A stretch of DNA of 64,000 nt from Nitrospira tepida (GTDB taxonomy: Bacteria; Nitrospirota; Nitrospiria; Nitrospirales; Nitrospiraceae), in the NCBI RefSeq assembly GCF_947241125.1, contig NZ_OX365700.1, positions 2,388,001 to 2,452,000 on the forward strand, given 5' to 3'. Both the position numbers and the translations under genes were made by a program. The notes beneath the pieces were generated by a model. It ran no database searches and was not told where the DNA came from. It was given only the letters and a program-made list of their open reading frames with translations. This document shows, in pieces, positions 1 to 64,000 of this stretch. Numbering within the stretch: the stretch's first letter is position 1; the number at the start of each line of letters is the position of its first letter.

Positions 1-2
1 GC

Positions 3-1025
3 CGCCGGAGGGGCTGGATGGTTCTCACGCAGGCCTCCTTGATCGTCGGCGTTCTGGCCATGGCGCTGATTGATCCCTCCCAATGGCCCTGGTTGCTGGG
101 CATCGTGGCCCTGTCGGTCGCATTCATGTCGGCATCCCAGGACATTGTCTTCGATGCCTATCGGACCGAGACGCTCAGGCCGCAAGAACGGGGGCTGGGC
201 GCCGCGGTCTGGGTGAACGGCTACCGCTTCGCGTTGTTGGTCGCCGGCTCCTTGGCCTTGGTGCTGGCCGATCAGGTCGGTTGGCCTGCGACCTATACCT
301 GTATGGCGTTTGTCATGCTGGTCGGGCTCTGGGCCGTAGGGACTGCAGAGGAACCGACCTCCTCGCAGCAGGTGCCCTCGTCGTTGCGGGAAGCCGTGCT
401 CGGGCCGTTGGAGGAATTCTTCTCACGGACAGAGGCCGGGACTCTGCTGGGCTTGGTCGCGCTGTACAAACTCGGCGATGCCTTCGCCGGGACCCTGCTC
501 ACGGCGTTTCTCATCAAGGGAGTCGGGTTCACCGCGACCGACGTCGGCGTCATGAAGGGGCTGGGCCTGGGGCTCACCTTGGCCGGCGCCTTGATCGGCG
601 GGCTTGCCATGACCCGCTTGGGACTCGTGCGGGCCCTGCTGGCCTTCGGTCTGCTACAGGCTGTCTCGAACCTGGCGTTTGTCCTGCTGGCCTGGGGAGG
701 GAAGAGCTACCCGCTGCTGGTCTTCGCGATTGCTTGCGAAAATCTCTCCGGCGGCATGGGAACCTCGGCCTTTGTGGCTCTGGTGATGGCGCTCTGTCAC
801 CACAAGTACACGGCGACCCAGTTCGCCCTGCTGTCTTCAATTGAAGCATTGGGGCGGGTCTTGTTGGGGCGTCCTTCGGCGCAACTGGTCGAGGCAATCG
901 GCTGGGCTCCCTATTTTGTCGTTACCTTCATCGCTGCCTTGCCGGGGCTTCTATTGCTCTGGCACCTGCGGGAGAATCTTGCTCGTTATGAGGGAACGGC
1001 GAATGGCGCCTCCCCAATCGACTGA
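3..1025 (+). CDS. AmpG-like MFS permease (5' truncated by window edge)
   Basis: This is a polytopic membrane protein of the major facilitator superfamily. It most resembles AmpG-type muropeptide permeases, which import anhydro-muropeptides for cell-wall recycling. The reading frame is open to the left edge: an RRRGW stretch precedes the first internal ATG at 18, so the real start lies outside the window and about 340 residues are visible. The segment SASQDIVFDAYRTE near residue 40 is typical of the AmpG family (conserved D-AYR), and hydrophobic helices alternate with short loops throughout. No partner gene is visible, so the substrate is inferred from family resemblance only. Confidence 0.75.
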   Translation, partial: RRRGWMVLTQASLIVGVLAMALIDPSQWPWLLGIVALSVAFMSASQDIVFDAYRTETLRPQERGLGAAVWVNGYRFALLVAGSLALVLADQVGWPATYTCMAFVMLVGLWAVGTAEEPTSSQQVPSSLREAVLGPLEEFFSRTEAGTLLGLVALYKLGDAFAGTLLTAFLIKGVGFTATDVGVMKGLGLGLTLAGALIGGLAMTRLGLVRALLAFGLLQAVSNLAFVLLAWGGKSYPLLVFAIACENLSGGMGTSAFVALVMALCHHKYTATQFALLSSIEALGRVLLGRPSAQLVEAIGWAPYFVVTFIAALPGLLLLWHLRENLARYEGTANGASPID

Positions 1026-1044
1026 ACCGGCAAGTTCTGGGTGG

Positions 1045-1338
1045 TCACGCCTTGACCCGCCGTTGGAGAAACAACACGAACAACATCAACGTTGGCAAAG
1101 GAGCCAGGAGAAACGGAACCAGCCAGAGCCACACGTTCTTCCCCCGCACACGGGCCTGATCGATCATCCACACGAAAACCCAGATCACGAGCCCTGCGTA
1201 GTTCAACGACATCCATTGGGTCGTATGGACTTTCAAGCCGCTGCTTGCTTCTTCAGGACCCTGTAACAGGAACAGGCCAAGCAACAGGAGAAAGATCCCA
1301 AGCAGTGCCATGACCAGTTGTTTGCTCCACACGTACAT
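1045..1338 (-). CDS. small membrane protein, two to three helices
   Basis: A 97-residue hypothetical membrane protein. Hydrophobic stretches lie near residues 7-25, 42-56 and 68-88, and the C-terminus is basic (QRRVKA). I chose the ATG at 1338 because GAGGAGG (complement of 1344-1350) sits 5 bases upstream; an upstream start at 1371 would lengthen it without a better ribosome site. It converges on the permease gene with a short gap. I do not recognise a named domain; the amphipathic C-terminus resembles phospholipase_D-nuclease N-terminal or other short inner-membrane proteins, but that is not enough to name it. Confidence 0.6.
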   Translation of the reverse strand: MYVWSKQLVMALLGIFLLLLGLFLLQGPEEASSGLKVHTTQWMSLNYAGLVIWVFVWMIDQARVRGKNVWLWLVPFLLAPLPTLMLFVLFLQRRVKA

Positions 1339-1646
1339 GAAGGCCTCCTCTCGTTCAGCAGGATTGAGCAATGAAGGGCGGGACAGGCTGTTGCACAGAG
1401 CACAGCCAAGAATCGCGAGGGCGGTAGGCTACTGAGCGGCTGTGGGATTGTCAAACTCCCCTATGGCACCGGGTGAGTAGGGAAAAGTCTCCCTGTATCG
1501 CCTGGAAATATGGACTCAGGTGAAGGAAAAAATGCTCCGATTTTGCCAATTCACCCATGTGGATAACCGCTCAGGATCATCGCCGAAAGCATGTCTGGAG
1601 GGCCTTTGGCGCTATTCACAGGATTTCCCTCCTATTCACAGTGAAT

Positions 1647-1694
1647 CCACAACATTTAGTGTTGACAAAATGTAGAGATCGCTATATGTAGCAT
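1647..1694 (+). promoter_or_regulatory. two NrdR-box-like operators upstream of nrdJ
   Basis: Two 16-bp sites (1647-1662 and 1679-1694) fit the NrdR box core CwAnATnTwG: the first has CAACATTTAGTG and the second CTATATGTAG. Their centres are 32 bp apart, about three helical turns, as is usual for paired NrdR boxes. NrdR is the ATP/dATP-sensing repressor of ribonucleotide reductase genes. The location ahead of a ribonucleotide reductase supports the call. No nrdR gene lies in this window. Confidence 0.75.
1662..1690 (+). promoter_or_regulatory. predicted sigma70-type promoter of nrdJ
   Basis: A perfect TTGACA at 1662-1667 is followed, after a 15-17 base spacer, by a TATATG/TATGTA -10 candidate at 1683-1690. 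The -35 begins at the end of the first NrdR-like box and the -10 lies inside the second, so binding of the repressor would block polymerase. This leaves a leader of roughly 110 bases before the nrdJ start. The stretch 1372-1646 shows nothing else I can name. Confidence 0.6.
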
Positions 1695-1808
1695 ACGACT
1701 AACAGCGGTCAGTTCGACAACCCCGAATCTCCAGTTCGCGACAGCCTGGTTTCCGGCGGTTCAGCCCAACCACCATCCACCCACTCGGTGACCTCCAAGG
1801 AGGGAGTC

Positions 1809-4800
1809 GTGAGAATTGAACGTCGGTTCACAAAGCGCGGCCATGGCCCGTACGAGGGCATCACGTTCGTGAAACGGTCGTCCGAGATCCGGAACCCGGA
1901 CGGGTCCACGGTCTTCAAACTGGACAACATCGATGTGCCGGAATCCTGGTCGCAGTTGGCCATCGATATCCTCGCCCAGAAGTACTTCCGGAAGGCCGGT
2001 GTGCCCCAGGTGGATGCAGAGGGCAAGCCGATGACGGGCGCCGACGGGAGGCCGGTGCTCGGGGGCGAACGGGATGCGCGTCAGGTGTTCGAACGGTTGG
2101 CCGGTTGCTGGACCCATTGGGGAAAGGGCCACGGGTACTTCAAGACGGCCGAGGATGCGACCGCCTTCCATGACGAGATGTGCTACATGCTGGCCTGCCA
2201 GATGGCAGCGCCCAATTCGCCGCAGTGGTTCAATACCGGGCTGCATTATGCCTATGGGCTGACCGGACCGGCACAGGGTCACTACTATTTCGATCCGACG
2301 GTCGGTGAAGTGGTCAAGGCGGCCAACGCCTTCGAGCACCCGCAACCTCATGCTTGCCAGCCGTACGATGCGCTGATCTCCACGCCGGACGGACCCATTC
2401 CCATCGGAGAGATCGTGGCTCGCGGGCTCGTCGGCCTGACGGTGTTCGATGGCCGTCTGGAGGGGAGGGGCACAGCGCAAGTGGTGGCCGTGAAGGACAA
2501 TGGACAGAAGCCCGTGTTCCGGATCGTTCTCAAGAACGGGATCTGCGTCGATGCGACAGCGGATCATCTGGTGTGGGCGAAATCGGAGCGACGGAGCGGG
2601 GGCGAATGGCTTCGGGTCAACGCCCTTGCACCAGGGATGCGATTGGAACTCTCGACCGTCACCGCCGTGGACAGTCGGCCTGATTCACGGGCGGAAGATG
2701 AGGCGGCCCTCGTCGGCTGGCTTCATGGTGATGGCTTCGTCGGACAATACGAGCACGGCACCAATCGAAGCCTGACGCTGGAATTTCTGACGATCGACAA
2801 GGATGAGTTTCACTTCGTCCAGGATCGCATTCAGCGCGTGTTTCCGGACGTGCACTACCATGTTCGGACCGTCGACACGCAGACTCCCGGCCTGGATGTG
2901 CGCCGGATCAGGCTGTATGGGGAGGCCCTCCGCCCCTTCGTGGAGCAATATGACCTCCTGCGCGGTCCCAAGGAAGAGCTGCGCATTGCCGGCGGGTTGA
3001 GGAGAGGGGGCCGCGAGGTGCAGGCCGCGTATCTGAGGGCGTTGTTTCAGGCCGACGGGACGGTTCGGCTGCGATCACGTCGTTTCCGCACCTCCGATGT
3101 GGTGCTGACGACGGTGTCCCAGCAGTTGGCCCGCGATGTCCAGGCGCTCCTCCTCAATCTCGGCATCTATGCCAGGGTCCAGCGCGGCGTCGAGACGCGC
3201 GAGAATCGCCGGGTCCCGTATTTTGTATCCATCGGCTATGCCCAGGCCCGGGAACGGTTTCGCAGCATCATCGGATTCGTCTCGGAGGACAAGCGGGGCA
3301 AGCTGGATCGCGCCTGCTCACACGACTTTGCCGGCAAGGCTCTCCCGAGCTTGCGGGAAGAAACCATCGCTCGAATCGAGGCCTTGGGTGTGCTGCCCGT
3401 CTACGACATTCAGACGTCCAGCGGTCAGTACCTGTGCAACAACGTGGTCGTGCACAATTGTTTCATCCAGTCCATCGAAGACGATCTGGTCAACGAGAAC
3501 GGCATCATGGACCTGTGGGTCCGTGAGGCGCGGCTCTTCAAATACGGATCGGGGACCGGGACGAACTTCTCCCGGTTGCGGGGCGACGGGGAGCCTTTGT
3601 CCGGCGGCGGCCGGTCCTCCGGGCTCATGTCGTTCCTGAAGATCGGCGACCGCGCGGCAGGGGCGATCAAATCGGGCGGAACGACCAGGCGGGCGGCCAA
3701 GATGGTCTGCCTCGACCTCGACCATCCGGACATCGAGGAGTTCATCGATTGGAAGGTCGTCGAAGAGCAGAAGGTCGCCGCGATGGTGACCGGCTCGAAG
3801 ATTTGCGCCCAGCGGTTGAACGCCGTCTTGAAGGCCTGCACGGTGGCCGGCGGCGAGGGGCAGGGTCAGGTCGAACTCGACATGAAGAAGAATGCGGCCC
3901 TGCGCGAGGCGGTGTCCGCGGCCCGGCGCGACATGGTGCCGGAAGCCTACATTCAGCGGATGTTCGATTATGCCAGACAGGGCTATACGCATTTTGTCTT
4001 CTACGAGTACGACACCAACTGGGACGGCAAGGCCTATCAGACCGTGTCGGGTCAGAATTCCAACAACAGCGTGCGCATTCCCAACGGGTTCTTCGAGGCC
4101 CTGGAGCGGGACGGCGACTGGGAGCTGCGGCGCCGGATCGACGGCAAGGTCAGCAAGACGGTCAAGGCGCGAGACCTCTGGGACAAGATCGCCTGGGCGG
4201 CTTGGATCTGCGCCGATCCCGGCACGCAGTACGACACGACGATCAACGAGTGGCATACCTGCCCGGAAGATGGGCGTATCAACGCCTCCAATCCCTGCTC
4301 GGAGTACATGTTCCTCGACGACACGGCCTGCAACCTGGCCTCGCTCAACTTGGCCAAGTTCTACAACGCCGAAGGGGAATTCGATTTGGAATCCTTCCGG
4401 CATGCCGTGCGCCTCTGGACGATCGCGCTGGAGATCAGCGTGCTGATGGCCTCCTTCCCGAGCCGGGCCATTGCTCAGAAGAGCTACGAGTTCCGGACGC
4501 TGGGCCTCGGTTACGCGAACCTCGGGACCATTTTGATGCGGCAGAGCATTCCCTACGATTCGCCCAAGGCCCTGGCGATTTGCGGCGCAATCACGGCCAT
4601 CATGACCGGCGAATCCTACGCCGCATCCGCGGAAATGGCGGCGGAGCTCTCGCCCTTTCCCGGTTACGCGCGCAACCGGGAGGCCATGCTGCGGGTGATC
4701 CGCAACCACCGCCGGGCCGCCTATGGGGCGCCGGCTGGTGAGTATGAAGGCTTGACGATCAAGCCGATGGCAATCCAACCCGAGCACTGCCCGCCGGAGA

Positions 4801-6452
4801 TCCTATTGGCGGCACGGCGCGCCTGGGACCGGGCCCTGGAGCTCGGCACGGCCTACGGCTTCCGCAATGCCCAGGTGACGGTCATTGCACCGACCGGGAC
4901 GATCGGGCTGGTCATGGATTGCGATACGACCGGGATCGAGCCGGACTTCGCCCTGGTCAAGTTCAAGAAGCTGGCGGGCGGCGGCTACTTCAAGATTATC
5001 AACCAGAGCCTGCCCCCGGCGCTCGCGGCTCTGGGCTATAGCGACGCGCAGATCCAGGACATCGTGTCCTACTGTGTCGGCCGGCAAACTCTCAAGGGCG
5101 CGCCGAGCGTCAACCACGAGAGCCTGCGGCAGAAGGGGTTCGATGATGCGGCGCTGGAACGGTTGGAAGGCTCCTTGGCCCAGGCCTTTGAAATCCAGTT
5201 CGCGTTCAACAAGTTCACGTTGGGCGAGGACTTCTGCCGAGAAAAGCTGGGCCTCACCGAGGCGCAGTTGGCCGATCCGACCTTCAATATGTTGAAGGCC
5301 TTGGGCTTTACCCAGGAGGATGTGGTCGCGGCCAACGACTATTGTTGCGGCACCATGACGATCGAAGGGGCTCCGCACCTGAAACCGGAGCATCTGCCGA
5401 TCTTTGATTGCGCGAACCGCTGCGGGCGCCTCGGCCAACGGTACATCGCGGTCGATGCCCATATCCGCATGATGGCGGCGGCGCAGCCCTTCATCAGCGG
5501 GGCGATCAGCAAGACGATCAACATGCCGGCCGACGCGACGTTGGAGGACGTGAAGGCAGCCTATCTATTTGCCTGGAAGAGCATGGTCAAGGCCGTCGCT
5601 CTTTACCGGGACGGATCGAAGCTGAGCCAACCCTTGAACGCCTCATCGGACAGCGGCAAGGCAGTGGAGGCAACGCCCACCGTCATGACCGTCGCAGAGA
5701 AGGCGGCGGAACGCGTGCTGGTCCGATACCTGGCCAAGCGGCGTCCCTTGCCGGCGCGCCGCAACGGCTATACGCAGAAGGCCATCATCGGAGGCCACAA
5801 GCTTTACCTGCGCACCGGTGAATACGAGGACGGGACCTTGGGCGAAATCTTCCTGGACATGCACAAGGAAGGAGCCGCCTTCCGCAGCTTGATGAACAAT
5901 TTCGCGATCGCGATTTCATTGGGGCTGCAACATGGAGTGCCGCTGGAGGAATTCGTCGAGGCCTTCGTGTTTACTCGGTTCGAGCCGAACGGGCCGGTGA
6001 AGCTGAACGACCGGATCAAGATGGCCACCTCGATCATCGACTACATCTTCCGCGAGCTCGCCATCACCTATTTGGAGCGCTCCGACCTGTCCCAGGTCCA
6101 GGAGGAAGACCTGCGGATGGATTCGATGAAGAAGGACGAGCAGGACCCGGAATGTGAGGCGGAAGAAGCGGACATGTCGGCCCTGGCCAAGGCCTCAATC
6201 CTGACCGAACACCTGCCGGTGCGGAGGAACGGGCTGCATGGGAACGGACATGGCCATGGGAACGGGCACGGCAGCGTGGCCCATAAGTTGGAGCTCAAGC
6301 GGGAGACGCTGACCGTGACCTCCGTCCGTCAGGAGGCCAGGCAAAAGGGCTATGAAGGCGATCCCTGCCCGGAATGCAAGCAGTTCATGATGGTCCGCAA
6401 CGGGACCTGTCTGAAGTGCATGGGCTGCGGCGCCACGAGCGGCTGTTCGTAA
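1809..6452 (+). CDS. nrdJ: adenosylcobalamin-dependent ribonucleotide reductase (class II) with intein
   Basis: Reduces ribonucleotides to deoxyribonucleotides by B12-generated thiyl-radical chemistry. The precursor has 1547 residues, of which 183-550 are an intein; splicing leaves about 1179 residues. Visible active-site signatures are NSNNS near residue 750 and NPCSEYM at about 828-834, with the radical Cys at 830 and Glu at 832. The C-terminal tail carries a His/Gly/Asn-rich linker (GHGHGNGHG) followed by a Cys-rich zinc-ribbon end with CPEC and CLKCMGCG, which should house the reducing cysteines. I chose GTG 1809, which has AAGGAGGG at 1797-1804; GTG 1788 is an in-frame alternative that would place that site inside the gene. 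The upstream NrdR-like boxes imply repression when dATP is plentiful. Confidence 0.95.
2355..3458 (+). other. intein with LAGLIDADG homing endonuclease inside nrdJ
   Basis: A 368-residue in-frame insertion splits the reductase motif QPHA/CFIQS. It begins with Cys (codon 2355), ends in VVVHN (codon ending 3458) and is followed by Cys+1, the classical splice junctions. Block B appears as DATADHLVW (T-x-x-H) about 75 residues in. Two LAGLIDADG-type helices are seen: [12 protein letters not shown] and [12 protein letters not shown], each with its acidic residue. The C-terminal block reads LPVYDIQT...NNVVVHN. Both splicing and endonuclease residues look intact, so it is probably active. The host mRNA is continuous, so no frameshift is involved. 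Confidence 0.93.
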
Positions 6453-6489
6453 GAACAAGAGCACCTGGTCCAACTCCTCAGGGCTCCCC

Positions 6490-6512
6490 GTGGCGGGCAG
6501 CAGGCCCGCCAC
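6490..6512 (+). terminator. GC-rich hairpin after nrdJ
   Basis: A perfect 9-bp stem (GTGGCGGGC / GCCCGCCAC) with a 5-base loop lies 37 bases after the nrdJ stop. No T-run follows, so it may stop transcription weakly, need a factor, or simply protect the mRNA end. Confidence 0.45.
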
Positions 6513-6694
6513 GAGGCATACATGGAATCCCAATCTCCTTTGTCCTCCGACCCTGAGGCAGCCTCTGGCCGACAGGTGCGGTAATCTCTCCTTCATCCTT
6601 TGAAGGCGCTATTTTCGGGCGGTCATCATCTTGAAGGCCAAGCAGGTGTTGGAGTGGCCCGATACGGCGAGAGGGTGAAAACGGTCGCTTAACC

Positions 6695-6723
6695 TTGACT
6701 CGGTCACGGGCCATTGATAGGTT
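6695..6723 (+). promoter_or_regulatory. predicted promoter of the lipoprotein/UspA genes
   Basis: TTGACT (6695-6700), a 17-base spacer and TAGGTT (6718-6723) lie about 45 bases upstream of the earliest start of the next gene. The -35 is strong and the -10 is moderate. The same TTGAC(T)-N17 layout recurs at other gene starts in the window. Confidence 0.45.
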
Positions 6724-6769
6724 GGCCGCTCGCGAGTTCCCGGTTCTGGCGTGAACGGTCCTTGAGCGT

Positions 6770-7417
6770 GTGTTCCCGCCAAATAAATGCTGGAAGACTC
6801 CGTTCAGTGGAGGCGCCTCTGGAGAAGGTGTCTTGAGGTCCTTACGTGCACAGTCCTTTCTGAAAGCGGATCTTCTCCGTGGCCTGCGCGGACGAGGGCT
6901 TTTGGTGGTCCTGAGCCTGTGCATGTCCGGGTGCCCACTGATCATTTCGCTCGACTACGTTCCCTCGAACAACGTCAAGGGGCAGGGCCCTGTACAGGTG
7001 CGGGACTTCATCTATCGCCCGGCCACGCAGGGTGCGGTGAGGCCAAGGGAAGTTGGCGTGCCGTCGGAGGGGATCGGCCGCATCTTCCTATCCAGCGAGA
7101 TCGGCACGGTGTTCACGGACGCGATGAAGCGCGAGCTGACGCACTCGGGATATCAGGTGAATCAAATGGAAGGGGAGGGTCAGGCGCAGCCTGCGACACC
7201 GGTGATCTCCGGTGTGGTGGAAAAATACGCTCTGCTGGAACCGGGAGTGTTTGAAGTAGCCGCCTCGTTCACGGCGACCAAAGGAGACGGAACGCAACAA
7301 GCGTTCGCCTGCGAAGCCCGTCACAACGAAGGCGTGATTGAAGTCATGATCAAGACCGCCATGAGGAACTGTATTCAACAGTTCATTGTGAGCGCGCAGG
7401 AAGCCGCAGTCTTCTGA
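6770..7417 (+). CDS. predicted lipoprotein, YajG-like
   Basis: A 215-residue (from GTG 6770) exported lipoprotein. The hydrophobic segment LLVVLSLCMSGC ends in a lipobox whose Cys would be lipidated after cleavage. The mature part contains DYVPSNNVKGQGPVQV followed by alternating beta-like segments, and ends with MIKTAMRNCIQQFI. This pattern resembles the YajG family of uncharacterised outer-membrane lipoproteins, a moderate resemblance only. The start is uncertain: TTG 6833, giving a shorter and more ordinary signal peptide (LRSLRAQ...), is an attractive alternative. It is followed after 25 bases by the UspA gene, probably on the same transcript. Confidence 0.65.
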   Translation: MFPPNKCWKTPFSGGASGEGVLRSLRAQSFLKADLLRGLRGRGLLVVLSLCMSGCPLIISLDYVPSNNVKGQGPVQVRDFIYRPATQGAVRPREVGVPSEGIGRIFLSSEIGTVFTDAMKRELTHSGYQVNQMEGEGQAQPATPVISGVVEKYALLEPGVFEVAASFTATKGDGTQQAFACEARHNEGVIEVMIKTAMRNCIQQFIVSAQEAAVF

Positions 7418-7442
7418 CCAGGAAGGGAATTGGTCCATACAT

Positions 7443-8324
7443 ATGATATCCGGCCCACTGTTGCAGCATGTGTTTCATCCTTCCGATTTCAGCGAGGCCA
7501 GCGCCACAGCCTTCGCCCACGCGCTCAAGGCAGCCCTGGTTGCCAAGGCCGATCTGACGATGCTGCACGTGGCCGGAGGTGAAGAGCTTGAGTGGGATGG
7601 GTTTCCCGGCGTGCGGGAAACGCTTGAACGGTGGGGCCTGCTGCCGCCGAATAGTCCCAGGAACGCCGTCCCGAAACTCGGCATCGATGTGAAAAAAGTC
7701 ATCACCCGCCAGGCCGATCCGGTGGAGGCGGTCGTCGGCTATCTCGGCAATCATGCCGCCGATCTGCTCGTTCTCGCGACCAATCAGAATAAGGGTCGGA
7801 TGCAATGGCTGGAGAAATCGGTCGCGACGCCCGTGGCGCTCAAGTCCAGGCTGATGACCCTGTTCATCCCGCATGGTGTGAAAGGATTTGTGTCTCTGGA
7901 CGACGGGTCGGTCTCGCTTCGCCATATCCTGATCCCGATCGACGCACAGCCGGACCCGCTGCCGGCGGTTCAAGCCGCCGTTCGAATCGTGCTTCAACTG
8001 AATTGCCCGGCAGGGGCCTTCACGCTCCTGCACGTCGGAGAGGAAGGGCAGGGGCCGGAGGTGCCGCTACCGGATGTCCCCGGGTGGGAATGGGAGCGGT
8101 TGACCAAGCAAGGCGATGTGACGGATGTCATTCTGGAGACGGCGAGCGAACGAACGGCCGACCTGATCGTCATGTCCACCGAAGGGCGAAACGGCTTCCT
8201 CGATGCGCTACGCGGAAGCCAGACGGAGCGGGTGCTGCGCGGGGCCTCCTGTCCGCTGCTGGCGATCCCTGCGGCAAGCTGGATGGCGGCCGCCCTGCAG
8301 AGCGACGCCGGCTGCGAAGGGTGA
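7443..8324 (+). CDS. tandem-domain universal stress protein (UspA family)
   Basis: A 293-residue cytoplasmic protein with two UspA domains, residues about 5-145 and 160-280. The first begins HVFHPSDFSEASATAFAHA and the second HILIPIDAQPDPLPA. The second domain keeps the ATP-binding signature: STEGRNGF followed by GSQTERVL fits G-x2-G-x9-G-(S/T). The first domain has only a degenerate version (ATNQNKGR), so the two halves may differ in nucleotide binding. Such proteins are induced in stress and growth arrest. No regulator is adjacent. Confidence 0.85.
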   Translation: MISGPLLQHVFHPSDFSEASATAFAHALKAALVAKADLTMLHVAGGEELEWDGFPGVRETLERWGLLPPNSPRNAVPKLGIDVKKVITRQADPVEAVVGYLGNHAADLLVLATNQNKGRMQWLEKSVATPVALKSRLMTLFIPHGVKGFVSLDDGSVSLRHILIPIDAQPDPLPAVQAAVRIVLQLNCPAGAFTLLHVGEEGQGPEVPLPDVPGWEWERLTKQGDVTDVILETASERTADLIVMSTEGRNGFLDALRGSQTERVLRGASCPLLAIPAASWMAAALQSDAGCEG

Positions 8325-8401
8325 CGCGAAGGGGAGCAGGGACTCCGGCTCTTATTCGGCTCACATCATCGTGGTAACGGCGAAGAAAGGATTGTGTTGC
8401 G

Positions 8402-8830
8402 ATGGGGCAGTCGTATCGGATGGGAATGAGGGGATGGATAATCCTGTGCTCGGTGATCGGCCTGCTGTCTTGCGCCGGTGGACCCGAGAAGCATGAGCAG
8501 GTACCGTGGCAGTTTGAACCGATCACCGGGATGGAGGCCGTCAGTGGAAAATGGCAGGGGGTGCTGAAACGAGTGCCGGAGAACGTGGATGATTGGGTGA
8601 AGGTGGTGATTTCGGAGGACGGGGTCTATCAGTTCGCCACCTACCGAACCATCGGAGTCTTCAAGGGAGAGGGCAGGTTCTCGTTGGTCGAGGGACGGCT
8701 GAAGGCCGAGAGTGAAAGGGGAACGATTGCGGGAACCCTGTTCCGTGCAGGAGACCGCCGGCTGCTGAAGATTCGGGCTCGGAGCCACGACGGAAATGAC
8801 TATGCGGTCAACCTGACCCCGGCGCCGTAA
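8402..8830 (+). CDS. hypothetical lipoprotein
   Basis: A 142-residue protein with an N-terminal hydrophobic segment ending in GLLSC, a good lipobox with Cys near residue 24. The mature part is rich in beta-type segments (GKWQGVLKR, GVYQFATYR, AGTLFRAG) and resembles small lipocalin-like or extrinsic domains. I do not recognise a family. The first ATG gives a slightly long n-region; MGMRGWI (ATG 8420) is a possible alternative. It lies 77 bases downstream of the UspA gene on the same strand. Confidence 0.6.
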   Translation: MGQSYRMGMRGWIILCSVIGLLSCAGGPEKHEQVPWQFEPITGMEAVSGKWQGVLKRVPENVDDWVKVVISEDGVYQFATYRTIGVFKGEGRFSLVEGRLKAESERGTIAGTLFRAGDRRLLKIRARSHDGNDYAVNLTPAP

Positions 8831-8903
8831 GCCACGCCGATCGCCGTCGTTCCAATGGTTCCTACCCGACGAAGACCGGCTCCGGCCTTGAAGTCGCTTG
8901 ATC

Positions 8904-8932
8904 TTGACCGCGATGGGTTCCCCATATATAAA
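8904..8932 (+). promoter_or_regulatory. strong sigma70-like promoter for the cupin-ACT pair
   Basis: TTGACC at 8904-8909, a 17-base spacer and TATAAA at 8927-8932. This is one of the best promoter matches in the window. It lies about 40 bases ahead of the cupin start, so the leader is short. Confidence 0.7.
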
Positions 8933-8973
8933 ACTGGTCCAACTGACCGGTACATTGTCCGGACGTCATATTC

Positions 8974-9267
8974 ATGGCGGTCCCAGATCGACGGGCGATC
9001 GAGCGCGATTGGCGGGAACGGGGGTTCAGTTGCGGGCTGTGGGTTGATCCTCCCGGGCAAGTATGGGAGGATTACGTGCACTCGGTCGACGAACTCGTTC
9101 TCGTGCTGCAAGGAAACCTCGAAGTGGAGGTCGGCGGAGAAACGAAGCGCCTTTCCGCGGGGGATGAATGCTTCATCCCCGCGCATCAGTTCCATACGGT
9201 GCGCAATGTCGGCGGGGGCGAGGCCCGGTGGTTGTACGGGTATAGAGAGATAGGGGAGGGAGAATAG
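8974..9267 (+). CDS. single-domain cupin protein
   Basis: A 97-residue small beta-barrel cupin. The first cupin motif is recognisable around residues 34-54 (HSVDELVLVLQGNLEVEVGG). The second, GDECFIPAHQFHTVRN, supplies the usual metal-site His residues. Family members bind a metal and act as sensors, isomerases or oxygenases; the substrate cannot be read here. It ends 2 bases before the ACT-domain gene, so the two are almost certainly co-transcribed from the promoter at 8904. Confidence 0.8.
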   Translation: MAVPDRRAIERDWRERGFSCGLWVDPPGQVWEDYVHSVDELVLVLQGNLEVEVGGETKRLSAGDECFIPAHQFHTVRNVGGGEARWLYGYREIGEGE

Positions 9268-9269
9268 GG

Positions 9270-9680
9270 ATGCCAGTCGCAAGTCAGATCGTCATTACAG
9301 GCCAAAGCAAGCCGGGAGTGCTCGCCCAAGTGGTTTCGGTGCTCGCCGGCGCCAAGGTCAATATCAAGGCCTTTTCCGCCCCTGAGGTCACCGGCAAGGG
9401 GAATCTGCGGCTGTTGGTGTCAGATGTCGATCAGGCGCGGGCGGCATTGAGGGCGGCCAAGGTGAAGTTCCGGGAAGAAACGGCCCTCGTGCTCAGCTTG
9501 GAAAACAAACCCGGCGCACTCTCCGATGTGGCCGACCTGCTCAAGAAAGCCCGGATCAACATCAAATGCGGCTATTGCACGCCGTCCCGCGAGGGCAGCA
9601 GGGCCATCGTGGTGCTGACGGTTTCCAATACGTCCAAGGCGTTGGGCCTGCTTCGGGGGCAATCCCTCGACGAATTTTGA
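9270..9680 (+). CDS. tandem ACT-domain protein
   Basis: A 136-residue protein made of two ACT domains. The first (about 1-65) starts with SQIVITGQSKPGVLAQVVSV and the second (about 70-136) with ALVLSLENKPGALSDVADLL. Each has the family's KPG turn between strand 1 and helix 1. ACT domains bind amino acids or small ligands and usually regulate metabolism. Free-standing tandem ACT proteins are common, and their ligands are mostly unknown. The tight coupling to a cupin suggests a small ligand-sensing pair (inference). Confidence 0.85.
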   Translation: MPVASQIVITGQSKPGVLAQVVSVLAGAKVNIKAFSAPEVTGKGNLRLLVSDVDQARAALRAAKVKFREETALVLSLENKPGALSDVADLLKKARINIKCGYCTPSREGSRAIVVLTVSNTSKALGLLRGQSLDEF

Positions 9681-9738
9681 TCGGCCTTCAAGCCAAGCAC
9701 CGATTCTCCATACCAACCGTCTTCACCCGATCCCGGTT

Positions 9739-10458
9739 GTGAAGCCCCGACGGAGAACCACGTCCCTCTTCACTCCTCCTGATTGGTTGTATCCGTTTCG
9801 TCTCTGCTCTGCCTTGGTGTCGCTCCTTCTTCTCTCGACTCTCCACGGTTGCGGAAGTTCACCCAGGCTCACAAGGGCAATGTATCCGCCCGGGTATCCC
9901 GTCGGCTATATCGAGCGTGGCATTGCGTCCTGGTACGGGCCGGGCTTTCACGGAAACAAGACCGCCAACGGCGAGCGGTATGACATGAATCAATTGACCG
10001 CCGCCCACCGCACCTTGCCGCTGGGGTCGGTCGCCTTGGTCCGATCGTTGACCAGCGGCCGGGAGGTCACGGTCCGGATCAACGACCGGGGTCCCTTTGC
10101 AAAGGGGCGGGTCCTGGACCTGTCTTACGCCGGAGCCAGGGCGATCGGGATGGTGGGATCCGGCACGGATGAGGTCGAGCTTCGCGTGATCGATTTTCAG
10201 GGACCTGCCGGGCCATTGGGTTATCTGAGGATCCAGGTCGGCTCATTTGCCGATGCGTCGCTGGCCCAAGCGCTGCTTGGTCGAGTCCGTGCCCTCCATT
10301 ATGACGGCCGGATCCTGGTCGTCACCCTGCCGGAAGGAAAGCGGTATCGGGTTCAGGTGGGACGATATCAATCGGAGCAGGAGGCGGAAACCGTTGCGAC
10401 CAGGGTAGGGGCTGAGCTTCAGGTCGACCCCCTGATCGTCAGAGATGAAATCCTCTGA
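9739..10458 (+). CDS. rlpA: septal-ring lytic transglycosylase RlpA
   Basis: A 239-residue lipoprotein that cleaves naked peptidoglycan glycan strands. The N-terminal segment LVSLLLLSTLHGC ends in a lipobox. The double-psi beta-barrel domain (about 55-145) shows ASWYGPGFHGNKTANGE and the catalytic-site stretch RINDRGPF. The C-terminus (about 160-235) is a SPOR domain (RIQVGSFAD, YRVQVGRYQ) that targets denuded septal peptidoglycan. The gene starts with GTG. An IS110 element begins 16 bases after its stop, so native downstream signals have been displaced. Confidence 0.9.
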   Translation: MKPRRRTTSLFTPPDWLYPFRLCSALVSLLLLSTLHGCGSSPRLTRAMYPPGYPVGYIERGIASWYGPGFHGNKTANGERYDMNQLTAAHRTLPLGSVALVRSLTSGREVTVRINDRGPFAKGRVLDLSYAGARAIGMVGSGTDEVELRVIDFQGPAGPLGYLRIQVGSFADASLAQALLGRVRALHYDGRILVVTLPEGKRYRVQVGRYQSEQEAETVATRVGAELQVDPLIVRDEIL

Positions 10459-11621
<1,163 letters not shown>

Positions 11622-11713
11622 CGGCCGAGAGTCCTTGAGGCCTTACTGGGCACAGATATCATAAGTAGTTGATAAATTAGGATTTGATTTCACAGTCCCA
11701 ATGGTTAAATCCC

Positions 11714-11742
11714 TTGATGGCCATGGCTGTCTATGCTACATA
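11714..11742 (+). promoter_or_regulatory. possible promoter upstream of the CNNM gene
   Basis: TTGATG (11714-11719), a 17-base spacer and TACATA (11737-11742) lie in a clearly AT-richer stretch (11640-11760) just right of the insertion element. It could drive the small ORF at 11754 and the transporter-like gene at 11914. Confidence 0.35.
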
Positions 11743-11753
11743 AAGAGGGGTTA

Positions 11754-11897
11754 ATGGATGATATAGGCCGAAAGACCTACTATCTTGATCCAGCTTCGCT
11801 CCGCAATCTCTCTATCCTCTACCAACTCCACCGGCGACTTGGGATCTCTTGGTTTGATGCCAGCTCAGTCGTGCGCCATGGTGGGTTCTCAATCTAA
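11754..11897 (+). CDS. possible 47-residue small protein
   Basis: A short frame, ATG 11754 to TAA 11897, preceded by AGAGGGG 5 bases upstream. The product contains GRKTYYLDPASLRNL and YQLHRRLGISWFD, a sensible mix of residues but no recognisable family. It ends 16 bases before the CNNM gene. It could be a leader peptide or the remnant of a gene disrupted by the IS110 insertion; chance is also possible. Confidence 0.3.
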   Translation: MDDIGRKTYYLDPASLRNLSILYQLHRRLGISWFDASSVVRHGGFSI

Positions 11898-11913
11898 AGC
11901 TGAGTAATTTCTG

Positions 11914-13209
11914 ATGGATGCGCTTGTTCTGCTCGTTCTTATTCTGTTGTCGGCCATTATTTCCGCGGCGGAAATCGGCTTTTTCGCGGTCAATGAAACC
12001 CGCCTGCGGGCCATGGACGAGGCCGGAAGCAAGCGGGCCCGCATGGCCCTGCACCTCAGGCAGAACCCTCAGAGGCTCCTGTCCACGATCATGATCGGGG
12101 ACAACCTGGTCAATGCCCTGGTCCCCTCCTATACGACCCTGTTGATTATCAGGATGTTCGACGCTCAAGCCTTCGGCGGCTTTGTCGAGGGGCTGACGCA
12201 GGCCCTCGCGGTGGCTTTGGGGGCTTTGACGTTCATCTTGATGATCTTCGGGGATGTGGTCCCCAAGACCCTGGCCGCGAAGTACGCGGTTCATGTGGCC
12301 CTCAACATGGCCTATCCGGTCTACTGGATCCAGCAGGGCCTCAAGCCGCTGCTCTATGTGCTCGAACCGATCATCGATAAGGTCACCGGGGGCAAGGGGC
12401 TCACCGTCCCCTTCGTGACCGAGGAAGAGCTCAAGATCATGCTGGATGTCGGCAGCAAATCGGGCATGATCGAGAGCCACGAAGCCAGGATGATCAACCG
12501 CGTGTTCCAACTCAACGACCTGACGGCCGAACATGCCATGACCCCGCGACAGTTCGTGTTCGCGCTGGATGCCAACGTGAGACTGGCGGAAGTGCAGGAA
12601 CAGCTCTTCCGGTCGAAGTATTCGCGGATCCCCCTCTACGACGGCAACTTGGATAACATCATCGGCATGATCTACAAGAGCAAGGCCCTGACCGAGTTGG
12701 CTAAGGGCAACTCGCAGCTTCGCCTGAAGGATATCGCCCAGCCGCCGCTGTTTGTGCCGACCAGGAAGACCGCCGACGAACTGATGAAGCAGTTTCAGCA
12801 GGAAAAACGGCACATGGCGATCGTGGTCAACGAGTTCGGCGGGTTCGCCGGGGTTGTGACGCTGGAGGATATTCTCGAAGAGGTGGTGGGCGACATCCTG
12901 GACGAAACCGATCAAAGCGAAGAACTGATCAAGCGGGTGGCCAAAAACCAGCTCCTGGTCCATGGCCGCACGGAGGTGCGCCGGATCAACGAATTCCTCA
13001 AGCTGGATCTGGACGAGGAGGCCAATACGATCAGCGGGCTGATCCAAGACCACCTGGGCCGGATTCCGGCGGCGGGGGAAGAAGTCGTGCTCAACGACTG
13101 CCGGCTGATCGTACAGGAGGCAGATCAGCGGTCGATCAAGCGGGTGCAGATCATCAAGGAAGAGAAACCGGTTCCAGCCCTCGATCCGGCCAACATCCAG
13201 GCCTCTTAA
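11914..13209 (+). CDS. CNNM/CorC-type hemolysin-like membrane protein
   Basis: A 431-residue inner-membrane protein of the CNNM/HlyC family, linked to magnesium and cobalt homeostasis. The order is: N-terminal DUF21 transmembrane domain (about 1-185, including SAAEIGFFAVNETRL), two CBS domains (about 205-330, with MTPRQFVFALD and TLEDILEEVVGDI), and a C-terminal CorC/HlyC transporter-associated domain (about 345-425, with NTISGLIQDHLGRIP). Length and domain order are normal. Its stop overlaps the end of ligA on the other strand by 4 bases, so the two genes converge. Confidence 0.9.
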   Translation: MDALVLLVLILLSAIISAAEIGFFAVNETRLRAMDEAGSKRARMALHLRQNPQRLLSTIMIGDNLVNALVPSYTTLLIIRMFDAQAFGGFVEGLTQALAVALGALTFILMIFGDVVPKTLAAKYAVHVALNMAYPVYWIQQGLKPLLYVLEPIIDKVTGGKGLTVPFVTEEELKIMLDVGSKSGMIESHEARMINRVFQLNDLTAEHAMTPRQFVFALDANVRLAEVQEQLFRSKYSRIPLYDGNLDNIIGMIYKSKALTELAKGNSQLRLKDIAQPPLFVPTRKTADELMKQFQQEKRHMAIVVNEFGGFAGVVTLEDILEEVVGDILDETDQSEELIKRVAKNQLLVHGRTEVRRINEFLKLDLDEEANTISGLIQDHLGRIPAAGEEVVLNDCRLIVQEADQRSIKRVQIIKEEKPVPALDPANIQAS

Positions 13210-15242
13210 CGTTCCGGCGACTCCGGCTTTCCGGCCAACTCCTCGAATTCGTCCTCTGTCAGGATGCGCACCCCCAACCGCCGGGCGTCGGCCAGTTTGG
13301 ATCCTGCCTCGCTGCCGGCGACGACATAGTCGGTCTTCTTGCTGACGCTGGAGCTGACCCGCCCGCCGAGTTCCTCGACCCGCCGTTTGGCCGCTTCTCT
13401 GCTCCACCGTTCAAGCCCTCCGGTGAAGACCACGGTCTTTTGCTTGAACGGGAGGTCACCGGCTTTCTCGAAATCCTTCCGGGGCTTGGCCTCGATGCGG
13501 ACGCCCAGGTCCTGGAGTTTCCGGATAACCGCCCGGTTCCGCTCCTCCTGGAAAAACGAGGCGACGCTCCGTGAGATCTCCGGACCGACCTCATGAATCT
13601 CCAAGAGACGCTCCGGCGCGGCGGCCATCAGGTCTTCCAGGTTCCCGAAATAATTGGCCAGGACGCGGGCGATATGTTGGCCCACTTGGCGGATGCCGAG
13701 CCCCATCAGGAACCGGTCGAGGGGAATGGTCCGGCGCCGCTCGATCGCGCCGAGCAGGAGCGAGGCGGAGCGATCCGCGAAACCGTCCAGCGTGAGCACC
13801 TGCTCCCTGGTCAGCCGGTAGAGGTCCGCGATGTCATGGACCAAACCCTTGTCGATCAACTGCGCGACCGTTTTCTCGCCGAGTCCATCAATGTCCACGG
13901 CCCCCTTGGCGGCAAAGTGCTGAATCGAGCCCTTCAATTGAGCTTCGCAGACGGCCTGACCGGTGCAGTAATAGTAGGCCCCTTCGCGGGCGACGGAAGA
14001 GCCGCAGACCGGACAATGGTTCGGCATTGCAAAGGGGACCGACCGCTGTTCTCCCGGCACCGGCACCCGCTCGGCGATGGCGGGAATGACGTCTCCGGCC
14101 CGCTCCACCTTGACCGTATCGCCCACGCGGATGTCTTTACGGGAGACCTCGTCGGCGTTGTGCAGGGTCGCGCGGCTGATCGTGACCCCACCGACTTCGA
14201 CCGGTTTGAGCAGGGCCAAGGGGGTCAAGGTGCCAGTGCGGCCGACCGACACCACGATGTCCTGCACGACCGTGATCTCTCTTCTCGCGGGGAACTTGAA
14301 GGCGATCGCCCACCTAGGGCTGCGGGACTTGACGCCCAGCGCCTCCTGCCAGGTGCGTCGATCGAGCTTCACGACCATGCCGTCGATCTCAAAGGGCAGC
14401 GCGTCCCGTTGTTCCTCCATCTCCCGGTGAAACAAGATCACCTCGTCGATCGTCGCGCAGCGTCGCCGCTGGAAGGGGATCGGCAACCCCCAGTCCGCCA
14501 ATCGATCCAGCTCGTCCCAGTGGGTCGAAGGAAGACCGCCGGTTTGAACCATGATCTCGTAACAGGTGAGGACCAAGGGGCGTTCCGCCGTCTTGCGGGA
14601 ATCGAGCTGCCGTAGCGAGCCGGCTGCGGCGTTGCGGGGGTTGGCGAAGGCCTCTTCCCCCCGTTCCGTGATCCGGCGGTTCAAGGATTGGAAGTCGTCG
14701 AGGCGCATGTAGACCTCGCCGCGCACCACCAGATGGGCCGGCGGATGGGCCTCGGTCCGCAACTGGAGCGGCACCGACCGGAGGGTTCGCAGGTTGGCGG
14801 TCACGTCCTCGCCGGTTGTCCCGTCGCCCCTGGTGGCGCCCCTGACAAAACGCCCCTCGCGATAGACCAGCTCGATCGACAGCCCGTCGAACTTCGGTTC
14901 GGCCGTGTACTCCACCTGCTCGAGGCCGAGTTCTCGTTTGACCCTCCGATCGAACGCATAGACCTCCTCCACGGCGGCGATGGAGTCCAGACTCAGCATC
15001 GGGCGCTCGTGCGACACCTTCTGGAGCTCGGCCTGCGGCTGGCCGCCGACCCGCTGGGTGGGGGAGTCTGGCGTGATTAGCTCCGGGTAGGTCGCTTCCA
15101 GCTCCTGGAGTTCGCGAAACAGCCGGTCGTATTCCGTGTCCGAAATAACCGGGCGGTCTTTCACATAGTAGAGGTAGTCGTGCCGGCGGATGTCGTTCCG
15201 GAGCGATTCGACCCGGGCGAGGATGTCGGGCGGCATTGTCAT
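13206..15242 (-). CDS. ligA: NAD-dependent DNA ligase
   Basis: A 678-residue enzyme that seals nicks in replication and repair using NAD. The order is: Ia domain for NMN binding (about 1-65, with HDYLYYVKDRP and SDTEYDRL), nucleotidyl transferase domain with the adenylated Lys in EPKFDGLS, OB fold, a four-Cys zinc finger (CPVCG ... C ... C) near residues 407-433, helix-hairpin-helix repeats, and a C-terminal BRCT domain (about 595-675, with VVFTGGLE). The ATG overlaps the stop of the upstream unknown gene as ATGA, implying translational coupling. The length is normal. Confidence 0.97.
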   Translation of the reverse strand: MTMPPDILARVESLRNDIRRHDYLYYVKDRPVISDTEYDRLFRELQELEATYPELITPDSPTQRVGGQPQAELQKVSHERPMLSLDSIAAVEEVYAFDRRVKRELGLEQVEYTAEPKFDGLSIELVYREGRFVRGATRGDGTTGEDVTANLRTLRSVPLQLRTEAHPPAHLVVRGEVYMRLDDFQSLNRRITERGEEAFANPRNAAAGSLRQLDSRKTAERPLVLTCYEIMVQTGGLPSTHWDELDRLADWGLPIPFQRRRCATIDEVILFHREMEEQRDALPFEIDGMVVKLDRRTWQEALGVKSRSPRWAIAFKFPARREITVVQDIVVSVGRTGTLTPLALLKPVEVGGVTISRATLHNADEVSRKDIRVGDTVKVERAGDVIPAIAERVPVPGEQRSVPFAMPNHCPVCGSSVAREGAYYYCTGQAVCEAQLKGSIQHFAAKGAVDIDGLGEKTVAQLIDKGLVHDIADLYRLTREQVLTLDGFADRSASLLLGAIERRRTIPLDRFLMGLGIRQVGQHIARVLANYFGNLEDLMAAAPERLLEIHEVGPEISRSVASFFQEERNRAVIRKLQDLGVRIEAKPRKDFEKAGDLPFKQKTVVFTGGLERWSREAAKRRVEELGGRVSSSVSKKTDYVVAGSEAGSKLADARRLGVRILTEDEFEELAGKPESPER

Positions 15243-17260
15243 CGCATCTCCCTGATGAAGCGGGCGGCGTAACTCCGAACTTCATGGCCGTTGAGCACGT
15301 GAAAACAGCGCAGGCGGTCGATCGTCTGCGCGCTGAAACGGCTCAATGGAATCGGAAGCAGCCGGCGGTCGAAGCGCCGGGTGATCCCACGCCAGCGGGC
15401 CAGGGGAGGGATCGGGGAGACGAGCGCAATGTGGGATTCCTGCGAGTGCATGGCGGCTGCCGCGATCAGCCGTTCCTCCAGGGTGGACGTGCCGTCGAGC
15501 CGGCGATCGGTCCAGATGTCCGGGATCGGGCGGGGCGGGTAGAGGAACAGGGCCCCGCCATATTTCGACTGGGCAATGCCGGGGCCGATCATGTGCTCAA
15601 GAAAGTCGGTGGCGAAAAAACAGAGCGTGGATTCTTCCTGATGCTCGGCATACCAGGTCGCCCGCCAGGTATAGACCTCGGGATCTGCCGGCGTCTCGAA
15701 CAGGAAGACGACGATTTCCACCTGGCTGCGAGCCGGAGGCACTTCCTTGACGTATATATCCATTCGAGGCGGTCGCGCTTCCGTCTGTACCCGTGACATG
15801 GACAGACCGGAAGGCGGCTGCAGGGAGCCTCGGCTTACCTGAGAACCCAGGGCCCCGGCGCCAACGGCACGGCGGCGGCTGGTCCAGTTCCGCAAGCTCT
15901 CCCGGAGATCGATGCCGTCCTTCAATGACGTGGTGAACTTCTCGACCTTCGCCAGGTCGGCTCCCATCAGCGCCCTGGCCTGCTCACGGACATGGCTCGC
16001 GAAACTCTCGATCTTCTGGTCCTCCGGAGGCCAGGAACATTGGCGAAAGGGGTCCCAGCGCAGGCTCCAGCGTCGGCTGTCGATCTGCTTGGGGGAAGGC
16101 CGAAGCGACAGGCTTCGCCAGACCAACGGCATCCCTGCCAGACGATTCTTGGCCTGGGCAAGACGCCCGTCCGGCAGCACGAGCCGGTCGATACCGGCTT
16201 CGATGCTGCCGCGCCACCCTGTGACGGAATTCGATTGGAACTCATAGCGCTTGGCCGTCTCCAACAATTGGATCGCGAAGTCGTCGCCGGCGATCTGCTT
16301 GGCCGCGAGGACGAGAGTATAGAGGTCCGGCGTCAATCGTCGATCCAGCAAGGCTAGGTTGCGGACATATTGCAGATAGACCTGAAGGAGTTGCGGCGTG
16401 ACCCAATTCCTGACCGTCTCGACTCCGGCCGGCCGTGAGGCCATCCAGTTGCTCCTGGTTTCCAGCAAGAGTTCTTTGAGCCCATCGATCGTGACGTGCC
16501 GGTCGGACAAGAGGCCGGCCCTGCGCCGCTCGTACAATTCGGTGAGAAAGGGCAGTTCGCCGAGGACAAAATACAAGGTGTCCTGCGACACAGGCTGCAC
16601 CGTCCAGATCGCCGTCGGTTTTTCCGGTGGGAGATAGGGGCTCCGGTCCAGATAGGCCTGCCGCAGCCAGGGCCAGTCGGCCGCGTGGCAGAGACAGAGA
16701 ATCTCGCTGTACTCGAGTTCCAGCTCGTGGAGGCGAAAGGCCATCCAGGCGATCCGCTGTTCCCGCTGGCTGTCTGGCTCCGGCCCAGGTGAAACCGCCA
16801 CCAGCGAGGCGGCATAGGCGGCAAGAGACACGGTCTTGAGGGCATAGGGGTCCGGAGCCGCGATCGATGAGGGCTCAAAGACTTCCACTTCTTGATCGAT
16901 GTAGGCACAGGCAATCCCTTCGCCGATCGCCACGCGAAGCCCCATGATGACAGCCTGGCAAGGGTCGATCGGGATGAAGCTCACGACCAGCCCCGAGTCG
17001 CCCTGTTCTCCAGCTTCTCCGGCAGCTTCGGGAGGTTCTTGGATCACCGCGGCGTGAATGGCAGGCAGTTCGGAAAGCCCGGTCTCCACCGCTCGAGCTG
17101 CAGAAGGGGGGAGCGGAACCGCCAGGCAGTCCCACCGGCCCGAGATGAGCGTTTCGCGGACCTCCTGGGCCATGTCGCCGCTCCCATGCACGATGGGGAG
17201 CAGCGTGATCTTGGGAGAGAGGCGCAACGCCCGTTCGGTCGTGTCGCTCGCGAAGGACAT
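15239..17260 (-). CDS. uncharacterised 673-aa partner of a MoxR-like ATPase
   Basis: A large soluble protein that I cannot assign to a named family. I chose ATG 17260 because it lies 10 bases after the ATPase stop. The first 60 residues contain ITLLPIVHGSGDMAQEVRE and WDCLAVPLPPSAA. This loosely recalls the N-termini of DUF5682/erythromycin-esterase-like proteins that are also encoded next to MoxR ATPases (a weak resemblance). The middle is helical and rich in aromatic residues. The C-terminal 120 residues have GGALFLYPPRPIPDIW and end basic. There is no signal peptide or membrane helix. It is coupled to ligA by an ATGA overlap and to the ATPase upstream. Confidence 0.7.
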   Translation of the reverse strand: MSFASDTTERALRLSPKITLLPIVHGSGDMAQEVRETLISGRWDCLAVPLPPSAARAVETGLSELPAIHAAVIQEPPEAAGEAGEQGDSGLVVSFIPIDPCQAVIMGLRVAIGEGIACAYIDQEVEVFEPSSIAAPDPYALKTVSLAAYAASLVAVSPGPEPDSQREQRIAWMAFRLHELELEYSEILCLCHAADWPWLRQAYLDRSPYLPPEKPTAIWTVQPVSQDTLYFVLGELPFLTELYERRRAGLLSDRHVTIDGLKELLLETRSNWMASRPAGVETVRNWVTPQLLQVYLQYVRNLALLDRRLTPDLYTLVLAAKQIAGDDFAIQLLETAKRYEFQSNSVTGWRGSIEAGIDRLVLPDGRLAQAKNRLAGMPLVWRSLSLRPSPKQIDSRRWSLRWDPFRQCSWPPEDQKIESFASHVREQARALMGADLAKVEKFTTSLKDGIDLRESLRNWTSRRRAVGAGALGSQVSRGSLQPPSGLSMSRVQTEARPPRMDIYVKEVPPARSQVEIVVFLFETPADPEVYTWRATWYAEHQEESTLCFFATDFLEHMIGPGIAQSKYGGALFLYPPRPIPDIWTDRRLDGTSTLEERLIAAAAMHSQESHIALVSPIPPLARWRGITRRFDRRLLPIPLSRFSAQTIDRLRCFHVLNGHEVRSYAARFIREMR

Positions 17261-17270
17261 CGGACGGACT

Positions 17271-18212
17271 TTATCGGTCTGGATGCAGGGGGTCGTCGCT
17301 CTCGAAGAAGAAGTCTCCCATGCCACGGGGCAGCGGTTGCGCTCCGAGCGCACGGTGCCGCCGTTTGGCCTGCCCTTCCAGGTCTCGGGCTTCCTCTCCC
17401 AATACCATCACGAGGGCCTCGCTCCAGGCTTCGTCCTTGGACAGGGGATGGCCCGGGTCCTGCGCCAAACGCTTGATCGCGTATTGCAACAGGTGAATGC
17501 CGTCCCGGACCGAATAGTCCAGATTCAACTGGTGGGCCTGCTGCAGGAAATCCACGGTCATGGCGAGCAGTTCGGCCGGCGCGAACGGCAGGTGATACCG
17601 GAGAATGGCCAGCTCATCGTCGCGTCGAGGAAATCCCAGGCGCAACGTCGGCTGCAGGCGGGAGAGGATATAGTCGGGCACCTCATAGGTGGACGCGTCC
17701 TCGTTCATCGTCACGCAACAGCGGAAGTCGTCGTGCGCCGGGATCAGGATCCCTGCGACGATCGACTCGACGCAGCGTCGATGGTCGAGCAGAGGCGCAA
17801 GCGAGGCCCAGCTCTTTTCATTCATCCGGTTGCCTTCGTCCAACACGCAGACCGAGCCGGTGAGCATGGCCGTCACGAGCGGAGAGGCGTGGTAGGCGAT
17901 CGCGCCCGATTCCGCCAGGACCGGGGTCACCAACAGGTCCTCCGGCCTCGTATCGGCCGTACACTGGTACACGTAGACCTGCTGCTTGCGTTCTTTGGCC
18001 GCGCTCATGGCGAGCGTGGTCTTGCCGATGCCGGGCGGTCCCGTCAGCCGGGGGGAAAGCGGCAAGTCTCTCGCATCCACGACGAGCCAACAGGCCAGCA
18101 GTTGCTTCAGGATCTCCCGCTCGCCGATCCACTGTTGCTCGCGGAGCAGTGGCTGGGCCAGATGAAGGGTCACGCCCTCCACGATTCTTGTGCGGTCGGC
18201 TGATGTGGCCAT
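17271..18212 (-). CDS. MoxR-like AAA+ ATPase
   Basis: A 313-residue AAA+ ATPase. Walker A is GPPGIGKTT (about residues 58-66), Walker B is [10 protein letters not shown], and a sensor-1 segment follows as [10 protein letters not shown]. Family members act as chaperones that remodel or activate partner proteins, often the product of the adjacent gene. Here the neighbour is the unknown 673-aa protein starting 10 bases downstream. No von Willebrand factor A gene accompanies it, unlike classical MoxR operons. The gene diverges from the LysM gene across a gap of about 200 bases. Confidence 0.85.
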
Positions 18213-18322
18213 GGGTCAGGAGCGATTCGGAGCGAGACCGGGTGCCTACGGGTGGGACCGTAACACAGCGACTGTGATGGGTCAAACCGTCTCAGACCGC
18301 GGCGTAAACCACCTTCACAGCT

Positions 18323-18351
18323 TTGACTTTCTGTGGTCCGGCTACTATTCT
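18323..18351 (+). promoter_or_regulatory. predicted promoter for the LysM-trp transcript
   Basis: TTGACT (18323-18328), a 17-base spacer and TATTCT (18346-18351) lie about 59 bases upstream of the LysM lipoprotein start. It is a strong match and the only clear promoter I find ahead of the trp genes. Confidence 0.65.
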
Positions 18352-18409
18352 GTACCGATCCTCTCAGCCGAGACGGGCCGAGGACATTGGAGAAAGGACA
18401 GGTGCCCGC

Positions 18410-19018
18410 ATGACAGCAATCAAGATCGGATGCGCCCTGATGGTGGCTGGTCTGTGTCTGGCGACCACCGGTTGCGTGTTCAAGGAAACCTACGAGGCGG
18501 AGAAGGCGCGCAGCCTGAATTTTCAGCGGTTGCTGGCCCAGGAGGAAAAGCGGACGGCCGAGCTCGACAGCGAGGTCAAGCGGGTCAAACGGGATGCGGC
18601 CGATTACGAGGCTCGCAACCGAGAGCTGAGCGCCCAGGTGCAGGCGGTCCGCGAACAGTTGGCCCGGAGTCAGGAAGAGGCGGATTCCCTGCGGGAGGCG
18701 ATGGCCTTGCAGGAAAAAGCGCAAATGCAAATGAAGCGGATCACGCCACCGGCGCCGAGCAAGACCAAGCCATCCGAGCTGCTGCCTCCCTTGCAGGAAT
18801 CCATCGCCAAGGCTCCGGAGGTGCCGGACCCCTTGATGGGCGACAGCACGCCGGTCCCTTTGGACCGCAGAACAGTTCAGCACGTAGTCAAGCCCGGCGA
18901 CACGATATTCCGCCTGAGCCGCAAATACGGGACCTCGGTCGCCAAGATCCGCGAATGGAACCGGCTTCAGGACGACATCATTGAAGTCGGCCAGAAACTC
19001 ATCGTCGGCATGGAATAG
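18410..19018 (+). CDS. LysM-domain lipoprotein with coiled coil
   Basis: A 202-residue exported lipoprotein. The signal segment MVAGLCLATTGC ends in a lipobox with Cys near residue 20. Residues about 30-100 form a charged coiled coil (EEKRTAELDSEVKRVKRD), followed by a Pro-rich linker. The C-terminal LysM domain (about 155-200) reads HVVKPGDTIFRLSRKYG and binds peptidoglycan. It probably tethers or organises the envelope. The ATG at 18410 gives a clean signal peptide; upstream in-frame starts do not. The gene ends 25 bases before trpE, so it probably shares the transcript. Confidence 0.85.
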   Translation: MTAIKIGCALMVAGLCLATTGCVFKETYEAEKARSLNFQRLLAQEEKRTAELDSEVKRVKRDAADYEARNRELSAQVQAVREQLARSQEEADSLREAMALQEKAQMQMKRITPPAPSKTKPSELLPPLQESIAKAPEVPDPLMGDSTPVPLDRRTVQHVVKPGDTIFRLSRKYGTSVAKIREWNRLQDDIIEVGQKLIVGME

Positions 19019-19043
19019 CATGGTGAGATCGGTTGGTCGACCT

Positions 19044-20540
19044 ATGCGGACCGTTCCCTATTCGCTCAGTCTCGACGAATTCCGGACCTTGGCGCGTCAG
19101 GGCAACCTGATTCCCCTCTACCGGGAGATTCTCGCCGATTACGAGACTCCCGTCTCGGCCTTTGCCAAGATCGACCATGGTCCGTCCGCCTATCTGCTGG
19201 AGAGCGTGGAGGGAGGCGAGCATTGGGGGCGCTATTCGTTTCTCGGGTCAGGCTCGCCCGTCACCATCGTCCAGGATCGCGATGACCTGATCATACGGCA
19301 GGGCAAACAGATGCGCCGCATTCCGGCCAAGGGAGATCCGCTCGCCAGGTTGCGGGAACACATGGCCGGCTATCATCCCGTGACCGTGTCAGGGTTGCCC
19401 CGGTTCGTGGGGGGCGCCGTGGGCTATATCGGCTACGACACCGTCCGTTGCTTCGAAGACATCGGGTTCAGGCGCAAGGAAGGCATCGGGGTTCCCGACT
19501 TCGCCTTTCTGATCACGGACACCCTGGTCATCTTCGACCGGGTCACCCAGACGATTAAGGTGGTGGCGAACGCTCACGTGGATTCGGCCAAGGAACCGGC
19601 CGTGCGGGCCGCCTACAAGGACGCGACCGATCGAATCGAGCAGATCATCGCGCGGCTCCGGCGTCCGCTGAAGCGGGAGCGCCCCAAATCCCGCCGCACC
19701 CCGATCACGTTCACGCCCAACATGAGCCGGGCCGACTTTGAGAAAATGGTGGTCCGCACCAAGGACTACATTACGGCCGGCGACATCGTGCAGGCCGTCG
19801 TGTCGCAACGGTGGGAAACCAATCTGCAGACCAAGCCCTCCGAGCTGTACCGCGCGCTGCGCGCGATCAATCCCTCGCCCTACATGTACTATCTGCGCAT
19901 CGGCGGGGTGCAGTTGGTCGGTTCATCGCCGGAAATCCTGGTGCGCTGCGAAGACGGACACATCGCCGTCCGGCCCATTGCCGGAACGAGGCGCAGGGGC
20001 AAGTCCTCGGAGGAGGACCGCGAGCTTGAGCGGGAGCTGCTGCGGGACGAAAAGGAGCGGGCCGAGCATGTCATGCTCGTGGACCTTGGCCGGAACGATG
20101 TCGGGCGTGTCGCGGTCCAAGGCTCGGTGACCGTGGAATCGCTGATGCAGGTGGAACGGTACTCCCACGTCATGCATATCGTGTCGCACGTGCGGGGGCA
20201 GCTTCAGGACGGAAAGGACGCCTACGATGTCTTCCGCGCCTGCTTCCCGGCCGGAACCGTGTCCGGCGCGCCCAAGATCCGGGCCATGCAGATCATTGAG
20301 GAACTCGAGCCGACCAGGCGCGGCCCCTATGCCGGGGCCGTCGGCTATTTCAGCTTCGGCGGGAACATGGACATGTGCATCAACATCCGCACCGTGGTGC
20401 TGAAAGGCCACCAGGCCTATATCCAGGCCGGGGCGGGCATCGTAGCCGACTCGCAGCCGGAGCACGAGTATCAGGAAACCTGCAACAAGGCGCGGGCCAT
20501 GATGAAGGCGATCGAGATGGCGGAGCGGGGACTGGAATAA
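19044..20540 (+). CDS. trpE: anthranilate synthase component I
   Basis: About 498 residues. It makes anthranilate from chorismate, with ammonia supplied by TrpG, the first committed step to tryptophan. The feedback site motif LLESVEGGEHWGRYS is present near residue 50, so tryptophan inhibition is likely. The chorismate-binding core shows GSSPEILVR, GTRRRGKS, LVDLGRNDVGRV and AGTVSGAPKIRAM. ATG 19044 is the start most similar to relatives; ATG 19020 is an in-frame alternative, and neither has a strong ribosome site. It is the first gene of a complete trp cluster. Confidence 0.96.
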   Translation: MRTVPYSLSLDEFRTLARQGNLIPLYREILADYETPVSAFAKIDHGPSAYLLESVEGGEHWGRYSFLGSGSPVTIVQDRDDLIIRQGKQMRRIPAKGDPLARLREHMAGYHPVTVSGLPRFVGGAVGYIGYDTVRCFEDIGFRRKEGIGVPDFAFLITDTLVIFDRVTQTIKVVANAHVDSAKEPAVRAAYKDATDRIEQIIARLRRPLKRERPKSRRTPITFTPNMSRADFEKMVVRTKDYITAGDIVQAVVSQRWETNLQTKPSELYRALRAINPSPYMYYLRIGGVQLVGSSPEILVRCEDGHIAVRPIAGTRRRGKSSEEDRELERELLRDEKERAEHVMLVDLGRNDVGRVAVQGSVTVESLMQVERYSHVMHIVSHVRGQLQDGKDAYDVFRACFPAGTVSGAPKIRAMQIIEELEPTRRGPYAGAVGYFSFGGNMDMCINIRTVVLKGHQAYIQAGAGIVADSQPEHEYQETCNKARAMMKAIEMAERGLE

Positions 20541-20551
20541 GCGAAGTGAAA

Positions 20552-20622
20552 AGTGAGAAGTGAAGGCGACAGGAGCCAGCGAGCCTCGCCTCTCGCCCTC
20601 TCCTCACACCTTACTTCTCACT
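20552..20622 (+). repeat. imperfect inverted repeat between trpE and trpG
   Basis: The arms AGTGAGAAGT (20552-20561) and ACTTCTCACT (20613-20622) pair perfectly, and pairing continues with AGG/CCT after a one-base mismatch. The left arm sits in a repetitive run, GTGAAAAGTGAGAAGTGAAG. A hairpin here could lower read-through from trpE to trpG. It belongs with the low-complexity gap sequences elsewhere in this cluster. Confidence 0.6.
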
Positions 20623-20639
20623 CCTAACAGGGCTACTGT

Positions 20640-21203
20640 ATGTTGCTCATGATCGACAACTACGATTCCTTCACCTATAACCTCGTGCAGTACTTCGGCG
20701 AGCTGGGCGAGGAGGTCCAGGTCTATCGGAACGACAAGATCACGGTGGACGAGATCGAGAAGCTCAAGCCCACGCGGATCGTCATTTCGCCCGGTCCTTG
20801 CACGCCGAAGGAGGCGGGCGTGTCGGTCGAAACCATCCGCCGGTTCTCCGGCAAGGTGCCGCTGCTGGGCGTCTGTCTGGGCCATCAATCCTTGGCGGTC
20901 GCGTATGGAGGCGAGGTCATCCGAGCCCCGCGGCTGATGCATGGCAAGACGTCGATGGTGCAGCATGACGGAAAGACGATTTACCGCGGCCTTCCCAATC
21001 CATTTGAAGCCACCCGTTATCATTCCCTTATCGTGAATCGGGCCAACCTGCCGGCTTGTTTTGAAATCACCGCCGAAACCGACGAGGGAGAAATCATGGG
21101 GATGCGGCATAAGACGCTGGGGGTCGAGGGAGTGCAGTTTCATCCGGAATCGATCCTCACGACCTCCGGCAAGGACCTCCTACGCAATTTTCTGAAATTG
21201 TAA
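20640..21203 (+). CDS. trpG: anthranilate synthase component II, glutamine amidotransferase
   Basis: A 187-residue class I glutamine amidotransferase that releases ammonia for TrpE. The catalytic triad is visible: the Cys in [10 protein letters not shown] (about residue 81) and the His and Glu in VQFHPES near residue 170. The N-terminal [17 protein letters not shown] is typical of the TrpG/PabA group. With no other pabA here, it might also serve p-aminobenzoate synthesis, as is common. The gap from trpE is 99 bases and holds an inverted repeat. Confidence 0.95.
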
Positions 21204-21241
21204 TCCCGCCCCATGTCATCTTCCCGGCCGGTGAACCAGGC

Positions 21242-22255
21242 ATGATCAAAGAAGCCATCGCAAAGCTCGCGGACCGTGGCGACCTCTCGGAAAAGGAAAC
21301 GGAGGAAGTCATGCTGGAGATCATGGAGGGGCAGGCGACCCCGGCCCAGGTCTCGGCATTTCTGATGGGGCTCCGCGTCAAGGGCGAAACGATGGAGGAG
21401 ATCGCCGGGGCGGTGCGCGCGATGAGGGCCAAGGCCACGCGGATCCGGGTCGGGGCCAAATGGGTGCTGGATACCTGCGGCACGGGGGGCGACCGTTCGC
21501 ATACATTCAATATCTCCACCACGGCCGCCTTCGTGGCGGCCGGAGCCGGACTCACTGTGGCCAAGCACGGCAACCGCTCGATGTCGTCTCGATGTGGCAG
21601 TGCGGATGTGCTGACGGCGCTGGGCATCAAGATCGATCTTCCTCCGGAACGAGTCTCCGATTGCATCGATGAGGTGGGTATCGGTTTCCTGTTCGCGCCC
21701 CTCTACCACGGAGCCATGAAACATTGCGCCGGGCCGCGGCAGGAGTTGGGCATCAGGACGTTGTTGAATATCCTGGGCCCTCTGACGAATCCCGCCGGTG
21801 CGGCGCTTCAGGTCGTCGGGGTGTTCGACGCACGGCTTACGGACATGCTCTGTCGCGTGCTGGTGCATCTCGGCGCGCAACATTGCTTCGTCGTCCACGG
21901 CATGGACGGGCTGGACGAAATCACCCTGACGGACCGGACCAGGGTGGCCGAAGGCAAACAGGGCATCGTGTCGAGTTATTTCATCGAGCCGAAGGATTTT
22001 GCGTTGGCCCGAGTGCCGCTCAAGGAATTGGTCGGCGGGGTGGCCGAGGACAACGCACAGATCATTCGTGACATTCTGCAAGGGAGGCGCGGCCCCAAGC
22101 GCGATGTGGTCTGTCTGAATGCGGCGCCGGCCTTCGTCGCGGGAGGGCTCGCCAAGACGCTCCACGACGGGTACCAGCAGGCGGGCAAAGTCATCGACAG
22201 CGGCGCGGCCGCGGAAAAGCTGGAAAAGCTGATCCAGTTCACAAACAACAAATAG
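21242..22255 (+). CDS. trpD: anthranilate phosphoribosyltransferase
   Basis: A 337-residue enzyme joining anthranilate to PRPP, the second step of tryptophan synthesis. The PRPP/anthranilate site is visible as DTCGTGGDRSHTFNIST (about residues 77-93), KHGNRSMSSRCGSADVL, and the acidic DGLDE segment. It is an independent gene, not fused to trpG. It follows trpG by 38 bases; the start ATG 21242 matches the family N-terminus (MIKEAIAKLADRGDLSEKE). Confidence 0.96.
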   Translation: MIKEAIAKLADRGDLSEKETEEVMLEIMEGQATPAQVSAFLMGLRVKGETMEEIAGAVRAMRAKATRIRVGAKWVLDTCGTGGDRSHTFNISTTAAFVAAGAGLTVAKHGNRSMSSRCGSADVLTALGIKIDLPPERVSDCIDEVGIGFLFAPLYHGAMKHCAGPRQELGIRTLLNILGPLTNPAGAALQVVGVFDARLTDMLCRVLVHLGAQHCFVVHGMDGLDEITLTDRTRVAEGKQGIVSSYFIEPKDFALARVPLKELVGGVAEDNAQIIRDILQGRRGPKRDVVCLNAAPAFVAGGLAKTLHDGYQQAGKVIDSGAAAEKLEKLIQFTNNK

Positions 22256-22318
22256 TGTCGCGAGGCGTTCGCCGATGGTCGCTCCCGTTAGAAAACTTGG
22301 GATTGTCCTTTCAGTTGC

Positions 22319-22360
22319 GGTTGACGAATGACGGTTGACGAATGACGGTTGACGGGCAAC
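22319..22360 (+). repeat. three tandem 14-bp repeats before trpC
   Basis: Two identical copies of GGTTGACGAATGAC (22319-22332, 22333-22346) and a diverged third, GGTTGACGGGCAAC (22347-22360), end one base before the trpC ATG. They occupy the place where the ribosome-binding site should be, so they probably affect translation of trpC. Confidence 0.8.
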
Positions 22361-22361
22361 G

Positions 22362-23186
22362 ATGATCCTCGATCGAATTCTGGAACACAAGCGGGCGGAG
22401 CTTCGGCACAAGCAAAGCCGGGGCTACCTGTCTGAGCTGAAGGCGCGCATTCGCGACGCCGCCCCCCCGTTGGGCTTTGCCGATACGCTGGACGCCAGAA
22501 AGACCGCCGCAAGTCCGGCATTGATTGCGGAGGTGAAGAAGGCCTCGCCGAGCCTGGGTCTGCTGCGACCTGAGTTCGAGCAACAGTTTGAGCCGGTCAC
22601 CATCGCCGATGCCTACCGGCGCCACGGAGCCGCCGCGCTCTCCGTCTTGACCGACAAGGAGTTTTTTCAAGGCAGCTTGGACTATCTCCGGTCCGTCAAG
22701 GAGAAGGTTGGGCTGCCGACGCTGAACAAGGAGTTCATGGTGGGCGACGTGCAGTTTTACGAGGCGCGCGCCTACGGGGCGGATGCGGTGCTCCTGATCG
22801 TCGCCGCCCTCGACCGGCGGCAACTTATTGACTTTCACGCGCTGGCCAGCGAACTGAGTTTGGATGTCCTGTTCGAAACCCATCATGAGCGGGAGTTGGA
22901 TACGGTGTTGGAATGGGTTCCGGAAGCCAGGCTGATCGGGATCAACAACCGGGACCTGCGGACCTTTTCAACCGACCTGGCCGTGACCTTCCGCTTGGCG
23001 AAGCGGGTGCCCCCCGGCAAGCTGATCGTCAGCGAGAGCGGCATCCACAAGCGCGACGACGTGCTGCGCCTGGTTGAAACCGGGGTGCATGCGATGCTCG
23101 TGGGGGAGTCCTTGATTCGGGCGGACGATACAGGCGCCAAGGTGAAGGAGCTGTTGGGGGTGGACGGACCTCCGCAGGAAACCTGA
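22362..23186 (+). CDS. trpC: indole-3-glycerol-phosphate synthase
   Basis: A 274-residue TIM-barrel enzyme that closes the indole ring of CdRP. Key stretches are ALIAEVKKASPSLGLL (catalytic Lys of the first strand; residues about 51-66), LNKEFMV, LIGINNRDLRTF and VSESGIH. The product is consumed by TrpA. It stands alone and is not fused to trpF. The start is preceded by tandem repeats and has no clear Shine-Dalgarno sequence. Confidence 0.95.
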   Translation: MILDRILEHKRAELRHKQSRGYLSELKARIRDAAPPLGFADTLDARKTAASPALIAEVKKASPSLGLLRPEFEQQFEPVTIADAYRRHGAAALSVLTDKEFFQGSLDYLRSVKEKVGLPTLNKEFMVGDVQFYEARAYGADAVLLIVAALDRRQLIDFHALASELSLDVLFETHHERELDTVLEWVPEARLIGINNRDLRTFSTDLAVTFRLAKRVPPGKLIVSESGIHKRDDVLRLVETGVHAMLVGESLIRADDTGAKVKELLGVDGPPQET

Positions 23187-23208
23187 CGAGGAAAGGAGCG
23201 GCTCGCCC

Positions 23209-23544
23209 ATGACGGGACCCACTGCACGACCCATGATGAGTACCATAATGGGAATCCTGGTTCTGCTCCTCTTTGGCTGTGCCGGCGGCGACATCAAGGA
23301 GGCGAGCGCCAGGTGGGACAAATGGCTGGGCACTCACAAAGACGACCGGGTCCGCGAAATGGGCCTGCCGACCCGATGCTATTCGTTCCGGGATGGAGCG
23401 GAGGTCTGCGAATGGAGCCAGCAGGGAGAAGGCGGCAGAATGGAAAGCATGGTCATCGCGTTCGACCAGAACGGGCTGGCCTGCCAATGGGAGTATCGTG
23501 ACTTCTACGGCCAACATCGCAGCAGGGCCCTGTGCCCCCACTGA
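23209..23544 (+). CDS. small lipoprotein embedded in the trp cluster
   Basis: A 111-residue protein with a hydrophobic signal ending in LLLFGC, a lipobox with Cys near residue 24. The mature part has WDKWLGTHKDDRVREMGLPTR and a C-terminal half with several Cys (YSFRDGAEVCEW, ACQWEYR, ALCPH). I know no function. It sits 22 bases after trpC and 18 before trpF, so it must be co-transcribed, but no link to tryptophan is apparent. The alternative start ATG 23233 would give a shorter n-region. Confidence 0.6.
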   Translation: MTGPTARPMMSTIMGILVLLLFGCAGGDIKEASARWDKWLGTHKDDRVREMGLPTRCYSFRDGAEVCEWSQQGEGGRMESMVIAFDQNGLACQWEYRDFYGQHRSRALCPH

Positions 23545-23562
23545 TCACTGATCGAGACGCTG

Positions 23563-24198
23563 ATGGAACGGACGAAGGTTAAAATCTGCGGGCTGACCAA
23601 TCTGGACGACGCGCTGGCCGCCGCGGAGGCCGGGGCCGACGCGGTCGGCTTCGTGCTGTACCGGAAGAGTCCTCGCTACGTCGAGTTGGGCACCGTCCGC
23701 GCGATTGTACGGGCCTTGCCTCCTCTTGTCCTGCCGGTCGGCGTGTTCGTCAATGAAAACGTGGAGACGGTGCGTGACACAATAGATGCCTGCGGGCTGG
23801 CTTTGGCTCAACTGCACGGCGACGAATCGAGTTCCTACTGCGAGCTGCTGGGCCGGCCGGTCTTGAAGGCGCTCCGCGCGAAGGATCGGATTTCCGCCCT
23901 GGCCGTTGCAGAGTACCAGGGACGGGCCGGGGTGCGGGGGTTCGTGCTCGATGCCTGTTCGAGTCAAGCTTATGGCGGAACCGGTCTCCTCGCCGATTGG
24001 AATCTGGCGGCGGCGCTCGCCAAGACCTGCCCGATCCTGCTGGCGGGGGGCTTGACGCCGGAGAATGTGGCGGATGCGATCAGGACGGTCCGGCCTTACG
24101 GCGTCGATGTCAGCAGCGGGGTCGAAACATCGCCGGGCAAGAAGGACCACGGACGCCTCCGCGCCTTCGTGCAGGCCGTGCGGCTTGTTTCCGTCTAA
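23563..24198 (+). CDS. trpF: phosphoribosylanthranilate isomerase
   Basis: A 211-residue TIM-barrel isomerase (PRA to CdRP). The active-site Cys lies in KICGLTN near residue 8 and the catalytic Asp in VLDACSS near residue 130. GFVLYRKSPRYV and LAGGLTPENV are standard family segments. Length and start are normal. It is placed between the small lipoprotein and trpB. Confidence 0.95.
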   Translation: MERTKVKICGLTNLDDALAAAEAGADAVGFVLYRKSPRYVELGTVRAIVRALPPLVLPVGVFVNENVETVRDTIDACGLALAQLHGDESSSYCELLGRPVLKALRAKDRISALAVAEYQGRAGVRGFVLDACSSQAYGGTGLLADWNLAAALAKTCPILLAGGLTPENVADAIRTVRPYGVDVSSGVETSPGKKDHGRLRAFVQAVRLVSV

Positions 24199-24246
24199 AG
24201 GGCCCGTCTATACTTTCGTTACCTTATGAATTGAACGGGACGATCC

Positions 24247-25440
24247 ATGCCTACGTTGCCTGATCCACGCGGCCGATTCGGACCTTACGGTGGACGGTAC
24301 GTGCCTGAAACCCTGATGCCGGCCTTGCTGGAACTCGAGGCCGAGTATGAACGGGCCAAGCGCGACCGGCGCTTTCAAGCCGAGTTCCAACAGTATCTTA
24401 AGGAGTACGTCGGCCGTCCGACGCCGTTGTACTTCGCCGGCCGGCTCACCAGGAAATTGGGCGGGGCCAAGATCTACCTGAAGCGGGAGGACCTCTGCCA
24501 CACGGGCGCTCACAAGATCAACAACGCGATCGGCCAGGGGCTGCTGGCCAGGCGCATGAAGAAGCCTCGGGTCATTGCCGAGACAGGAGCCGGCCAGCAT
24601 GGGGTCGCGACTGCGACCGTCGCAGCCATGTTCGGGCTCCAATGTGAAATCTACATGGGCACGGAAGACATGCAGCGGCAGGCGCTCAACGTTTTTCGGA
24701 TGCGCCTCCTCGGGGCCACGGTTACCGGCGTGGACACAGGCAGCCGAACGCTCAAGGACGCGATCAGCGAAGCCATGCGGGATTGGACCACCAACGTCCG
24801 GACGACCCACTACATCCTCGGGTCTGTTCTCGGCGCCCATCCCTATCCGATGATGATCCGTGATTTTCAGGCGGTGATCGGCCGGGAGGCGAGGAAGCAG
24901 ATTCTGGCCGTGGAAAAACGCCTGCCGGACTATTTGATCGCCTGCGTGGGGGGTGGGAGCAATTCGATTGGCCTGTTCCATCCCTTTCTCGGCGACCGGC
25001 GCGTCAAGATGATCGGGGTGGAGGCCGGAGGAGAAGGGCTGTCCAGCGGCAAACATGCGGCGCGGTTTTCAGGCGGCAAGCCGGGCGTCCTGCAAGGGAC
25101 CATGACCTATCTGCTCCAGGATGACAACGGACAGATTAACCTGACCCATTCGGTTTCCGCCGGGTTGGACTATGCGGCCGTGGGGCCGGAACATGCGTTT
25201 TATCATGACGCGCAGCGCATCCAGTACACGTCGGCAACGGATGAGGAGGCCTTGGCCGCGTTCGATCTGCTGGCCCGCGAAGAAGGCATCGTGCCGGCGC
25301 TGGAAAGCGCCCATGCCCTCGCCGAGACTGTGAAGGTGGCGCCGAAGCTCAAGAAGAGCCAGATCGTGGTCGTGAACCTGTCTGGCCGGGGCGACAAGGA
25401 CGTGCAGCAAGTGGCACGGTTGCGAGGGGTAACGCTGTGA
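24247..25440 (+). CDS. trpB: tryptophan synthase beta chain
   Basis: A 397-residue PLP enzyme that condenses indole and serine. The PLP-binding Lys is in [13 protein letters not shown] (about residues 83-95), and the phosphate-binding loop [10 protein letters not shown] is near residue 233. [12 protein letters not shown] is also canonical. It is a TrpB1-type length and should form an alpha2-beta2 complex with TrpA. The gap to trpA is 96 bases and low in complexity. Confidence 0.97.
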
Positions 25441-25536
25441 CGCGCGTGGATCGCAAAACGTGAATCGTGAAACGATCCCACACTGAGTCAGACTGGTCTA
25501 GCGATTAACGGTCAACATTGAACGAGTGACGAACCG

Positions 25537-26349
25537 ATGAATCGGCTCGACGCGACATTTCAGCGGCTCAAGGGCAAAGGCGAGAAGGCGCTCATCGCCT
25601 ATATCATGGCGGGAGATCCGTCCCTTCAGGATACCGAACAGCTCGTGTTGGGGTTGGAGCGGTCCGGCGCGGACGTCATCGAGCTCGGGGTGCCCTTTTC
25701 CGATCCTATTGCAGATGGGCCGGTCATTCAACAGGCGGCCGAGCGTGCGCTGCGGAGCGGGACGTCGTTACGGCGTATTCTGACGATGGTCGCCGGGTTG
25801 CGTCGTCAGACACAAATTCCGCTCGTCCTGATGACCTACTACAACACGATCCATGCCTACGGCGAGCAGGGCTTTTGCCGGGATGCGGCTCAGGCAGGGG
25901 TGGACGGACTGATCGTTCCGGATATGCCGATGGAGGAATCAGGACCGTTGAAAGACCGGGCCGAGGAGGCAGGGCTCGACTTGATCTTCTTATTGGCTCC
26001 GACCAGCACTCCCGCGAGACGGGCGGCGGTGGCCAAGGCCTCCAAGGGCTTCATCTACTATGTCTCGCTGACCGGCATCACCGGCGCCAAGCTGACCGAT
26101 CTGGGCAACGTCGAAGACAATGTGAAACGGATTCGCAAGGTGACCCGCGTGCCGATCTCGGTCGGGTTCGGCGTGGCCACTCCCGAGGATGCGGCGCGCA
26201 TTGCGGCGGTGGCCGACGGGGTCATTGTCGGAAGCGCGATCATCAAGCAGATTGCCGCGCATCAACAGGATCCCTCCCTCGTGACAACGGTCGGAACCTT
26301 CGTCTCCTCCCTCAAGCAGGCGATGCTGAACCCAGCGGCCGTCGGCTGA
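25537..26349 (+). CDS. trpA: tryptophan synthase alpha chain
   Basis: A 270-residue TIM barrel that cleaves indole-3-glycerol phosphate to indole for TrpB. The catalytic Glu is in IELGVPFSDPIADGP, the Asp in the same stretch, and VDGLIVPDMP and VGFGVATPEDA are typical. The ATG at 25537 has no strong ribosome site; the upstream gap (25441-25536) contains repetitive motifs such as ACGTGAATCGTGAAACG and TAACGGTCAACATTGAACG. It is the last gene of the cluster. Confidence 0.96.
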   Translation: MNRLDATFQRLKGKGEKALIAYIMAGDPSLQDTEQLVLGLERSGADVIELGVPFSDPIADGPVIQQAAERALRSGTSLRRILTMVAGLRRQTQIPLVLMTYYNTIHAYGEQGFCRDAAQAGVDGLIVPDMPMEESGPLKDRAEEAGLDLIFLLAPTSTPARRAAVAKASKGFIYYVSLTGITGAKLTDLGNVEDNVKRIRKVTRVPISVGFGVATPEDAARIAAVADGVIVGSAIIKQIAAHQQDPSLVTTVGTFVSSLKQAMLNPAAVG

Positions 26350-26612
26350 TTCCTCCAAAGTCGTTTGACTTCTTTCGCCCTTCGTTTCTATCGGCTCGTC
26401 GGGTGATAGAGATTGATCCGGAATCTTCCTGACGCGAAGGGGTCAAGTTGAGGTAGCCCCGAAAACCCACGCGTGGATTAAGGATCACCGACCTGTGGCT
26501 CGAATTTATCCGGACGGCAATAGCCACTGTTCGTGAAGCACGAGATTAGTCTTTAGTCAGCACAATTGTGGCGGGAGAGACAGGGAAGTCAGCGGTGTCT
26601 TTTCATCGGATG

Positions 26613-26641
26613 CCACCCGGCGCGGTATGCGCGCCGGGTGG
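26613..26641. terminator. strong GC hairpin between trpA and the haloperoxidase gene
   Basis: A perfect 12-bp stem (CCACCCGGCGCG / CGCGCCGGGTGG) with loop GTATG. It lies between two converging genes and could serve both. No T-run follows on either strand, so the terminator label is provisional. The rest of 26350-26612 shows no gene or motif that I can support. Confidence 0.5.
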
Positions 26642-26653
26642 TGGTACAGATGG

Positions 26654-28102
26654 CTATATGCAGGTACTCGTGGGCGGGGTCGGGGGGCTAGCCTGTTGCC
26701 TCATGCCGGTGTCGATGATGTTCTTGGCTATCGCCCGACCGAGTGGCACCCCACCGATGTTATCGGAGGCTTGGAGCATTTTGCGCACGCTTTCTCCACT
26801 GGTCCCGTCAAACCGCCAATGTACCCCCAGGTAGATGCGACTGACGGAATTGTCATACATCGCTTCCGCCATGCTGTCATAGTGGCGTGCGTGACGTGTA
26901 CGGACAGATCCATCCTTCTCCGTGGTGATACCATTGAGTTCGTCGGAGACGAGCGTAAACCCGATAGTATCTTCGGTTTTCCGGTCGGTGTGCCCGTAGA
27001 ACAATCGCACCATCTCAAACGTGGCTGCGCCGAACGTGGCGTGTCCGCTTGGGTAAGCTGGAAAAGGCGGCGTAAAGCCCGATTTCAATTCATTGGAACG
27101 CGGGGCGCCAAGCGGCTTCCAAAATGGATCGCACGGCGGCGTGATTTTCTTATCCGGTGTCGCGGCTGGTCCGGTGGCTTTATCGTCTTCACGGATACCG
27201 ACGACAGGACGCCAGAGATCGAAGCAGTATTTCCAGTGCCAAGCGTGAATGCCTGCGTCACCCATGGCGCAATTGATCAGTGCAAAGAGCCGCGCGTTTT
27301 GTTCGGTGGTATTGCCCTTTGCTTTGACCACCTCCCGGACGATTTGATTGTAGAGGCGGGGAGGAGTTCCAATCTTATTCGCGCCATCATAAGCCCAATA
27401 GAGGCCAATGGCCGTTTGCTCGGGGCTGCGTGCCGTTGTATTGAGTTCCGGCGCGCCACCCCGTTCATACACTTCTTTGTAATCGTCCTTATACCTGGGG
27501 TCGGTCTTCGCGGGCGGAGGATCGAGTGGTTGCCAGGTCGTAACCGCGAAGCCAGGGGTTTTGCCATAGCCAACTCCCAGATAGCCTTGGGTCGTGTTGC
27601 AAGGGTCTACTCGATGGCGGAGTTGACCGGGGGACGAGACATGATCCGCGTCTTTCGGTATGACCTTCTCATCATCCTTTCGAGTGTCAAGCATTGCAAG
27701 TGCGACACGTCGCCCAAAGCTGAAGGCCGCGTCGTCTGTGCCATTGTTCGCGCTGATCTCAGCGAGTTTTTCCTCTATCCGTGCCCGCATACCTGAGTAG
27801 AGGGTACAGAGCGCTGTCGACGCGGCGCCGCCCACGGCAGCACTCCGATGGACCGGGGAGTTTCCTCCAGACCAAGCGGGCGGAGAAAGCAGATACAGAT
27901 TTTTAGGTGACGGGCCAGGACCTGGGATAGCCGCAACACCGGCTACGCTAAAGAAGGCGTCGTGCATCGCCAAGTGGACAATTGCGAGTGCACGGGAACT
28001 CAGGGTCGGCCCGCGCTGATGTTCGGCTTCCATGGCGCCAGTATGGTCAAGTCGATTGGCTTCCAGAGCGACTTCGTTCCAGAACAGTATGGGGTCTTGC
28101 AT
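26654..28102 (-). CDS. vanadium-dependent haloperoxidase / PAP2-type protein
   Basis: A 482-residue protein of the vanadium haloperoxidase/acid phosphatase superfamily. The three signature segments are present in order: KYCFDLWRP (K-x6-R-P), PSGHA, and SRIYLGVHWRFD (S-R-x3-G-x-H-x3-D). These bind vanadate or phosphate. Halogen oxidation is likely but cannot be separated from phosphatase activity by sight. There is no signal peptide from ATG 28102, which has AAGGAG 8 bases upstream; the longer frame to 28312 lacks support. Codon use looks less GC-biased than in neighbouring genes, suggesting horizontal transfer. Confidence 0.85.
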   Translation of the reverse strand: MQDPILFWNEVALEANRLDHTGAMEAEHQRGPTLSSRALAIVHLAMHDAFFSVAGVAAIPGPGPSPKNLYLLSPPAWSGGNSPVHRSAAVGGAASTALCTLYSGMRARIEEKLAEISANNGTDDAAFSFGRRVALAMLDTRKDDEKVIPKDADHVSSPGQLRHRVDPCNTTQGYLGVGYGKTPGFAVTTWQPLDPPPAKTDPRYKDDYKEVYERGGAPELNTTARSPEQTAIGLYWAYDGANKIGTPPRLYNQIVREVVKAKGNTTEQNARLFALINCAMGDAGIHAWHWKYCFDLWRPVVGIREDDKATGPAATPDKKITPPCDPFWKPLGAPRSNELKSGFTPPFPAYPSGHATFGAATFEMVRLFYGHTDRKTEDTIGFTLVSDELNGITTEKDGSVRTRHARHYDSMAEAMYDNSVSRIYLGVHWRFDGTSGESVRKMLQASDNIGGVPLGRAIAKNIIDTGMRQQASPPTPPTSTCI

Positions 28103-28529
28103 TCTGAATCTCCTTTCGGTGACGTATAAGTGAAATCCGGAGCCGGCTCGCGGAGCTTTGGGCAGGAAGAGACTCGGACGCAGCCTCCAATCGTGCCGTT
28201 CATTTGCGGCGAAGGAAATGCATTGACTATGCCGCGAAGGAATGCGGACAGACCGTGAGGAATGTAAACAGATTACTTGGCGTGGAGCATACAGAACAGG
28301 TGGGAAGCACAAATGGAAGAGAAGATAGTGAATCCGATTGGATACATCGTTGTATCTGATTCGATACCAGAAACAGGACTAAAAGCGGAATCCTGAGAAA
28401 CAGGATGGATCTCTTGTTGCCTCCCCCTCGTATGATTCATTCGTCTTTCAAATTGGTCTTGACGAGCGCAGAAAAACCTTCACGGTCGAGCCTCTGCGCA
28501 TGAGCCCATTGCACCAAGAGAAGACAACA
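28103..28529. other. gene-poor AT-richer stretch
   Basis: No convincing gene. The stretch 28250-28440 is visibly AT-richer than the window. A small hairpin (GATAC/GTATC around 28351-28366) and a 27-codon frame at 28313-28396 are seen, neither supported by more. It must hold the haloperoxidase promoter, which I cannot place with confidence. Confidence 0.4.
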
Positions 28530-29023
28530 GCGGGCTTGTTAGCCCGCATTATGCATGACGATTCGTGGCGTCGCACCCGTTGCAGTGAAAGAGCAACGGG
28601 TCCCCGGCAGTCGCCAGACGTTGGACCCATTGCATGTTCGACCCGTTGCATGGAGCAACCCGCAACGGGGCCCCCCGGCAATGGGTGCCCCCAGGCACAG
28701 CCGCGAAGGACCAAGGCGTACTTGAAACAGTACGTCGAGGGGCGCACGGCGCGATGAATAAAGATCGCCACGTCTGTGCGCGCCGCCGAGTCGGTGAGAC
28801 GGCCGGACCTGAGCGGCGAGCACGCCCGCCATACCAAGCTGCGCTTGAGCCGCCGCGTTCGATCACATCGCGGCGGAGAGGCACGTTGCCTTCGACTTCG
28901 CATGCTGGCCAGGGACCCGTTGAAATCTGGGAGCAACGGGTGCCCCGCGGCGAATCGGGGTGCCCCTTGCGCTTCTGTTGCAATGGGCCCAAGCAACAGA
29001 AGCGTTCATGAACAATGCGGGTT
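28530..29023. repeat. inverted-repeat-bounded non-coding cassette with CCCGTTGCA motifs
   Basis: The left end has a hairpin (GCGGGCT-TGTT-AGCCCGC, 28530-28547) running into AGCCCGCATTATGCATGACG (28541-28560). The right end, 29003-29023, reads as the imperfect reverse complement, AACCCGCATTGTTCATGAACG. Inside are repeated ACC(C)RTTGCA or TGCAAYGGG motifs in both orientations, for example at 28575, 28593, 28625, 28641, 28662, 28678, 28915 (partial), 28933 and 28978. Frames on both strands look non-coding. It resembles a MITE-like or otherwise mobile unit of about 0.5 kb, of a type I do not recognise. Confidence 0.6.
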
Positions 29024-29032
29024 AGGAGCCTG

Positions 29033-29716
29033 TCAGACGATCAGGCCGTCTTCCATGCGCAGGATGCGGTCTGCCTGGGCGGAGAGCTTTTCGTTGTGGG
29101 TGACGATAATGAAAGTGGTGCCGCGGCTGCGATTGAGCGTGCGCATCAAACCGAAGACGTCGTCGCCGGTATGGGTATCAAGGTTGCCCGTCGGCTCGTC
29201 GGCCAGCACGAGTTCCGGCCGCTGGATCAGGGCTCGGGCGATCGCAACCCGCTGCTGTTCGCCGCCTGACAGCTCGCCGGACTTGTGGTGGAGGCGCTCG
29301 CCCAATCCGACCTCTTGGAGCAGGCCGGTGGCTTCGGCTTCCGCCTGTTCCCTCGGCCGGTGCTGGATCAAGGCCGGCATGCAGGCGTTCTCCAGCGCCG
29401 TGAACTCGGGCAGCAGGTGGTGAAACTGGAAGACAAACCCGATCTTGCGGTTCCGAAACTCGGCCTGCTCCTGCTCGGGCAAGCGAAAGAGATCCTGCCC
29501 TTCAAAATACACGGTTCCCTGCGTCGGCCGGTCCAAGGTGCCGAGGATGTGCATGAGCGTGCTCTTGCCGGCTCCTGAGGCCCCGACGATGGCGATGAAC
29601 TCCCCCCGCGCGATTTCCAGGTTGATGCCGCGGAGGATCACCAGCTCCCGGCCGTTCATGGGAAAGGATTTGGTGAGGTTGACGACCTTGATCACGAAGG
29701 CACCGTTATGCGGCAT
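29033..29716 (-). CDS. lolD: lipoprotein-releasing ABC transporter ATPase
   Basis: A 227-residue ABC ATPase of the LolD/MacB type, which powers release of lipoproteins from the inner membrane. Walker A is GASGAGKST (about residues 49-57), the signature motif is LSGGEQQRVAIARAL, Walker B is LVLADEPTGNLD, and the H-loop is IIVTHN. It is the last gene of the lnt-prfB-lysS-lolC/E-lolD series, 75 bases after the permease. A slightly shorter start near VIKVVNLTKSF is possible. Confidence 0.92.
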   Translation of the reverse strand: MPHNGAFVIKVVNLTKSFPMNGRELVILRGINLEIARGEFIAIVGASGAGKSTLMHILGTLDRPTQGTVYFEGQDLFRLPEQEQAEFRNRKIGFVFQFHHLLPEFTALENACMPALIQHRPREQAEAEATGLLQEVGLGERLHHKSGELSGGEQQRVAIARALIQRPELVLADEPTGNLDTHTGDDVFGLMRTLNRSRGTTFIIVTHNEKLSAQADRILRMEDGLIV

Positions 29717-29791
29717 GTGTCAGTCGCCATGTTTGAGAAAGCATCCTGGTCCGGCCCTGTACGATTCACGAGCGAGGCTTGACGCATGACG

Positions 29792-31063
29792 TTATTCGTA
29801 CCGCAGCGCCGAGGCCGGTTCGAGCTTGGAAGCCTGCCAGGATGGGTAGAGCGTGGCGGCCAAGCTGATCGAGAGCACGGTGGCGGACACGAGAACCACG
29901 TCCACGGCCTGCACGTGCACCGGAATGTGAGAGATATAGTACACCGTCGGATCGAAGGTCCAGTAATGCTCGATCAGCCACAGAAACGCGTACCCGAGCG
30001 GGATGCCGATCACCGTGCCGGTCAAGCCGATGATCAGCCCGTTCAACATGAAGATGCGCATGATGGCCTTGCGTGTCGCGCCCATCGCCTTCAGGATGGC
30101 GATCTCTCGCTGCTTCTCGGTCACGATCATGGTCAGCGTGCTGACGATGTTGAAGGAGGCGACGATCGTGATCAAGACGAGCAGCAGGAACATCATGGTC
30201 TTTTCCAGCTTCAACGCCGAGAACAGGTTGCGGTTGAGCTGCATCCAATCCCTGGCCGAAAACGGGAACCCCAGCGCGTGTTCGATGTCCTTGGCGATGT
30301 CGCCGGCTTGAAAGATGTCTTCGACCTTGACCTCGATCCCCGTGACGGTTTGCCCCATGTTGAAAAACTTCTGCGCCTCGTCGATCGAGATGTAGGCCAG
30401 CGACGAGTCGTACTCATACATGCCTGATTCAAAAATGCCGACGACGGCGAAGGTGCGGATTTTGGGAGTGATGCTGACTGCGCTGACCGGCCCGACCGGA
30501 GAGACGACGTTGATGGCGTCGCCGACGAAGGCTCCCAGCCGAAACGACAATTCCTTGCCCAAAATGATGCCAGGCCTCAGCGCCTTCTCCGTTTGATTGT
30601 CGGTCCCGGTCGGGACGGTGACGGGCACGGGCTTCAGCAGATCATCCAGCCGCCCCATTTTCATGTTCTTTGCCAACTCCGTGACCCTGGCTTCCCGCTC
30701 TGGGTCGACGCCTCGCAGGATGATCCCTTGCACCCCGGCCTGGCTGCTGAGCAAGACCTGTTTGTAGACGAAGGGGGTTGCGGAGACGACGCGGGGCACC
30801 TGCTCCACCTGCTGCACCTGCGCCGCATAGCCTTCGATCCCGTCCTTGGTGCGGTCCTGCACGATGATATGGGAGGTGGTGCCGATGATCTTGGCCTGCA
30901 CGTCCTCCTTGAACCCTGTCATGATGCCGAGCGTGCCGATCAGGGCGGCAACGCCGAGCGTGATGCCGGTGACCGATACGAAGGTATTGAGCGAGATCGT
31001 CCGTTGGCGACGCTTGGCGCGCAAATACCGGAGCCCGATATAGACTTCGTAAGGGAGCTGCAC
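29792..31063 (-). CDS. lipoprotein-releasing permease LolC/LolE
   Basis: A 423-residue permease with one N-terminal helix (about 22-45, TLGVAALIGTLGIMTG region), a large periplasmic domain (about 50-280) and three C-terminal helices. The FtsX-like end contains VASFNIVSTLTMIV, KAMGATRKAIMRIF and the final ALRYE. This is the LolC/E family that extracts mature lipoproteins for LolA. A single permease gene is present, as in organisms with a LolF-type homodimer, but a second copy could lie elsewhere. It starts 2 bases after lysS. Confidence 0.92.
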   Translation of the reverse strand: MQLPYEVYIGLRYLRAKRRQRTISLNTFVSVTGITLGVAALIGTLGIMTGFKEDVQAKIIGTTSHIIVQDRTKDGIEGYAAQVQQVEQVPRVVSATPFVYKQVLLSSQAGVQGIILRGVDPEREARVTELAKNMKMGRLDDLLKPVPVTVPTGTDNQTEKALRPGIILGKELSFRLGAFVGDAINVVSPVGPVSAVSITPKIRTFAVVGIFESGMYEYDSSLAYISIDEAQKFFNMGQTVTGIEVKVEDIFQAGDIAKDIEHALGFPFSARDWMQLNRNLFSALKLEKTMMFLLLVLITIVASFNIVSTLTMIVTEKQREIAILKAMGATRKAIMRIFMLNGLIIGLTGTVIGIPLGYAFLWLIEHYWTFDPTVYYISHIPVHVQAVDVVLVSATVLSISLAATLYPSWQASKLEPASALRYE

Positions 31064-31065
31064 GG

Positions 31066-32556
31066 CTATTTCTCCGGCTTCTCGGGCCGCAGTTGCGGAA
31101 ACAGAATCACGTCTCGGATAGAGGCCTGATTCGTGAGCAGCATGACCAGGCGGTCAATCCCGATCCCTTCGCCGGCGGTCGGCGGCATGGCATACTCCAG
31201 CGCGCGGAGAAAGTCCTCGTCGAGATAGTGGGCCTCCTCGTCGCCGGCGTCCCGCTGAGCCGTTTGCTGCTCGAATCGTTGGCGCTGATCGAGCGGATCA
31301 TTCAATTCGGAGAAGGCGTTCGCGATCTCCCGGCCGGCGATGTAGAGTTCGAACCGGTCGGTCAGCGACGGATCGTGGTCCTTGCGCCGGGCCAGCGGCG
31401 ACAGCTCGATCGGATAGTCGGTGATGAAGGTCGGCTGAATCAGCTTCGGCTCCACGGTCTCTTCGAAGATCTCATTGACAATGAAGGGGAGGGTGGCCTT
31501 GGGATCGACGGAGAGGCCCAAGCGTTGCGCCGTGTCCCTCGCCGTCTGCTCGGTGGCGATGGACTCCGGTGGGAGATGGTTGACCTCCAGGACCGCCTGG
31601 TGATAGGACCAGCGGCGCCAGGGTCCGGCCAGGTTGATCTTATGCCCTTGGTATTCGATCTCGGTGGTTCCCAGCACCTCGGAGGCCAGGTAGGCGAAGA
31701 GTTCTTCGGTGAGAAGGATCAGATCCTGGTAGTCGGCATAGGCCACGTAGAATTCCAGCATCGTGAATTCAGGATTGTGGATCGTGGAGATGCCTTCATT
31801 CCGGAAATTACGGTTGATCTCGAACACGCGCGGAAAGCCGCCGACGATGAGCCGCTTCAGGTACAGTTCCGGCGCGATCCGCAGATAGAGATCCACGCCG
31901 AGCGCATTGTGGTGGGTGACGAAGGGACGGGCGGCCGCCCCGCCGGGGATCGGCTGCATCATCGGGGTTTCGACTTCGAGAAAGCCTTTGCCGACCAGGA
32001 AGTTGCGGATCGCGCCGATGATCCGGCTCCGCGTGACGAAAATCGCATGGACGTCCGGGTTCGCGATCAGGTCGACGTAGCGCTGGCGGTAGCGGGTTTC
32101 CACGTCGGTGAGGCCGTGCCACTTCTCGGGGAGCGGACGCAGGGCTTTGCTGAGAAACGTGAGCTGCCTGACCTCGACCGTGAATTCGTTGGTCTTGGTG
32201 CGGAACAACACACCCTCCACGCCGATCCAGTCGCCCAAATCCAACTCCTCGGAGATTCGCGAGCCCTGTTCTCCCAACAGATCCTTCTTGAGATAGACCT
32301 GCAACCGGTCCGCCCCGTCCTGCAGCACGGCGAACGCCGCCTTGCCGAAGCGCCGCAGCCCGACGATGCGGCCAGCGAGTGTACAGGCGACCTGTTCCTG
32401 TTCGAGCTGTTCCTTCGGCTTGGAACCGTGCTGCCTGATGAGCACACCGGCTCGGTCCTTCCAGGCGAATTTGGTGCCGTAGGGCGCCACGCCCAGTGCG
32501 CGGAGCCGGTCCAGTTTCTTGATGCGTTGCTGTCGCTGATCGTTCAGTTCGTCCAT
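31066..32556 (-). CDS. lysS: lysyl-tRNA synthetase, class II
   Basis: A 496-residue class II aminoacyl-tRNA synthetase. The N-terminal OB-fold anticodon-binding domain spans about 55-150. The catalytic domain has motif 2 (FEINRNFRNEGIS, with TIHNPEFTMLE following) and motif 3 (GEGIGIDRLVML) near the C-terminus. Length and order match bacterial LysS. It lies between prfB and the lolC/E gene. The prfB-lysS neighbourhood is widespread in bacteria, which supports the assignments. Confidence 0.96.
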   Translation of the reverse strand: MDELNDQRQQRIKKLDRLRALGVAPYGTKFAWKDRAGVLIRQHGSKPKEQLEQEQVACTLAGRIVGLRRFGKAAFAVLQDGADRLQVYLKKDLLGEQGSRISEELDLGDWIGVEGVLFRTKTNEFTVEVRQLTFLSKALRPLPEKWHGLTDVETRYRQRYVDLIANPDVHAIFVTRSRIIGAIRNFLVGKGFLEVETPMMQPIPGGAAARPFVTHHNALGVDLYLRIAPELYLKRLIVGGFPRVFEINRNFRNEGISTIHNPEFTMLEFYVAYADYQDLILLTEELFAYLASEVLGTTEIEYQGHKINLAGPWRRWSYHQAVLEVNHLPPESIATEQTARDTAQRLGLSVDPKATLPFIVNEIFEETVEPKLIQPTFITDYPIELSPLARRKDHDPSLTDRFELYIAGREIANAFSELNDPLDQRQRFEQQTAQRDAGDEEAHYLDEDFLRALEYAMPPTAGEGIGIDRLVMLLTNQASIRDVILFPQLRPEKPEK

Positions 32557-32614
32557 GTGCGGTACGGCTCCGATGGCCCGTCCGTCCTGCCAGCGGGCGG
32601 CGACGGAGGCGGGC

Positions 32615-33722
32615 TTATTTGTTGGCCGTGATCTGTTTTGTCAGATACCCTTCGATAAAGGCATCCAGCTCCCCGTCCATCACCGCTTGAATGTTTCCTG
32701 ATTCTACGCCGGTGCGGTGGTCCTTCACCATTTGGTAGGGCTGGAACACGTAGGAACGGATCTGGCTGCCCCAGGCGATGTCCTTTTTCTCCCCGACGAT
32801 GGCGTTGAACTCCGCTTCCTTCTTTTGCTGCTCCAGCTCGAACAGGCGCGCTTTCAAAATTTTCATGGCGCCCATCCGGTTTTGCAATTGTGACCGTTCG
32901 TTCTGACATTGCACCACGAGGCCAGTCGGCAGGTGCGTGATGCGGATGGCGGTCTCGACCTTGTTGACGTTTTGCCCGCCGGCTCCGCCGGCCCGGAACG
33001 TGTCGATGCGGAGGTCCTTGTCATCGATGACGACTTCCACGTCATCCTCCAGCTCCGGATACACGAACACGGAGGCGAAGGACGTGTGCCGGCGCTTGTT
33101 CGAGTCGAACGGGGAGATCCGCACCAGCCGATGCACGCCCGCTTCCGCCTTGAGGTAGCCATAGGCATAGGGGCCGGTGATCGAAACCGTCGCGCTCTTG
33201 ATGCCGGCTTCGTCGCCGGCCTGGAGGTCCAGCGTCTCCACCTTGTAGCCCTTGTGCTCGGCCCAGCGCGCGTACATGCGGAGCAGCATCTGCGCCCAGT
33301 CCTGAGATTCGGTCCCTCCGGCGCCTGGATGGATGGCGAGGATCGCGTTGCTGTCGTCGCGCTCGCCCGAGAGCAACAGTTCGATCCGGAGCTGATCGAT
33401 AGCCTGTTCGAACTTAACGACCTCCGCGGCCAGTTCGCGCTCGATGTCGGCGTCGCCGGATTCTTCGGCCAGCTCCAGCATGGCCTGGAGGTCCCCATGC
33501 TTCTGCTCCAACGCTTCCCACTGACGCAGCTCCCGTTCGAGGGAAGCTTTCTTCCGGCTGACGCGGGCCGCTGTGCGGGTGTCTTTCCAGAAATCGGCCT
33601 GTTCGGTTTGACGTTCGAGGTCTTGAAGGTCGGCGGTCAGTTTCGGGAGGTCAAAGATGCCCTCGTAGCTCCGCTACCTGTTCGGCAATGCGCTTCACGC
33701 GCCCGCGGCTTTCTTCCAACAT
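32615..33722 (-). CDS. prfB: peptide chain release factor 2 with programmed +1 frameshift
   Basis: Release factor 2 terminates translation at UGA and UAA. The gene needs a +1 shift: 23 codons from ATG 33722 are followed by an in-frame TGA at 33653-33651, after which the second frame runs to 32615, giving about 368 residues. The main frame has the SPF stop-codon recognition motif ([11 protein letters not shown]) and the GGQ peptidyl-hydrolysis motif ([11 protein letters not shown]). The first exon-like piece begins [16 protein letters not shown]. Starting translation at 33511 would remove domain 1, so I reject that shorter start. Autoregulation by the product follows from the frameshift. Confidence 0.95.
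33650..33665 (-). promoter_or_regulatory. prfB frameshift signal
   Basis: Reading the minus strand, the sequence is CGAGGGCATCTTTGAC: a Shine-Dalgarno-like CGAGGG, a 3-base spacer, the slippery CTT, the stop TGA and the context base C. This closely matches the Escherichia coli arrangement. Low RF2 makes the ribosome pause at UGA and slip forward one base. Confidence 0.93.
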
Positions 33723-33758
33723 GCTGGGTCCTTTGTTATGTGGGTGTAGGCGGCAGCC

Positions 33759-35396
33759 TCACCAGCCGCGACGGGCGGCCGGTGATTGAGGCCGGCTCAT
33801 CAAGAGGCACAGTCCGGCGATTATAACACAGGCATAGGCAAAGAGATCACCATGTTCTGTATAGAAGGTCTTGGCGCGGACCAGAGGAAGGCTGCCGGTC
33901 AGAGTCTGCTCGGTGAAGATGGGACTGGCCTGGAGCACCCGCCCGTAGGGATCGATGAAGCCCGACACGCCCGTGTTGGCGGCGCGGGCAAAGGCGCGCC
34001 GGTTCTCCACCGCCCGGAACACGACCATGTCGAAGTGCTGGTAGGGCGCGGCCGAATGGCCGAACCAGGCGTCGTTGGTGATGGTCACCATGAAATCCGC
34101 TCCTTGCTGGGCGAATTGCCGGACCAATTCGGGAAAGATGACCTCGTAACAGATCACGACGCCGAAGGCGCCCTTCTCCATCGGAACCGGACGGCCCGGT
34201 ACCTCGCTGGGGCGCGGGATCCGCTGAGGCACGGCGAGCACCGTCGGGTCGGCGCCCGCCTCGAAATCCCCGATGCCTTCCACCAACTTGTCGAGGAAAA
34301 AGAGCAGCGAATGGTGAAAGGGAATGTATTCGCCGAACGGCACGAGATGTTGCTTGTCGTAGCGCCCGACGATGTTGCCGACCGGCGACAACAGGTAGGC
34401 GCTGTTCAAGAGGTACGGGCGTCCGTCCGGATAGCGGCGCACCGCCGGGCTCCCGAAGAGCAGCGGGGTATCGAGTTGCTGAATCAGGCCGCTCACGGCT
34501 TTTTGATAGCCCCCTTCCATTTCATAGACGAACGGAGTGGCGGCCTCCGGCCAGACGATCAGGTCCACGTCCCGGCCGGCCGCGCGGGTCAGGCGCACAT
34601 AGCGATCCATCGTTTCTTGGCGGAAGCGCTCGTCCCATTTTTGTCCTTGATCGATGTTGGCCTGCACAAGCCCGATCGTGACGAGGCGAGGATCGCCGAC
34701 CGGTGCTTGCTCGGATGCGATCGGCGCGATGGGATCAGCAAGCCGTTGCGCTCCATAGGTCCATGCGCCGACCAGGGCGAATGCCGCCATCACCGGCGCG
34801 ACCCAGGCGGACCGTCCCAATAGTTGGCGGCCTCGCTTGGAAAAGAGACGCAGAACGGTCAACAGGCCGACGTTGCCGAGCACGATGAGCCCCGATACTC
34901 CGTAGACTCCGGTGAGGTCGGCAATTTGAATGATCGGCAGCCAGGTCGTTTGCGAATAGGCCAGGAGCGCCCAGGGGATGCCGGTGAGAAAATAGGTACG
35001 TACCAGCTCCAGCAGGACCCACAGCGACGGCGCCGCCAGCCACATCAGGCCAGGATGGCCTTGGGCGACGCGGGCGACGCCCCATCCGTAGAAGGCGACA
35101 TAGAGGCCGAGGTAGAGGGCGAACAGGAGCAACACCCCATAGCTGGGCAGGAGCGGCACCTTGCCGTAGATATGCATGGCGGTAACCACCCACACCATGA
35201 TGCCGAGAAAGGCCAAGGTGCCGGCAAACCAGGACACGAAAAACGCGCGCTTGGGCTTGGCCCGCTCCACGGCCAGGTGGAGGGGAATCAGCGCGACCCA
35301 CGCGAGCTGAAACAGATGCTGGTCAGGGAAACAGAAGGGGAGAAGGAGTCCGCTCGCGCCGGCAAGCAGGACCTGAAGCGCGAGACGTTCGGTCAT
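33759..35396 (-). CDS. lnt: apolipoprotein N-acyltransferase
   Basis: A 545-residue inner-membrane enzyme that adds the third acyl chain to lipoproteins. About seven N-terminal helices (residues 1-230) precede a periplasmic nitrilase-like domain. The catalytic triad is seen as Glu in VWPEAATPF, Lys in YDKQHLVPFGEYIP and Cys in VVICYEVIFPE. A last helix follows near 515-535. It appears to head the operon with prfB, lysS and the Lol genes. The many predicted lipoproteins in this window would be its substrates. Confidence 0.95.
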   Translation of the reverse strand: MTERLALQVLLAGASGLLLPFCFPDQHLFQLAWVALIPLHLAVERAKPKRAFFVSWFAGTLAFLGIMVWVVTAMHIYGKVPLLPSYGVLLLFALYLGLYVAFYGWGVARVAQGHPGLMWLAAPSLWVLLELVRTYFLTGIPWALLAYSQTTWLPIIQIADLTGVYGVSGLIVLGNVGLLTVLRLFSKRGRQLLGRSAWVAPVMAAFALVGAWTYGAQRLADPIAPIASEQAPVGDPRLVTIGLVQANIDQGQKWDERFRQETMDRYVRLTRAAGRDVDLIVWPEAATPFVYEMEGGYQKAVSGLIQQLDTPLLFGSPAVRRYPDGRPYLLNSAYLLSPVGNIVGRYDKQHLVPFGEYIPFHHSLLFFLDKLVEGIGDFEAGADPTVLAVPQRIPRPSEVPGRPVPMEKGAFGVVICYEVIFPELVRQFAQQGADFMVTITNDAWFGHSAAPYQHFDMVVFRAVENRRAFARAANTGVSGFIDPYGRVLQASPIFTEQTLTGSLPLVRAKTFYTEHGDLFAYACVIIAGLCLLMSRPQSPAARRGW

Positions 35397-35498
35397 CGCG
35401 CGGAGAATAGCGAAAAGGTGCGCGACGATGCAAGCGAGGAAGCGAGCAGGTCTGCGGCGGGCCGTTTCTGGCAGCGGCGGGGCGGAGCTTGCTGCCGG

Positions 35499-35930
35499 CT
35501 AGCGGGAAGCGGCGGTGAGCAGTTGCTTCACCTGTGAATGGGCAAGGACCACATCGGGGGCTCGCTGCAGGGCTTCGTAATAGCTGCGTGCGAAACCGTC
35601 GCCCTCCACGGAGGGGCGGAGCAGGACCTTGATCTCGGCTAACAGGAGATCGATGTCGATGATCGCGTCCTGTTCCTTGCCGTCCAGCATCTCATCGATC
35701 CGGACGACCAATTGGGAGAGCGGATGGAGCCAGGTAAACCAGCCGTCGTGCAGGACGAGTTGGAGGAGCTGACCGGTCGAATCGACCCGGCCGTGGATGC
35801 GCTCGTAGGTGACGCGCTCCGCTTCGATGAGCGCCTTGTGTAATTCCAGCAGGGCGCGGCGCAGCGCGCCGATCTTGCGCCGCATCTGATCCTGGAAATG
35901 AGGAGCCTGAGAGCCATGGGACACCGCCAT
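35499..35930 (-). CDS. hypothetical helical protein
   Basis: A 143-residue soluble protein, mainly alpha-helical, with stretches such as QMRRKIGALRRALLELHKALIEAERV and DEMLDGKEQDAIIDIDLLLAEIK (shown in part). No signal peptide, membrane helix or Cys cluster is visible. Homologues I can recall are only described as hypothetical. It lies upstream of lnt on the same strand, with a gap of about 100 bases, and diverges from the LemA gene. Confidence 0.55.
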   Translation of the reverse strand: MAVSHGSQAPHFQDQMRRKIGALRRALLELHKALIEAERVTYERIHGRVDSTGQLLQLVLHDGWFTWLHPLSQLVVRIDEMLDGKEQDAIIDIDLLLAEIKVLLRPSVEGDGFARSYYEALQRAPDVVLAHSQVKQLLTAASR

Positions 35931-36018
35931 ACAACAATTGTAGCACTGTCATGGCATAATGGTGACACCCACATTGCCACAAACACAAGGTGTGGAACCA
36001 CCATCAAGGAGGGCGTCG

Positions 36019-36621
36019 ATGAGAGGGAGATCGTCAACCGGTATCTTGGCCGTCGCGCTGGCAATGTTGCTCAGCCTGGTCATGGGATGCGGCTATAACG
36101 ACCTGCAGGGGTTGGATGAAGAAACGAAGGCGGCTTGGAGCGAGGTGGTGAACCAATATCAGCGTCGGGCGGACCTGATTCCCAACTTGGTGGCGACGGT
36201 CAAGGGGTATGCCGCGCACGAAAAGGAGACGCTGGAAAGCGTGGTCTCGGCGCGCGCCAAGGCGACCAGCATTCAGGTTTCCCCACAGACCTTAAGTGAT
36301 CCAGCCGCCTTCGAACAGTTCCAACAGGCACAAGCCGGCGTCTCGTCGGCCTTGGGCCGGTTGATTGCGATTGCAGAAAATTATCCGAACCTGAAGGCCG
36401 ATCAGAATTTCCGTGATCTGCAGGCGCAGCTTGAAGGCACGGAGAATCGAATTGCCGTGGCCCGCAAACGTTATATCGACAAGGTCGCCGAGTACAACAA
36501 GGGCGTGCGGTTCTTTCCCACCAATTTGACGGCGAAGTATCTCCTTCATCTGGACGAGCGGCCCAACTTCACGGTTGCCGATGAACAGGCCGTCGCCAAG
36601 CCGCCGGAGGTGAAATTCTAA
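36019..36621 (+). CDS. LemA-family lipoprotein
   Basis: A 200-residue LemA protein. The N-terminal hydrophobic segment ends in LSLVMGC, here a true lipobox rather than the usual signal anchor. The family core is clear: YNDLQGLDEETKAAWSEV, NQYQRRADLIPNLV, and AENYPNLKADQNF, with YNKGVRFFP near the end. ATG 36019 has AAGGAGG at 36006-36012, so the longer frame from 35959 is rejected. LemA genes often neighbour TPM-domain genes, as here (two follow). The function is unknown; an envelope role is likely. Confidence 0.9.
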   Translation: MRGRSSTGILAVALAMLLSLVMGCGYNDLQGLDEETKAAWSEVVNQYQRRADLIPNLVATVKGYAAHEKETLESVVSARAKATSIQVSPQTLSDPAAFEQFQQAQAGVSSALGRLIAIAENYPNLKADQNFRDLQAQLEGTENRIAVARKRYIDKVAEYNKGVRFFPTNLTAKYLLHLDERPNFTVADEQAVAKPPEVKF

Positions 36622-36650
36622 CTCCGCGCCTCGTTGCCCACGAGAACCCT

Positions 36651-37637
36651 GTGATTCCTCTGGCGCACCAACAGGGGCTTCCGGCGCCGGTTCCGATACA
36701 GGTCTTCGCCGGCCGCCTGGCTTCCGTCCTGCTTGTGGCTTCGCTCCTATGGGGATCGATGGGATCGGCGGTCCTCTACGCCTTCGCGTTGGACGTTCCT
36801 CCCCTGACCGGTCGCATCGTTGATCGTGCCGCGCTTCTGCCGCCGCAGACCGCCGCCAACCTGACCGCCTTACTCAAGGCTCACGAAGAGGCGACGGGCA
36901 ATCAGGTGGCCGTACTCATTCTCCCGTCGCTTGAGGGAGAGCCGTTGGAGCCTTATGCCCATCGGGTGATCACGACCTGGAAGCTGGGACAAAAGGGCAC
37001 GGACAATGGCGCCCTGCTCCTCGTGGCGATCAAGGACCGCAAGGTTCGCATCGAGGTCGGGTATGGGCTGGAAGGGACGCTGACCGACATCCGATCCGCG
37101 CAAATCATTCGGAACGAGATCGTGCCTCGTTTCCAAGCGGGCGATCTTCCCGGCGGGATCACCGCCGGGGTGGAGGCGATTCTTCAGACGATCGAGGGAA
37201 CCTATCGGGCGGCGGACCATCTTCGACGGCCGGCGTCATCCGGCGAGATGCCTGCGGTTCTTGAATACGTCCTGCTCGGCGTCCTCGTGGGGACCTTGGC
37301 CGGGCTCATCCTGAGTCAGGGGCGGCAGCAGATGCGGGCCTTCTTCGGCAGCCTCCTGGCCTTTTTAATCGCACAGGCCGCAAGCCTATTGGCCGGGTTG
37401 GGAGCTGCCGTGGTCACATCGCTGCTGATCGCGCTGATCCTGAGCGGAGCTGGTATCGGGGGCGGAGGCCGTCGGAGACTTCGACGGGATTCAGACCTCC
37501 GCTGGTTTCCCGGCGGAATCGAGAGCGGCTGGCCCGGAGGAGCGAGCGGCGGATTCGGCGGTGGATTTGGAGGGGGCGACAGTTTTTCCGGCGGCGGAGG
37601 CGATGCTGGCGGCGGAGGCGCCTCCGGGAGTTGGTAA
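36651..37637 (+). CDS. TPM-domain (YgcG-type) membrane protein
   Basis: A 328-residue protein. A signal or anchor segment spans about 20-45, then comes the TPM domain (about 50-185) with GRIVDRAALLPPQTAANL and VRIEVGYGLEGTLTD. Two hydrophobic helices (about 205-225 and 235-270) follow. The C-terminus is Gly/Ser-rich (GGFGGGFGGGDSFSGGGG), as usual for YgcG proteins. Such proteins pair with LemA and are thought to act at the membrane, possibly in photosystem- or respiratory-complex maintenance in other taxa. The start codon is GTG. Confidence 0.85.
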   Translation: MIPLAHQQGLPAPVPIQVFAGRLASVLLVASLLWGSMGSAVLYAFALDVPPLTGRIVDRAALLPPQTAANLTALLKAHEEATGNQVAVLILPSLEGEPLEPYAHRVITTWKLGQKGTDNGALLLVAIKDRKVRIEVGYGLEGTLTDIRSAQIIRNEIVPRFQAGDLPGGITAGVEAILQTIEGTYRAADHLRRPASSGEMPAVLEYVLLGVLVGTLAGLILSQGRQQMRAFFGSLLAFLIAQAASLLAGLGAAVVTSLLIALILSGAGIGGGGRRRLRRDSDLRWFPGGIESGWPGGASGGFGGGFGGGDSFSGGGGDAGGGGASGSW

Positions 37638-37655
37638 CAGAGTGGATCGTTGACT

Positions 37656-38318
37656 ATGAGAACCGAGCGCATGCTCATGTTTACCGATGCCGATCGTGAA
37701 CGCATCAAACAGGCGGTCGAGCAGGCGGAGGCAGGCACCTCCGGCGAGATCGTACCGATGGTCGTGGCCGCCTCTGCCCGCTATCGCGAGGCCGGTTTTC
37801 GGACCGGGCTGATCCTGGCCTGGCTGACGCTCGCGATTTTGCTGACCGTGGAGATCTCCTGGCTGCCTTGGGGCTGGCACGCGGGCAACGCGGGCTTGCT
37901 GTTGCTGGGCGTGATCCTCGCCTATGGGATCGGCGAATGGCTGGGCCGTTTTCCCTCGGTTATCCGCCTGGTCGTGTCGGGAGACCGAATGGCGCAGAAA
38001 GTCCGGCTGCGCGCCGAGCAGCTTTTCTATCAGCAGAGTCTGCATCACACCAGGGCGGGCACCGGCATCCTGATTTTGGTCTCGCTGTTGGAACGGCACG
38101 TGCAGGTGCTGGCCGACCGCGGGATCAACGAACGGGTGCCCTCCGGCACCTGGGACAACCTCGTGCGGGGGATTATCGACGGCATCCATCACGGGCGTGC
38201 CACAGACGCCATCTGCGAGGCCATCGTGCGCTGCGGAGCCTTCCTGGCCGAAGTGGCGCCGTCCCGACCGGGCGACAATCCCAACGAACTGCCGGATCAA
38301 CTGCGCGAAGAACATTAG
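37656..38318 (+). CDS. second TPM-domain membrane protein
   Basis: A protein of about 220 residues, starting at ATG 37656 (a TTG lies six bases upstream). The N-terminal part, FTDADRERIKQAVEQAE and GTSGEIVPMVV, is the TPM-like first strand-helix. Two transmembrane helices follow (about 50-70 and 75-95), then a soluble domain with TGILILVSLLERHVQVLADRGI and WDNLVRGIIDGI. It is the usual companion of the LemA-YgcG pair and lies 18 bases downstream. Its last bases overlap the PilZ gene on the opposite strand. Confidence 0.82.
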   Translation: MRTERMLMFTDADRERIKQAVEQAEAGTSGEIVPMVVAASARYREAGFRTGLILAWLTLAILLTVEISWLPWGWHAGNAGLLLLGVILAYGIGEWLGRFPSVIRLVVSGDRMAQKVRLRAEQLFYQQSLHHTRAGTGILILVSLLERHVQVLADRGINERVPSGTWDNLVRGIIDGIHHGRATDAICEAIVRCGAFLAEVAPSRPGDNPNELPDQLREEH

Positions 38319-38662
38319 GCTTCTGTGAAGCTGGCCCAGAGACTCGGGACTTGGGAGGCCACCAGACGAGCGAGACGCATGGTCGTATCCAGCGGCAGAT
38401 CGGTCAATTCAACGCCGAACCTTGTGCCCCTGCACCATCGAACCGTCGCACCCCGTACCCAGATCGAATCGTGGGGATCAGGCGGGATGACCAGGACGGA
38501 GAGTCTCATGCCGGGCCGGACCGGCTCGGTCCCTTCGACACAGCCTCCTGTTCGGGAGAGGTTGCCCGTCCTGCCGCTCGCGTGGAATCGCTCGTTGGAA
38601 TAGTACACCGCGCAGCGGAGGTTGGTGCGCTTGCCCGTGCGCTGGAAAAAATGAGAAGTCAT
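38315..38662 (-). CDS. PilZ-domain protein
   Basis: A 115-residue single PilZ domain, a likely cyclic-di-GMP sensor. The N-terminal arginine motif appears as TGKRTNLRC and the second element as GRTGNLSRTGGC, close to the D/NxSxxG pattern with an Asn in place of Asp. The binding motif is therefore slightly degenerate, and binding should be tested before it is assumed. It overlaps the VanZ-like gene by 4 bases upstream (coupled) and the TPM gene by 4 bases downstream (convergent). Confidence 0.75.
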   Translation of the reverse strand: MTSHFFQRTGKRTNLRCAVYYSNERFHASGRTGNLSRTGGCVEGTEPVRPGMRLSVLVIPPDPHDSIWVRGATVRWCRGTRFGVELTDLPLDTTMRLARLVASQVPSLWASFTEA

Positions 38663-39099
38663 CGCGCGCTCCTATCAAGATAAAGAGCAGAGGGTCTGAA
38701 CCGTGAAGTAGAAGTCGTCGGTCCAACGGCGCGCCACGTGACAGCCCTCAGGGACAACCGCGCCGCAGCCATGGTGATGCCCAGGCCGTCGAACAAGAGA
38801 TCTTCGCTCGAAGGCTCTCGGCCGGGCGCCGAGATCTGGGCCAGCTCCGTCCCCAGCCCGAACAACATCGAAAAGGAGGCCCCGACCATCACCGCTGCCG
38901 CGGTGGGCCAACCACGGACTTGAAAGGAATGGATAACCAACCAAGCGAGGCCCCCGTACAGCGGGACATGAGACCACCCTCGAAGCTCATCCGGCACAAT
39001 CGTGATGCCGGAGCCGATCAGCCCGACGCCGGGCGAGGCGACGGCCAACAGCGTCAACAATCCCATATAACTCGCCGCCGTTATCGCCAGTCGCAACAT
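38659..39099 (-). CDS. VanZ-like membrane protein
   Basis: A 146-residue small integral membrane protein with about four hydrophobic segments. GWSHVPLYGGLAWLVIHSF and GLGTELAQISAPGREPSSEDLLFDGLGI match the VanZ-like family, in which the E/Q-rich loop followed by D-x-x-x-N/D-x-x-G is conserved. Some VanZ proteins are linked to glycopeptide resistance, but most have no known role. The basic tail after residue 125 is probably cytoplasmic. It is coupled to the PilZ gene by an overlap. Confidence 0.75.
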   Translation of the reverse strand: MLRLAITAASYMGLLTLLAVASPGVGLIGSGITIVPDELRGWSHVPLYGGLAWLVIHSFQVRGWPTAAAVMVGASFSMLFGLGTELAQISAPGREPSSEDLLFDGLGITMAAARLSLRAVTWRAVGPTTSTSRFRPSALYLDRSAR

Positions 39100-39315
39100 C
39101 AGGGATTCGAGGAAGTCATCAATTCGATGGGCGTCCGCTGAAAAGCTGCGTCAGGGTATCGAAATTGACCGCTTGCCAACCATCGGGCATTGGTAGGTGA
39201 GTCCCTGCTTTGGAGGGACGACGATCAACGGCGCAGAGCGGAAAGGAGAAGAGGCGGAAGCATCGGACCTGCGAAAGAGCAAAACGAGCGCGTGGAGCGA
39301 AACAGGGAACGACGG

Positions 39316-39825
39316 TCAGCCTGGCTTGCGGTCCGGCACCTGGTGCACCCACTGACCCGGGGCTCGGTCGTCAGCGAGATAGGCCTGGCCGAAGCCAAGA
39401 ATCAGATGGGCCTCGCGCAGGCGGAGTTCCCAGAGGTGAAAGTCGCCCAGCCCGAACAGCATTGCCGACTGGGGAAAGCGATCGAGATAGCACTGTTTGA
39501 TCCGCTCATGCTCCGGCCGCTGGTCGGACAACAGCGCGGCGTCCCCTTGCAGGTTCATGCGTTTCTACGCCAGAGGATTTTTCCCCGGCTGATCCGGCTC
39601 CGACAGAAAGAGCCCCACACGGGGATCGTCGCGCAGATGGCGGCTGTGCAGCGCCAGGTCGCTCAGGTGAAGATAGGCTCTGGTCCAGTCGTCGCCGAAG
39701 ATGTACGGCGCGTGCGAACCAAAGGGCCTGCCTTGACGCAGCGTCAACAACACGGCGGTCCGGATCTGTTGCGCCAGGTTCCTCCATTCGCTCTGGATCT
39801 GTTCGATCGGTAAGGAGGAAGGCAT
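39316..39825 (-). pseudogene. HugZ-like haem-utilisation/PNPOx-fold gene split by an amber codon
   Basis: The frame from ATG 39825 has an in-frame TAG at 39567-39565, and the same frame continues to 39316. The first part has IEQIQSEWRNLAQQIRTAVL and LSDLALHSRHLRDDPRVGLF; the second has RMNLQGDAALLSDQRP and FGLGDFHLWELRLREAHLI, ending near FGQAYL. Together they make one split-barrel flavin- or haem-binding domain of the HugZ/pyridoxamine-oxidase type. No base has been gained or lost; only one codon is altered. Either it is a recent pseudogene, the stop is read through, or it is a sequencing error. Confidence 0.75.
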
Positions 39826-40094
39826 CGACAGGCCGCAAGCTCCTCGGGAAAGAATGGCTGGGCTCGGTGACGGCATTCTAGCGGCGGGAACGGAATTAAT
39901 CCAAGCCGCCGCTTTCATGCATGGATGAACGGGGGAACCGATCGAATCAAGCCTGCTGGACAATCGGCATGGATGGGGAAATGAAAGGAGAAAGACAGGA
40001 AGTGGACATTCGCTTTCCACTCCTTCTGAGAGAGGGTAATCTGATGTGAATTCGGTCGGCATAGAGCGGGAACCGATCCTTCACGAACATTCCC

Positions 40095-40610
40095 ATGCTC
40101 AAGACAATTGCGAAGTTCCTCAAGATTCTTAACTCCGATGCAGCGCCGGGCCAGATCAGCCTGGGGTTTGCCTTTGCCATGGTTGCGGGCTTCACGCCCC
40201 TGATGAGCCTGCATAATCTGATCGTGTTGTTTCTTGTGCTCGTGCTCCGGGTGAACCTGGCATCCTTCCTGTTGGGTCTGGCCCTATTTTCGACGCTGGC
40301 CTTTGCCCTTGATCCGCTCTTCCATCGCCTGGGACTTGCTCTCCTCACGGCGCCGGCGCTCGAAGCTCTCTGGACCACGCTCTATAACTCGACCCTCTGG
40401 CGGCTGGAACGGTTCAACAATTCCATCGTGATGGGGAGCCTCACGGTTTCGCTGGCCTTGTTCGCACCGGTTGTCGTGATGGGGAATCTGCTCGTGCGGC
40501 AATATCGCGATCATGTGATGCAATGGGTCCTGAGATCCCGTCTCATGCAGGCCTTTCAGGCCAGCAAGCTCTACGGCTATTACCAATCCGTGTCCGGCTG
40601 GGGGGGCTGA
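40095..40610 (+). CDS. DUF2062/TIGR03546-type membrane protein
   Basis: A 171-residue integral membrane protein with three to four helices. The opening, AAPGQISLGFAFAMVAGFTPLMSLHN, matches the DUF2062 pattern (shown in part). Known only as a conserved family, it is generally found immediately upstream of a TIGR03545-type gene, exactly as here (a 2-base gap). Membrane placement of both products suggests they act together, perhaps in envelope lipid or AsmA-like transport (speculative). Confidence 0.8.
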   Translation: MLKTIAKFLKILNSDAAPGQISLGFAFAMVAGFTPLMSLHNLIVLFLVLVLRVNLASFLLGLALFSTLAFALDPLFHRLGLALLTAPALEALWTTLYNSTLWRLERFNNSIVMGSLTVSLALFAPVVVMGNLLVRQYRDHVMQWVLRSRLMQAFQASKLYGYYQSVSGWGG

Positions 40611-40612
40611 GC

Positions 40613-42391
40613 GTGGGCAGGTGGATCAGGTGGCAGGGTGTAGTCGCCTTTGTGGTGGTGGCCGGCCTTGTTGCCGCCGTGTGGTTCCTGCTGGTGGACC
40701 GGGCGGTGGAGCGGCTCATCGAACAGGCCGGCACGGCCGCCGTCGGTGCCAAGGTCGAATTGGACCAGGCCGACATTACGCTCATTCCACTGGGGGTCAC
40801 GCTCTCGCGCCTCCAGGTCACCAATCCTGACGAGCCGATGACCAATGCCGTCGAGATCGCGCGGATCGCCGGCTCGCTCGATGGGCTCAATCTGCTGCGC
40901 CGCAAGGTGATCATCGAAGAAGTGGCCCTGGACGGAGTACGGTTTCACACGCAACGCACCACATCCGGGGCCCTTACCGAGCAGCCGAAGCAGCCGGACG
41001 GTATCCCATCCAAGACCGGCGAGTTGTTTGCCCTGCCGGACATCCGGTTGCATGACCCCAAGGATATCCTCGCGAAGGAACTGGATGGGTTGAAGTCCCT
41101 GAGTCTGGCGGATCAGCTCCGCGCGGAAGTCGAAACCGAGAAGGAGAAATGGAAACAACGGATCGCCGAATTGCCGGACAGGGCCAAGCTTGACGAGTAC
41201 AAGAAACGGATCGAAGGCTTGAAGTCCTCGGGGAAAGGCGGACTGGGCGAGATCTTGGGCGGTGTCGCAGAAGTCCAAAAGATCCAGGAGGAGCTGAAAC
41301 GCGATCTGGATCGGCTCACTGGCGCCAAGAAGGATCTCGAACAGACGGTGGCGTCGCTCAAGCAACGAGCCGGCGACATTGCCAAGACCCCGCAGGAAGA
41401 TGTGAAGCGTCTGATGGAGCGATACTCTCTCTCCGGCCAGGGTCTGGCCAATCTCACCCGTGCCTTGTTCGCCGGGCCACTGGCCGGTTATGTCGAGACG
41501 GCCCTTCGGTGGCATCAGCGGTTGGAGCCCCTGCTTTCGCGATCGACTGAAGGCAAGGCAGAGGCGATCGAGGTGGAGGTGGTGAAGCCGCTCCGTGGAA
41601 AGGGCGTGGATGTTCGGTTCAAGGAGCGGGCGCCGCTCCCGGATTTTTTGGTCCGAACCGCTCGCGCGTCCGTGGAAGTTCCCGCCGGGATGATCAGGGG
41701 AACGGTCAAGAACATTACACCCGATCAACCGATTCTCGGATCGCCGATGACCTTCTCCTTTGCGGGGGAGCAGCTTAAGGGGCTGGAATCCGTGACGCTC
41801 GACGGGACCGTCAATCGGGTGAACCGGGCCAAGCCCAAGGATACGGCACAGGTGAAGGTGGCGGCCTATCGGCTCGAGCATCTGGGGCTGGGCGGTGAGG
41901 GCGCGCCGGTGACGTTGAAGCAGGGCCTGGCCGATCTTGATGTGAAGGCCTCCCTTGAAGGCCGTAGGATCGATGCGACGGTCGGTTCGCGGGTTCGGTC
42001 CGTGCAAATGGCTGTGGGAGGAAAACTGGGCGCCGGGCCAGTCGGGGAGGCGATCGCCGGAGCGCTTGCGGATATCCAAACCTTTCGGGTCAACGCCGAG
42101 ATCGCTGGAGTCCGGGAACAGTATGAGGTCCGGCTCGATTCTGACCTCGATCAGGTCTTGAAGGATGCGGTCGGCCGACAGGCCAAGGCTCAGATCGCCA
42201 AGCTCGAAGGACAACTACGGGTGGCTATTGATGAGAAGGTCGAGGCGAAGCTGAGCGACGTGCGGAGAAACCTTGGCGGCTTCGATCCGATCCTTCAGGA
42301 CTTGGTCGGTCGCCTCAATCTGGGGAAGGACATCCTGAAGTTGGGCACGGGTGGGATCGGAGGCAAGTCAGGCCTTCACCTGCCGTTCTAG
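40613..42391 (+). CDS. TIGR03545-type AsmA-like protein
   Basis: A 592-residue protein with one N-terminal helix (about 8-30, VVAFVVVAGLVAAVWFLLV) and a large periplasmic part. Residues 40-110 look AsmA-like (VELDQADITLIPLGVTLSRLQV; shown in part). A long coiled coil covers about 165-300 (EEIL-type heptads, KKDLEQTVASLKQRAGD). Beta-rich segments follow. I set the start at GTG 40613, 2 bases after the DUF2062 stop with GGGGGG just upstream; the longer frame overlaps that gene. The pair is co-transcribed. Confidence 0.82.
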   Translation: MGRWIRWQGVVAFVVVAGLVAAVWFLLVDRAVERLIEQAGTAAVGAKVELDQADITLIPLGVTLSRLQVTNPDEPMTNAVEIARIAGSLDGLNLLRRKVIIEEVALDGVRFHTQRTTSGALTEQPKQPDGIPSKTGELFALPDIRLHDPKDILAKELDGLKSLSLADQLRAEVETEKEKWKQRIAELPDRAKLDEYKKRIEGLKSSGKGGLGEILGGVAEVQKIQEELKRDLDRLTGAKKDLEQTVASLKQRAGDIAKTPQEDVKRLMERYSLSGQGLANLTRALFAGPLAGYVETALRWHQRLEPLLSRSTEGKAEAIEVEVVKPLRGKGVDVRFKERAPLPDFLVRTARASVEVPAGMIRGTVKNITPDQPILGSPMTFSFAGEQLKGLESVTLDGTVNRVNRAKPKDTAQVKVAAYRLEHLGLGGEGAPVTLKQGLADLDVKASLEGRRIDATVGSRVRSVQMAVGGKLGAGPVGEAIAGALADIQTFRVNAEIAGVREQYEVRLDSDLDQVLKDAVGRQAKAQIAKLEGQLRVAIDEKVEAKLSDVRRNLGGFDPILQDLVGRLNLGKDILKLGTGGIGGKSGLHLPF

Positions 42392-42424
42392 CTCTTGGAC
42401 CGGAAGACCCCGGTCATCCTCGAC

Positions 42425-43039
42425 CTATCGCTGAGCGGACAGGCTCAGATCCGATGAAACGGCAGTTTGCGGGAACAACCGATCATCCTGCTTCCATAGT
42501 TCCGCGAGAATGGCGTGGGTGATCTTGGCGCCTTCGTCGCCCCACCGGTCCTGCCACCTGTGCCCGTATCGATAATAACGAGGAACGACGGTCCAGCCCT
42601 CTCCGGTCCAGAGAATGCGTCCGCTCTCGGCATCGACTCCCCTGAGATGGACGCGGCCCTCTTCCTGCTTCACGAACACGACCTGTTGCGCATTCATCAA
42701 ACGCCCGACTCGAAGAATCGTGTCCTCGGCTCCATGTGTCAATGAGAATTGTTGAACATGCAACAGGCGTTCGATCTCGGCCCGCTCCGTCACGATCATC
42801 TCCTTGGCCAACAGTTCAAAGATGGCCGCCTGCGCGGCATCCGAGGCGGCTCCTCGATGAGGATTCGCCACATCCCAGACAATGACCCTTGTGCCCTTGT
42901 CCGGAATCTGCTGGGCCACCACCTTGACGACCGTGGAGGGAGGGGGCGAGGCGGGCGCAGTAGACAGACATCCGCTGAGGATGGAACTGAGGGCGATCAT
43001 GCTTGGAAGCCCGAGTGCCTGTACGTAGGTGCGGGTCAT
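42425..43039 (-). CDS. LpoB/CsgG-like lipoprotein
   Basis: A protein of about 204 residues. The signal segment MIALSSILSGC ends in a lipobox. The mature part has TRVIVWDVANPHRG, then AKEMIVTERAEIERLLHVQQFSLTHG and RLMNAQQVVFVKQ, the order seen in CsgG-type and LpoB-type domains that sit at the outer membrane. ATG 43039 has GGAGG 6 bases upstream; the TTG two codons earlier is less likely. It might modulate cell-wall synthesis or be a small secretion-lipoprotein relative; no partner gene adjoins. Confidence 0.7.
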   Translation of the reverse strand: MTRTYVQALGLPSMIALSSILSGCLSTAPASPPPSTVVKVVAQQIPDKGTRVIVWDVANPHRGAASDAAQAAIFELLAKEMIVTERAEIERLLHVQQFSLTHGAEDTILRVGRLMNAQQVVFVKQEEGRVHLRGVDAESGRILWTGEGWTVVPRYYRYGHRWQDRWGDEGAKITHAILAELWKQDDRLFPQTAVSSDLSLSAQR

Positions 43040-43343
43040 GTGCAACCTCCCTGAATCGTGCCCTGGAACTCGCGTATGCCGAGGGTGAGAGGCGGTCCCG
43101 TGAAACCGTTGCTAGAGCATAGGGTGGTCCGGCCGGGATCGGAAAGAGCACAGAAGAAGGGGGAATGCCCGAAAAGTCTGGGTACGGCGGCGTCCGATTG
43201 TGGAACAACGGTGATGGCAACGGACCAGGTGGGCGGCCTTGGAGGAAGGGGCCTGGAAGTCTTGTTGATTTCAAGAACGAAACAGCGTATTTCCTCTCTG
43301 GCCGCAGCAGGACGGAGGGAACGCGCCCAGAAAGGAAGGCATG
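43040..43343. other. divergent gap with no recognised element
   Basis: This stretch separates two divergently transcribed lipoprotein genes and must contain both promoters. I see no clear -35/-10 pair or repeat. Overlapping frames here have no coding character. Confidence 0.4.
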
Positions 43344-43748
43344 ATGAAATCGAGCAAGATCGTGCTGGGATGGTGTCTGTCGGTCGGGCTATTCGGAGGG
43401 TTGGCAGGCTGCGGATCGGACCGGGCTGAAATCAAGGAAGACCGGTTAACCGTCGGGAAGGTCCAGGGGGAGATCAAGGTCGGCATGTCCGCCGCGCAGG
43501 TTGCGGAGCTGCTGGGTTCACCGAACATCGTGACAACCGACGATAAACGCCGCGAAGTCTGGATTTACGACAAGGTCTCCACGGACCGCGTCGATACCCG
43601 CAGTTCCTCCTTCGCCAGCCTGATCATCCTGGGGACCAGTTCTCAGGACAGCTCCAGCTCACAACGCCAACGCACGCTCACCATCATCATCAAGTACGAC
43701 GAAGACAAGCAGGTCCGGGACTTTGCCTACAACGCCACGCAGTTCTAG
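43344..43748 (+). CDS. SmpA/OmlA (BamE)-fold lipoprotein
   Basis: A 134-residue lipoprotein. The signal ends in FGGLAGC. The mature domain has GKVQGEIKVGMSAAQVAELLGSPNIV and REVWIYD (shown in part), the hallmark of the SmpA/OmlA domain found in BamE of the beta-barrel assembly machine. Ser-rich and repetitive residues near 95-105 are unusual. Of two adjacent ATGs I prefer 43344 because AAGGAAGG (43332-43339) then has 4-base spacing. Many small lipoproteins share this fold, so BamE itself is not claimed. Confidence 0.75.
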   Translation: MKSSKIVLGWCLSVGLFGGLAGCGSDRAEIKEDRLTVGKVQGEIKVGMSAAQVAELLGSPNIVTTDDKRREVWIYDKVSTDRVDTRSSSFASLIILGTSSQDSSSSQRQRTLTIIIKYDEDKQVRDFAYNATQF

Positions 43749-44373
43749 TCCTGCCCGCAACCGTCCGGCGCGCCGGAGCCGGGTCCCTGCCAGGCGGGCG
43801 GATCGGGGTTGGGGGCTTCCGGCTTCGCTCGGCTTGCTGCTGATCATGGCCGCCGGCTGCGTTCCCGAGACGCAGCCGCCGGACCTCTTTGCCCTGTCGC
43901 CGGAGATCCCCAGAAACCGCGCGATGCAAACCCGGTTCTTCGAAACGTCCAACGAACAGGAATTGCTCTCGGCCTCGGCCGCCGTGCTCCAGGACCTCGG
44001 GTTTCAAGTGGAGGAAAGCGTCCGGGAAGTCGGGTTTCTTCGTGCGACGAAGGAGCGGAGCGCCCGCGAGTATGGGCAGGACATCCAGCGAGCGCTGTTC
44101 TTGCTGTTGTCGCTGGGGCATCTGCACATGCCGGTCGATCTGCACCAGAAGATCGCCGCCTCCTTGATCACGAGGCCCCTGAATAGCGAGGCGACCAGAC
44201 AGGAAGTGCGCATCATGTTTTATCGTGTCGTGTGGAAGGGCGACGGGCAGGCCGACCGGCAATACATTCCTCCCGGCGAGCAATATATGGAGATGATCCG
44301 GGATCCGGAGATCTATCAGCAGTTTTTCGCCAAACTGTCCAAGGCCGTCTTCCTCGAACCCTTTGCCATATAG
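43723..44373 (+). CDS. tandem-family lipoprotein A
   Basis: A protein of about 216 residues beginning at TTG 43723, which overlaps the preceding gene by 26 bases; the true start may be later. The signal ends in LIMAAGC. The mature core is NRAMQTRFFETSNEQELLSA, LQDLGFQVEES and a C-terminal DPEIYQQFFAKLSKAVFL. The same pattern recurs in the next two genes, so the three are paralogues. I recognise no named function; export to the outer membrane is expected. A middle insertion (about 105-135) is specific to this copy. Confidence 0.65.
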   Translation: MPTTPRSSSPARNRPARRSRVPARRADRGWGLPASLGLLLIMAAGCVPETQPPDLFALSPEIPRNRAMQTRFFETSNEQELLSASAAVLQDLGFQVEESVREVGFLRATKERSAREYGQDIQRALFLLLSLGHLHMPVDLHQKIAASLITRPLNSEATRQEVRIMFYRVVWKGDGQADRQYIPPGEQYMEMIRDPEIYQQFFAKLSKAVFLEPFAI

Positions 44374-44394
44374 CAACCGAACTCAAGAGACCGC

Positions 44395-44841
44395 ATGAGC
44401 CGCAATCGCGTCGTCCGAGCCGCAGTGATTCTCGTGGGAAGCCTCCTATTGTACGGGTGCGAAACACCGCAACCCAAGCCGGAGCTGTTGGCCCCGACCG
44501 AGGCGCAGATGAAAATCCGGAGCCTCCAGTCTCGGTCGTTTGAGACGAAGGACCGGAACCTCGCCATTCGCGGGGTGATCGCCGCGCTACAGGATTTGGG
44601 CTTCATCATCGAGCGCGCTAACGAACCGCTGGGGTTGGTAACGGCGGCGCGCTTTGCCGAGCCGAACTATTACGATGTCGTGAGCGTGACCGTCACGGTG
44701 CGACAGGATGGGGCGGAGCGTATGATGATCCGGGCCAACGCCATCTACAACAACCGGCCGATCGAAGATCCCAAGGTCTATCAGAATTTCTTTGCGTCGC
44801 TGGAACGGTCGTTATTCCTCGGCCGGGAAGAGCGGAAATAA
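44395..44841 (+). CDS. tandem-family lipoprotein B
   Basis: A 148-residue lipoprotein, the shortest of three tandem paralogues. The signal is SLLLYGC with lipobox. Shared features are QMKIRSLQSRSFETKDRN, ALQDLGFIIERAN and DPKVYQNFFASLERSLFL. VSVTVTVRQDGAERMMIRAN forms a strand-rich centre. It starts 21 bases after copy A. No partner or regulator is evident. Confidence 0.7.
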   Translation: MSRNRVVRAAVILVGSLLLYGCETPQPKPELLAPTEAQMKIRSLQSRSFETKDRNLAIRGVIAALQDLGFIIERANEPLGLVTAARFAEPNYYDVVSVTVTVRQDGAERMMIRANAIYNNRPIEDPKVYQNFFASLERSLFLGREERK

Positions 44842-44857
44842 CGCGAGCGAACCGGCG

Positions 44858-45463
44858 ATGGCGGTCCAACCGACGGAACGGGCGACGAGATCATGCCAGA
44901 TGGCCCGAGGCCTGATCGCCGCGCAGATCCTTCTTGCGGCGCTGCTGGCCCAAGGCTGTTCGCCCTACGAATGGCGGCACGAGAACCAGTGGAATTCGCG
45001 CGAGCAGATCTGGCTGTCGGAAGCGAGCCAGGTCAAGGTACGGGCCGCGCAAACCCGTGTATTCGAGACGACGGACCGCACCAAGCTGTTGCAAGCGATC
45101 GTGGCCACCATGCAGGACCTGGATTTCAAGGTCGAGGTCTTGGACGAAGTGCTGGGCGTCGTCTCGGGCAAGAAATACGTCGAACTCGAACGGTCCCAAA
45201 TCGGGCCGGACCCGTCCTACCTGCTCTACCGTCCTGATACGCTGCTGTTTCTGACCAGAAACTACCGTACCTGGGGGCCCTTCTGGCACCGCAGCGATCT
45301 TGTGCGGCTCACCGTCACGGTACGCGCGCGGGACCAATCCCAACTCGTGGTGCGGGCCAGCGCTCAGTTCTATCTCCGGGCCGTTGAAACCCCCGAACCC
45401 TACCAACAGTTCTTCCGGACTCTGGGGCAATCGCTCTTCGTTCAGGGACAGATGCTGCGGTAG
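44858..45463 (+). CDS. tandem-family lipoprotein C
   Basis: A 201-residue member of the same family (ATG 44858, with ATG 44900 as an alternative). The signal ends in LAALLAQGC. Shared features are VKVRAAQTRVFETTDRTKLL, TMQDLDFKVEVLD and EPYQQFFRTLGQSLFV. Compared with copy B it carries an extra aromatic segment near 120-150 (YLLYRPDTLLFLTRNYRTW). The three genes form one probable operon together with the SmpA-fold gene. Confidence 0.68.
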   Translation: MAVQPTERATRSCQMARGLIAAQILLAALLAQGCSPYEWRHENQWNSREQIWLSEASQVKVRAAQTRVFETTDRTKLLQAIVATMQDLDFKVEVLDEVLGVVSGKKYVELERSQIGPDPSYLLYRPDTLLFLTRNYRTWGPFWHRSDLVRLTVTVRARDQSQLVVRASAQFYLRAVETPEPYQQFFRTLGQSLFVQGQMLR

Positions 45464-45830
45464 CCCTGTCCGGTTCCGCTGTTCCACACCCATCCGATCA
45501 GCCCCGTTGTCCCGTTACGTGAAAGTAGGTATGCTGGAGCCCGGATTCATGATGATCACCGAAGCCGACACCTGTGGCAGGGATGTTTTCCCGAGACTCG
45601 TTCATGCCTGCCGGTCTATCGCGTCTGAGGGAAGGTGAAGGAAGGACGAATCAAATTCAGAGCCACCAGAGGAAAACAGTGGCATCCCGAGTGATGCCGG
45701 AGTCAGGCTGGTGTTTCCCGGAAGGTAATGTAACGGTTCTAGACCGCTCGTTCGGCGTTAGGATGCCAGTGTGCCAAAGCGGCTTCGCTCACCTGCTATC
45801 TCCGTTTCGCGATCGGACTATACTTTTCTG
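45464..45830. other. intergenic stretch, no gene seen
   Basis: No supported gene. A short hairpin GGCATC/GATGCC occurs near 45682-45699. Short frames overlap on several strands without ribosome sites. Confidence 0.4.
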
Positions 45831-46067
45831 ATGGCGCGTCGTTCGGAATCGTCCGAATTGTCCTTCGTTGATTCCCTGAAGAGTGACGTCCGCCGGGAAT
45901 TCTATGAGGACCACAAACCCATTGCGATCGTGATGATCCTGATCGTCTTCTTGCTCCCGTTCGTCGGGCTTTCGATCATGGGATTGTTGGGAGTCGCCCT
46001 GGCGGTGATGGTGTCAGCCTTGGCCTACTGTCTGACGCCCTATGTCTGGCTCAAGTTGTGGGCGTGA
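45831..46067 (+). CDS. small two-helix membrane protein
   Basis: A 78-residue protein with two adjacent hydrophobic helices (about 30-52 and 54-75: VMILIVFLLPFVGLSIMG, then LLGVALAVMVSALAYCL). The N-terminus is charged (RRSESSELSFVDSLKSDVRREF). ATG 45831 is chosen over 45771 because the longer form adds no conserved-looking sequence. I recognise no family. The small CDS at 46085 follows after 17 bases. Confidence 0.55.
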   Translation: MARRSESSELSFVDSLKSDVRREFYEDHKPIAIVMILIVFLLPFVGLSIMGLLGVALAVMVSALAYCLTPYVWLKLWA

Positions 46068-46084
46068 CGAGAAAGGGACTCACG

Positions 46085-46234
46085 GTGCAAGCTGGGTATC
46101 GCTTGATAGTGGTGGACAAGGACGGCGCGCTGGTCTCGGAGTTCCAACTGACCGAACAGGACCTGGCAGACCCGGCGGCCTTCGTCGCATCGCTCAAGCA
46201 GTCGATTGAAGCCATCGAGGAGGAAGAGCCGTGA
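46085..46234 (+). CDS. 49-residue hypothetical protein
   Basis: A GTG-started frame of 49 codons encoding VQAGYRLIVVDKDGAL, FQLTEQDLADPAAF and an acidic tail (IEAIEEEEP). AAAGGGA lies about 8 bases upstream. Composition and codon bias look genuine for this genome. It sits 17 bases after the small membrane-protein gene. No function is known. Confidence 0.5.
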   Translation: MQAGYRLIVVDKDGALVSEFQLTEQDLADPAAFVASLKQSIEAIEEEEP

Positions 46235-46286
46235 TCCGGGGACACGCGAAGGGTTTCTACGTCGAGAAAATTGAGAGGATCAGACC

Positions 46287-46463
46287 ATGAAGAATGTCGA
46301 GATGGCCGTGGAAGGGACGATGCTGACGATCAAGGTGGATTTGTCGAAGGAGTTTGGTCCGTCGGCCTCCGGGAAGACTATCATTATTGCGTCGACCGAG
46401 GGGAACGTGACGATTCCGAACCGACAGGAGAAAGTCGGGCTGAACGTCTATCGGAAAAAGTGA
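46287..46463 (+). CDS. 58-residue conserved-looking small protein
   Basis: ATG 46287 is preceded by GAGAGG 8 bases upstream. The product reads as a compact beta-rich domain: MKNVEMAVEGTMLTIKVD, LSKEFGPSASGKTIIIAS, and a basic end, NVYRKK. I recall very similar small unannotated proteins with GKTIIIASTEGN in Nitrospira-type genomes, but cannot verify that here. It is independent of its neighbours by spacing (52 bases). Confidence 0.6.
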   Translation: MKNVEMAVEGTMLTIKVDLSKEFGPSASGKTIIIASTEGNVTIPNRQEKVGLNVYRKK

Positions 46464-46833
46464 CTGTGCGCGCCGGTCACGGCGGCGATGGGTCTCCGGT
46501 CTTCGCCGAGTGAAGTCAACACGATTCGGACGATCCTGGTGAACCGCGGCAGGATGATCTACGCAGTCTCTCCGTCATACCACAGGGCTGGTAACCTCAG
46601 CCGCATTCGCCGGCTCTCGGCCGGACTTGAAACGGTCCAGTCCCAGAGGCCACGGCCTTTTCTTCGGGCCAGACCTTGTCGTAGACTATACGACATCTCC
46701 CCCTCTTCTCCTGATGAGGTACTCGCAGTGGTGATGCCTGTCGCGGTGTTTGCCTCTGCCCCTCCTGCCGAACCGGCCGCCGAATGGCATGCGCGCATCT
46801 TGGCCGCGGCCATGTTCCGGAGCACCTAAGATC
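46464..46833. other. intergenic stretch before the PAS regulator
   Basis: No supported gene. A 113-codon plus-strand frame (46488-46829) lacks a ribosome site and recognisable sequence. A short inverted repeat, GTCGTAGACTATACGAC (46677-46693), is the only notable structure; it could be an operator or weak terminator. Confidence 0.35.
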
Positions 46834-48426
46834 ATGCCCCACCCGTCGTCGGTGCAGTCGCCTTCCGTCTTGATCGTTGACGATGATGTCGATATCGCGT
46901 TGGTCTTGCACGACCTGCTCGCCCACGTCGGCTATCAGGTGGAGGTGGCGCACACGGGCGCCGAGGCCGTAGCCAAAGCTCGATCCAGGAATTTCGATGT
47001 GGTCGTGCTGGATATCATGCTTCCGGATATGGACGGGCTCGTCGTGCTGCCTCTGCTTCGAGGCATCGATCCCACCCTGCCGGTCATCATGGTGACCGCG
47101 GTGGCCGACGTCTCGACCAAACACGGAGCGTTGAGCGAAGGGGCTTTCGGGTACTTGGCGAAGCCCTACGACACGGAAGAATTGAAAGCCCTCGTTCGGC
47201 GGGCCGTCAGCGTCAAGCATCTCTCCGGTGAGGCCGCCGCGGCGAAACAGGCGCTCACGGCCAGCGAGGAGCGGTTTCGAGAGGTCGTGGAGACCGCGCC
47301 TGACGCCATTGTCTTGGCCGATGCGGAGGGCCGGATTCTGTCCTGGAACGCCGCGGCCGAGTCGCTCTTCGGCTATCCGGCAGCCGCCGTCATCGGCCAA
47401 CCGCTCACCATGATCATGCCGGCGCGCTATCGTGACGATCATCTGCGTGCCTTGGAGCATGTTCGGGTGACCGGCGAGCTGCGGTACAAGGGGACGGCGA
47501 TCAAGATGCGTGGGCTGCGGAAGGACGGCCGGGAATTTCCCATTGAACTCTCATTGAGCAGTTGGACGTCTCACGACCAGCGCTTTTTCTGCGGCATTCT
47601 TCGGGATGTGACCGCCCGTGAGGCGGCGGAGGCAGATCTCCGCCGCCAACAAATTGAGCAGCAGGCGCTTTTGGATTTGATCCCCGCGATGGTCTGGTAC
47701 AAGGACGCGCATAACCGGATTCTGCGGGCCAACCGCCGCGCGGCCGAATCCATCAACAAAACGGTGGCCGAGATCGAAGGCCAATCCACCTACGACCTCT
47801 ACCCGGACGAAGCGGAGAAGTATCACCAGGATGATCTGGAGGTGATCGTTTCGGGCAAACCGAAGCTCGGGATCGTTGAGTTATACCGAACGGGATCGGG
47901 GGAAAAGCGCTGGGTGCAGACCGACAAGGTCCCCTATCGCGATGCCGACGGAACGGTGCTCGGTGTCCTGGTCTTTGCCCAGGACATTACGGATCGGAAA
48001 CGGTCGGAAGCGGCCCTGCAAGCCAGCGAGGAATGCCTCAGAATTCTTGCGGAGTCTTCGCCGGGCGGGATCGCGCTGGTCAATCGGGAGGGACAGATCG
48101 TGTTCGCCAACGCCGCTCTGGCCGAGCTGTTCGGCTACGACGAGCGGGAACTGCTCGGCCAGTCCGTCGACCTGCTCGTTCCCGAGCGGGTCCGAGCCGA
48201 GCACGCCGAGCACCGGCGGGCGTTTTTCGCCCATCCCGGCGAGCGTCGGATGGGCCGCGACCGTGTGCTGATGGGATTGCGAAAAGATGGCACCGAGTTT
48301 CCCGTCGAGATCGGCTTAGCTCCCTTGGCCACGGCCGAGGGATTCCAGGTTGCCGCCTCAATCGTCCGCATCATTCCGCGGGCCGGAAACCAGAGTGGAT
48401 GTGGGGACGGCTCCATGCCGCCGTGA
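46834..48426 (+). CDS. response regulator with three PAS domains and no kinase
   Basis: A 530-residue signalling protein. The receiver domain (about 10-130) has the acidic pair in VLIVDDDVDIA, the phospho-acceptor Asp in VVVLDIMLPDMDG and the Lys in YLAKPYD. PAS domains follow at about 155-275 (FREVVETAPDAIVLADAEG), 285-405 (LLDLIPAMVWYKDAHN) and 415-525 (LRILAESSPGGIALVNREG). The usual histidine kinase or other output domain is absent: it ends soon after the third PAS domain. ATG 46834 is chosen because it starts just before the receiver domain. It may act as a pure signal receiver or partner protein. Confidence 0.85.
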   Translation: MPHPSSVQSPSVLIVDDDVDIALVLHDLLAHVGYQVEVAHTGAEAVAKARSRNFDVVVLDIMLPDMDGLVVLPLLRGIDPTLPVIMVTAVADVSTKHGALSEGAFGYLAKPYDTEELKALVRRAVSVKHLSGEAAAAKQALTASEERFREVVETAPDAIVLADAEGRILSWNAAAESLFGYPAAAVIGQPLTMIMPARYRDDHLRALEHVRVTGELRYKGTAIKMRGLRKDGREFPIELSLSSWTSHDQRFFCGILRDVTAREAAEADLRRQQIEQQALLDLIPAMVWYKDAHNRILRANRRAAESINKTVAEIEGQSTYDLYPDEAEKYHQDDLEVIVSGKPKLGIVELYRTGSGEKRWVQTDKVPYRDADGTVLGVLVFAQDITDRKRSEAALQASEECLRILAESSPGGIALVNREGQIVFANAALAELFGYDERELLGQSVDLLVPERVRAEHAEHRRAFFAHPGERRMGRDRVLMGLRKDGTEFPVEIGLAPLATAEGFQVAASIVRIIPRAGNQSGCGDGSMPP

Positions 48427-48562
48427 TTGTGACCGCTCCGGTCCCTGTTCGCTGCCGGCCCGCTCGCCGAAGATAGGCGCCGGACAACACCCGCAAAAGA
48501 CCAGACAGGAATCCAGCCCCCTTCCTGTAGCGGGCCTCGAACACCGGTCTGTCGCGGGCTCG

Positions 48563-48871
48563 TTACTTAAGCTTGCCGATCGTTTCCTGCAAGAGCTTCT
48601 TCCAGTCGTCGCGGTTGACCGCCGGCATCGTCTTGATCTGGATATGGCCGAGCGACGCGTTAAGCACCGCCGCCTTCATGGCGGTCTTGTTGTCAGGGAA
48701 GTCCCAGATGGCGACCACGTCATACTCGCCGAGACAATAATAGGCCTGGACCAGTTTGCCGCCGAGCGCCTGCGCATTTTTCTTGACCATCTCGGCCCGC
48801 TCGACGCCCTTGTCCTTCATGGATTGGAGCCCGTGCTGCGTGAACTTCACGAGACTGACGTAGGTCGGCAT
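48563..48871 (-). CDS. GYD-domain protein
   Basis: A 102-residue GYD-family protein with an alpha-beta barrel-type fold. The signature GEYDVVAIWDFPDNKTAM is near residues 48-65, with YVSLVKFTQHGLQSMKD at the start. ATG 48871 has AAGGAGGT 5 bases upstream, so the longer frame to 48928 is rejected. Its function is unknown; members are small cytosolic proteins. It diverges from the ncRNA/topoisomerase VI region. Confidence 0.85.
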   Translation of the reverse strand: MPTYVSLVKFTQHGLQSMKDKGVERAEMVKKNAQALGGKLVQAYYCLGEYDVVAIWDFPDNKTAMKAAVLNASLGHIQIKTMPAVNRDDWKKLLQETIGKLK

Positions 48872-49018
48872 GGCGCACCTCCTTGGCGAGTGAGGAGCAA
48901 CGGCATGGTGATGTAAGTCCGGAAACATCTTAGGCCGTTTAAGAAAATGTCACAAGTGGGGAGAGAGTCGAAACGGGAGGAAGAACGGCTCAACCGCGAC
49001 CATGTACACCGGGCTCCA

Positions 49019-49038
49019 GACGATCGGCGCCGATCGTC
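49019..49038. repeat. perfect 20-bp palindrome
   Basis: GACGATCGGC followed directly by its complement GCCGATCGTC, with no loop base. It lies 33 bases upstream of the ncRNA -35 box and about 150 bases upstream of the GYD gene. A dimeric regulator site is a possible reading. Confidence 0.6.
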
Positions 49039-49071
49039 GACGAAGGTTGCCTGCTCGGTATGACGACTCTC

Positions 49072-49100
49072 TTGACTCGCGCGCGCGAGGGGCATATCGT
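49072..49100 (+). promoter_or_regulatory. promoter of the structured ncRNA
   Basis: TTGACT (49072-49077), a 17-base spacer and TATCGT (49095-49100). The expected start is near 49107, immediately ahead of the closing stem of the RNA. It could also feed the topoisomerase VI genes. Confidence 0.65.
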
Positions 49101-49106
49101 ACCCGC

Positions 49107-49260
49107 GTGGGAGGAGTTAACGCCCCGAGGGAATATGGATCACCAGGGGGTCGAGCGCTGAGGACGGTGTGCAAGCCCAGCTTCGACTGGGAAGCCTAAT
49201 GTCTCACCAAGATCTCCGCCGTACCTACAAGCTCTCGGTAGGTGCGTCCTCCTCCCACCT
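49107..49260 (+). ncRNA. structured ncRNA candidate, possibly 6S RNA
   Basis: About 154 bases with matched ends: GGGAGGAG (49109-49116) pairs with CTCCTCCC (49249-49256), and inside it ACGC (49120-49123) pairs with GCGT (49244-49247). Inner hairpins are CCCAG/CTGGG (near 49176-49191) and ACCTAC/GTAGGT (near 49223-49243). A promoter ends exactly at its start. A closing stem, an unpaired 5' arm with GCCCCGAGGGAATATGG and a small hairpin on the 3' arm fit the broad 6S (ssrS) plan, and GGGAAGCCTAA recalls a 6S segment. I cannot exclude another class or a 5' leader of top6B. Confidence 0.5.
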
Positions 49261-49332
49261 TAACCGCATCGCTGCATCTGGTGTGTGACGCTGGTTGTAC
49301 CATCCTTCGTGTCCACCGTGACCAATCGGAGA

Positions 49333-49369
49333 GCGTCCCACTGACCCGCTCAGGAAGCGGAAGGGACGC
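49333..49369 (+). terminator. hairpin between ncRNA and top6B
   Basis: The outer stem GCGTCCC (49333-49339) / GGGACGC (49363-49369) encloses CCGCT/AGCGG. No T-run follows. It may end the ncRNA transcript or lie in the top6B leader, 27 bases before the start codon. Confidence 0.4.
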
Positions 49370-49396
49370 AATCTGTCCGAACCCATGAGAGGTTAA

Positions 49397-51541
49397 ATGG
49401 CCAAGAGCAAGCCGCCCGCATCACCCTCCGCCTCCGCATCGATATCCACATCTCCGATTGCCCCAACCGCTGCCAAGAAGTCCGCGCCAGCCGCGAGCCG
49501 AACGGCCCAGGCCGTGACGGCGGTGGAGATGGGATCGCGGCAGCGCGAGATTTCCGTTTCCGAGTTCTTTACGAAGAATCGGCACCTGCTGGGATTTGAC
49601 AACCCGCGCAAGGCCTTGCTGACCTGCGTGAAGGAAGCCGTCGATAATGCGCTGGACGCCTGCGAGGAAGCGGGGATTCTTCCCGACGTGCTGGTGAAGA
49701 TCGAAGTGGCCTCGCACGGGGAACCGCCGCCGCCGGCCAGCCAAGCCACTCGGTTTCGGATCACCGTCGCTGACAATGGGCCGGGCATCGTCCGCGAGCA
49801 GATCCCAAAAATTTTCGCCAAGCTGCTCTACGGCTCGAAGTTCCACCGCCTGCGCATGAGCCGGGGCCAGCAGGGCATCGGCATCTCCGCGGCCGGCATG
49901 TACGGACAATTGACCACCGGGAAGCCGGTCAAGATCATCTCCCGCACCAGCCCTCGTTCGACCGCGCATTATTTCGAAGTGCAGATCGACACCAAGAAGA
50001 ACGAGCCGCTGATTCTGGAGAAAAAGCAGATTGACTGGGACCAGCCCCGCGGCACGCAGGTCACGTTGGAGGTCGAAGGCCGCTACCAAAAGGGACGGGC
50101 GTCGGTCGATGAATATGTGGAGCAGACGATCATCGCCAACCCACACGTGAAGCTCACATATCTGACGCCGGAAGGGGAGTCGAAAACCTATCCCCGGACG
50201 TATCACGAATTGCCGCCCTCGCCCCGCGAGATCAAGCCGCATCCCTACGGCATCGAGTTCGGGATGATGCTGAAGATGCTCCACGACACCAAAAGCCATT
50301 CGGTGGCCGGCTTTCTCGCGAGCGATTTCTGCCGGGTGTCGCCCGCGCTGGCCGAGGAGATCTGCAAGACGGCGAAGGTCTCGCCCGACGCCAAGCCCCG
50401 GTCCATTCACGGCCATGCGGCGGAAATTCTGTACAAGACGATTCAGACGACCAAGATCATGGCGCCGCCGACCAACTGCCTCTCGCCTATCGGCGAGAAG
50501 GCGATTCTGTCTGGCCTGTATAAGCAGATCAAGGGCGAGTTCTATACGGCGGTCAGCCGGCCGCCGGCCGTGTACCGGGGCAATCCCTTCATCATCGAAG
50601 CGGGCTTGGCCTATGGGCGGGGACCGGAAGAAGCAGCCAAGGCCCAGAAGGCCGTCGAGCAGCCGCGCGCGGAAGGGGAGCATCAGGACGAGGACCAGGA
50701 ACTGGCCCGGGTGATCCGGTACGCCAACCGCGTGCCATTGCTCTATCAACAGTCGGCCTGCGCCACCTTCAAGGCAGTGCTCGACACGACCTGGCGCAAC
50801 TACGGCATCCCTCAGTCCCGCGGGGCGCTCCCAGCCGGGCCGATGGTGATCTTCGTCCACATGGCCTCAGTGTGGGTCCCGTTTACCAGCGAATCCAAAG
50901 AGGCGATCGCCGATTACGACGAGATCAGGAAGGAAATCACGCTGGCCCTGCGCGAATGCGGCCGGCGGCTCGGCTTGTTCATGCGGCGCCGGGATCGGGC
51001 CGAGAGCGAATTCCGGCGGCGCAACATCTTCGAACTCTATATCGAGGAAGTCGTCGAAGCCTGTAACCGGCTCAAAGGCGGGAAGCTGCCCAAGGAGAAA
51101 CTCAAAGCTCAGCTCCAGAAGATCGCCACGTCTCGCACCGGTGGAACCAAGACCGATGAGGTCCTCGGTAAGACCGGCGCCGGACCAGAAGGGTTGCCCC
51201 ACTCGATCGTCGTGACGGCGGAAGGGGTGGAAGGGGAACTCTCCGTGGTGGACGAAGCGGCTGCGGCGACGGAACCGGCCCCATCAGGCTCCCCTGGCCC
51301 ATCTACCGAGGTCGGCCCAGATGAAGAGGAAGCTGCGACGGAAGTGTCGCAGCCAAAGACAAGCCGGAAGGGTGCAAACCCCGTCCCGGGTAGGGACAAG
51401 AAGGCCGCAAAGCTGAAGGGCAAGGCAGCGCAATTGCCTCTCTTCTCCGGCGACGGACAGACCGGCAAACGGACTAGCCTCGCAACCGGCAAATCCGGCA
51501 AGACTCGCGGAGCCAATCGGTCTCCGCGCAAAGGGAAGTAG
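49397..51541 (+). CDS. top6B: DNA topoisomerase VI subunit B
   Basis: A 714-residue GHKL ATPase subunit of a type IIB topoisomerase that relaxes and decatenates DNA. The ATPase motifs are KEAVDNALDAC (Bergerat N box, near residue 80), DNGPGIV (G1) and RGQQGIGISAAGMYGQ (G2). A helix-two-turn-helix and transducer domain follow, with the switch Lys expected near the RRRD...E region. The last 130 residues are Lys/Ser/Pro-rich and low in complexity, beyond the archaeal family core. An N-terminal Ala/Ser-rich leader of about 45 residues is also extra. It precedes top6A by 7 bases. Confidence 0.93.
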   Translation: MAKSKPPASPSASASISTSPIAPTAAKKSAPAASRTAQAVTAVEMGSRQREISVSEFFTKNRHLLGFDNPRKALLTCVKEAVDNALDACEEAGILPDVLVKIEVASHGEPPPPASQATRFRITVADNGPGIVREQIPKIFAKLLYGSKFHRLRMSRGQQGIGISAAGMYGQLTTGKPVKIISRTSPRSTAHYFEVQIDTKKNEPLILEKKQIDWDQPRGTQVTLEVEGRYQKGRASVDEYVEQTIIANPHVKLTYLTPEGESKTYPRTYHELPPSPREIKPHPYGIEFGMMLKMLHDTKSHSVAGFLASDFCRVSPALAEEICKTAKVSPDAKPRSIHGHAAEILYKTIQTTKIMAPPTNCLSPIGEKAILSGLYKQIKGEFYTAVSRPPAVYRGNPFIIEAGLAYGRGPEEAAKAQKAVEQPRAEGEHQDEDQELARVIRYANRVPLLYQQSACATFKAVLDTTWRNYGIPQSRGALPAGPMVIFVHMASVWVPFTSESKEAIADYDEIRKEITLALRECGRRLGLFMRRRDRAESEFRRRNIFELYIEEVVEACNRLKGGKLPKEKLKAQLQKIATSRTGGTKTDEVLGKTGAGPEGLPHSIVVTAEGVEGELSVVDEAAAATEPAPSGSPGPSTEVGPDEEEAATEVSQPKTSRKGANPVPGRDKKAAKLKGKAAQLPLFSGDGQTGKRTSLATGKSGKTRGANRSPRKGK

Positions 51542-51548
51542 GAATCGC

Positions 51549-52655
51549 ATGGCACCAACGAAGCAAAAGAAGAACGAAGTGGTGGAGAAGAAACTTGTCG
51601 GCCTGGCCGATGTGGTCATCGCCGCCGCGGATCGGTCCAAGGACCCGACGTTTGCGATTCCGATCCGCGCGCTTTCGAACGTCTCGTTCAACGAACGGAA
51701 GGGCTTGATCGAGATGGGCCACAAGAAACAGGCTCGCTCGTTTTTCAACGTCGGCATGGCCAAGAAGTTCATGCAGACCATGCTGGTGGCCGACGCGCTG
51801 TCCGAGCTCCAACGGGCGGACCTGACAACCTCGCTCAGAGAGATCTATTATCGGACCAAGCACACGATCAAGAACTCGCACGAGAACACGTTCGACACCC
51901 AGGATGAATCGGACCCGATCATCGAGGACCTGGAAGTGTCGCTTACGGCCCTGCGCGAAGAGCTGCACGTGCGCGCGGAGAACGGCGGCAGCGTCGTCGG
52001 ACCGCTGGTGCTGGGGGACGACGGAGACCGGGTGGATTGCGCGAAGCTCGGGAAGGGCGGCTATTCCGTGCCCTCGATCGTCGAGCCGGAGTATTTGGAG
52101 ATCCGGCGTTGCACCGCCGACTTCGTGCTGCTGGTCGAAAAGGGCACCCAATGGAACCGGCTCTCGGAGGACAAGTTTTGGCGGCGGTATAACTGCGTGC
52201 TGCTGACCGGCAACGGGCAGCCCCCGCGCGGCGTCCGCCGGTTGGCCCGGCGGCTCCACGAAGAGCACCGGCTGCCAGTCTATGTGCTCGTGGATAACGA
52301 TCCTTGGGGTTACTATATCTACTCGGTGATCAAACAGGGTTCGATCAATCTGGCCTTCGAAAGCCAGCGCATGGCGATCCCGAAGGCCAAGTTCATCGGC
52401 CTCTCCAGCGCCGATCCGGAACGGTATGAGCTGCCGCGGAATGTCGGCATCAAGCTCAACGACAAGGACACGACCAGGGCGCGCGAACTGATGAACTACC
52501 CCTGGTTCCAGAAACCGGCCTGGCAACAGGAAATCAAGCGGATGCTTACGAGCGGGCTCAAATACGAGCTGGATGCGCTGGCCAACAAGGACTTTCAATA
52601 CCTGACGAAGAAATATCTTCCCAGAAAGCTCAAGGAGAAGGATTGGCTAGATTAG
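51549..52655 (+). CDS. top6A: DNA topoisomerase VI subunit A (Spo11-like)
   Basis: A 368-residue DNA-cleaving subunit. The catalytic Tyr lies in SLREIYYRTKHT (about residues 96-107) within the winged-helix 5Y-CAP domain. The Toprim domain has the acidic metal site in VYVLVDNDPWGYYIYS (about 247-262). NLAFESQRMAIPKAKFIGL (shown in part) is typical of the family. Together with Top6B it should form the A2B2 enzyme. Such pairs are common in archaea and plants and scattered in bacteria. The start ATG 51549 follows GGAAT directly after top6B. Confidence 0.94.
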   Translation: MAPTKQKKNEVVEKKLVGLADVVIAAADRSKDPTFAIPIRALSNVSFNERKGLIEMGHKKQARSFFNVGMAKKFMQTMLVADALSELQRADLTTSLREIYYRTKHTIKNSHENTFDTQDESDPIIEDLEVSLTALREELHVRAENGGSVVGPLVLGDDGDRVDCAKLGKGGYSVPSIVEPEYLEIRRCTADFVLLVEKGTQWNRLSEDKFWRRYNCVLLTGNGQPPRGVRRLARRLHEEHRLPVYVLVDNDPWGYYIYSVIKQGSINLAFESQRMAIPKAKFIGLSSADPERYELPRNVGIKLNDKDTTRARELMNYPWFQKPAWQQEIKRMLTSGLKYELDALANKDFQYLTKKYLPRKLKEKDWLD

Positions 52656-52754
52656 CCTGACTCGGCATCGATGCACCGATTGGAGTCTGCGGTTCGGCAA
52701 GAGCGGGTTTGCTGAGCCAAGCCTGGAGGCGTACAATCTTCTTAAGGGGGTTGT

Positions 52755-53117
52755 ATGAAACCTCTCATTCTTAATTTCGTATCGCTGACCTTAGCCTGTG
52801 CTGCTCTTACGGCCTGCCAGCCGGACCGTCCAATCCCCCAACCGATCATGCTGTACCGAGCCGAGCTTGGAGCGGCGGACGCGCACGATGCAAAACAGGA
52901 TCTTCAGGCTTGTCGTCATGAGGTGAACCAGGAAGCGCCCTTGACGATCCAACCCTTGGGCCTTCCGCCGATCGGCACGGTCGGCAGCCCGGTCGGTACG
53001 GTGGTGCTCGGCACCGTCGCGCCACCGCATCGAGTCTGGTCCTCCCAGTCTGCTTATCGAGAAGCCATTGAACGGTGCCTCGCAGCGCGCGGGTATCAGA
53101 TTCAAGGCTGGGAGTAA
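52755..53117 (+). CDS. hypothetical small lipoprotein
   Basis: A 120-residue protein whose N-terminal segment ends in LACAALTAC, a lipobox. The mature part has four Cys or fewer and a Gly/Val-rich turn section (IGTVGSPVGTVVLGTV) before YREAIERCLAARGYQI. This order resembles other small outer-membrane proteins with a Cys-capped C-terminal helix. It is preceded by AAGGGGG 7 bases before the ATG. Confidence 0.6.
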   Translation: MKPLILNFVSLTLACAALTACQPDRPIPQPIMLYRAELGAADAHDAKQDLQACRHEVNQEAPLTIQPLGLPPIGTVGSPVGTVVLGTVAPPHRVWSSQSAYREAIERCLAARGYQIQGWE

Positions 53118-53222
53118 TCTTTGCGGCTGTCTGGATCAGTGCTTCGCATCGCCGCCAGAGGGGCAAAGATGAAGATGGGCAAGATGAAGATAGGATTGAT
53201 GGGAATTGAAGAGAGAGTCGGC

Positions 53223-53606
53223 ATGAGAGGCTGTTCCTGGGTTCATGCGCTGACGGCCATCGGCCTGCTTGCGTTTGCCTTTCCTTGCGGCGCGCAGGTG
53301 TCTCCCGCCCCTTCTCCAACGCCGGCTCCATCGACACCGAGTCTCCAACCGGCCTTGCAACCGGTTGTGACCGGGGCTGGCGGGATCACGCCCAGCGCGC
53401 AACCGGCCCCCGCTCCCACAGTCGGCACCACCGGGAGTTCCAGCGACCGTAAGTCGTTCGGCACGGTTGGGCAGGGCCTGCCAGGCATGCCGGGCGGGCC
53501 TCCCCTGACCTCGCCGAACGGCGCGCAGGATCCTTCCTCCAAATATATGCGTCCTCTTGTGATCGGTCCGCTCTTTTGCGATCCGGCTCTCGACATTCCC
53601 TGTTGA
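53223..53606 (+). CDS. secreted Pro/Ser-rich small protein
   Basis: About 127 residues. A signal peptide (HALTAIGLLAFAFPCGAQ) is followed by a Pro/Ala/Ser/Thr-rich low-complexity part (SPAPSPTPAPSTPSL) and a C-terminal segment, SSKYMRPLVIGPLFCDPALD, with two Cys near the end. ATG 53223 gives the best signal; the upstream frame begins in a Met/Lys-rich repeat (KMKMGKMKIG) from repetitive DNA and is doubtful. No function is known. Confidence 0.5.
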   Translation: MRGCSWVHALTAIGLLAFAFPCGAQVSPAPSPTPAPSTPSLQPALQPVVTGAGGITPSAQPAPAPTVGTTGSSSDRKSFGTVGQGLPGMPGGPPLTSPNGAQDPSSKYMRPLVIGPLFCDPALDIPC

Positions 53607-53719
53607 CGCTAGCCCAAGTTCACACGCTAGGGGTTCGTCCAGCTTGTCTCGCCAGGACCTGATGGTACCGTGTGGGCTCCATCACCCTTTTATCCATGTT
53701 CCAAGTTGAAGGAGGATCT

Positions 53720-54223
53720 ATGGCCCACACACCATCACAGGCGGTCGCCAACTCCGTGGTCGAGCTGCTCAAGGAGGACCATGAAAAGGTCAAGGGATTG
53801 TTCGCGGAGTATGAGGAGGCCGACTCCAGCCGAAAGCAGGATATCGCCGAAACCGCGCTTCAGGACCTGGAGGTGCATGCGGAACTGGAGGAGAAGCTCA
53901 TCTATCCCGCTGTTCGCGAGGCGATTGACGACGATGCGCTAATGAACGAAGCGATCGAGGAACATCATCTGGTCCATGTGTCGATCAAAGAGCTCAAGAA
54001 GCTCAAGCCTGGTGATGCGAAATTCGACGCCAAGTTCAAGGTGCTCGGGGAGCTGGTCAAGCATCACATTAAGGAAGAGGAAGGTGAAATGTTGCCTCAG
54101 GCCGAGGAGGCCGACATCGATTGGGACGTTCTCGGAGCCAAGGTCATGAAGCGGCGGGAGCAGTTATTCTCCAAAACAGATGCCTCGGCACGGGGAGGGG
54201 GGAAGCGCAAGAGTCGGTCGTGA
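53720..54223 (+). CDS. hemerythrin-like domain protein
   Basis: A 167-residue protein with a hemerythrin HHE fold (about 10-135). The metal-ligand pattern is visible: LLKEDHEKVKGLF, LEVHAELEEKLIYP, EEHHLVHVSIKEL and LVKHHIKEEEGEMLP. This fits a di-iron site that senses or stores oxygen or handles iron. The C-terminus is basic (GGGKRKSRS), suggesting binding to a nucleic acid or an acidic partner. ATG 53720 has AGGAGG 5 bases upstream. No neighbour suggests a specific pathway. Confidence 0.9.
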   Translation: MAHTPSQAVANSVVELLKEDHEKVKGLFAEYEEADSSRKQDIAETALQDLEVHAELEEKLIYPAVREAIDDDALMNEAIEEHHLVHVSIKELKKLKPGDAKFDAKFKVLGELVKHHIKEEEGEMLPQAEEADIDWDVLGAKVMKRREQLFSKTDASARGGGKRKSRS

Positions 54224-54375
54224 CGGACGGCGGCTGCCTGATGCGGCATGATCGGCCGGCAGCGACCTTGGCGGTGTCGGTCTCAGTTCCATTGAACCGG
54301 CACCGCCCTGTAGGCTCCGCTTGATTTCGTACAGGATTGCGCCTATCCTGGTGCCCGCTGCTCACCGGGAGGGGA

Positions 54376-54831
54376 ATGCCGATGCAGTCCGGTCCAGCCT
54401 CTCGCTTGGCGATTCTCCTATCGCTTGCCTTGCTCCTGACCATGCCGCTTCATCCCTCCATTGGCGTGGCTCAGAGTTTTTCAATCGAGCCTCATGCTGC
54501 CGCCCCGAGCCGCTTGCCGCTCGGGCTCTCTCCTTGGGAGCAGAATCTCATTGTCCGTATCCCCGCTGCGAACGGAAGCACATCCGTCCGCCTGCCGTTA
54601 ATGGATGAAACCGGAGAGCGGGTGATCGGGGCGAAAGTCTGTGCCGCCGAACCGCCGCTGCTCATGGCGGAAGGTTCTAACGGATGCGAAATCATCTCTT
54701 GCGGAATGGGCATCAAACAGACCTGCAAGATCACCTGTCCGGCCGGACAAACACCCAAGTGCAGTTGCGATTGCGAGCGGTCCTTCGGCCCTATCTGCAC
54801 GGACTACAAAGCCAACTGTCGCTGCGAGTAG
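54376..54831 (+). CDS. secreted Cys-rich protein
   Basis: A 151-residue protein. A signal peptide (LAILLSLALLLTMPLHPSIGVA) is followed by a mature domain whose last 55 residues carry many Cys: CAAEPP, CEIISCG, CKITC, CSCDCERS, ICTDYKANCRCE. The pairs suggest disulfide bonds or metal binding. ATG 54376 has GGGAGGGG 3 bases upstream. I do not recognise a family. Confidence 0.6.
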   Translation: MPMQSGPASRLAILLSLALLLTMPLHPSIGVAQSFSIEPHAAAPSRLPLGLSPWEQNLIVRIPAANGSTSVRLPLMDETGERVIGAKVCAAEPPLLMAEGSNGCEIISCGMGIKQTCKITCPAGQTPKCSCDCERSFGPICTDYKANCRCE

Positions 54832-54981
54832 GCCGGTTCGAACCACCCGCTTTCGTTCAAACTCATCCGAAGCGATCCTGCCAATAAACCGATTCCGCGC
54901 CTGGCTAGGGAGCACCCCAGTGGGGCGGATCTCGGTTAAAGGGTAGGCTGTATTTAGAGAATCTGGGAGGCCGTGAATCGT

Positions 54982-55419
54982 ATGGTCGGAAACCTTGATC
55001 CGGAGCGAGGTGTTAAGATGGCCGTTGTTCCAGTGGTGTTCGTTCTGTCGTTCAGCGTGGGCCTGCTGGGCTTTTCGCCGCAGGATGCGGGCGCGGAAGG
55101 GAAAGGCAAGTCCGCCCAATCGTCAGGACCTGGCCGTCAGAGCGAACCACTTCAACAACCGGGCTTGATGCCGCCGCTGCCGCCGCCCGAGATCGATCCC
55201 GGCATTCAACAGTATCCTGAAACCATTCCGAATCCCGAATCGGTGGTCCCTCCACCCCAGGTCGATCCTGATATGGCCATCAATCCCGCGACCAGGGAGC
55301 CGTTGAAAGATTCTCCGGTCCCGCAACCAACTCCCCATCCCGGTCCTTCTGATCCTGTTCCGCCCGACCCCGTTCCAGCGCCGCCGACGCCGGTCCCTCC
55401 CGGTACACCAAGGCGTTAG
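54982..55419 (+). CDS. secreted Pro-rich protein, copy 1
   Basis: About 145 residues. A signal (VVPVVFVLSFSVGLLGF) precedes a Pro-rich tail with MPPLPPPEIDPG, ETIPNPESVVPPPQVDPD and repeated VPPDPVPAPP units. The segment TIPNP recurs in the next gene, so the two look like duplicates. ATG 54982 is chosen over the GTG at 54973 because GGGAGG ends at 54970, too close for the earlier start. A spacer or wall-spanning role is plausible, but this is only an inference. Confidence 0.5.
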   Translation: MVGNLDPERGVKMAVVPVVFVLSFSVGLLGFSPQDAGAEGKGKSAQSSGPGRQSEPLQQPGLMPPLPPPEIDPGIQQYPETIPNPESVVPPPQVDPDMAINPATREPLKDSPVPQPTPHPGPSDPVPPDPVPAPPTPVPPGTPRR

Positions 55420-55488
55420 CAACAGGCTGTAGGCAGGCTGGGGGTCGCCCTAGTGGGGCAGCCGTCAGGCCGATGGTATTGTCGGCTC

Positions 55489-55881
55489 ATGGAGGACAAA
55501 ACAGTACGTATGACCGGCCGCTCGCCCTGTTCGAACGGCATCAGGGGCGTGGCGCGTATAGCCGTCATGGCCGGATGGCTCCTGGCCGCATCTCAACCGT
55601 CATGGGCCGCCGACATGATGCCGCCGCCGCCTCCCGATGTAAGGGAAGACTCCGGCACAACGCCGCCGGCTATGCCGCTTCCTCCACCACCGGGGGTCCG
55701 TCCGGAGATGAGATCTCACCCGCAGACCATTCCAAATCCCAAGGCCAGCGTTCCGCCGGATCAACCGGCGCCGGAACTGCCTTTTGACGAGCCACTCTCG
55801 CAGAAGAACGCTCCGCCGCCAACCGTGCCTCCTGCGCGGCCGATTCCGGACCCGCCGCATGCGCCCGCCGCATCTCCGTGA
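55489..55881 (+). CDS. secreted Pro-rich protein, copy 2
   Basis: About 130 residues. A signal segment (IAVMAGWLLAASQPSWA) is followed by MMPPPPPDV and PLPPPPGVRPEM, then QTIPNPKASVPPDQPAP, clearly related to copy 1 (same order: Pro block, TIPNP motif, Pro-rich tail). There is no globular domain. The start is uncertain among ATG 55453, 55489 and 55510. Confidence 0.45.
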   Translation: MEDKTVRMTGRSPCSNGIRGVARIAVMAGWLLAASQPSWAADMMPPPPPDVREDSGTTPPAMPLPPPPGVRPEMRSHPQTIPNPKASVPPDQPAPELPFDEPLSQKNAPPPTVPPARPIPDPPHAPAASP

Positions 55882-56114
55882 GCAACGGCATCGACTGGCT
55901 GAGCGATCGATTCAAGGTCGCCACGGCCGAGCATGATGCCGGTGAGATTGGTGGCCCTGTGCGGCAGTCCGGATCGCCCGAGCCGACGGAAAAGGCCGTG
56001 TCCCGGCCCTTCCGTCTCGGCCCGGTGGCATCCACGCGGGGTCTGTGAGATGATCGAAGCCCGTTCCTGCAGTACGAACGAGAATCCTCCTCCCATGGTC
56101 TGCACAGAGGCCGC

Positions 56115-56972
56115 GTGGGATTTCGTTATCTAAAACGATGGATCGTCGCCTGCGTTGTGGCAGTCACGGCCGGTTGCGCGGCGATTCCCTTTGCCTATCG
56201 CCATGCAGATTCCCTGATTGCTTGGCAGGCCGATCACTATTTCAACCTGACCTCCGAGCAACGATCGGAACTCATTACCCGCCTCAAGTCGGTTCTGTCT
56301 CGTCATCGCCGAGAGGCCTTGCCGGAGTACGAACGTTTCCTGGCCGAGGTCAGAAGCAGGGTGGAACGGGGATTGACCGGCGACGATATTGACTGGTTCT
56401 ACGAGGTGCTCGAACGGATGCGGGCCGACCTCATGGAACGGGTGGTGGCCGATGGCAGCCCGTTGCTGGTTTCGATGGCGCCTTCGCAAGTGGGGCATCT
56501 GGAGTCGGTCTTATTGCGTGAGAACGAGAAGGCCGCCCGTCTGGCCGAAGGGCCGGTGGAGGATCGCATTCGGAAGCGAGGTGAGCAGACCGTTGAGCTT
56601 GTACAGGACTGGACGGGGTCCCTGTCCAAGGAGCAACGGTCGCAGATTCGCGCCTGGAGCCGCGTATTACCCGACAGTGAGCCCCTGTGGTTTCGCTATC
56701 GGAAAGAACAACAACAGAGATGGCTTGCGCTGTTGCGCCGCCCCCTCACGTCCGCGACGGCAACCGGAGAGTGGCGGGAGGTCCTGATCCACCAGCTTCA
56801 CACGGCTCCCGCCTGGTATCGTGACGCCGTTCTCGACTGGCGCGCCGGCGTCAAGACCCTGGCTCTTCGGATCGATAGGATCTTGACGCCACGCCAACGG
56901 GACCATGTGTCGCACCGCCTCCAAGAACTGATCGAGCAGATCCGTGCCCTCGAGACGGAGACTCACTCGTAA
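56115..56972 (+). CDS. DUF6279-like lipoprotein
   Basis: A 285-residue protein with signal VVAVTAGCAAIPFAYRHAD (lipobox Cys near residue 21) followed by an all-helical mature domain. The opening, DSLIAWQADHYFNLTSEQRSELI, with repeated charged helices (RHRREALPEYERFL), matches the DUF6279 family of bacterial lipoproteins. The function is unknown. The start codon is GTG. Its last 10 bases overlap the zinc-ribbon gene on the opposite strand. Confidence 0.7.
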   Translation: MGFRYLKRWIVACVVAVTAGCAAIPFAYRHADSLIAWQADHYFNLTSEQRSELITRLKSVLSRHRREALPEYERFLAEVRSRVERGLTGDDIDWFYEVLERMRADLMERVVADGSPLLVSMAPSQVGHLESVLLRENEKAARLAEGPVEDRIRKRGEQTVELVQDWTGSLSKEQRSQIRAWSRVLPDSEPLWFRYRKEQQQRWLALLRRPLTSATATGEWREVLIHQLHTAPAWYRDAVLDWRAGVKTLALRIDRILTPRQRDHVSHRLQELIEQIRALETETHS

Positions 56973-57124
56973 TACACGACGACTGCGGCCTTGCCGCATT
57001 TCGCGCAGGACCCCTGTTTGGTCATCGGGGTCTTGCCTTCGTTCTCCGCAGCCTTGACTCCCGCGTCCTCGGAGCGTGCGACCTTGTTATAGCAGTCGCT
57101 GCAATAAGCGGCAGTTTGTCCCAT
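56963..57124 (-). CDS. 53-residue double-CxxC protein
   Basis: A small protein with two Cys pairs: YCSDCYNKVAR near residue 7 and CAKCGKAAVVVY near residue 40, as in a zinc ribbon. ATG 57124 has AAGGAGG 5 bases upstream, so I reject the longer frame to 57229. It may be a zinc-binding accessory or a redox protein. It overlaps the neighbouring lipoprotein gene tail by 10 bases (convergent). Confidence 0.65.
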   Translation of the reverse strand: MGQTAAYCSDCYNKVARSEDAGVKAAENEGKTPMTKQGSCAKCGKAAVVVYYE

Positions 57125-57305
57125 GATCCCTCCTTGGCTCCCGCCTGCGAGGGGCTTCCTGTCCCTCGTTCCATCGCGGCGACTCAACGGCGCCGTCATG
57201 ACCAGTATAGCGCGCCGCTTCCATCGCATAGACTCGGCGTCGCCCTTGCGCCTGCTTTTTCCGGGGTGTTAAGATTTTCCCTCTCGTTCATCAAGGAATC
57301 GCCCT

Positions 57306-57572
57306 ATGCCGAACATTACCCTATTGGTCTCTCCCTCCTGCGGCGCGTGCCCCTCGGCCAAGAGCCTCTGGAAGGAATTGCGGGTGAAATACAGCTTCAG
57401 CTACCGCGAGGTGGACATCACCACCCCGGACGGACAGGAGCTGGCCGAACGCCATGCCATCCGGGCCGTGCCGGCCACGATCATTGACGGGCGGCTGACC
57501 TTTATCGGAGTGCCCAGCCGGCAAAGCGCTGAAAAGGCGCTGGAACAGAAAATCAAACAGCGCCAGGGCTGA
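57306..57572 (+). CDS. glutaredoxin/thioredoxin-like protein
   Basis: An 88-residue thioredoxin-fold protein with the redox motif CGAC (residues 12-15, in SPSCGACPSAKSLW) and a cis-Pro segment (RAVPATIIDGRLTFIG). It is the size of a glutaredoxin. CGAC is an unusual active-site pair, so the redox potential may differ from CPYC types. It may work in thiol exchange or in redox-linked cofactor handling. The next gene is a small zinc-ribbon protein 60 bases downstream. Confidence 0.8.
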   Translation: MPNITLLVSPSCGACPSAKSLWKELRVKYSFSYREVDITTPDGQELAERHAIRAVPATIIDGRLTFIGVPSRQSAEKALEQKIKQRQG

Positions 57573-57632
57573 CGGAGAGCGTCCGGACCTGGCGCAAAAC
57601 CCTTCAGACGCCCCACGGGAACAGGAGTCCTC

Positions 57633-57791
57633 ATGGTCGAAGAAGACGATATCGAGTTGCCGATTCTCCCTCGGATTGACAAGGGGCCGCCTCCCGACTG
57701 CCCGATTTGCGGAGATCCCATGTCTTTCATCGACGGCGACTGGGCCTGCGTGGATTGCAACGGCGAGCTGCTTGGCCCGGAGACCGGGTAG
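57633..57791 (+). CDS. 52-residue zinc-ribbon-like protein
   Basis: A very small protein with CPICGDPM and CVDCNGELLG, two Cys pairs 18 residues apart, after an acidic start (MVEEDDIEL). ATG 57633 has CAGGAG 5 bases upstream. It may bind zinc. Its spacing suggests co-transcription with the thioredoxin-like gene. Confidence 0.6.
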   Translation: MVEEDDIELPILPRIDKGPPPDCPICGDPMSFIDGDWACVDCNGELLGPETG

Positions 57792-57892
57792 CCGTTCACG
57801 TGCTTCGCCGCCCGTGAAGCGTGGCGAGCAAGGGCGCTGCCTGAACCCGCCCTCTCCGTTTCACGTTTCGCGCCTCACGAAACACGCGCGCA

Positions 57893-60800
57893 ATGCTCCG
57901 CGTTTGCACCGGCCCCTTCCATCCCACGCTTGAATCAGCCCTCGTCGAGGACGTGCGCCGCCTGAAGACAGGCGAGCCCCTGGCCCCTCTCGCCATCATC
58001 GTTCCCTCGCAGTTGCTTATCGATCGGCTGCGGCGGTTGCTCGTGCTGGACGCACGGTTGCCTCTGCTGAATGTCCACTTTCTGACCTTCCATCAATTGG
58101 TGCTGAAGTTGACGTCGGAACGAGCCTTCGATGATTCCGAGACCCGGCCGCCGGCATCGGTGGACGACTTCTGTTTCGAGCAGTTGGCGCGGCATATCGT
58201 GTTGGAGAGACCATTGTCCGGCATGGAACCCCTGGAGCAGCTCGGGACCGCCGCCGGCACCTGGGCCGCGCTCTGGGCCACCCTGCGCGACATGAAGGAC
58301 GGCGCGGTCGATCCTGCCGCCGCCATCCAGGCCGTTCGGGAAGGGCAGTTTGATTCGGAAGACTGTCCCTGGCTGGAGGCCCTGTTCACCCTCTATGCCG
58401 GAGTCCTGGAGGGAAGCAGGGTCCTTGGCATCGGCTCAGCCGACGACCTGGCGGCCGACGTTCTTCCTTGGATCCCCCACTCCCCGTTTCTGGCTCACCT
58501 CAGGCAGGCCATCTACTACGGTTTCTACGACCTTTCGCAGGTCCAACTGTCTCTGCTGGAGCGCATCGCACAAAGAACGGAAACCACCGTCTATTTTCCA
58601 CTTGTTCAAACATCGGAATTCAAGTTTGCATTGAGGTTTTATGAGCGGCGTCTCCTGCCGCTGGCTGCTTCCACGGCCTTCTCTCCGGTCACGGATCTTC
58701 CGAACGCCGGGGGAACGGGGCAGGGAACTGTGAATAGGCAAGACAGCCTGGACGTAGAGATCACACACACGGTCGGGCCGGAGGAGGAACTGGCCGCCGT
58801 CTGCCGGGAAATTCTCGCGCTCGTCGAAACGCACGGCTATCGATTTGATGAAATCGGGGTCGTCGCCCGAACATTGGAGCCCTATGCCCCGCTGCTGTCG
58901 CGGCTGTTCGAGCAGCACCGTATTCCCTTCACATCCACGGCGGTCCGATTGCTCTTTGCCGAGCCTGTGACCAAGACCCTCTGGCAATTGGCCTCATTGA
59001 GGAACTCTGGTTTCTACGCCACGACCCTGTTGGATCTGTTGAGCTCACCCTACTATCGAACCGACGGCTCGGGTCTTACAGCCTTCGAGTGGCGGCCGGA
59101 TCTCTGGCGGCTGGCAATTCAGGAACTGGGTATCACCAAGGGCGAACAAGAGTGGCGGCGTTTGGTCGAGGCCGGCCAGGAGACGAACGAGAGCAATGCC
59201 AACCCGCTGAGCGGGGGCGAAGAGGACGAACGAGATCAGGATTCGGATGAGGAGGATCGGGCGCCGGTCAAGGTCGGCCGTCGTGAATATGACCACCTAT
59301 GGCGATTGGTTTCGCGGCTGATCGAGGATTGCCGTTCGCTGCCGGATCGAGGGACTGTTGCGGAGCTGACGAATCGGTTTCTTGAGCTCGCTGTCCGACA
59401 CCTTTCCATCCCTGGATTGACCGAGGACGGCGAGCTGTCGGACGGGAAAACGCTCAAGGATCAGCATGCGACATCCGTCGCAGCGGCCCTCCAGGAGGCG
59501 TTTGACCGATTGCGCCAACTCGATCGCCTGGGACTGGAGCGGACGTGGGAGGAATGGACCGTCCTCTTGCAGCAGGTGTTCGAACGAGGAGTGATCCCGA
59601 TCGGAGAGGCCGACCATGAGGGTGTGCAGGTGTTGGACGCCATGTCGGCCCGCGGGTTGCCGTTCAAGGCTCTCTGCCTGATCGGGCTGAACGAAAAGGT
59701 GTTTCCCCGTATGATCCGGGAAGATGCCTTCTTGCGCGACCGGTCTCGGCGGGTGCTCGACGCGACGTTGGGCTACAAGATCGATGAAAAGCTGGCCGGC
59801 TATGACGAGGAGCGCCTGCTCTTCTCGCTGCTCTGTCAGGCGGCGACCTCGCGGTTGTTGTTGTTTTATCAGCGGGCCGATGTCGAAGGGCGGCTTCTCG
59901 CCTCCTCCACCTTTCTGGAAGAGGCGCGCCGTCGATACGGCTTGTCGGCGGAGCAGGACGAAGCGGTTCCCAGACAGCTCACGGAACTCGTGAATCGGCG
60001 TCCATCGGTGATCCGATTGCTCCCGATCCAGACCGTGATCCTTCACCGGATTCTTCGACAGCAGGATCCGGGCGATCTGTTGCAGGCGATGGAACGACCC
60101 GTGGAGCTGTTTCAACAGGGCTATGCCTCGTTGCGTCCGCTGGAATTCGGTTCAAGTCAGGTCGGAGACTATGACGGGCTCACCGGTCCGCTGGCGGACC
60201 ATTGGAAGAGGGCGCTCGAGGCGGGATTCTCGCCGAGCGCGCTGGAATCCTATGCTCGCTGTCCCTTCCAGTACTTTGGAAGGCAGGTCCTGCGGCTCAA
60301 ATCCGTACGTCCGGACCGTGAAGAAGGTCCGGCGCCCAGGCTTATCGGCACCCTCTGCCATGATGCGCTGCGCCTCTGCTACGAACGGCTGACGGCAGCG
60401 GGATGGCCCGATGCCCTTGGCGACGGCAGCGCGCTGGCCGGTATCATCCGCACGGCAGTCCATGAGGTCTTTGACGCCCATGAAGCGAGCATGGCCACGG
60501 GATATCAGCTCCTCTGGAACCTCGCATGGGACCTTGTCAGGGACCTGGTGCAGGAGGCGATTCTGTCCGATCGGGAAGATTGCCTTCAAACCGGCTATCG
60601 TCCCGTCGCGTTTGAGTTGGAGGTCGAGGGGAGGCTCACCGCCTGCGAGACGCCGGAGACGCCCGTGATCAAGATTCGAGGCCGCTTGGACCGCGTGGAT
60701 CAGCGGCAACAGGATGCAAGCCTGCGCATCGTCGATTACAAGTACAAACAGGGGTTCAATCAGAAAAAAGAGGATCGGGACCTCGCGACCGCCGCCCTGC

Positions 60801-61186
60801 GCGGTGCTCGGTTGCAGCCACCACTCTATGCTCGAATGAGCATCCCGGTTCAAAGCCAGACCGGCGCCTCCGATGACAGTCTCTCGTATCCGGACCTCGT
60901 GGAGTTTCTCTTTCTGGCCCCTCACTGGACTCCCAGGATCGATCGCTCGTCCTTCCCGGCGGCCCTTTGGACATCAGCCGCCGGTTCTCTCTTGCAGCGG
61001 ACGATTCAGACCTGGCTCCGCGGTATCCGCGAAGGACAATTCGTGATCCTGCCGGACTCTTACTGCGAGCATTGCGAGCTGGCCTCGGCCTGCCGCCTCC
61101 AACACGGACCGACCTGGAGCCGGGCCTTTCATTCGATCCAGGGTCGGACCATGCGGGCGCTGCGGAAGCAGAAGGTGCCGGAATGA
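57893..61186 (+). CDS. AddB-like PD-(D/E)XK nuclease of a RecBCD/AddAB system
   Basis: A 1097-residue partner of the helicase-nuclease that processes double-strand breaks. The N-terminal helicase-like part lacks a Walker A Lys motif, so it is probably structural. The C-terminal nuclease shows GRLDRVDQ and LRIVDYKYKQG (D ... D-x-K). Iron-sulfur Cys are likely the one in YARCPFQYFG and the trio in CEHCELASAC, bracketing the nuclease. Acidic insertions near residues 430-450 are low in complexity. The ATG overlaps no gene, and its stop overlaps the next start as ATGA. Confidence 0.85.
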   Translation: MLRVCTGPFHPTLESALVEDVRRLKTGEPLAPLAIIVPSQLLIDRLRRLLVLDARLPLLNVHFLTFHQLVLKLTSERAFDDSETRPPASVDDFCFEQLARHIVLERPLSGMEPLEQLGTAAGTWAALWATLRDMKDGAVDPAAAIQAVREGQFDSEDCPWLEALFTLYAGVLEGSRVLGIGSADDLAADVLPWIPHSPFLAHLRQAIYYGFYDLSQVQLSLLERIAQRTETTVYFPLVQTSEFKFALRFYERRLLPLAASTAFSPVTDLPNAGGTGQGTVNRQDSLDVEITHTVGPEEELAAVCREILALVETHGYRFDEIGVVARTLEPYAPLLSRLFEQHRIPFTSTAVRLLFAEPVTKTLWQLASLRNSGFYATTLLDLLSSPYYRTDGSGLTAFEWRPDLWRLAIQELGITKGEQEWRRLVEAGQETNESNANPLSGGEEDERDQDSDEEDRAPVKVGRREYDHLWRLVSRLIEDCRSLPDRGTVAELTNRFLELAVRHLSIPGLTEDGELSDGKTLKDQHATSVAAALQEAFDRLRQLDRLGLERTWEEWTVLLQQVFERGVIPIGEADHEGVQVLDAMSARGLPFKALCLIGLNEKVFPRMIREDAFLRDRSRRVLDATLGYKIDEKLAGYDEERLLFSLLCQAATSRLLLFYQRADVEGRLLASSTFLEEARRRYGLSAEQDEAVPRQLTELVNRRPSVIRLLPIQTVILHRILRQQDPGDLLQAMERPVELFQQGYASLRPLEFGSSQVGDYDGLTGPLADHWKRALEAGFSPSALESYARCPFQYFGRQVLRLKSVRPDREEGPAPRLIGTLCHDALRLCYERLTAAGWPDALGDGSALAGIIRTAVHEVFDAHEASMATGYQLLWNLAWDLVRDLVQEAILSDREDCLQTGYRPVAFELEVEGRLTACETPETPVIKIRGRLDRVDQRQQDASLRIVDYKYKQGFNQKKEDRDLATAALRGARLQPPLYARMSIPVQSQTGASDDSLSYPDLVEFLFLAPHWTPRIDRSSFPAALWTSAAGSLLQRTIQTWLRGIREGQFVILPDSYCEHCELASACRLQHGPTWSRAFHSIQGRTMRALRKQKVPE

Positions 61187-64000
61187 GCGAGCCGTTGTTA
61201 TCCGATGCGGAGGCCCGCGCAGCGGCGGAAACCACCTTCGACCGGAACATTGTCGTGGAGGCGGGAGCCGGGACCGGCAAGACTACCCTGCTGGTGAATC
61301 GGTTTCTGCATCTGCTGTTGCGGGAGCCCGGTTCGATCCCGATCACCAAGATCGTGGCCTTGACCTTTTCAAACAAGGCCGCGACCGAGATGAAGATTCG
61401 GTTGCGCAACCGGCTGCACGCGCTGGTGTCGTCGGCCGCCAATGCCAGATTGCCATGGCAGGCTCCCGCGCCGCGACCGGAAGCCGGGCAGAATGAAACA
61501 GCCCGTCAGGTGGACGAGTTGCGGGCACGGTACAGGTTGTCCGAGGATGAGATCGTCCGCCGGGCGGAGGCCGCCCTTCAGGATATCGAAAAGGCCCAAA
61601 TCGGAACCCTCCACAGTTTCGCCGCCCATCTGCTCCGGCTCTACCCGCTCGAAAGTATGGTCCCGCCTCTGTTCCAGGAGGATGACGGCCTGCGGTTCGA
61701 CGAGCATGTGACCACCTGTTGGCGAGTCTGGATTGATCGAGAACTTGGAGTGGAGGGAACGCAGCATGAGCAGTGGAAGTTCGTGTTGGGTCGACTCCGG
61801 CTGGATCAAATGCAGGAGCTGGCGCGTGAACTCTGTAGCGAACTCGTCTCGCTGGATGAGCTGATCGCCCAGGTGCGCAGTCCGCAACTTCCTGAACCCT
61901 TGCGACAGTGGCTTGCCGATTTTACGCGGATCGCAGAGGCGCTTGTGGCGGAACGGGCGGGATCCAGGATGCTCAAGATCGATGAGATGCTTCAGGCGTC
62001 GGCTTCATTGTTCAGGCTGCTCCTGGCTCATGGAACCGACGGCCTTCGCCACCTCGGGGAGCCGGATCGAGCACAACTGGACCGCGACATCGGCGGCCGC
62101 CCCAAGGGCATGGGCGAGCAGGCCTTCGAGACTGCGGCGATCGTAATCAGGGCCGCAAAGGCTTGCCTGACGGTCGAGACCGACCTCGCCGGGACGGTGA
62201 TGGCGTTGTTGGCGCCCTTTTCCAGGGAGGTCCGCCGGTCGTTTGTCGAATCCGGTTGGCTGTCGTTCGATGGGTTGACGGCCCGCGCGCGCGCCCTGCT
62301 CCGCGACCATCCATTCGTCCGCGAGAGGCTCAAGCGGGACTATCGCGCCCTGCTGGTCGATGAGTTCCAAGATACGGACCCGGCGCAATATGAACTGGTC
62401 CTGTACCTTGCCGAGCAGCTCGGACAACAGGCCCGCGCTTGGCAGGACATCGAGTTGGAGCCGGGCAAGCTCTTCATCGTCGGCGATCCCAAGCAATCCA
62501 TCTATGCGTTCCGGCGGGCCGACATCGAGGCGTTCGACCGGGTGGTGGAGATGCTGGAGAGCGGAGGAGGGGAGCGGCACACCCTCACCACGAACTTCCG
62601 CAGCCACGGCTCGGTGCTGTCGGTCGTAAACGAACTGTTCGAGCGAGCCTTCGTCCCGCAACCGCATCTGCAACCCTCGCCCGTGCGGTTAAACGTCAAA
62701 CCGAACCGCTCGCCCTTGGTCGGACAGCCGGGGGTCGAACTTCATCTGGTCACCGGGCAGGGAGTGGAAGAAGAATTCGACTCGGCCGCCGCCACAAGGG
62801 CCGAGGCCGAGTCCTTGGCCCGGTGGATCGCGGAGGACTTGCTGCCGCGGGAGCAGTGCATGGACGAACGGGGGACCGCAAGTCCGCTGAAGCCGGGGCA
62901 TGTCGCGATCCTCTTTCGCAAGCTCACCCAGGCGCAGGACTATCTCGATGCCCTGCGCCGGCACGGAATCTCCTACGTCACCGATGGAGAAAAACATTTC
63001 TACCGGCGTCAGGAAGTGATCGACTTGGTGAATGTCTTGCGCGTGATCGAGAACCCCAACGATGCGATTGCGATGGTCGGCCTGCTGCGGTCGTCCATCG
63101 GCGGCCTGTCGGACCGGGACCTCTATGAACTCGGTTCCCGCCGGGCGTTGGACTATCGCCTGGCGGATCGATTGGACTCCTGGGACAGTTCCCACGTCGA
63201 GGCGATTCGCCGGTTGTATCACGAGCTGCGGCAGTTGCACCGCGAGTCGCCGAGGCTGCCGCTCTCCGAAGCCGTGGCACAGGTCTTTGCCCGCCTTCCC
63301 TTGCTCGAGCTGGCGGCGGCGTCCTTGCACGGAGAACAGGCGGTCGCCAATCTCTTGAAGGTACAACAAATGGCGGCTTCGCTCTCCGATCGCCCATCCC
63401 TGACCCTGAACGGGTTCGTCGAAGAAATGATCAAACGGCTGGAGGAGCAGCCCCAGGAATCGGAAAGCGCGCTGGCCGAGGATTCCCCCGACTCAGTCCA
63501 CGTGCTGACGATCCATAAGGCGAAGGGATTGGAATTTCCCGTCGTGATCTTGCCCGGCCTGCATCAGGGCGCAAGAGGCCAGGGCCGGTCGCGCTTGATC
63601 GGCCATGATTGGTCCAGCGGCCTCTATGGTTTGTGGCTGGCCGACGGTAGGGCCCAGACCCTTGGCAGTGTGCTCGTGCAGTCCAAACAGCAGGCACGGG
63701 AAGAGGCGGAGCAGCGGCGCGTATTGTACGTCGGGATGACGAGGGCGAAGGATCGACTGGTCTTGTCGGGAGGGGTGACCCGCCGGACCGGACAGGATAC
63801 GACGCTCTCCCTGTTGAGGGAGATTGTGGAATCCGGCCTCGGCGATCCCGCGGTCTCTCGCCTCACGATCGGCGATGCGGTGATCGGGCAGACGGTCGCG
63901 CCCGCGCAGGCGTCGGGCCAGTTGCCGAGGGTCGGCTGGACCGGAGGGCTGAAACCAGCCGATCGCGATTCACCGGTCATCGAAAGCTGGACCGGCCGCA
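61183..64000 (+). CDS. AddA/UvrD-type helicase-nuclease (3' truncated by window edge)
   Basis: About 939 codons of an SF1A helicase are visible, open to the window end. Walker A is EAGAGTGKTTLLVNR (about residues 25-39), motif Ia is IVALTFSNKAATEMK, Walker B is ALLVDEFQDTDPAQYE, and motif III is FIVGDPKQSIYAFR. Motifs V and VI appear as VLTIHKAKGLEFP and RRVLYVGMTRAKDRL. It should unwind DNA ends with the AddB-like protein. The C-terminal nuclease domain, if any, lies outside the window. The start overlaps the preceding stop, so the two are translated together. Confidence 0.9.
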   Translation, partial: MSEPLLSDAEARAAAETTFDRNIVVEAGAGTGKTTLLVNRFLHLLLREPGSIPITKIVALTFSNKAATEMKIRLRNRLHALVSSAANARLPWQAPAPRPEAGQNETARQVDELRARYRLSEDEIVRRAEAALQDIEKAQIGTLHSFAAHLLRLYPLESMVPPLFQEDDGLRFDEHVTTCWRVWIDRELGVEGTQHEQWKFVLGRLRLDQMQELARELCSELVSLDELIAQVRSPQLPEPLRQWLADFTRIAEALVAERAGSRMLKIDEMLQASASLFRLLLAHGTDGLRHLGEPDRAQLDRDIGGRPKGMGEQAFETAAIVIRAAKACLTVETDLAGTVMALLAPFSREVRRSFVESGWLSFDGLTARARALLRDHPFVRERLKRDYRALLVDEFQDTDPAQYELVLYLAEQLGQQARAWQDIELEPGKLFIVGDPKQSIYAFRRADIEAFDRVVEMLESGGGERHTLTTNFRSHGSVLSVVNELFERAFVPQPHLQPSPVRLNVKPNRSPLVGQPGVELHLVTGQGVEEEFDSAAATRAEAESLARWIAEDLLPREQCMDERGTASPLKPGHVAILFRKLTQAQDYLDALRRHGISYVTDGEKHFYRRQEVIDLVNVLRVIENPNDAIAMVGLLRSSIGGLSDRDLYELGSRRALDYRLADRLDSWDSSHVEAIRRLYHELRQLHRESPRLPLSEAVAQVFARLPLLELAAASLHGEQAVANLLKVQQMAASLSDRPSLTLNGFVEEMIKRLEEQPQESESALAEDSPDSVHVLTIHKAKGLEFPVVILPGLHQGARGQGRSRLIGHDWSSGLYGLWLADGRAQTLGSVLVQSKQQAREEAEQRRVLYVGMTRAKDRLVLSGGVTRRTGQDTTLSLLREIVESGLGDPAVSRLTIGDAVIGQTVAPAQASGQLPRVGWTGGLKPADRDSPVIESWTGR

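Follow-up and report, generated by a model that had tools for sequence, protein, structure and literature searches.

A composite miniature element with IS1380-type ends and a rod-shaped core in the genome of Nitrospira tepida

The locus and the anatomy of the 479-bp element

The window, the 64,000-nucleotide stretch of the Nitrospira tepida genome analysed here, contains a half-kilobase block lying between two genes, both read from the minus strand. One of these (26654..28312) resembles a vanadium chloroperoxidase, with VCPO_N (Pfam, E 4.5e-16) and PAP2 domains, as the initial annotation had surmised in pointing to a haloperoxidase neighbour; the other (29033..29716) encodes the ATPase of an ABC transporter, LolD-like to judge by its sequence, and the element begins a few bases beyond the stop codon of that gene. 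The adjacency to the haloperoxidase gene is incidental, because members of the family described below adjoin many unrelated genes. No Pfam match was obtained for the open reading frames that run across the block, in keeping with the lack of a coding feel remarked on earlier.

The element occupies 28543..29021, with its structured strand on the plus strand of the window and antisense to both flanking genes. Its terminal repeats are 16-bp inverted ends of the CCCGCATTATTCATGA type, CCCGCATTATGCATGA at the left (28543..28558, plus) and TCATGAACAATGCGGG at the right (29006..29021, minus). TTAG stands immediately outside each of them (28539..28542 and 29022..29025), a target-site duplication that the statistics of the family support. 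The imperfect inverted ends of 20-21 bases that had been read from the sequence are real; they measure 19 nt (28540-28558 against 29006-29024, 84% complementary), with the ends proper at 28543 and 29021. At 479 bp, and with no transposase gene found by Pfam search of its ORFs, the element is within the size range of miniature inverted-repeat transposable elements (MITEs; below about 600 bp, without a transposase gene).

The repeats that drew attention to the block were also correctly counted: between 28530 and 29023, CCCRTTGCA or its complement is matched nine times when one mismatch is allowed (at 28576, 28592, 28626, 28642, 28661, 28677, 28916, 28932 and 28979). All four occurrences of ACCCGTTGC in the 64-kb window are within the block (0.51 expected; at most three in shuffled sequence). 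Just outside the element, GCATGAGCCCATTGCACCA at 28498-28516 is inverted with respect to 28976-28994 inside it (84%) and may be a remnant or a chance likeness.

Alignment with smaller relatives resolves the 479-bp copy into a core of about 191 bp, hairpin cassettes at four sites, one further hairpin nested in a cassette, and two modules, all listed here on the plus strand. Cassette A (28575..28601) is ACCCGTTGC-loop-GCAACGGGT, with a perfect 9-bp stem (28575-28583/28593-28601), in place of about 9 bp of core; cassette B (28625..28686), bounded by CCCATTGC and GCAATGGG, has the second hairpin in its loop (28642-28669). The apical hairpin of the core, GGCGTACTTGAAACAGTACGTCGAG, which is common to several phyla, follows at 28715..28739. 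The two inserted modules come next, one of about 67 bp (28743..28808) that is confined to the 346-479-bp subfamily and one of about 70 bp (28831..28904) that is present in the larger subfamilies and not in the 191-bp core. Cassette C (28912..28944) is GGGACCCGTTG-loop-GCAACGGGTGCC and cassette D (28957..28990), an imperfect hairpin, is GGGGTGCCCCTTGC-loop-GCAATGGGCC. A perfect 12-bp stem, CGCTTCTGTTGC/GCAACAGAAGCG, with an 11-nt loop, spans 28970..29004 (28970-28981/28993-29004). The 7-bp hairpin previously mentioned is an understatement: there are several stems, the perfect 12-bp and 9-bp ones among them.

Every cassette stands, in the alignment, in place of about 9 bp of core, and their joining was therefore not a clean insertion. 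The growth of this copy from about 191 to 479 bp would be accounted for by four entries of a smaller dispersed hairpin, of the CCCGTTGCA type, into the arms of the rod, together with the two modules of 67-70 bp. Other copies of the family hold subsets of the cassettes and modules, and their sizes often step by about 29 bp (191/220, 210/239, 263/292/320, 450/479). Sequence similar to the ~67-bp module adjoins a hairpin in another genome (locus L377).

A dispersed family and its IS1380-type ends

The block is a non-autonomous transposable element, a MITE, because it belongs to a multicopy family with shared ends, a 4-bp target duplication and empty sites. Searched against the 4.73-Mb genome that holds the window, the whole 521-bp query finds 82 matches, a 210-bp relative 47 and a covariance model 87. 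The end motif CATGAAYAATGCGGG (at most two mismatches) occurs 98 times per strand (1 and 2 in the reversed control). At least 71 copies, mostly of 76-480 bp, are complete; this census was drawn from searches and fetched stretches, and 71 is a lower bound. A single-copy remnant of an ordinary gene, the outcome that the initial annotation had named as contrary to its MITE reading, is accordingly not what the genome contains, and both the further copies and the target duplication that it had proposed to look for are there.

Left and right flanking tetranucleotides are identical in 39 of the 71 copies (partner shuffling gives 16, with a maximum of 28 in 10000 shuffles). Flank identity is limited to exactly four positions (59, 62, 56 and 61 of 71, and ~15-28 elsewhere), and the tetranucleotides are CTAG, TTAG, CTAA and TTAA, that is, YTAR. 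For family members in other genomes, the joined flanks align with uninserted sites bearing a single NTAG; the three clear cases, which concern those members and not the window copy, are L224 against L124 (two genomes) and the paralogous sites of L182 and L218. Some copies are 99-100% identical, and movement has therefore been recent. The position was intergenic in all 31 copies checked with a simple ORF test, the genes around copies being simple ORF calls, and no plasmid-borne copy was found at blastn sensitivity.

Two copies of 1335 and 1540 bp might have been taken for autonomous elements. They are instead MITEs into which one and the same IS110-family element (99.6% identity) has inserted, in both cases at an identical position in the rod, directly ahead of the apical hairpin (L061:952-2286, genome 4054451-4055785; L065:329-1868, genome about 2798829-2800371). 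The placement looks as if the IS110 guide had recognised the MITE.

The ends of the MITE match those of a group of IS1380 transposons. Related genomes carry IS1380 elements of 1.65-1.7 kb with the ends CTAG|CCCG(C/G)ATWATTC. The element at L233/L263 reads CTAG|CCCGGATAATTCAGGA ... TCATGAATAATGTGGG|TTAG and its protein is NCBIfam transpos_IS1380 (E 4.7e-111); L265 and L266 hold IS1380-family transposases between the same kind of ends; the element at L269 has a left end identical in 16/16 positions, CTAG|CCCGCATTATTCATGA, and the right end CGTGAATAATCCGGG|CTAG. Searches of the MITE's own genome turned up no IS1380 element from the clade that matches, so its MITE copies look orphaned. That genome does have four near-identical intact IS1380 copies whose ends differ from those of the MITE (CCCTATTCTCCGGCTAAG at L242, L252 and L260; genome 3751557, 1333097 and 3139240). 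The MITE copy at 2347338 has a truncated IS1380 some 70 bp away.

Since the interior of the MITE bears no resemblance to the regions just inside the ends of the IS1380 elements seen, the MITE did not arise from a known IS1380 by simple internal deletion. It was probably mobilised in trans by IS1380 and, since its own genome lacks a transposase of the matching clade, by a partner that would have been lost or foreign. An IS1380 transposase with the same 16-bp ends, supplied in trans, would recognise both ends of the MITE, cut it out, join it to a YTAR target (CTAG, TTAG, CTAA or TTAA) and duplicate 4 bp. The eukaryotic cousin of IS1380, piggyBac, likewise has CCC-starting ends and makes TTAA, TTAG and CTAA duplications (PMC10813416). 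The rod elements L414 and L428 of other genomes have the ends CCCGCATTTCTCACCAG, with changes matched at both ends; these paired changes suggest co-evolution with a different transposase.

The rod fold, the second hairpin and the alternatives

The interior of the ~190-bp core is a rod-shaped hairpin and not transposase sequence. It consists of a stem formed by the terminal repeats, arms broken by internal loops of nearly invariant tandem G.A, and the apical GGCGTACT/AGTACGTYGA hairpin. When thirty copies of the core, drawn from different genomes, are folded, the rod runs end to end with 96% of cells paired. Among these copies, from Nitrospira-type genomes, 19 of 55 pairs show compensatory changes, and there are 103 double-change cells against 34 in shuffled alignments; slid versions of the pairing come nowhere near. 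Across phyla, covariation is seen in 18 of 24 pairs. The loops are GA/GCA (columns 28-29/163-165), GA/GNA (49-50/143-145), NNA/GA (62-64/117-118) and GA/GA (70-71/110-111 and 78-79/102-103). Non-canonical cells of the inner rod pairs are G.T in 80 cases and A.C in 8 (25 and 6 columns). This excess of G.T indicates that the structure is carried by a single strand, on which GTTCGTCGCGA stands near the left end. The window copy has kept the apical part (covariance-model match at 28695-28740, E 3e-7) and folds far better than its shuffles (z -8.4). The rod would act as RNA or single-stranded DNA. Template switching on an imperfect palindrome could yield compensatory changes, yet it would be expected to erase mismatches, not to keep the G.A pairs.

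The same ends and apex extend well beyond Nitrospira. Exact ends occur in genomes labelled Myxococcota, Gammaproteobacteria, Acidobacteriota, Thermodesulfobacteriota, Eisenbacteria and others, most of them metagenome-assembled, so misbinning is possible. Against it, the interiors vary by host, and isolates of Wenzhouxiangella and Crenalkalicoccus also carry the ends. The apical hairpin GGCGTACT...AGTACGTYGA and the GA/GCA loop are common to gammaproteobacterial, lysobacterial and deltaproteobacterial copies, and in most of these the hairpin lies 79-80 nt from the left end; the pattern used finds no apical hairpin in the 161-bp type of Wenzhouxiangella and Mariprofundaceae. All well-resolved covariance-model matches that were inspected have transposon ends, L414 and L428 with their jointly altered ends among them; a few weak ones lack clear ends.

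The CCCGTTGCA repeats, in turn, are a second and independent dispersed hairpin, CCCRTTGC-N9-GCAAYGGG, that is found at four core sites of the window MITE, with one hairpin nested in another. CCCRTTGC-N(2-30)-GCAAYGGG occurs at 88 places in this genome (none in the reversed control) and in 27 of 61 relatives, with up to 124 per genome; several whole genera have none. Many of the copies are located outside MITEs. Position four of the stem covaries (45 G-C, 40 A-T, 3 G-T and 9 A-C of 97). In other genomes, protein-coding genes contain the hairpin in frame: 2-amino-3-ketobutyrate CoA ligase (KBL; L360) has nine extra residues, THCNQGAMG, relative to a solved homologue, TruB (L357) has about 33, and a radical-SAM-like gene (L358) is a third case by sequence reading. 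A hairpin in LeuRS comes with only four extra residues, pointing to replacement or a variable region. Pattern matches in EF-G (L379), branching enzyme (L373) and a PAPS-reductase-like protein (L346) were judged to be native protein sequence matched by chance and were not counted. Other dispersed repeats with shared flanks contain the CCCRTTGC or the GTACTT/GTACGTTGAGG hairpin (L342, L344, L375; L385, L386, L391, L394; L364, L372), so these hairpin modules are common to different repeat families.

Taken jointly, these features are very probably explained by a single insertion of a member of an IS1380-ended MITE family with a rod core, into which cassettes of the second hairpin have come. Alternatives to this explanation differ in what they put in the place of the transposase or of the MITE itself. 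A YTAR-type target preference is shared by the IS5 group and IS701, and an IS5-family ORF lies 380 bp from one MITE copy (L061). That a transposase of such another family with a 4-bp YTAR duplication moves the element is nevertheless improbable: it is IS1380 elements that have the MITE's ends together with its CTAG flanks, no correspondence with the MITE was established for the ends of the IS5 element near L061, and the DDE_5 transposase of IS701 (PF13546), rare in relatives, is absent from this genome, for which reason IS701 was rejected as a partner. The many small hairpins would fit a REP/REPIN-like array with a RAYT (Y1) transposase as its mover, and the genome has eight Y1_Tnp matches; given the variable YTAR tetranucleotide that is duplicated, the 16-bp end repeats, and Y1 gene neighbourhoods that hold the hairpin in no case, such an array is very improbable as an account of the element as a whole. 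An attC-type cassette of an integron, or a gene in decay, is scarcely credible. Inverted repeats in about 500 bp might be expected of either, but the copies are many, dispersed at unlinked places and flanked by target duplications, with no coding domain and no array arrangement. The recombination cassette entertained by the initial annotation is, in this integron sense, without support, and its MITE reading is borne out by the family, the end repeats, the target duplication, the empty sites and the matching IS1380 ends.

A different kind of alternative accepts the IS1380 ends and takes the rod to be first of all a structured RNA or single-stranded DNA with a function, be it regulatory, protein-binding or protective, its structure being no by-product of the MITE. 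The compensatory changes within and across phyla, the invariant tandem G.A loops, the strand-specific excess of G.T over A.C and the fixed 79-nt distance from left end to apical hairpin in most copies all speak for it. It is still rather unlikely. Every well-resolved model match that was checked has transposon ends; stable stem-loop transcripts are usual among MITEs (PMC10969869); no promoter of its own was identified; and the structured strand has no orientation bias relative to genes reading into the element (8 sense, 13 antisense), a finding that argues against its serving simply as a 3' UTR. In Rfam the block matches only P36 (E 0.18, under the gathering score), and ten family loci match nothing except an unrelated tmRNA. 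The repeat-rich RNA gene of the initial annotation is thus not established as a gene; what stands of it is the conserved, strand-specific secondary structure, which makes a structured nucleic acid a plausible property of the MITE. We would put forward only tentatively a fuller picture of the IS1380-mobilised MITE: a miniature family of several phyla in which a strand-specific rod, probably RNA, with repeated tandem G.A and a fixed end-to-apex length, is under selection in addition to the ends, and which has served as a landing pad for the second palindrome and for IS110. The selected role may be, for example, that of a protein-binding or transposition-assisting fold.

Relation to known repeats and transposons

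MITEs are normally seen as passive passengers of which the ends alone matter. The interior analysed here keeps strand-specific pairing and invariant G.A mismatches across phyla, so the interior of a MITE may have a job. In Nitrospira-type genomes these elements also account for a large part of the repeats and are unannotated; they provide markers for strain comparison and mark likely assembly breakpoints. In the open-access literature we found no account of a comparable MITE from Nitrospira or of IS1380 type; an earlier description is possible.

Small hairpin modules in variable number make up the mosaic elements BOX, BIME and RIME, to which the present composite is alike in that respect. In contrast, its sequences are different and its modules are contained in a transposon that duplicates 4 bp of its target. 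Nesting of BOX and RUP has been described (PMC10969869). With other prokaryotic MITEs (ERIC, Correia/NEMIS, RUP, QMITE2 of Coxiella) the family shares short, gene-less elements with terminal inverted repeats, target duplication, many intergenic copies and stem-loops; it is set apart by IS1380-type ends, YTAR targets, the hairpin cassettes of this copy, and an interior rod with repeated tandem G.A loops that is conserved by covariation across phyla. The in-frame occurrence of the second hairpin in protein genes is a behaviour best known from Rickettsia, whose palindromic elements are likewise small palindromes in frame (here in KBL and TruB, among few cases examined), but those are ~150 bp long, whereas the present hairpins are about 27-40 bp and unrelated in sequence. 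The IS1380 family itself is alike in the 16-bp CCC-starting ends and CTAG/YTAR flanks, near the TTAA, TTAG and CTAA of piggyBac (PMC10813416). Unlike its members, the element has no transposase gene, and its interior is unrelated to the IS1380 elements found; it is an IS1380 derivative by its ends and not an autonomous member of that family.

Follow-up and report, generated by a model that had tools for sequence, protein, structure and literature searches.

A very probable 6S RNA gene upstream of the topoisomerase VI genes of Nitrospira tepida, with relatives below the Rfam cut-off

The window analysed here is a stretch of 64 000 nucleotides corresponding to bases 2388001–2452000 of the 4.73-Mb genome of Nitrospira tepida, which consists of one contig. 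It carries genes for topoisomerase VI B and A (49397–52655) in a bacterium; bacterial topoisomerase VI has been described, with Nitrospira moscoviensis named (PMC11302465). A predicted RNA gene lies between top6B and a gene for a GYD-domain protein, and further upstream (46750–48426) a response-regulator receiver domain is followed by several PAS domains. The features of the locus, in window coordinates, are as follows.

48563–48928, minus strand: GYD-domain gene on the other flank of the RNA
49072–49077, plus strand: putative −35 element TTGACT, from the sequence
49095–49100, plus strand: putative −10 element TATCGT, spacer of 17, from the sequence
49107–49258, plus strand: predicted 6S RNA, 152 nt (RF00013, 36 bits; model R1, 180.7 bits)
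49107–49116, plus strand: closing stem, 5′ strand GTGGGAGGAG, pairing with 49249–49258; supported by covariation
49121–49131, plus strand: inner closing helices, 5′ strand, and predicted product-RNA template (consensus fold)
49132–49145, plus strand: central bubble, 5′ strand AATATGGATCACCA, unpaired in the consensus fold
49146–49217, plus strand: apical arm, core GGTGTGCAAGCCCAGCTT..ACTGGGAAGCCTAA; Rfam 6S match at 49146–49220
49218–49231, plus strand: central bubble, 3′ strand (consensus fold)
49221–49245, plus strand: alternative 3′ bubble hairpin GTACCTAC/GTAGGTGC, competing with the inner closing helix
49232–49244 (49232–49238 and 49241–49244), plus strand: inner closing helices, 3′ strand (consensus fold)
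49249–49258, plus strand: closing stem, 3′ strand CTCCTCCCAC; supported by covariation
49397–51541, plus strand: top6B (Pfam PF09239, Topo-VIb_trans, 189 bits)
51549–52655: top6A, following top6B (PF21180, 204.7 bits)

The initial annotation had drawn attention to complementary transcript ends and to a TTGACT-N17-TATCGT promoter just upstream. Both are present: the two ends are complementary over 10 bp, and the predicted RNA start lies 6 nt after TATCGT. The limits of the RNA were placed using the closing stem and the boundary of conservation and, because the ends pair, it is taken to be the 152 nt that they delimit, themselves included; the match to model R1 (see below) is given as reaching 49265 because that model has seven flanking positions. 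Taken singly, the ends, the promoter and the fold are only moderately unusual. The window contains 10 perfect 10-bp inverted repeats with a loop of 110–160 nt, against 2–14 in each of 10 shuffled versions, and as comparable repeats are equally frequent in shuffled sequence the pairing of the ends is by itself no evidence. The strict promoter pattern was found twice in the window vs not at all in any of 10 shuffles, and of 200 shuffles three were as stable as 49107–49260, whose folding energy is −63.5 kcal/mol (z −2.37). End pairing and folding energy were each tried alone as proof and both were insufficient.

Of 99 related genomes, 44 gave a match in a DNA search. In an alignment of the window locus with 29 relatives (type A, see below; the remaining type-A loci were left out), mean column identity was 88% over the full length. 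TTGAC is found at the −35 position in all 30 sequences, and TATCGT in most of the relatives with a spacer of 17–18. Within the 80 bases upstream of the RNA only the promoter is conserved, and 3′ of the closing stem conservation stops within a few bases. Because promoter and RNA form a single conserved block in 30 sequences, the feature is beyond chance, and on the consensus match and this conservation it appears to be an independent gene with its own promoter. The 78 named stretches that share the RNA core all come from records labelled Nitrospira, Nitrospiraceae, Nitrospirae or Nitrospirota, N. moscoviensis, N. defluvii and N. lenta among them. A short tail, approximately C[C/T]TAA, is conserved after the closing stem (49259–49264) at most type-A loci and contains no T run; it is possibly a processing or termination signal.

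When the locus was searched against all 4227 Rfam families, as the initial annotation had proposed, 6S RNA (RF00013) was the best family, at 36 bits (E 9.6e-6 in 551 bases), yet below its gathering cut-off of 46.4 bits. At the gathering threshold Rfam gave no match in the window, nor in 10 type-B loci. The RF00013 match covers the apical arm only (49146–49220, model positions 59–134 of 187). This locus was also the top match when the whole genome was searched with RF00013 (E 2.0e-5). Among the 99 relatives, a match with E ≤0.001 was found in 46 and the cut-off was reached in two. Two other families, LPR10 (23.7 bits, cut-off 69) and H19_3 (15.2 bits, cut-off 46), were dropped as far under their cut-offs. 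The RF00013 cut-off is a curation threshold and not a biological feature, and the case for homology rests on reciprocal tests.

For these, a covariance model (R1) was built from the 30 type-A sequences with no 6S entry included, and a second (R2) from types A and B jointly. Applied to 12 kb of Escherichia coli K-12 around ssrS (L134; ssrS annotated at 5984–6166), R1 matched 5999–6156 over the full model length with 29.9 bits (E 2.1e-6), the second-best match scoring 9.6 bits. R2 matched ssrS with 46.0 bits (E 2.6e-9) and its runner-up scored 10.1 bits. The E-values of both models are rough, owing to a short calibration, and the argument rests on the gaps in bit score. The rod comes close to being its own complement, and for this reason R1 also gave weak antisense matches (25.6–30.7 bits) at four type-A loci. 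They equal the E. coli match in strength, and the E. coli score alone therefore leaves the strand unsettled. Across 245 genomes of the phylum, RF00013 scored above its cut-off in 149 and R1 found a match in 107. Outside the family to which the window belongs, 43 of 48 R1 matches fell on RF00013 matches above the cut-off; the other five did not coincide with RF00013 among the matches listed, and some of these could lie on weak, unlisted ones. The locus is thus homologous to established 6S RNAs in sequence and structure, as R1, R2 and the shared RF00013 loci indicate.

A different RNA that binds RNA polymerase or is otherwise regulatory, and that has come to resemble 6S RNA by convergence (an Ms1-like RNA, for example), would account for the sub-threshold Rfam score and for a closing stem and length (152 nt) shorter than those of E. 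coli 6S RNA (183 nt). We regard this as very unlikely, since the apical core matches 6S RNA at the sequence level, the reciprocal match to ssrS is full-length with both models, R1 loci in related families coincide with Rfam 6S loci, and no Rfam family scored above 6S at this locus.

The RNAalifold consensus is a rod with a 10-bp closing stem, an 11-pair inner helix, a large central bubble of about 14 bases per strand and a long apical arm. In the window RNA it lies above the energy minimum (−49.5 vs −63.5 kcal/mol). Type A alone cannot test this structure because its variation is too small: 99.6% of cells are paired and two-sided changes occur in 5 of 42 pairs (eight cells). Only type-A sequences had gone into the R1 structure, and the type-B sequences were aligned to it afterwards. 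In 30 type-B sequences 91.6% of cells are paired, with two-sided changes in 29 of 42 pairs (154 cells), figures which lean toward the structure because the rows were aligned by the model; none of 500 shuffles matched them, and slid versions of the structure reached at most 53.4% and at most 15 pairs. In the joint alignment of types A and B (58 distinct sequences, leaving out four antisense rows and the partial match at L117), 95.6% of cells are paired and two-sided changes affect 31 of 42 pairs (274 cells). They affect all 10 pairs of the closing stem, where 97.2% of cells are paired, and all 11 pairs of the inner closing helices. The covariation that the initial annotation had asked for in its predicted stems is thus strong across the two types.

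The initial annotation had left two readings side by side, a divergent 6S RNA or a regulatory leader of top6B. According to the second, the RNA would be a cis-acting part of the top6B transcript and would control how much topoisomerase VI is expressed. The two do share a strand, with top6B starting 138 nt after the RNA, and, in the 78 named stretches, top6B is co-oriented with the RNA in 51 (30 of these at ≤600 nt downstream) and on the opposite strand in none. However, in the other 21 of the 51 linked loci it is found outside the 600 nt downstream, many near 3 kb away, and the stretch between RNA and top6B is not conserved. A further 15 stretches lack top6B although they extend 2.5 kb or more beyond the RNA, and 12 of the 78, with no top6B and too little sequence downstream, were not counted either way. 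Five of the 38 genomes with type A have no top6B (G002, G018, G036, G038, G059) and three have it on a separate contig (G008, G013, G026, of which G008 and G026 are fragmented assemblies), while 13 genomes carry top6B and no type A; top6B was found in 46 of the 99 relatives overall. The first long reading frame after the RNA in L125 and L126, presumably argJ-like from our reading of the sequence, is on the opposite strand, and the RNA cannot lead a neighbour so placed. A leader would always lie upstream of, and co-oriented with, the gene it regulates; here RNA and promoter are kept also at loci that lack top6B or have it at a distance of kilobases, and a leader function is extremely unlikely. 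The RNA is often linked to top6B, loosely and always in the same orientation, and we judge top6B to be a mere neighbour with no part in the function of the RNA. Synteny thus argues against the leader, and the reciprocal model searches and covariation favour the 6S reading.

Homology, architecture, covariation, the conserved promoter and independence from top6B directly support the identification of this feature as a 6S RNA gene (ssrS-like) with its own sigma-70-type promoter, and we hold it to be very probably correct.

The 6S RNAs of these genomes fall into two types. Type A was found in 38 of the 99 genomes (39 loci, 153.9–189 bits; two in G056) and type B in 27 (31 loci, 40.1–76.2 bits); 17 genomes have both, 21 only A and 10 only B, although filters were stricter in searches that covered more than 40 genomes, and absences in them, of type B above all, may therefore be false. 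Pairs of type-A sequences have a mean identity of 0.88 and pairs of type-B sequences one of 0.63, vs 0.56 for pairs across the types, and in the tree the 30 sequences of type A make up a single clade (support 0.83). A run of at least four T around the 3′ end is present at 18 of 29 type-B loci vs 4 of 30 type-A loci. Because such runs are frequent there, the type-B closing stem is often a possible intrinsic terminator; type A, mostly without one, may have its 3′ end made by processing.

The second 6S gene of N. tepida is of type B (C1:4530418–4530565, minus strand; L114:5919–6066; R1 50.7 bits), with an RF00013 match of 34.7 bits at C1:4530460–4530529, minus strand, and seven T after its closing stem. 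That this copy could take over the function is the one point in favour of the type-A gene being a 6S-derived relic or non-transcribed pseudogene, a reading with next to no likelihood given that type A is better conserved than type B (the identities of 0.88 vs 0.63 above) and that all 30 of its sequences retain the promoter.

The additional type-A copy in G056 (C27:361–519; L132) scored 153.9 bits. Two type-B-like matches per genome were seen in G005, G015, G011 and G012, one of those in G015 being partial and close to a contig end. G005 and G015 also have type A, and possibly contain three 6S genes each. No common neighbour was recognised in the neighbourhoods of eight type-B loci.

In the other families of the order, R2 found a match in only 2 of 23 genomes (G088 and G096), and RF00013 found none in the 15 genomes of family f3, some of them one-contig. 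Across families f2–f4 (G060–G097) most genomes, one-contig assemblies included, are without a recognisable 6S RNA. In these sister families 6S RNA has either been lost or diverged past both models.

A literature search found no description of a 6S RNA in Nitrospira, and the survey by Wehner et al. 2014, reportedly a broad one, may include one. The Nitrospira 6S RNAs were overlooked because those of the Nitrospiraceae score just under the Rfam cut-off, and automatic annotation based on that cut-off would therefore skip their genes. The RNA is ordinary in kind, a 6S RNA missed by a family cut-off, and the genome has a paralogue of it at another site. This annotation gap would be closed by the present models and coordinates, which would also name two candidate RNAs per genome. 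Nitrospira are nitrite oxidisers and comammox bacteria that grow slowly and endure long starvation, and control of transcription by 6S RNA should matter for organisms of this kind.

6S RNA is a small global regulator of transcription that holds RNA polymerase by mimicking an open promoter; it binds the sigma-RNA polymerase holoenzyme and is abundant in stationary phase. The Nitrospira gene is predicted to be transcribed into an RNA with the ends given above, and its rod of closing stem, bubble (about 14 nt per strand) and apical arm would resemble an opened promoter. By homology, the RNA would be bound in the active site of RNA polymerase holoenzyme carrying the primary sigma factor, and would lower transcription from ordinary promoters as growth slows. 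Once nucleotides return, the polymerase would copy the 5′ strand of the bubble and the inner closing helix into a short product RNA, predicted to be 5′-AUUCCCUCGGGGCG and to begin AUUCCCUCGG. From the alignment of the model to E. coli ssrS, where we take the product-RNA start to be U44, it would start opposite or near U49134. The product RNA would open the inner closing helix, allowing the 3′ bubble hairpin to form and the polymerase to be released. Of 30 RNAs folded free, 11 have the hairpin (49221–49228/49238–49245) in their minimum-energy structure, and in the folding model a hairpin at the same site (49221–49245) forms in 30 of 30 once the 14-nt template is blocked, which is partly expected because the block removes the competing strand. 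This predicted switch fits with release by a product RNA. The promoter-mimic mechanism has been described for E. coli and Bacillus subtilis 6S RNAs (PMC11077062), and a rearrangement by bulge collapse has been proposed for those of Aquificales (PMC4227106).

We suggest, as a doubtful possibility, that Nitrospira nitrifiers have a two-6S system below the Rfam cut-off, in which a strongly conserved type A, mostly lacking a T-run terminator, and a type B that evolves faster, often bears a terminator and has a different promoter would hold RNA polymerase under different conditions (substrate starvation vs growth, for example), while most genomes of a sister family in the order would lack a 6S RNA known to either model.

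In carrying two diverged 6S genes in one genome Nitrospira resembles B. subtilis with its 6S-1 and 6S-2, as described in PMC11077062; types A and B come from a different phylum, and the likeness considered here is one of gene number. Most of the R1 matches outside the family lie on loci of RF00013 members elsewhere in the phylum; those members pass the Rfam cut-off, whereas only two of the 99 relatives do so. E. coli ssrS shares the closing stem, central bubble and apical arm, and its apical core is aligned by both R1 and R2; it differs in length (183 nt vs 152 nt in Nitrospira, where the closing stem is shorter) and in its genomic neighbours, which are zapA/fau in E. coli and top6B at the Nitrospira RNA.
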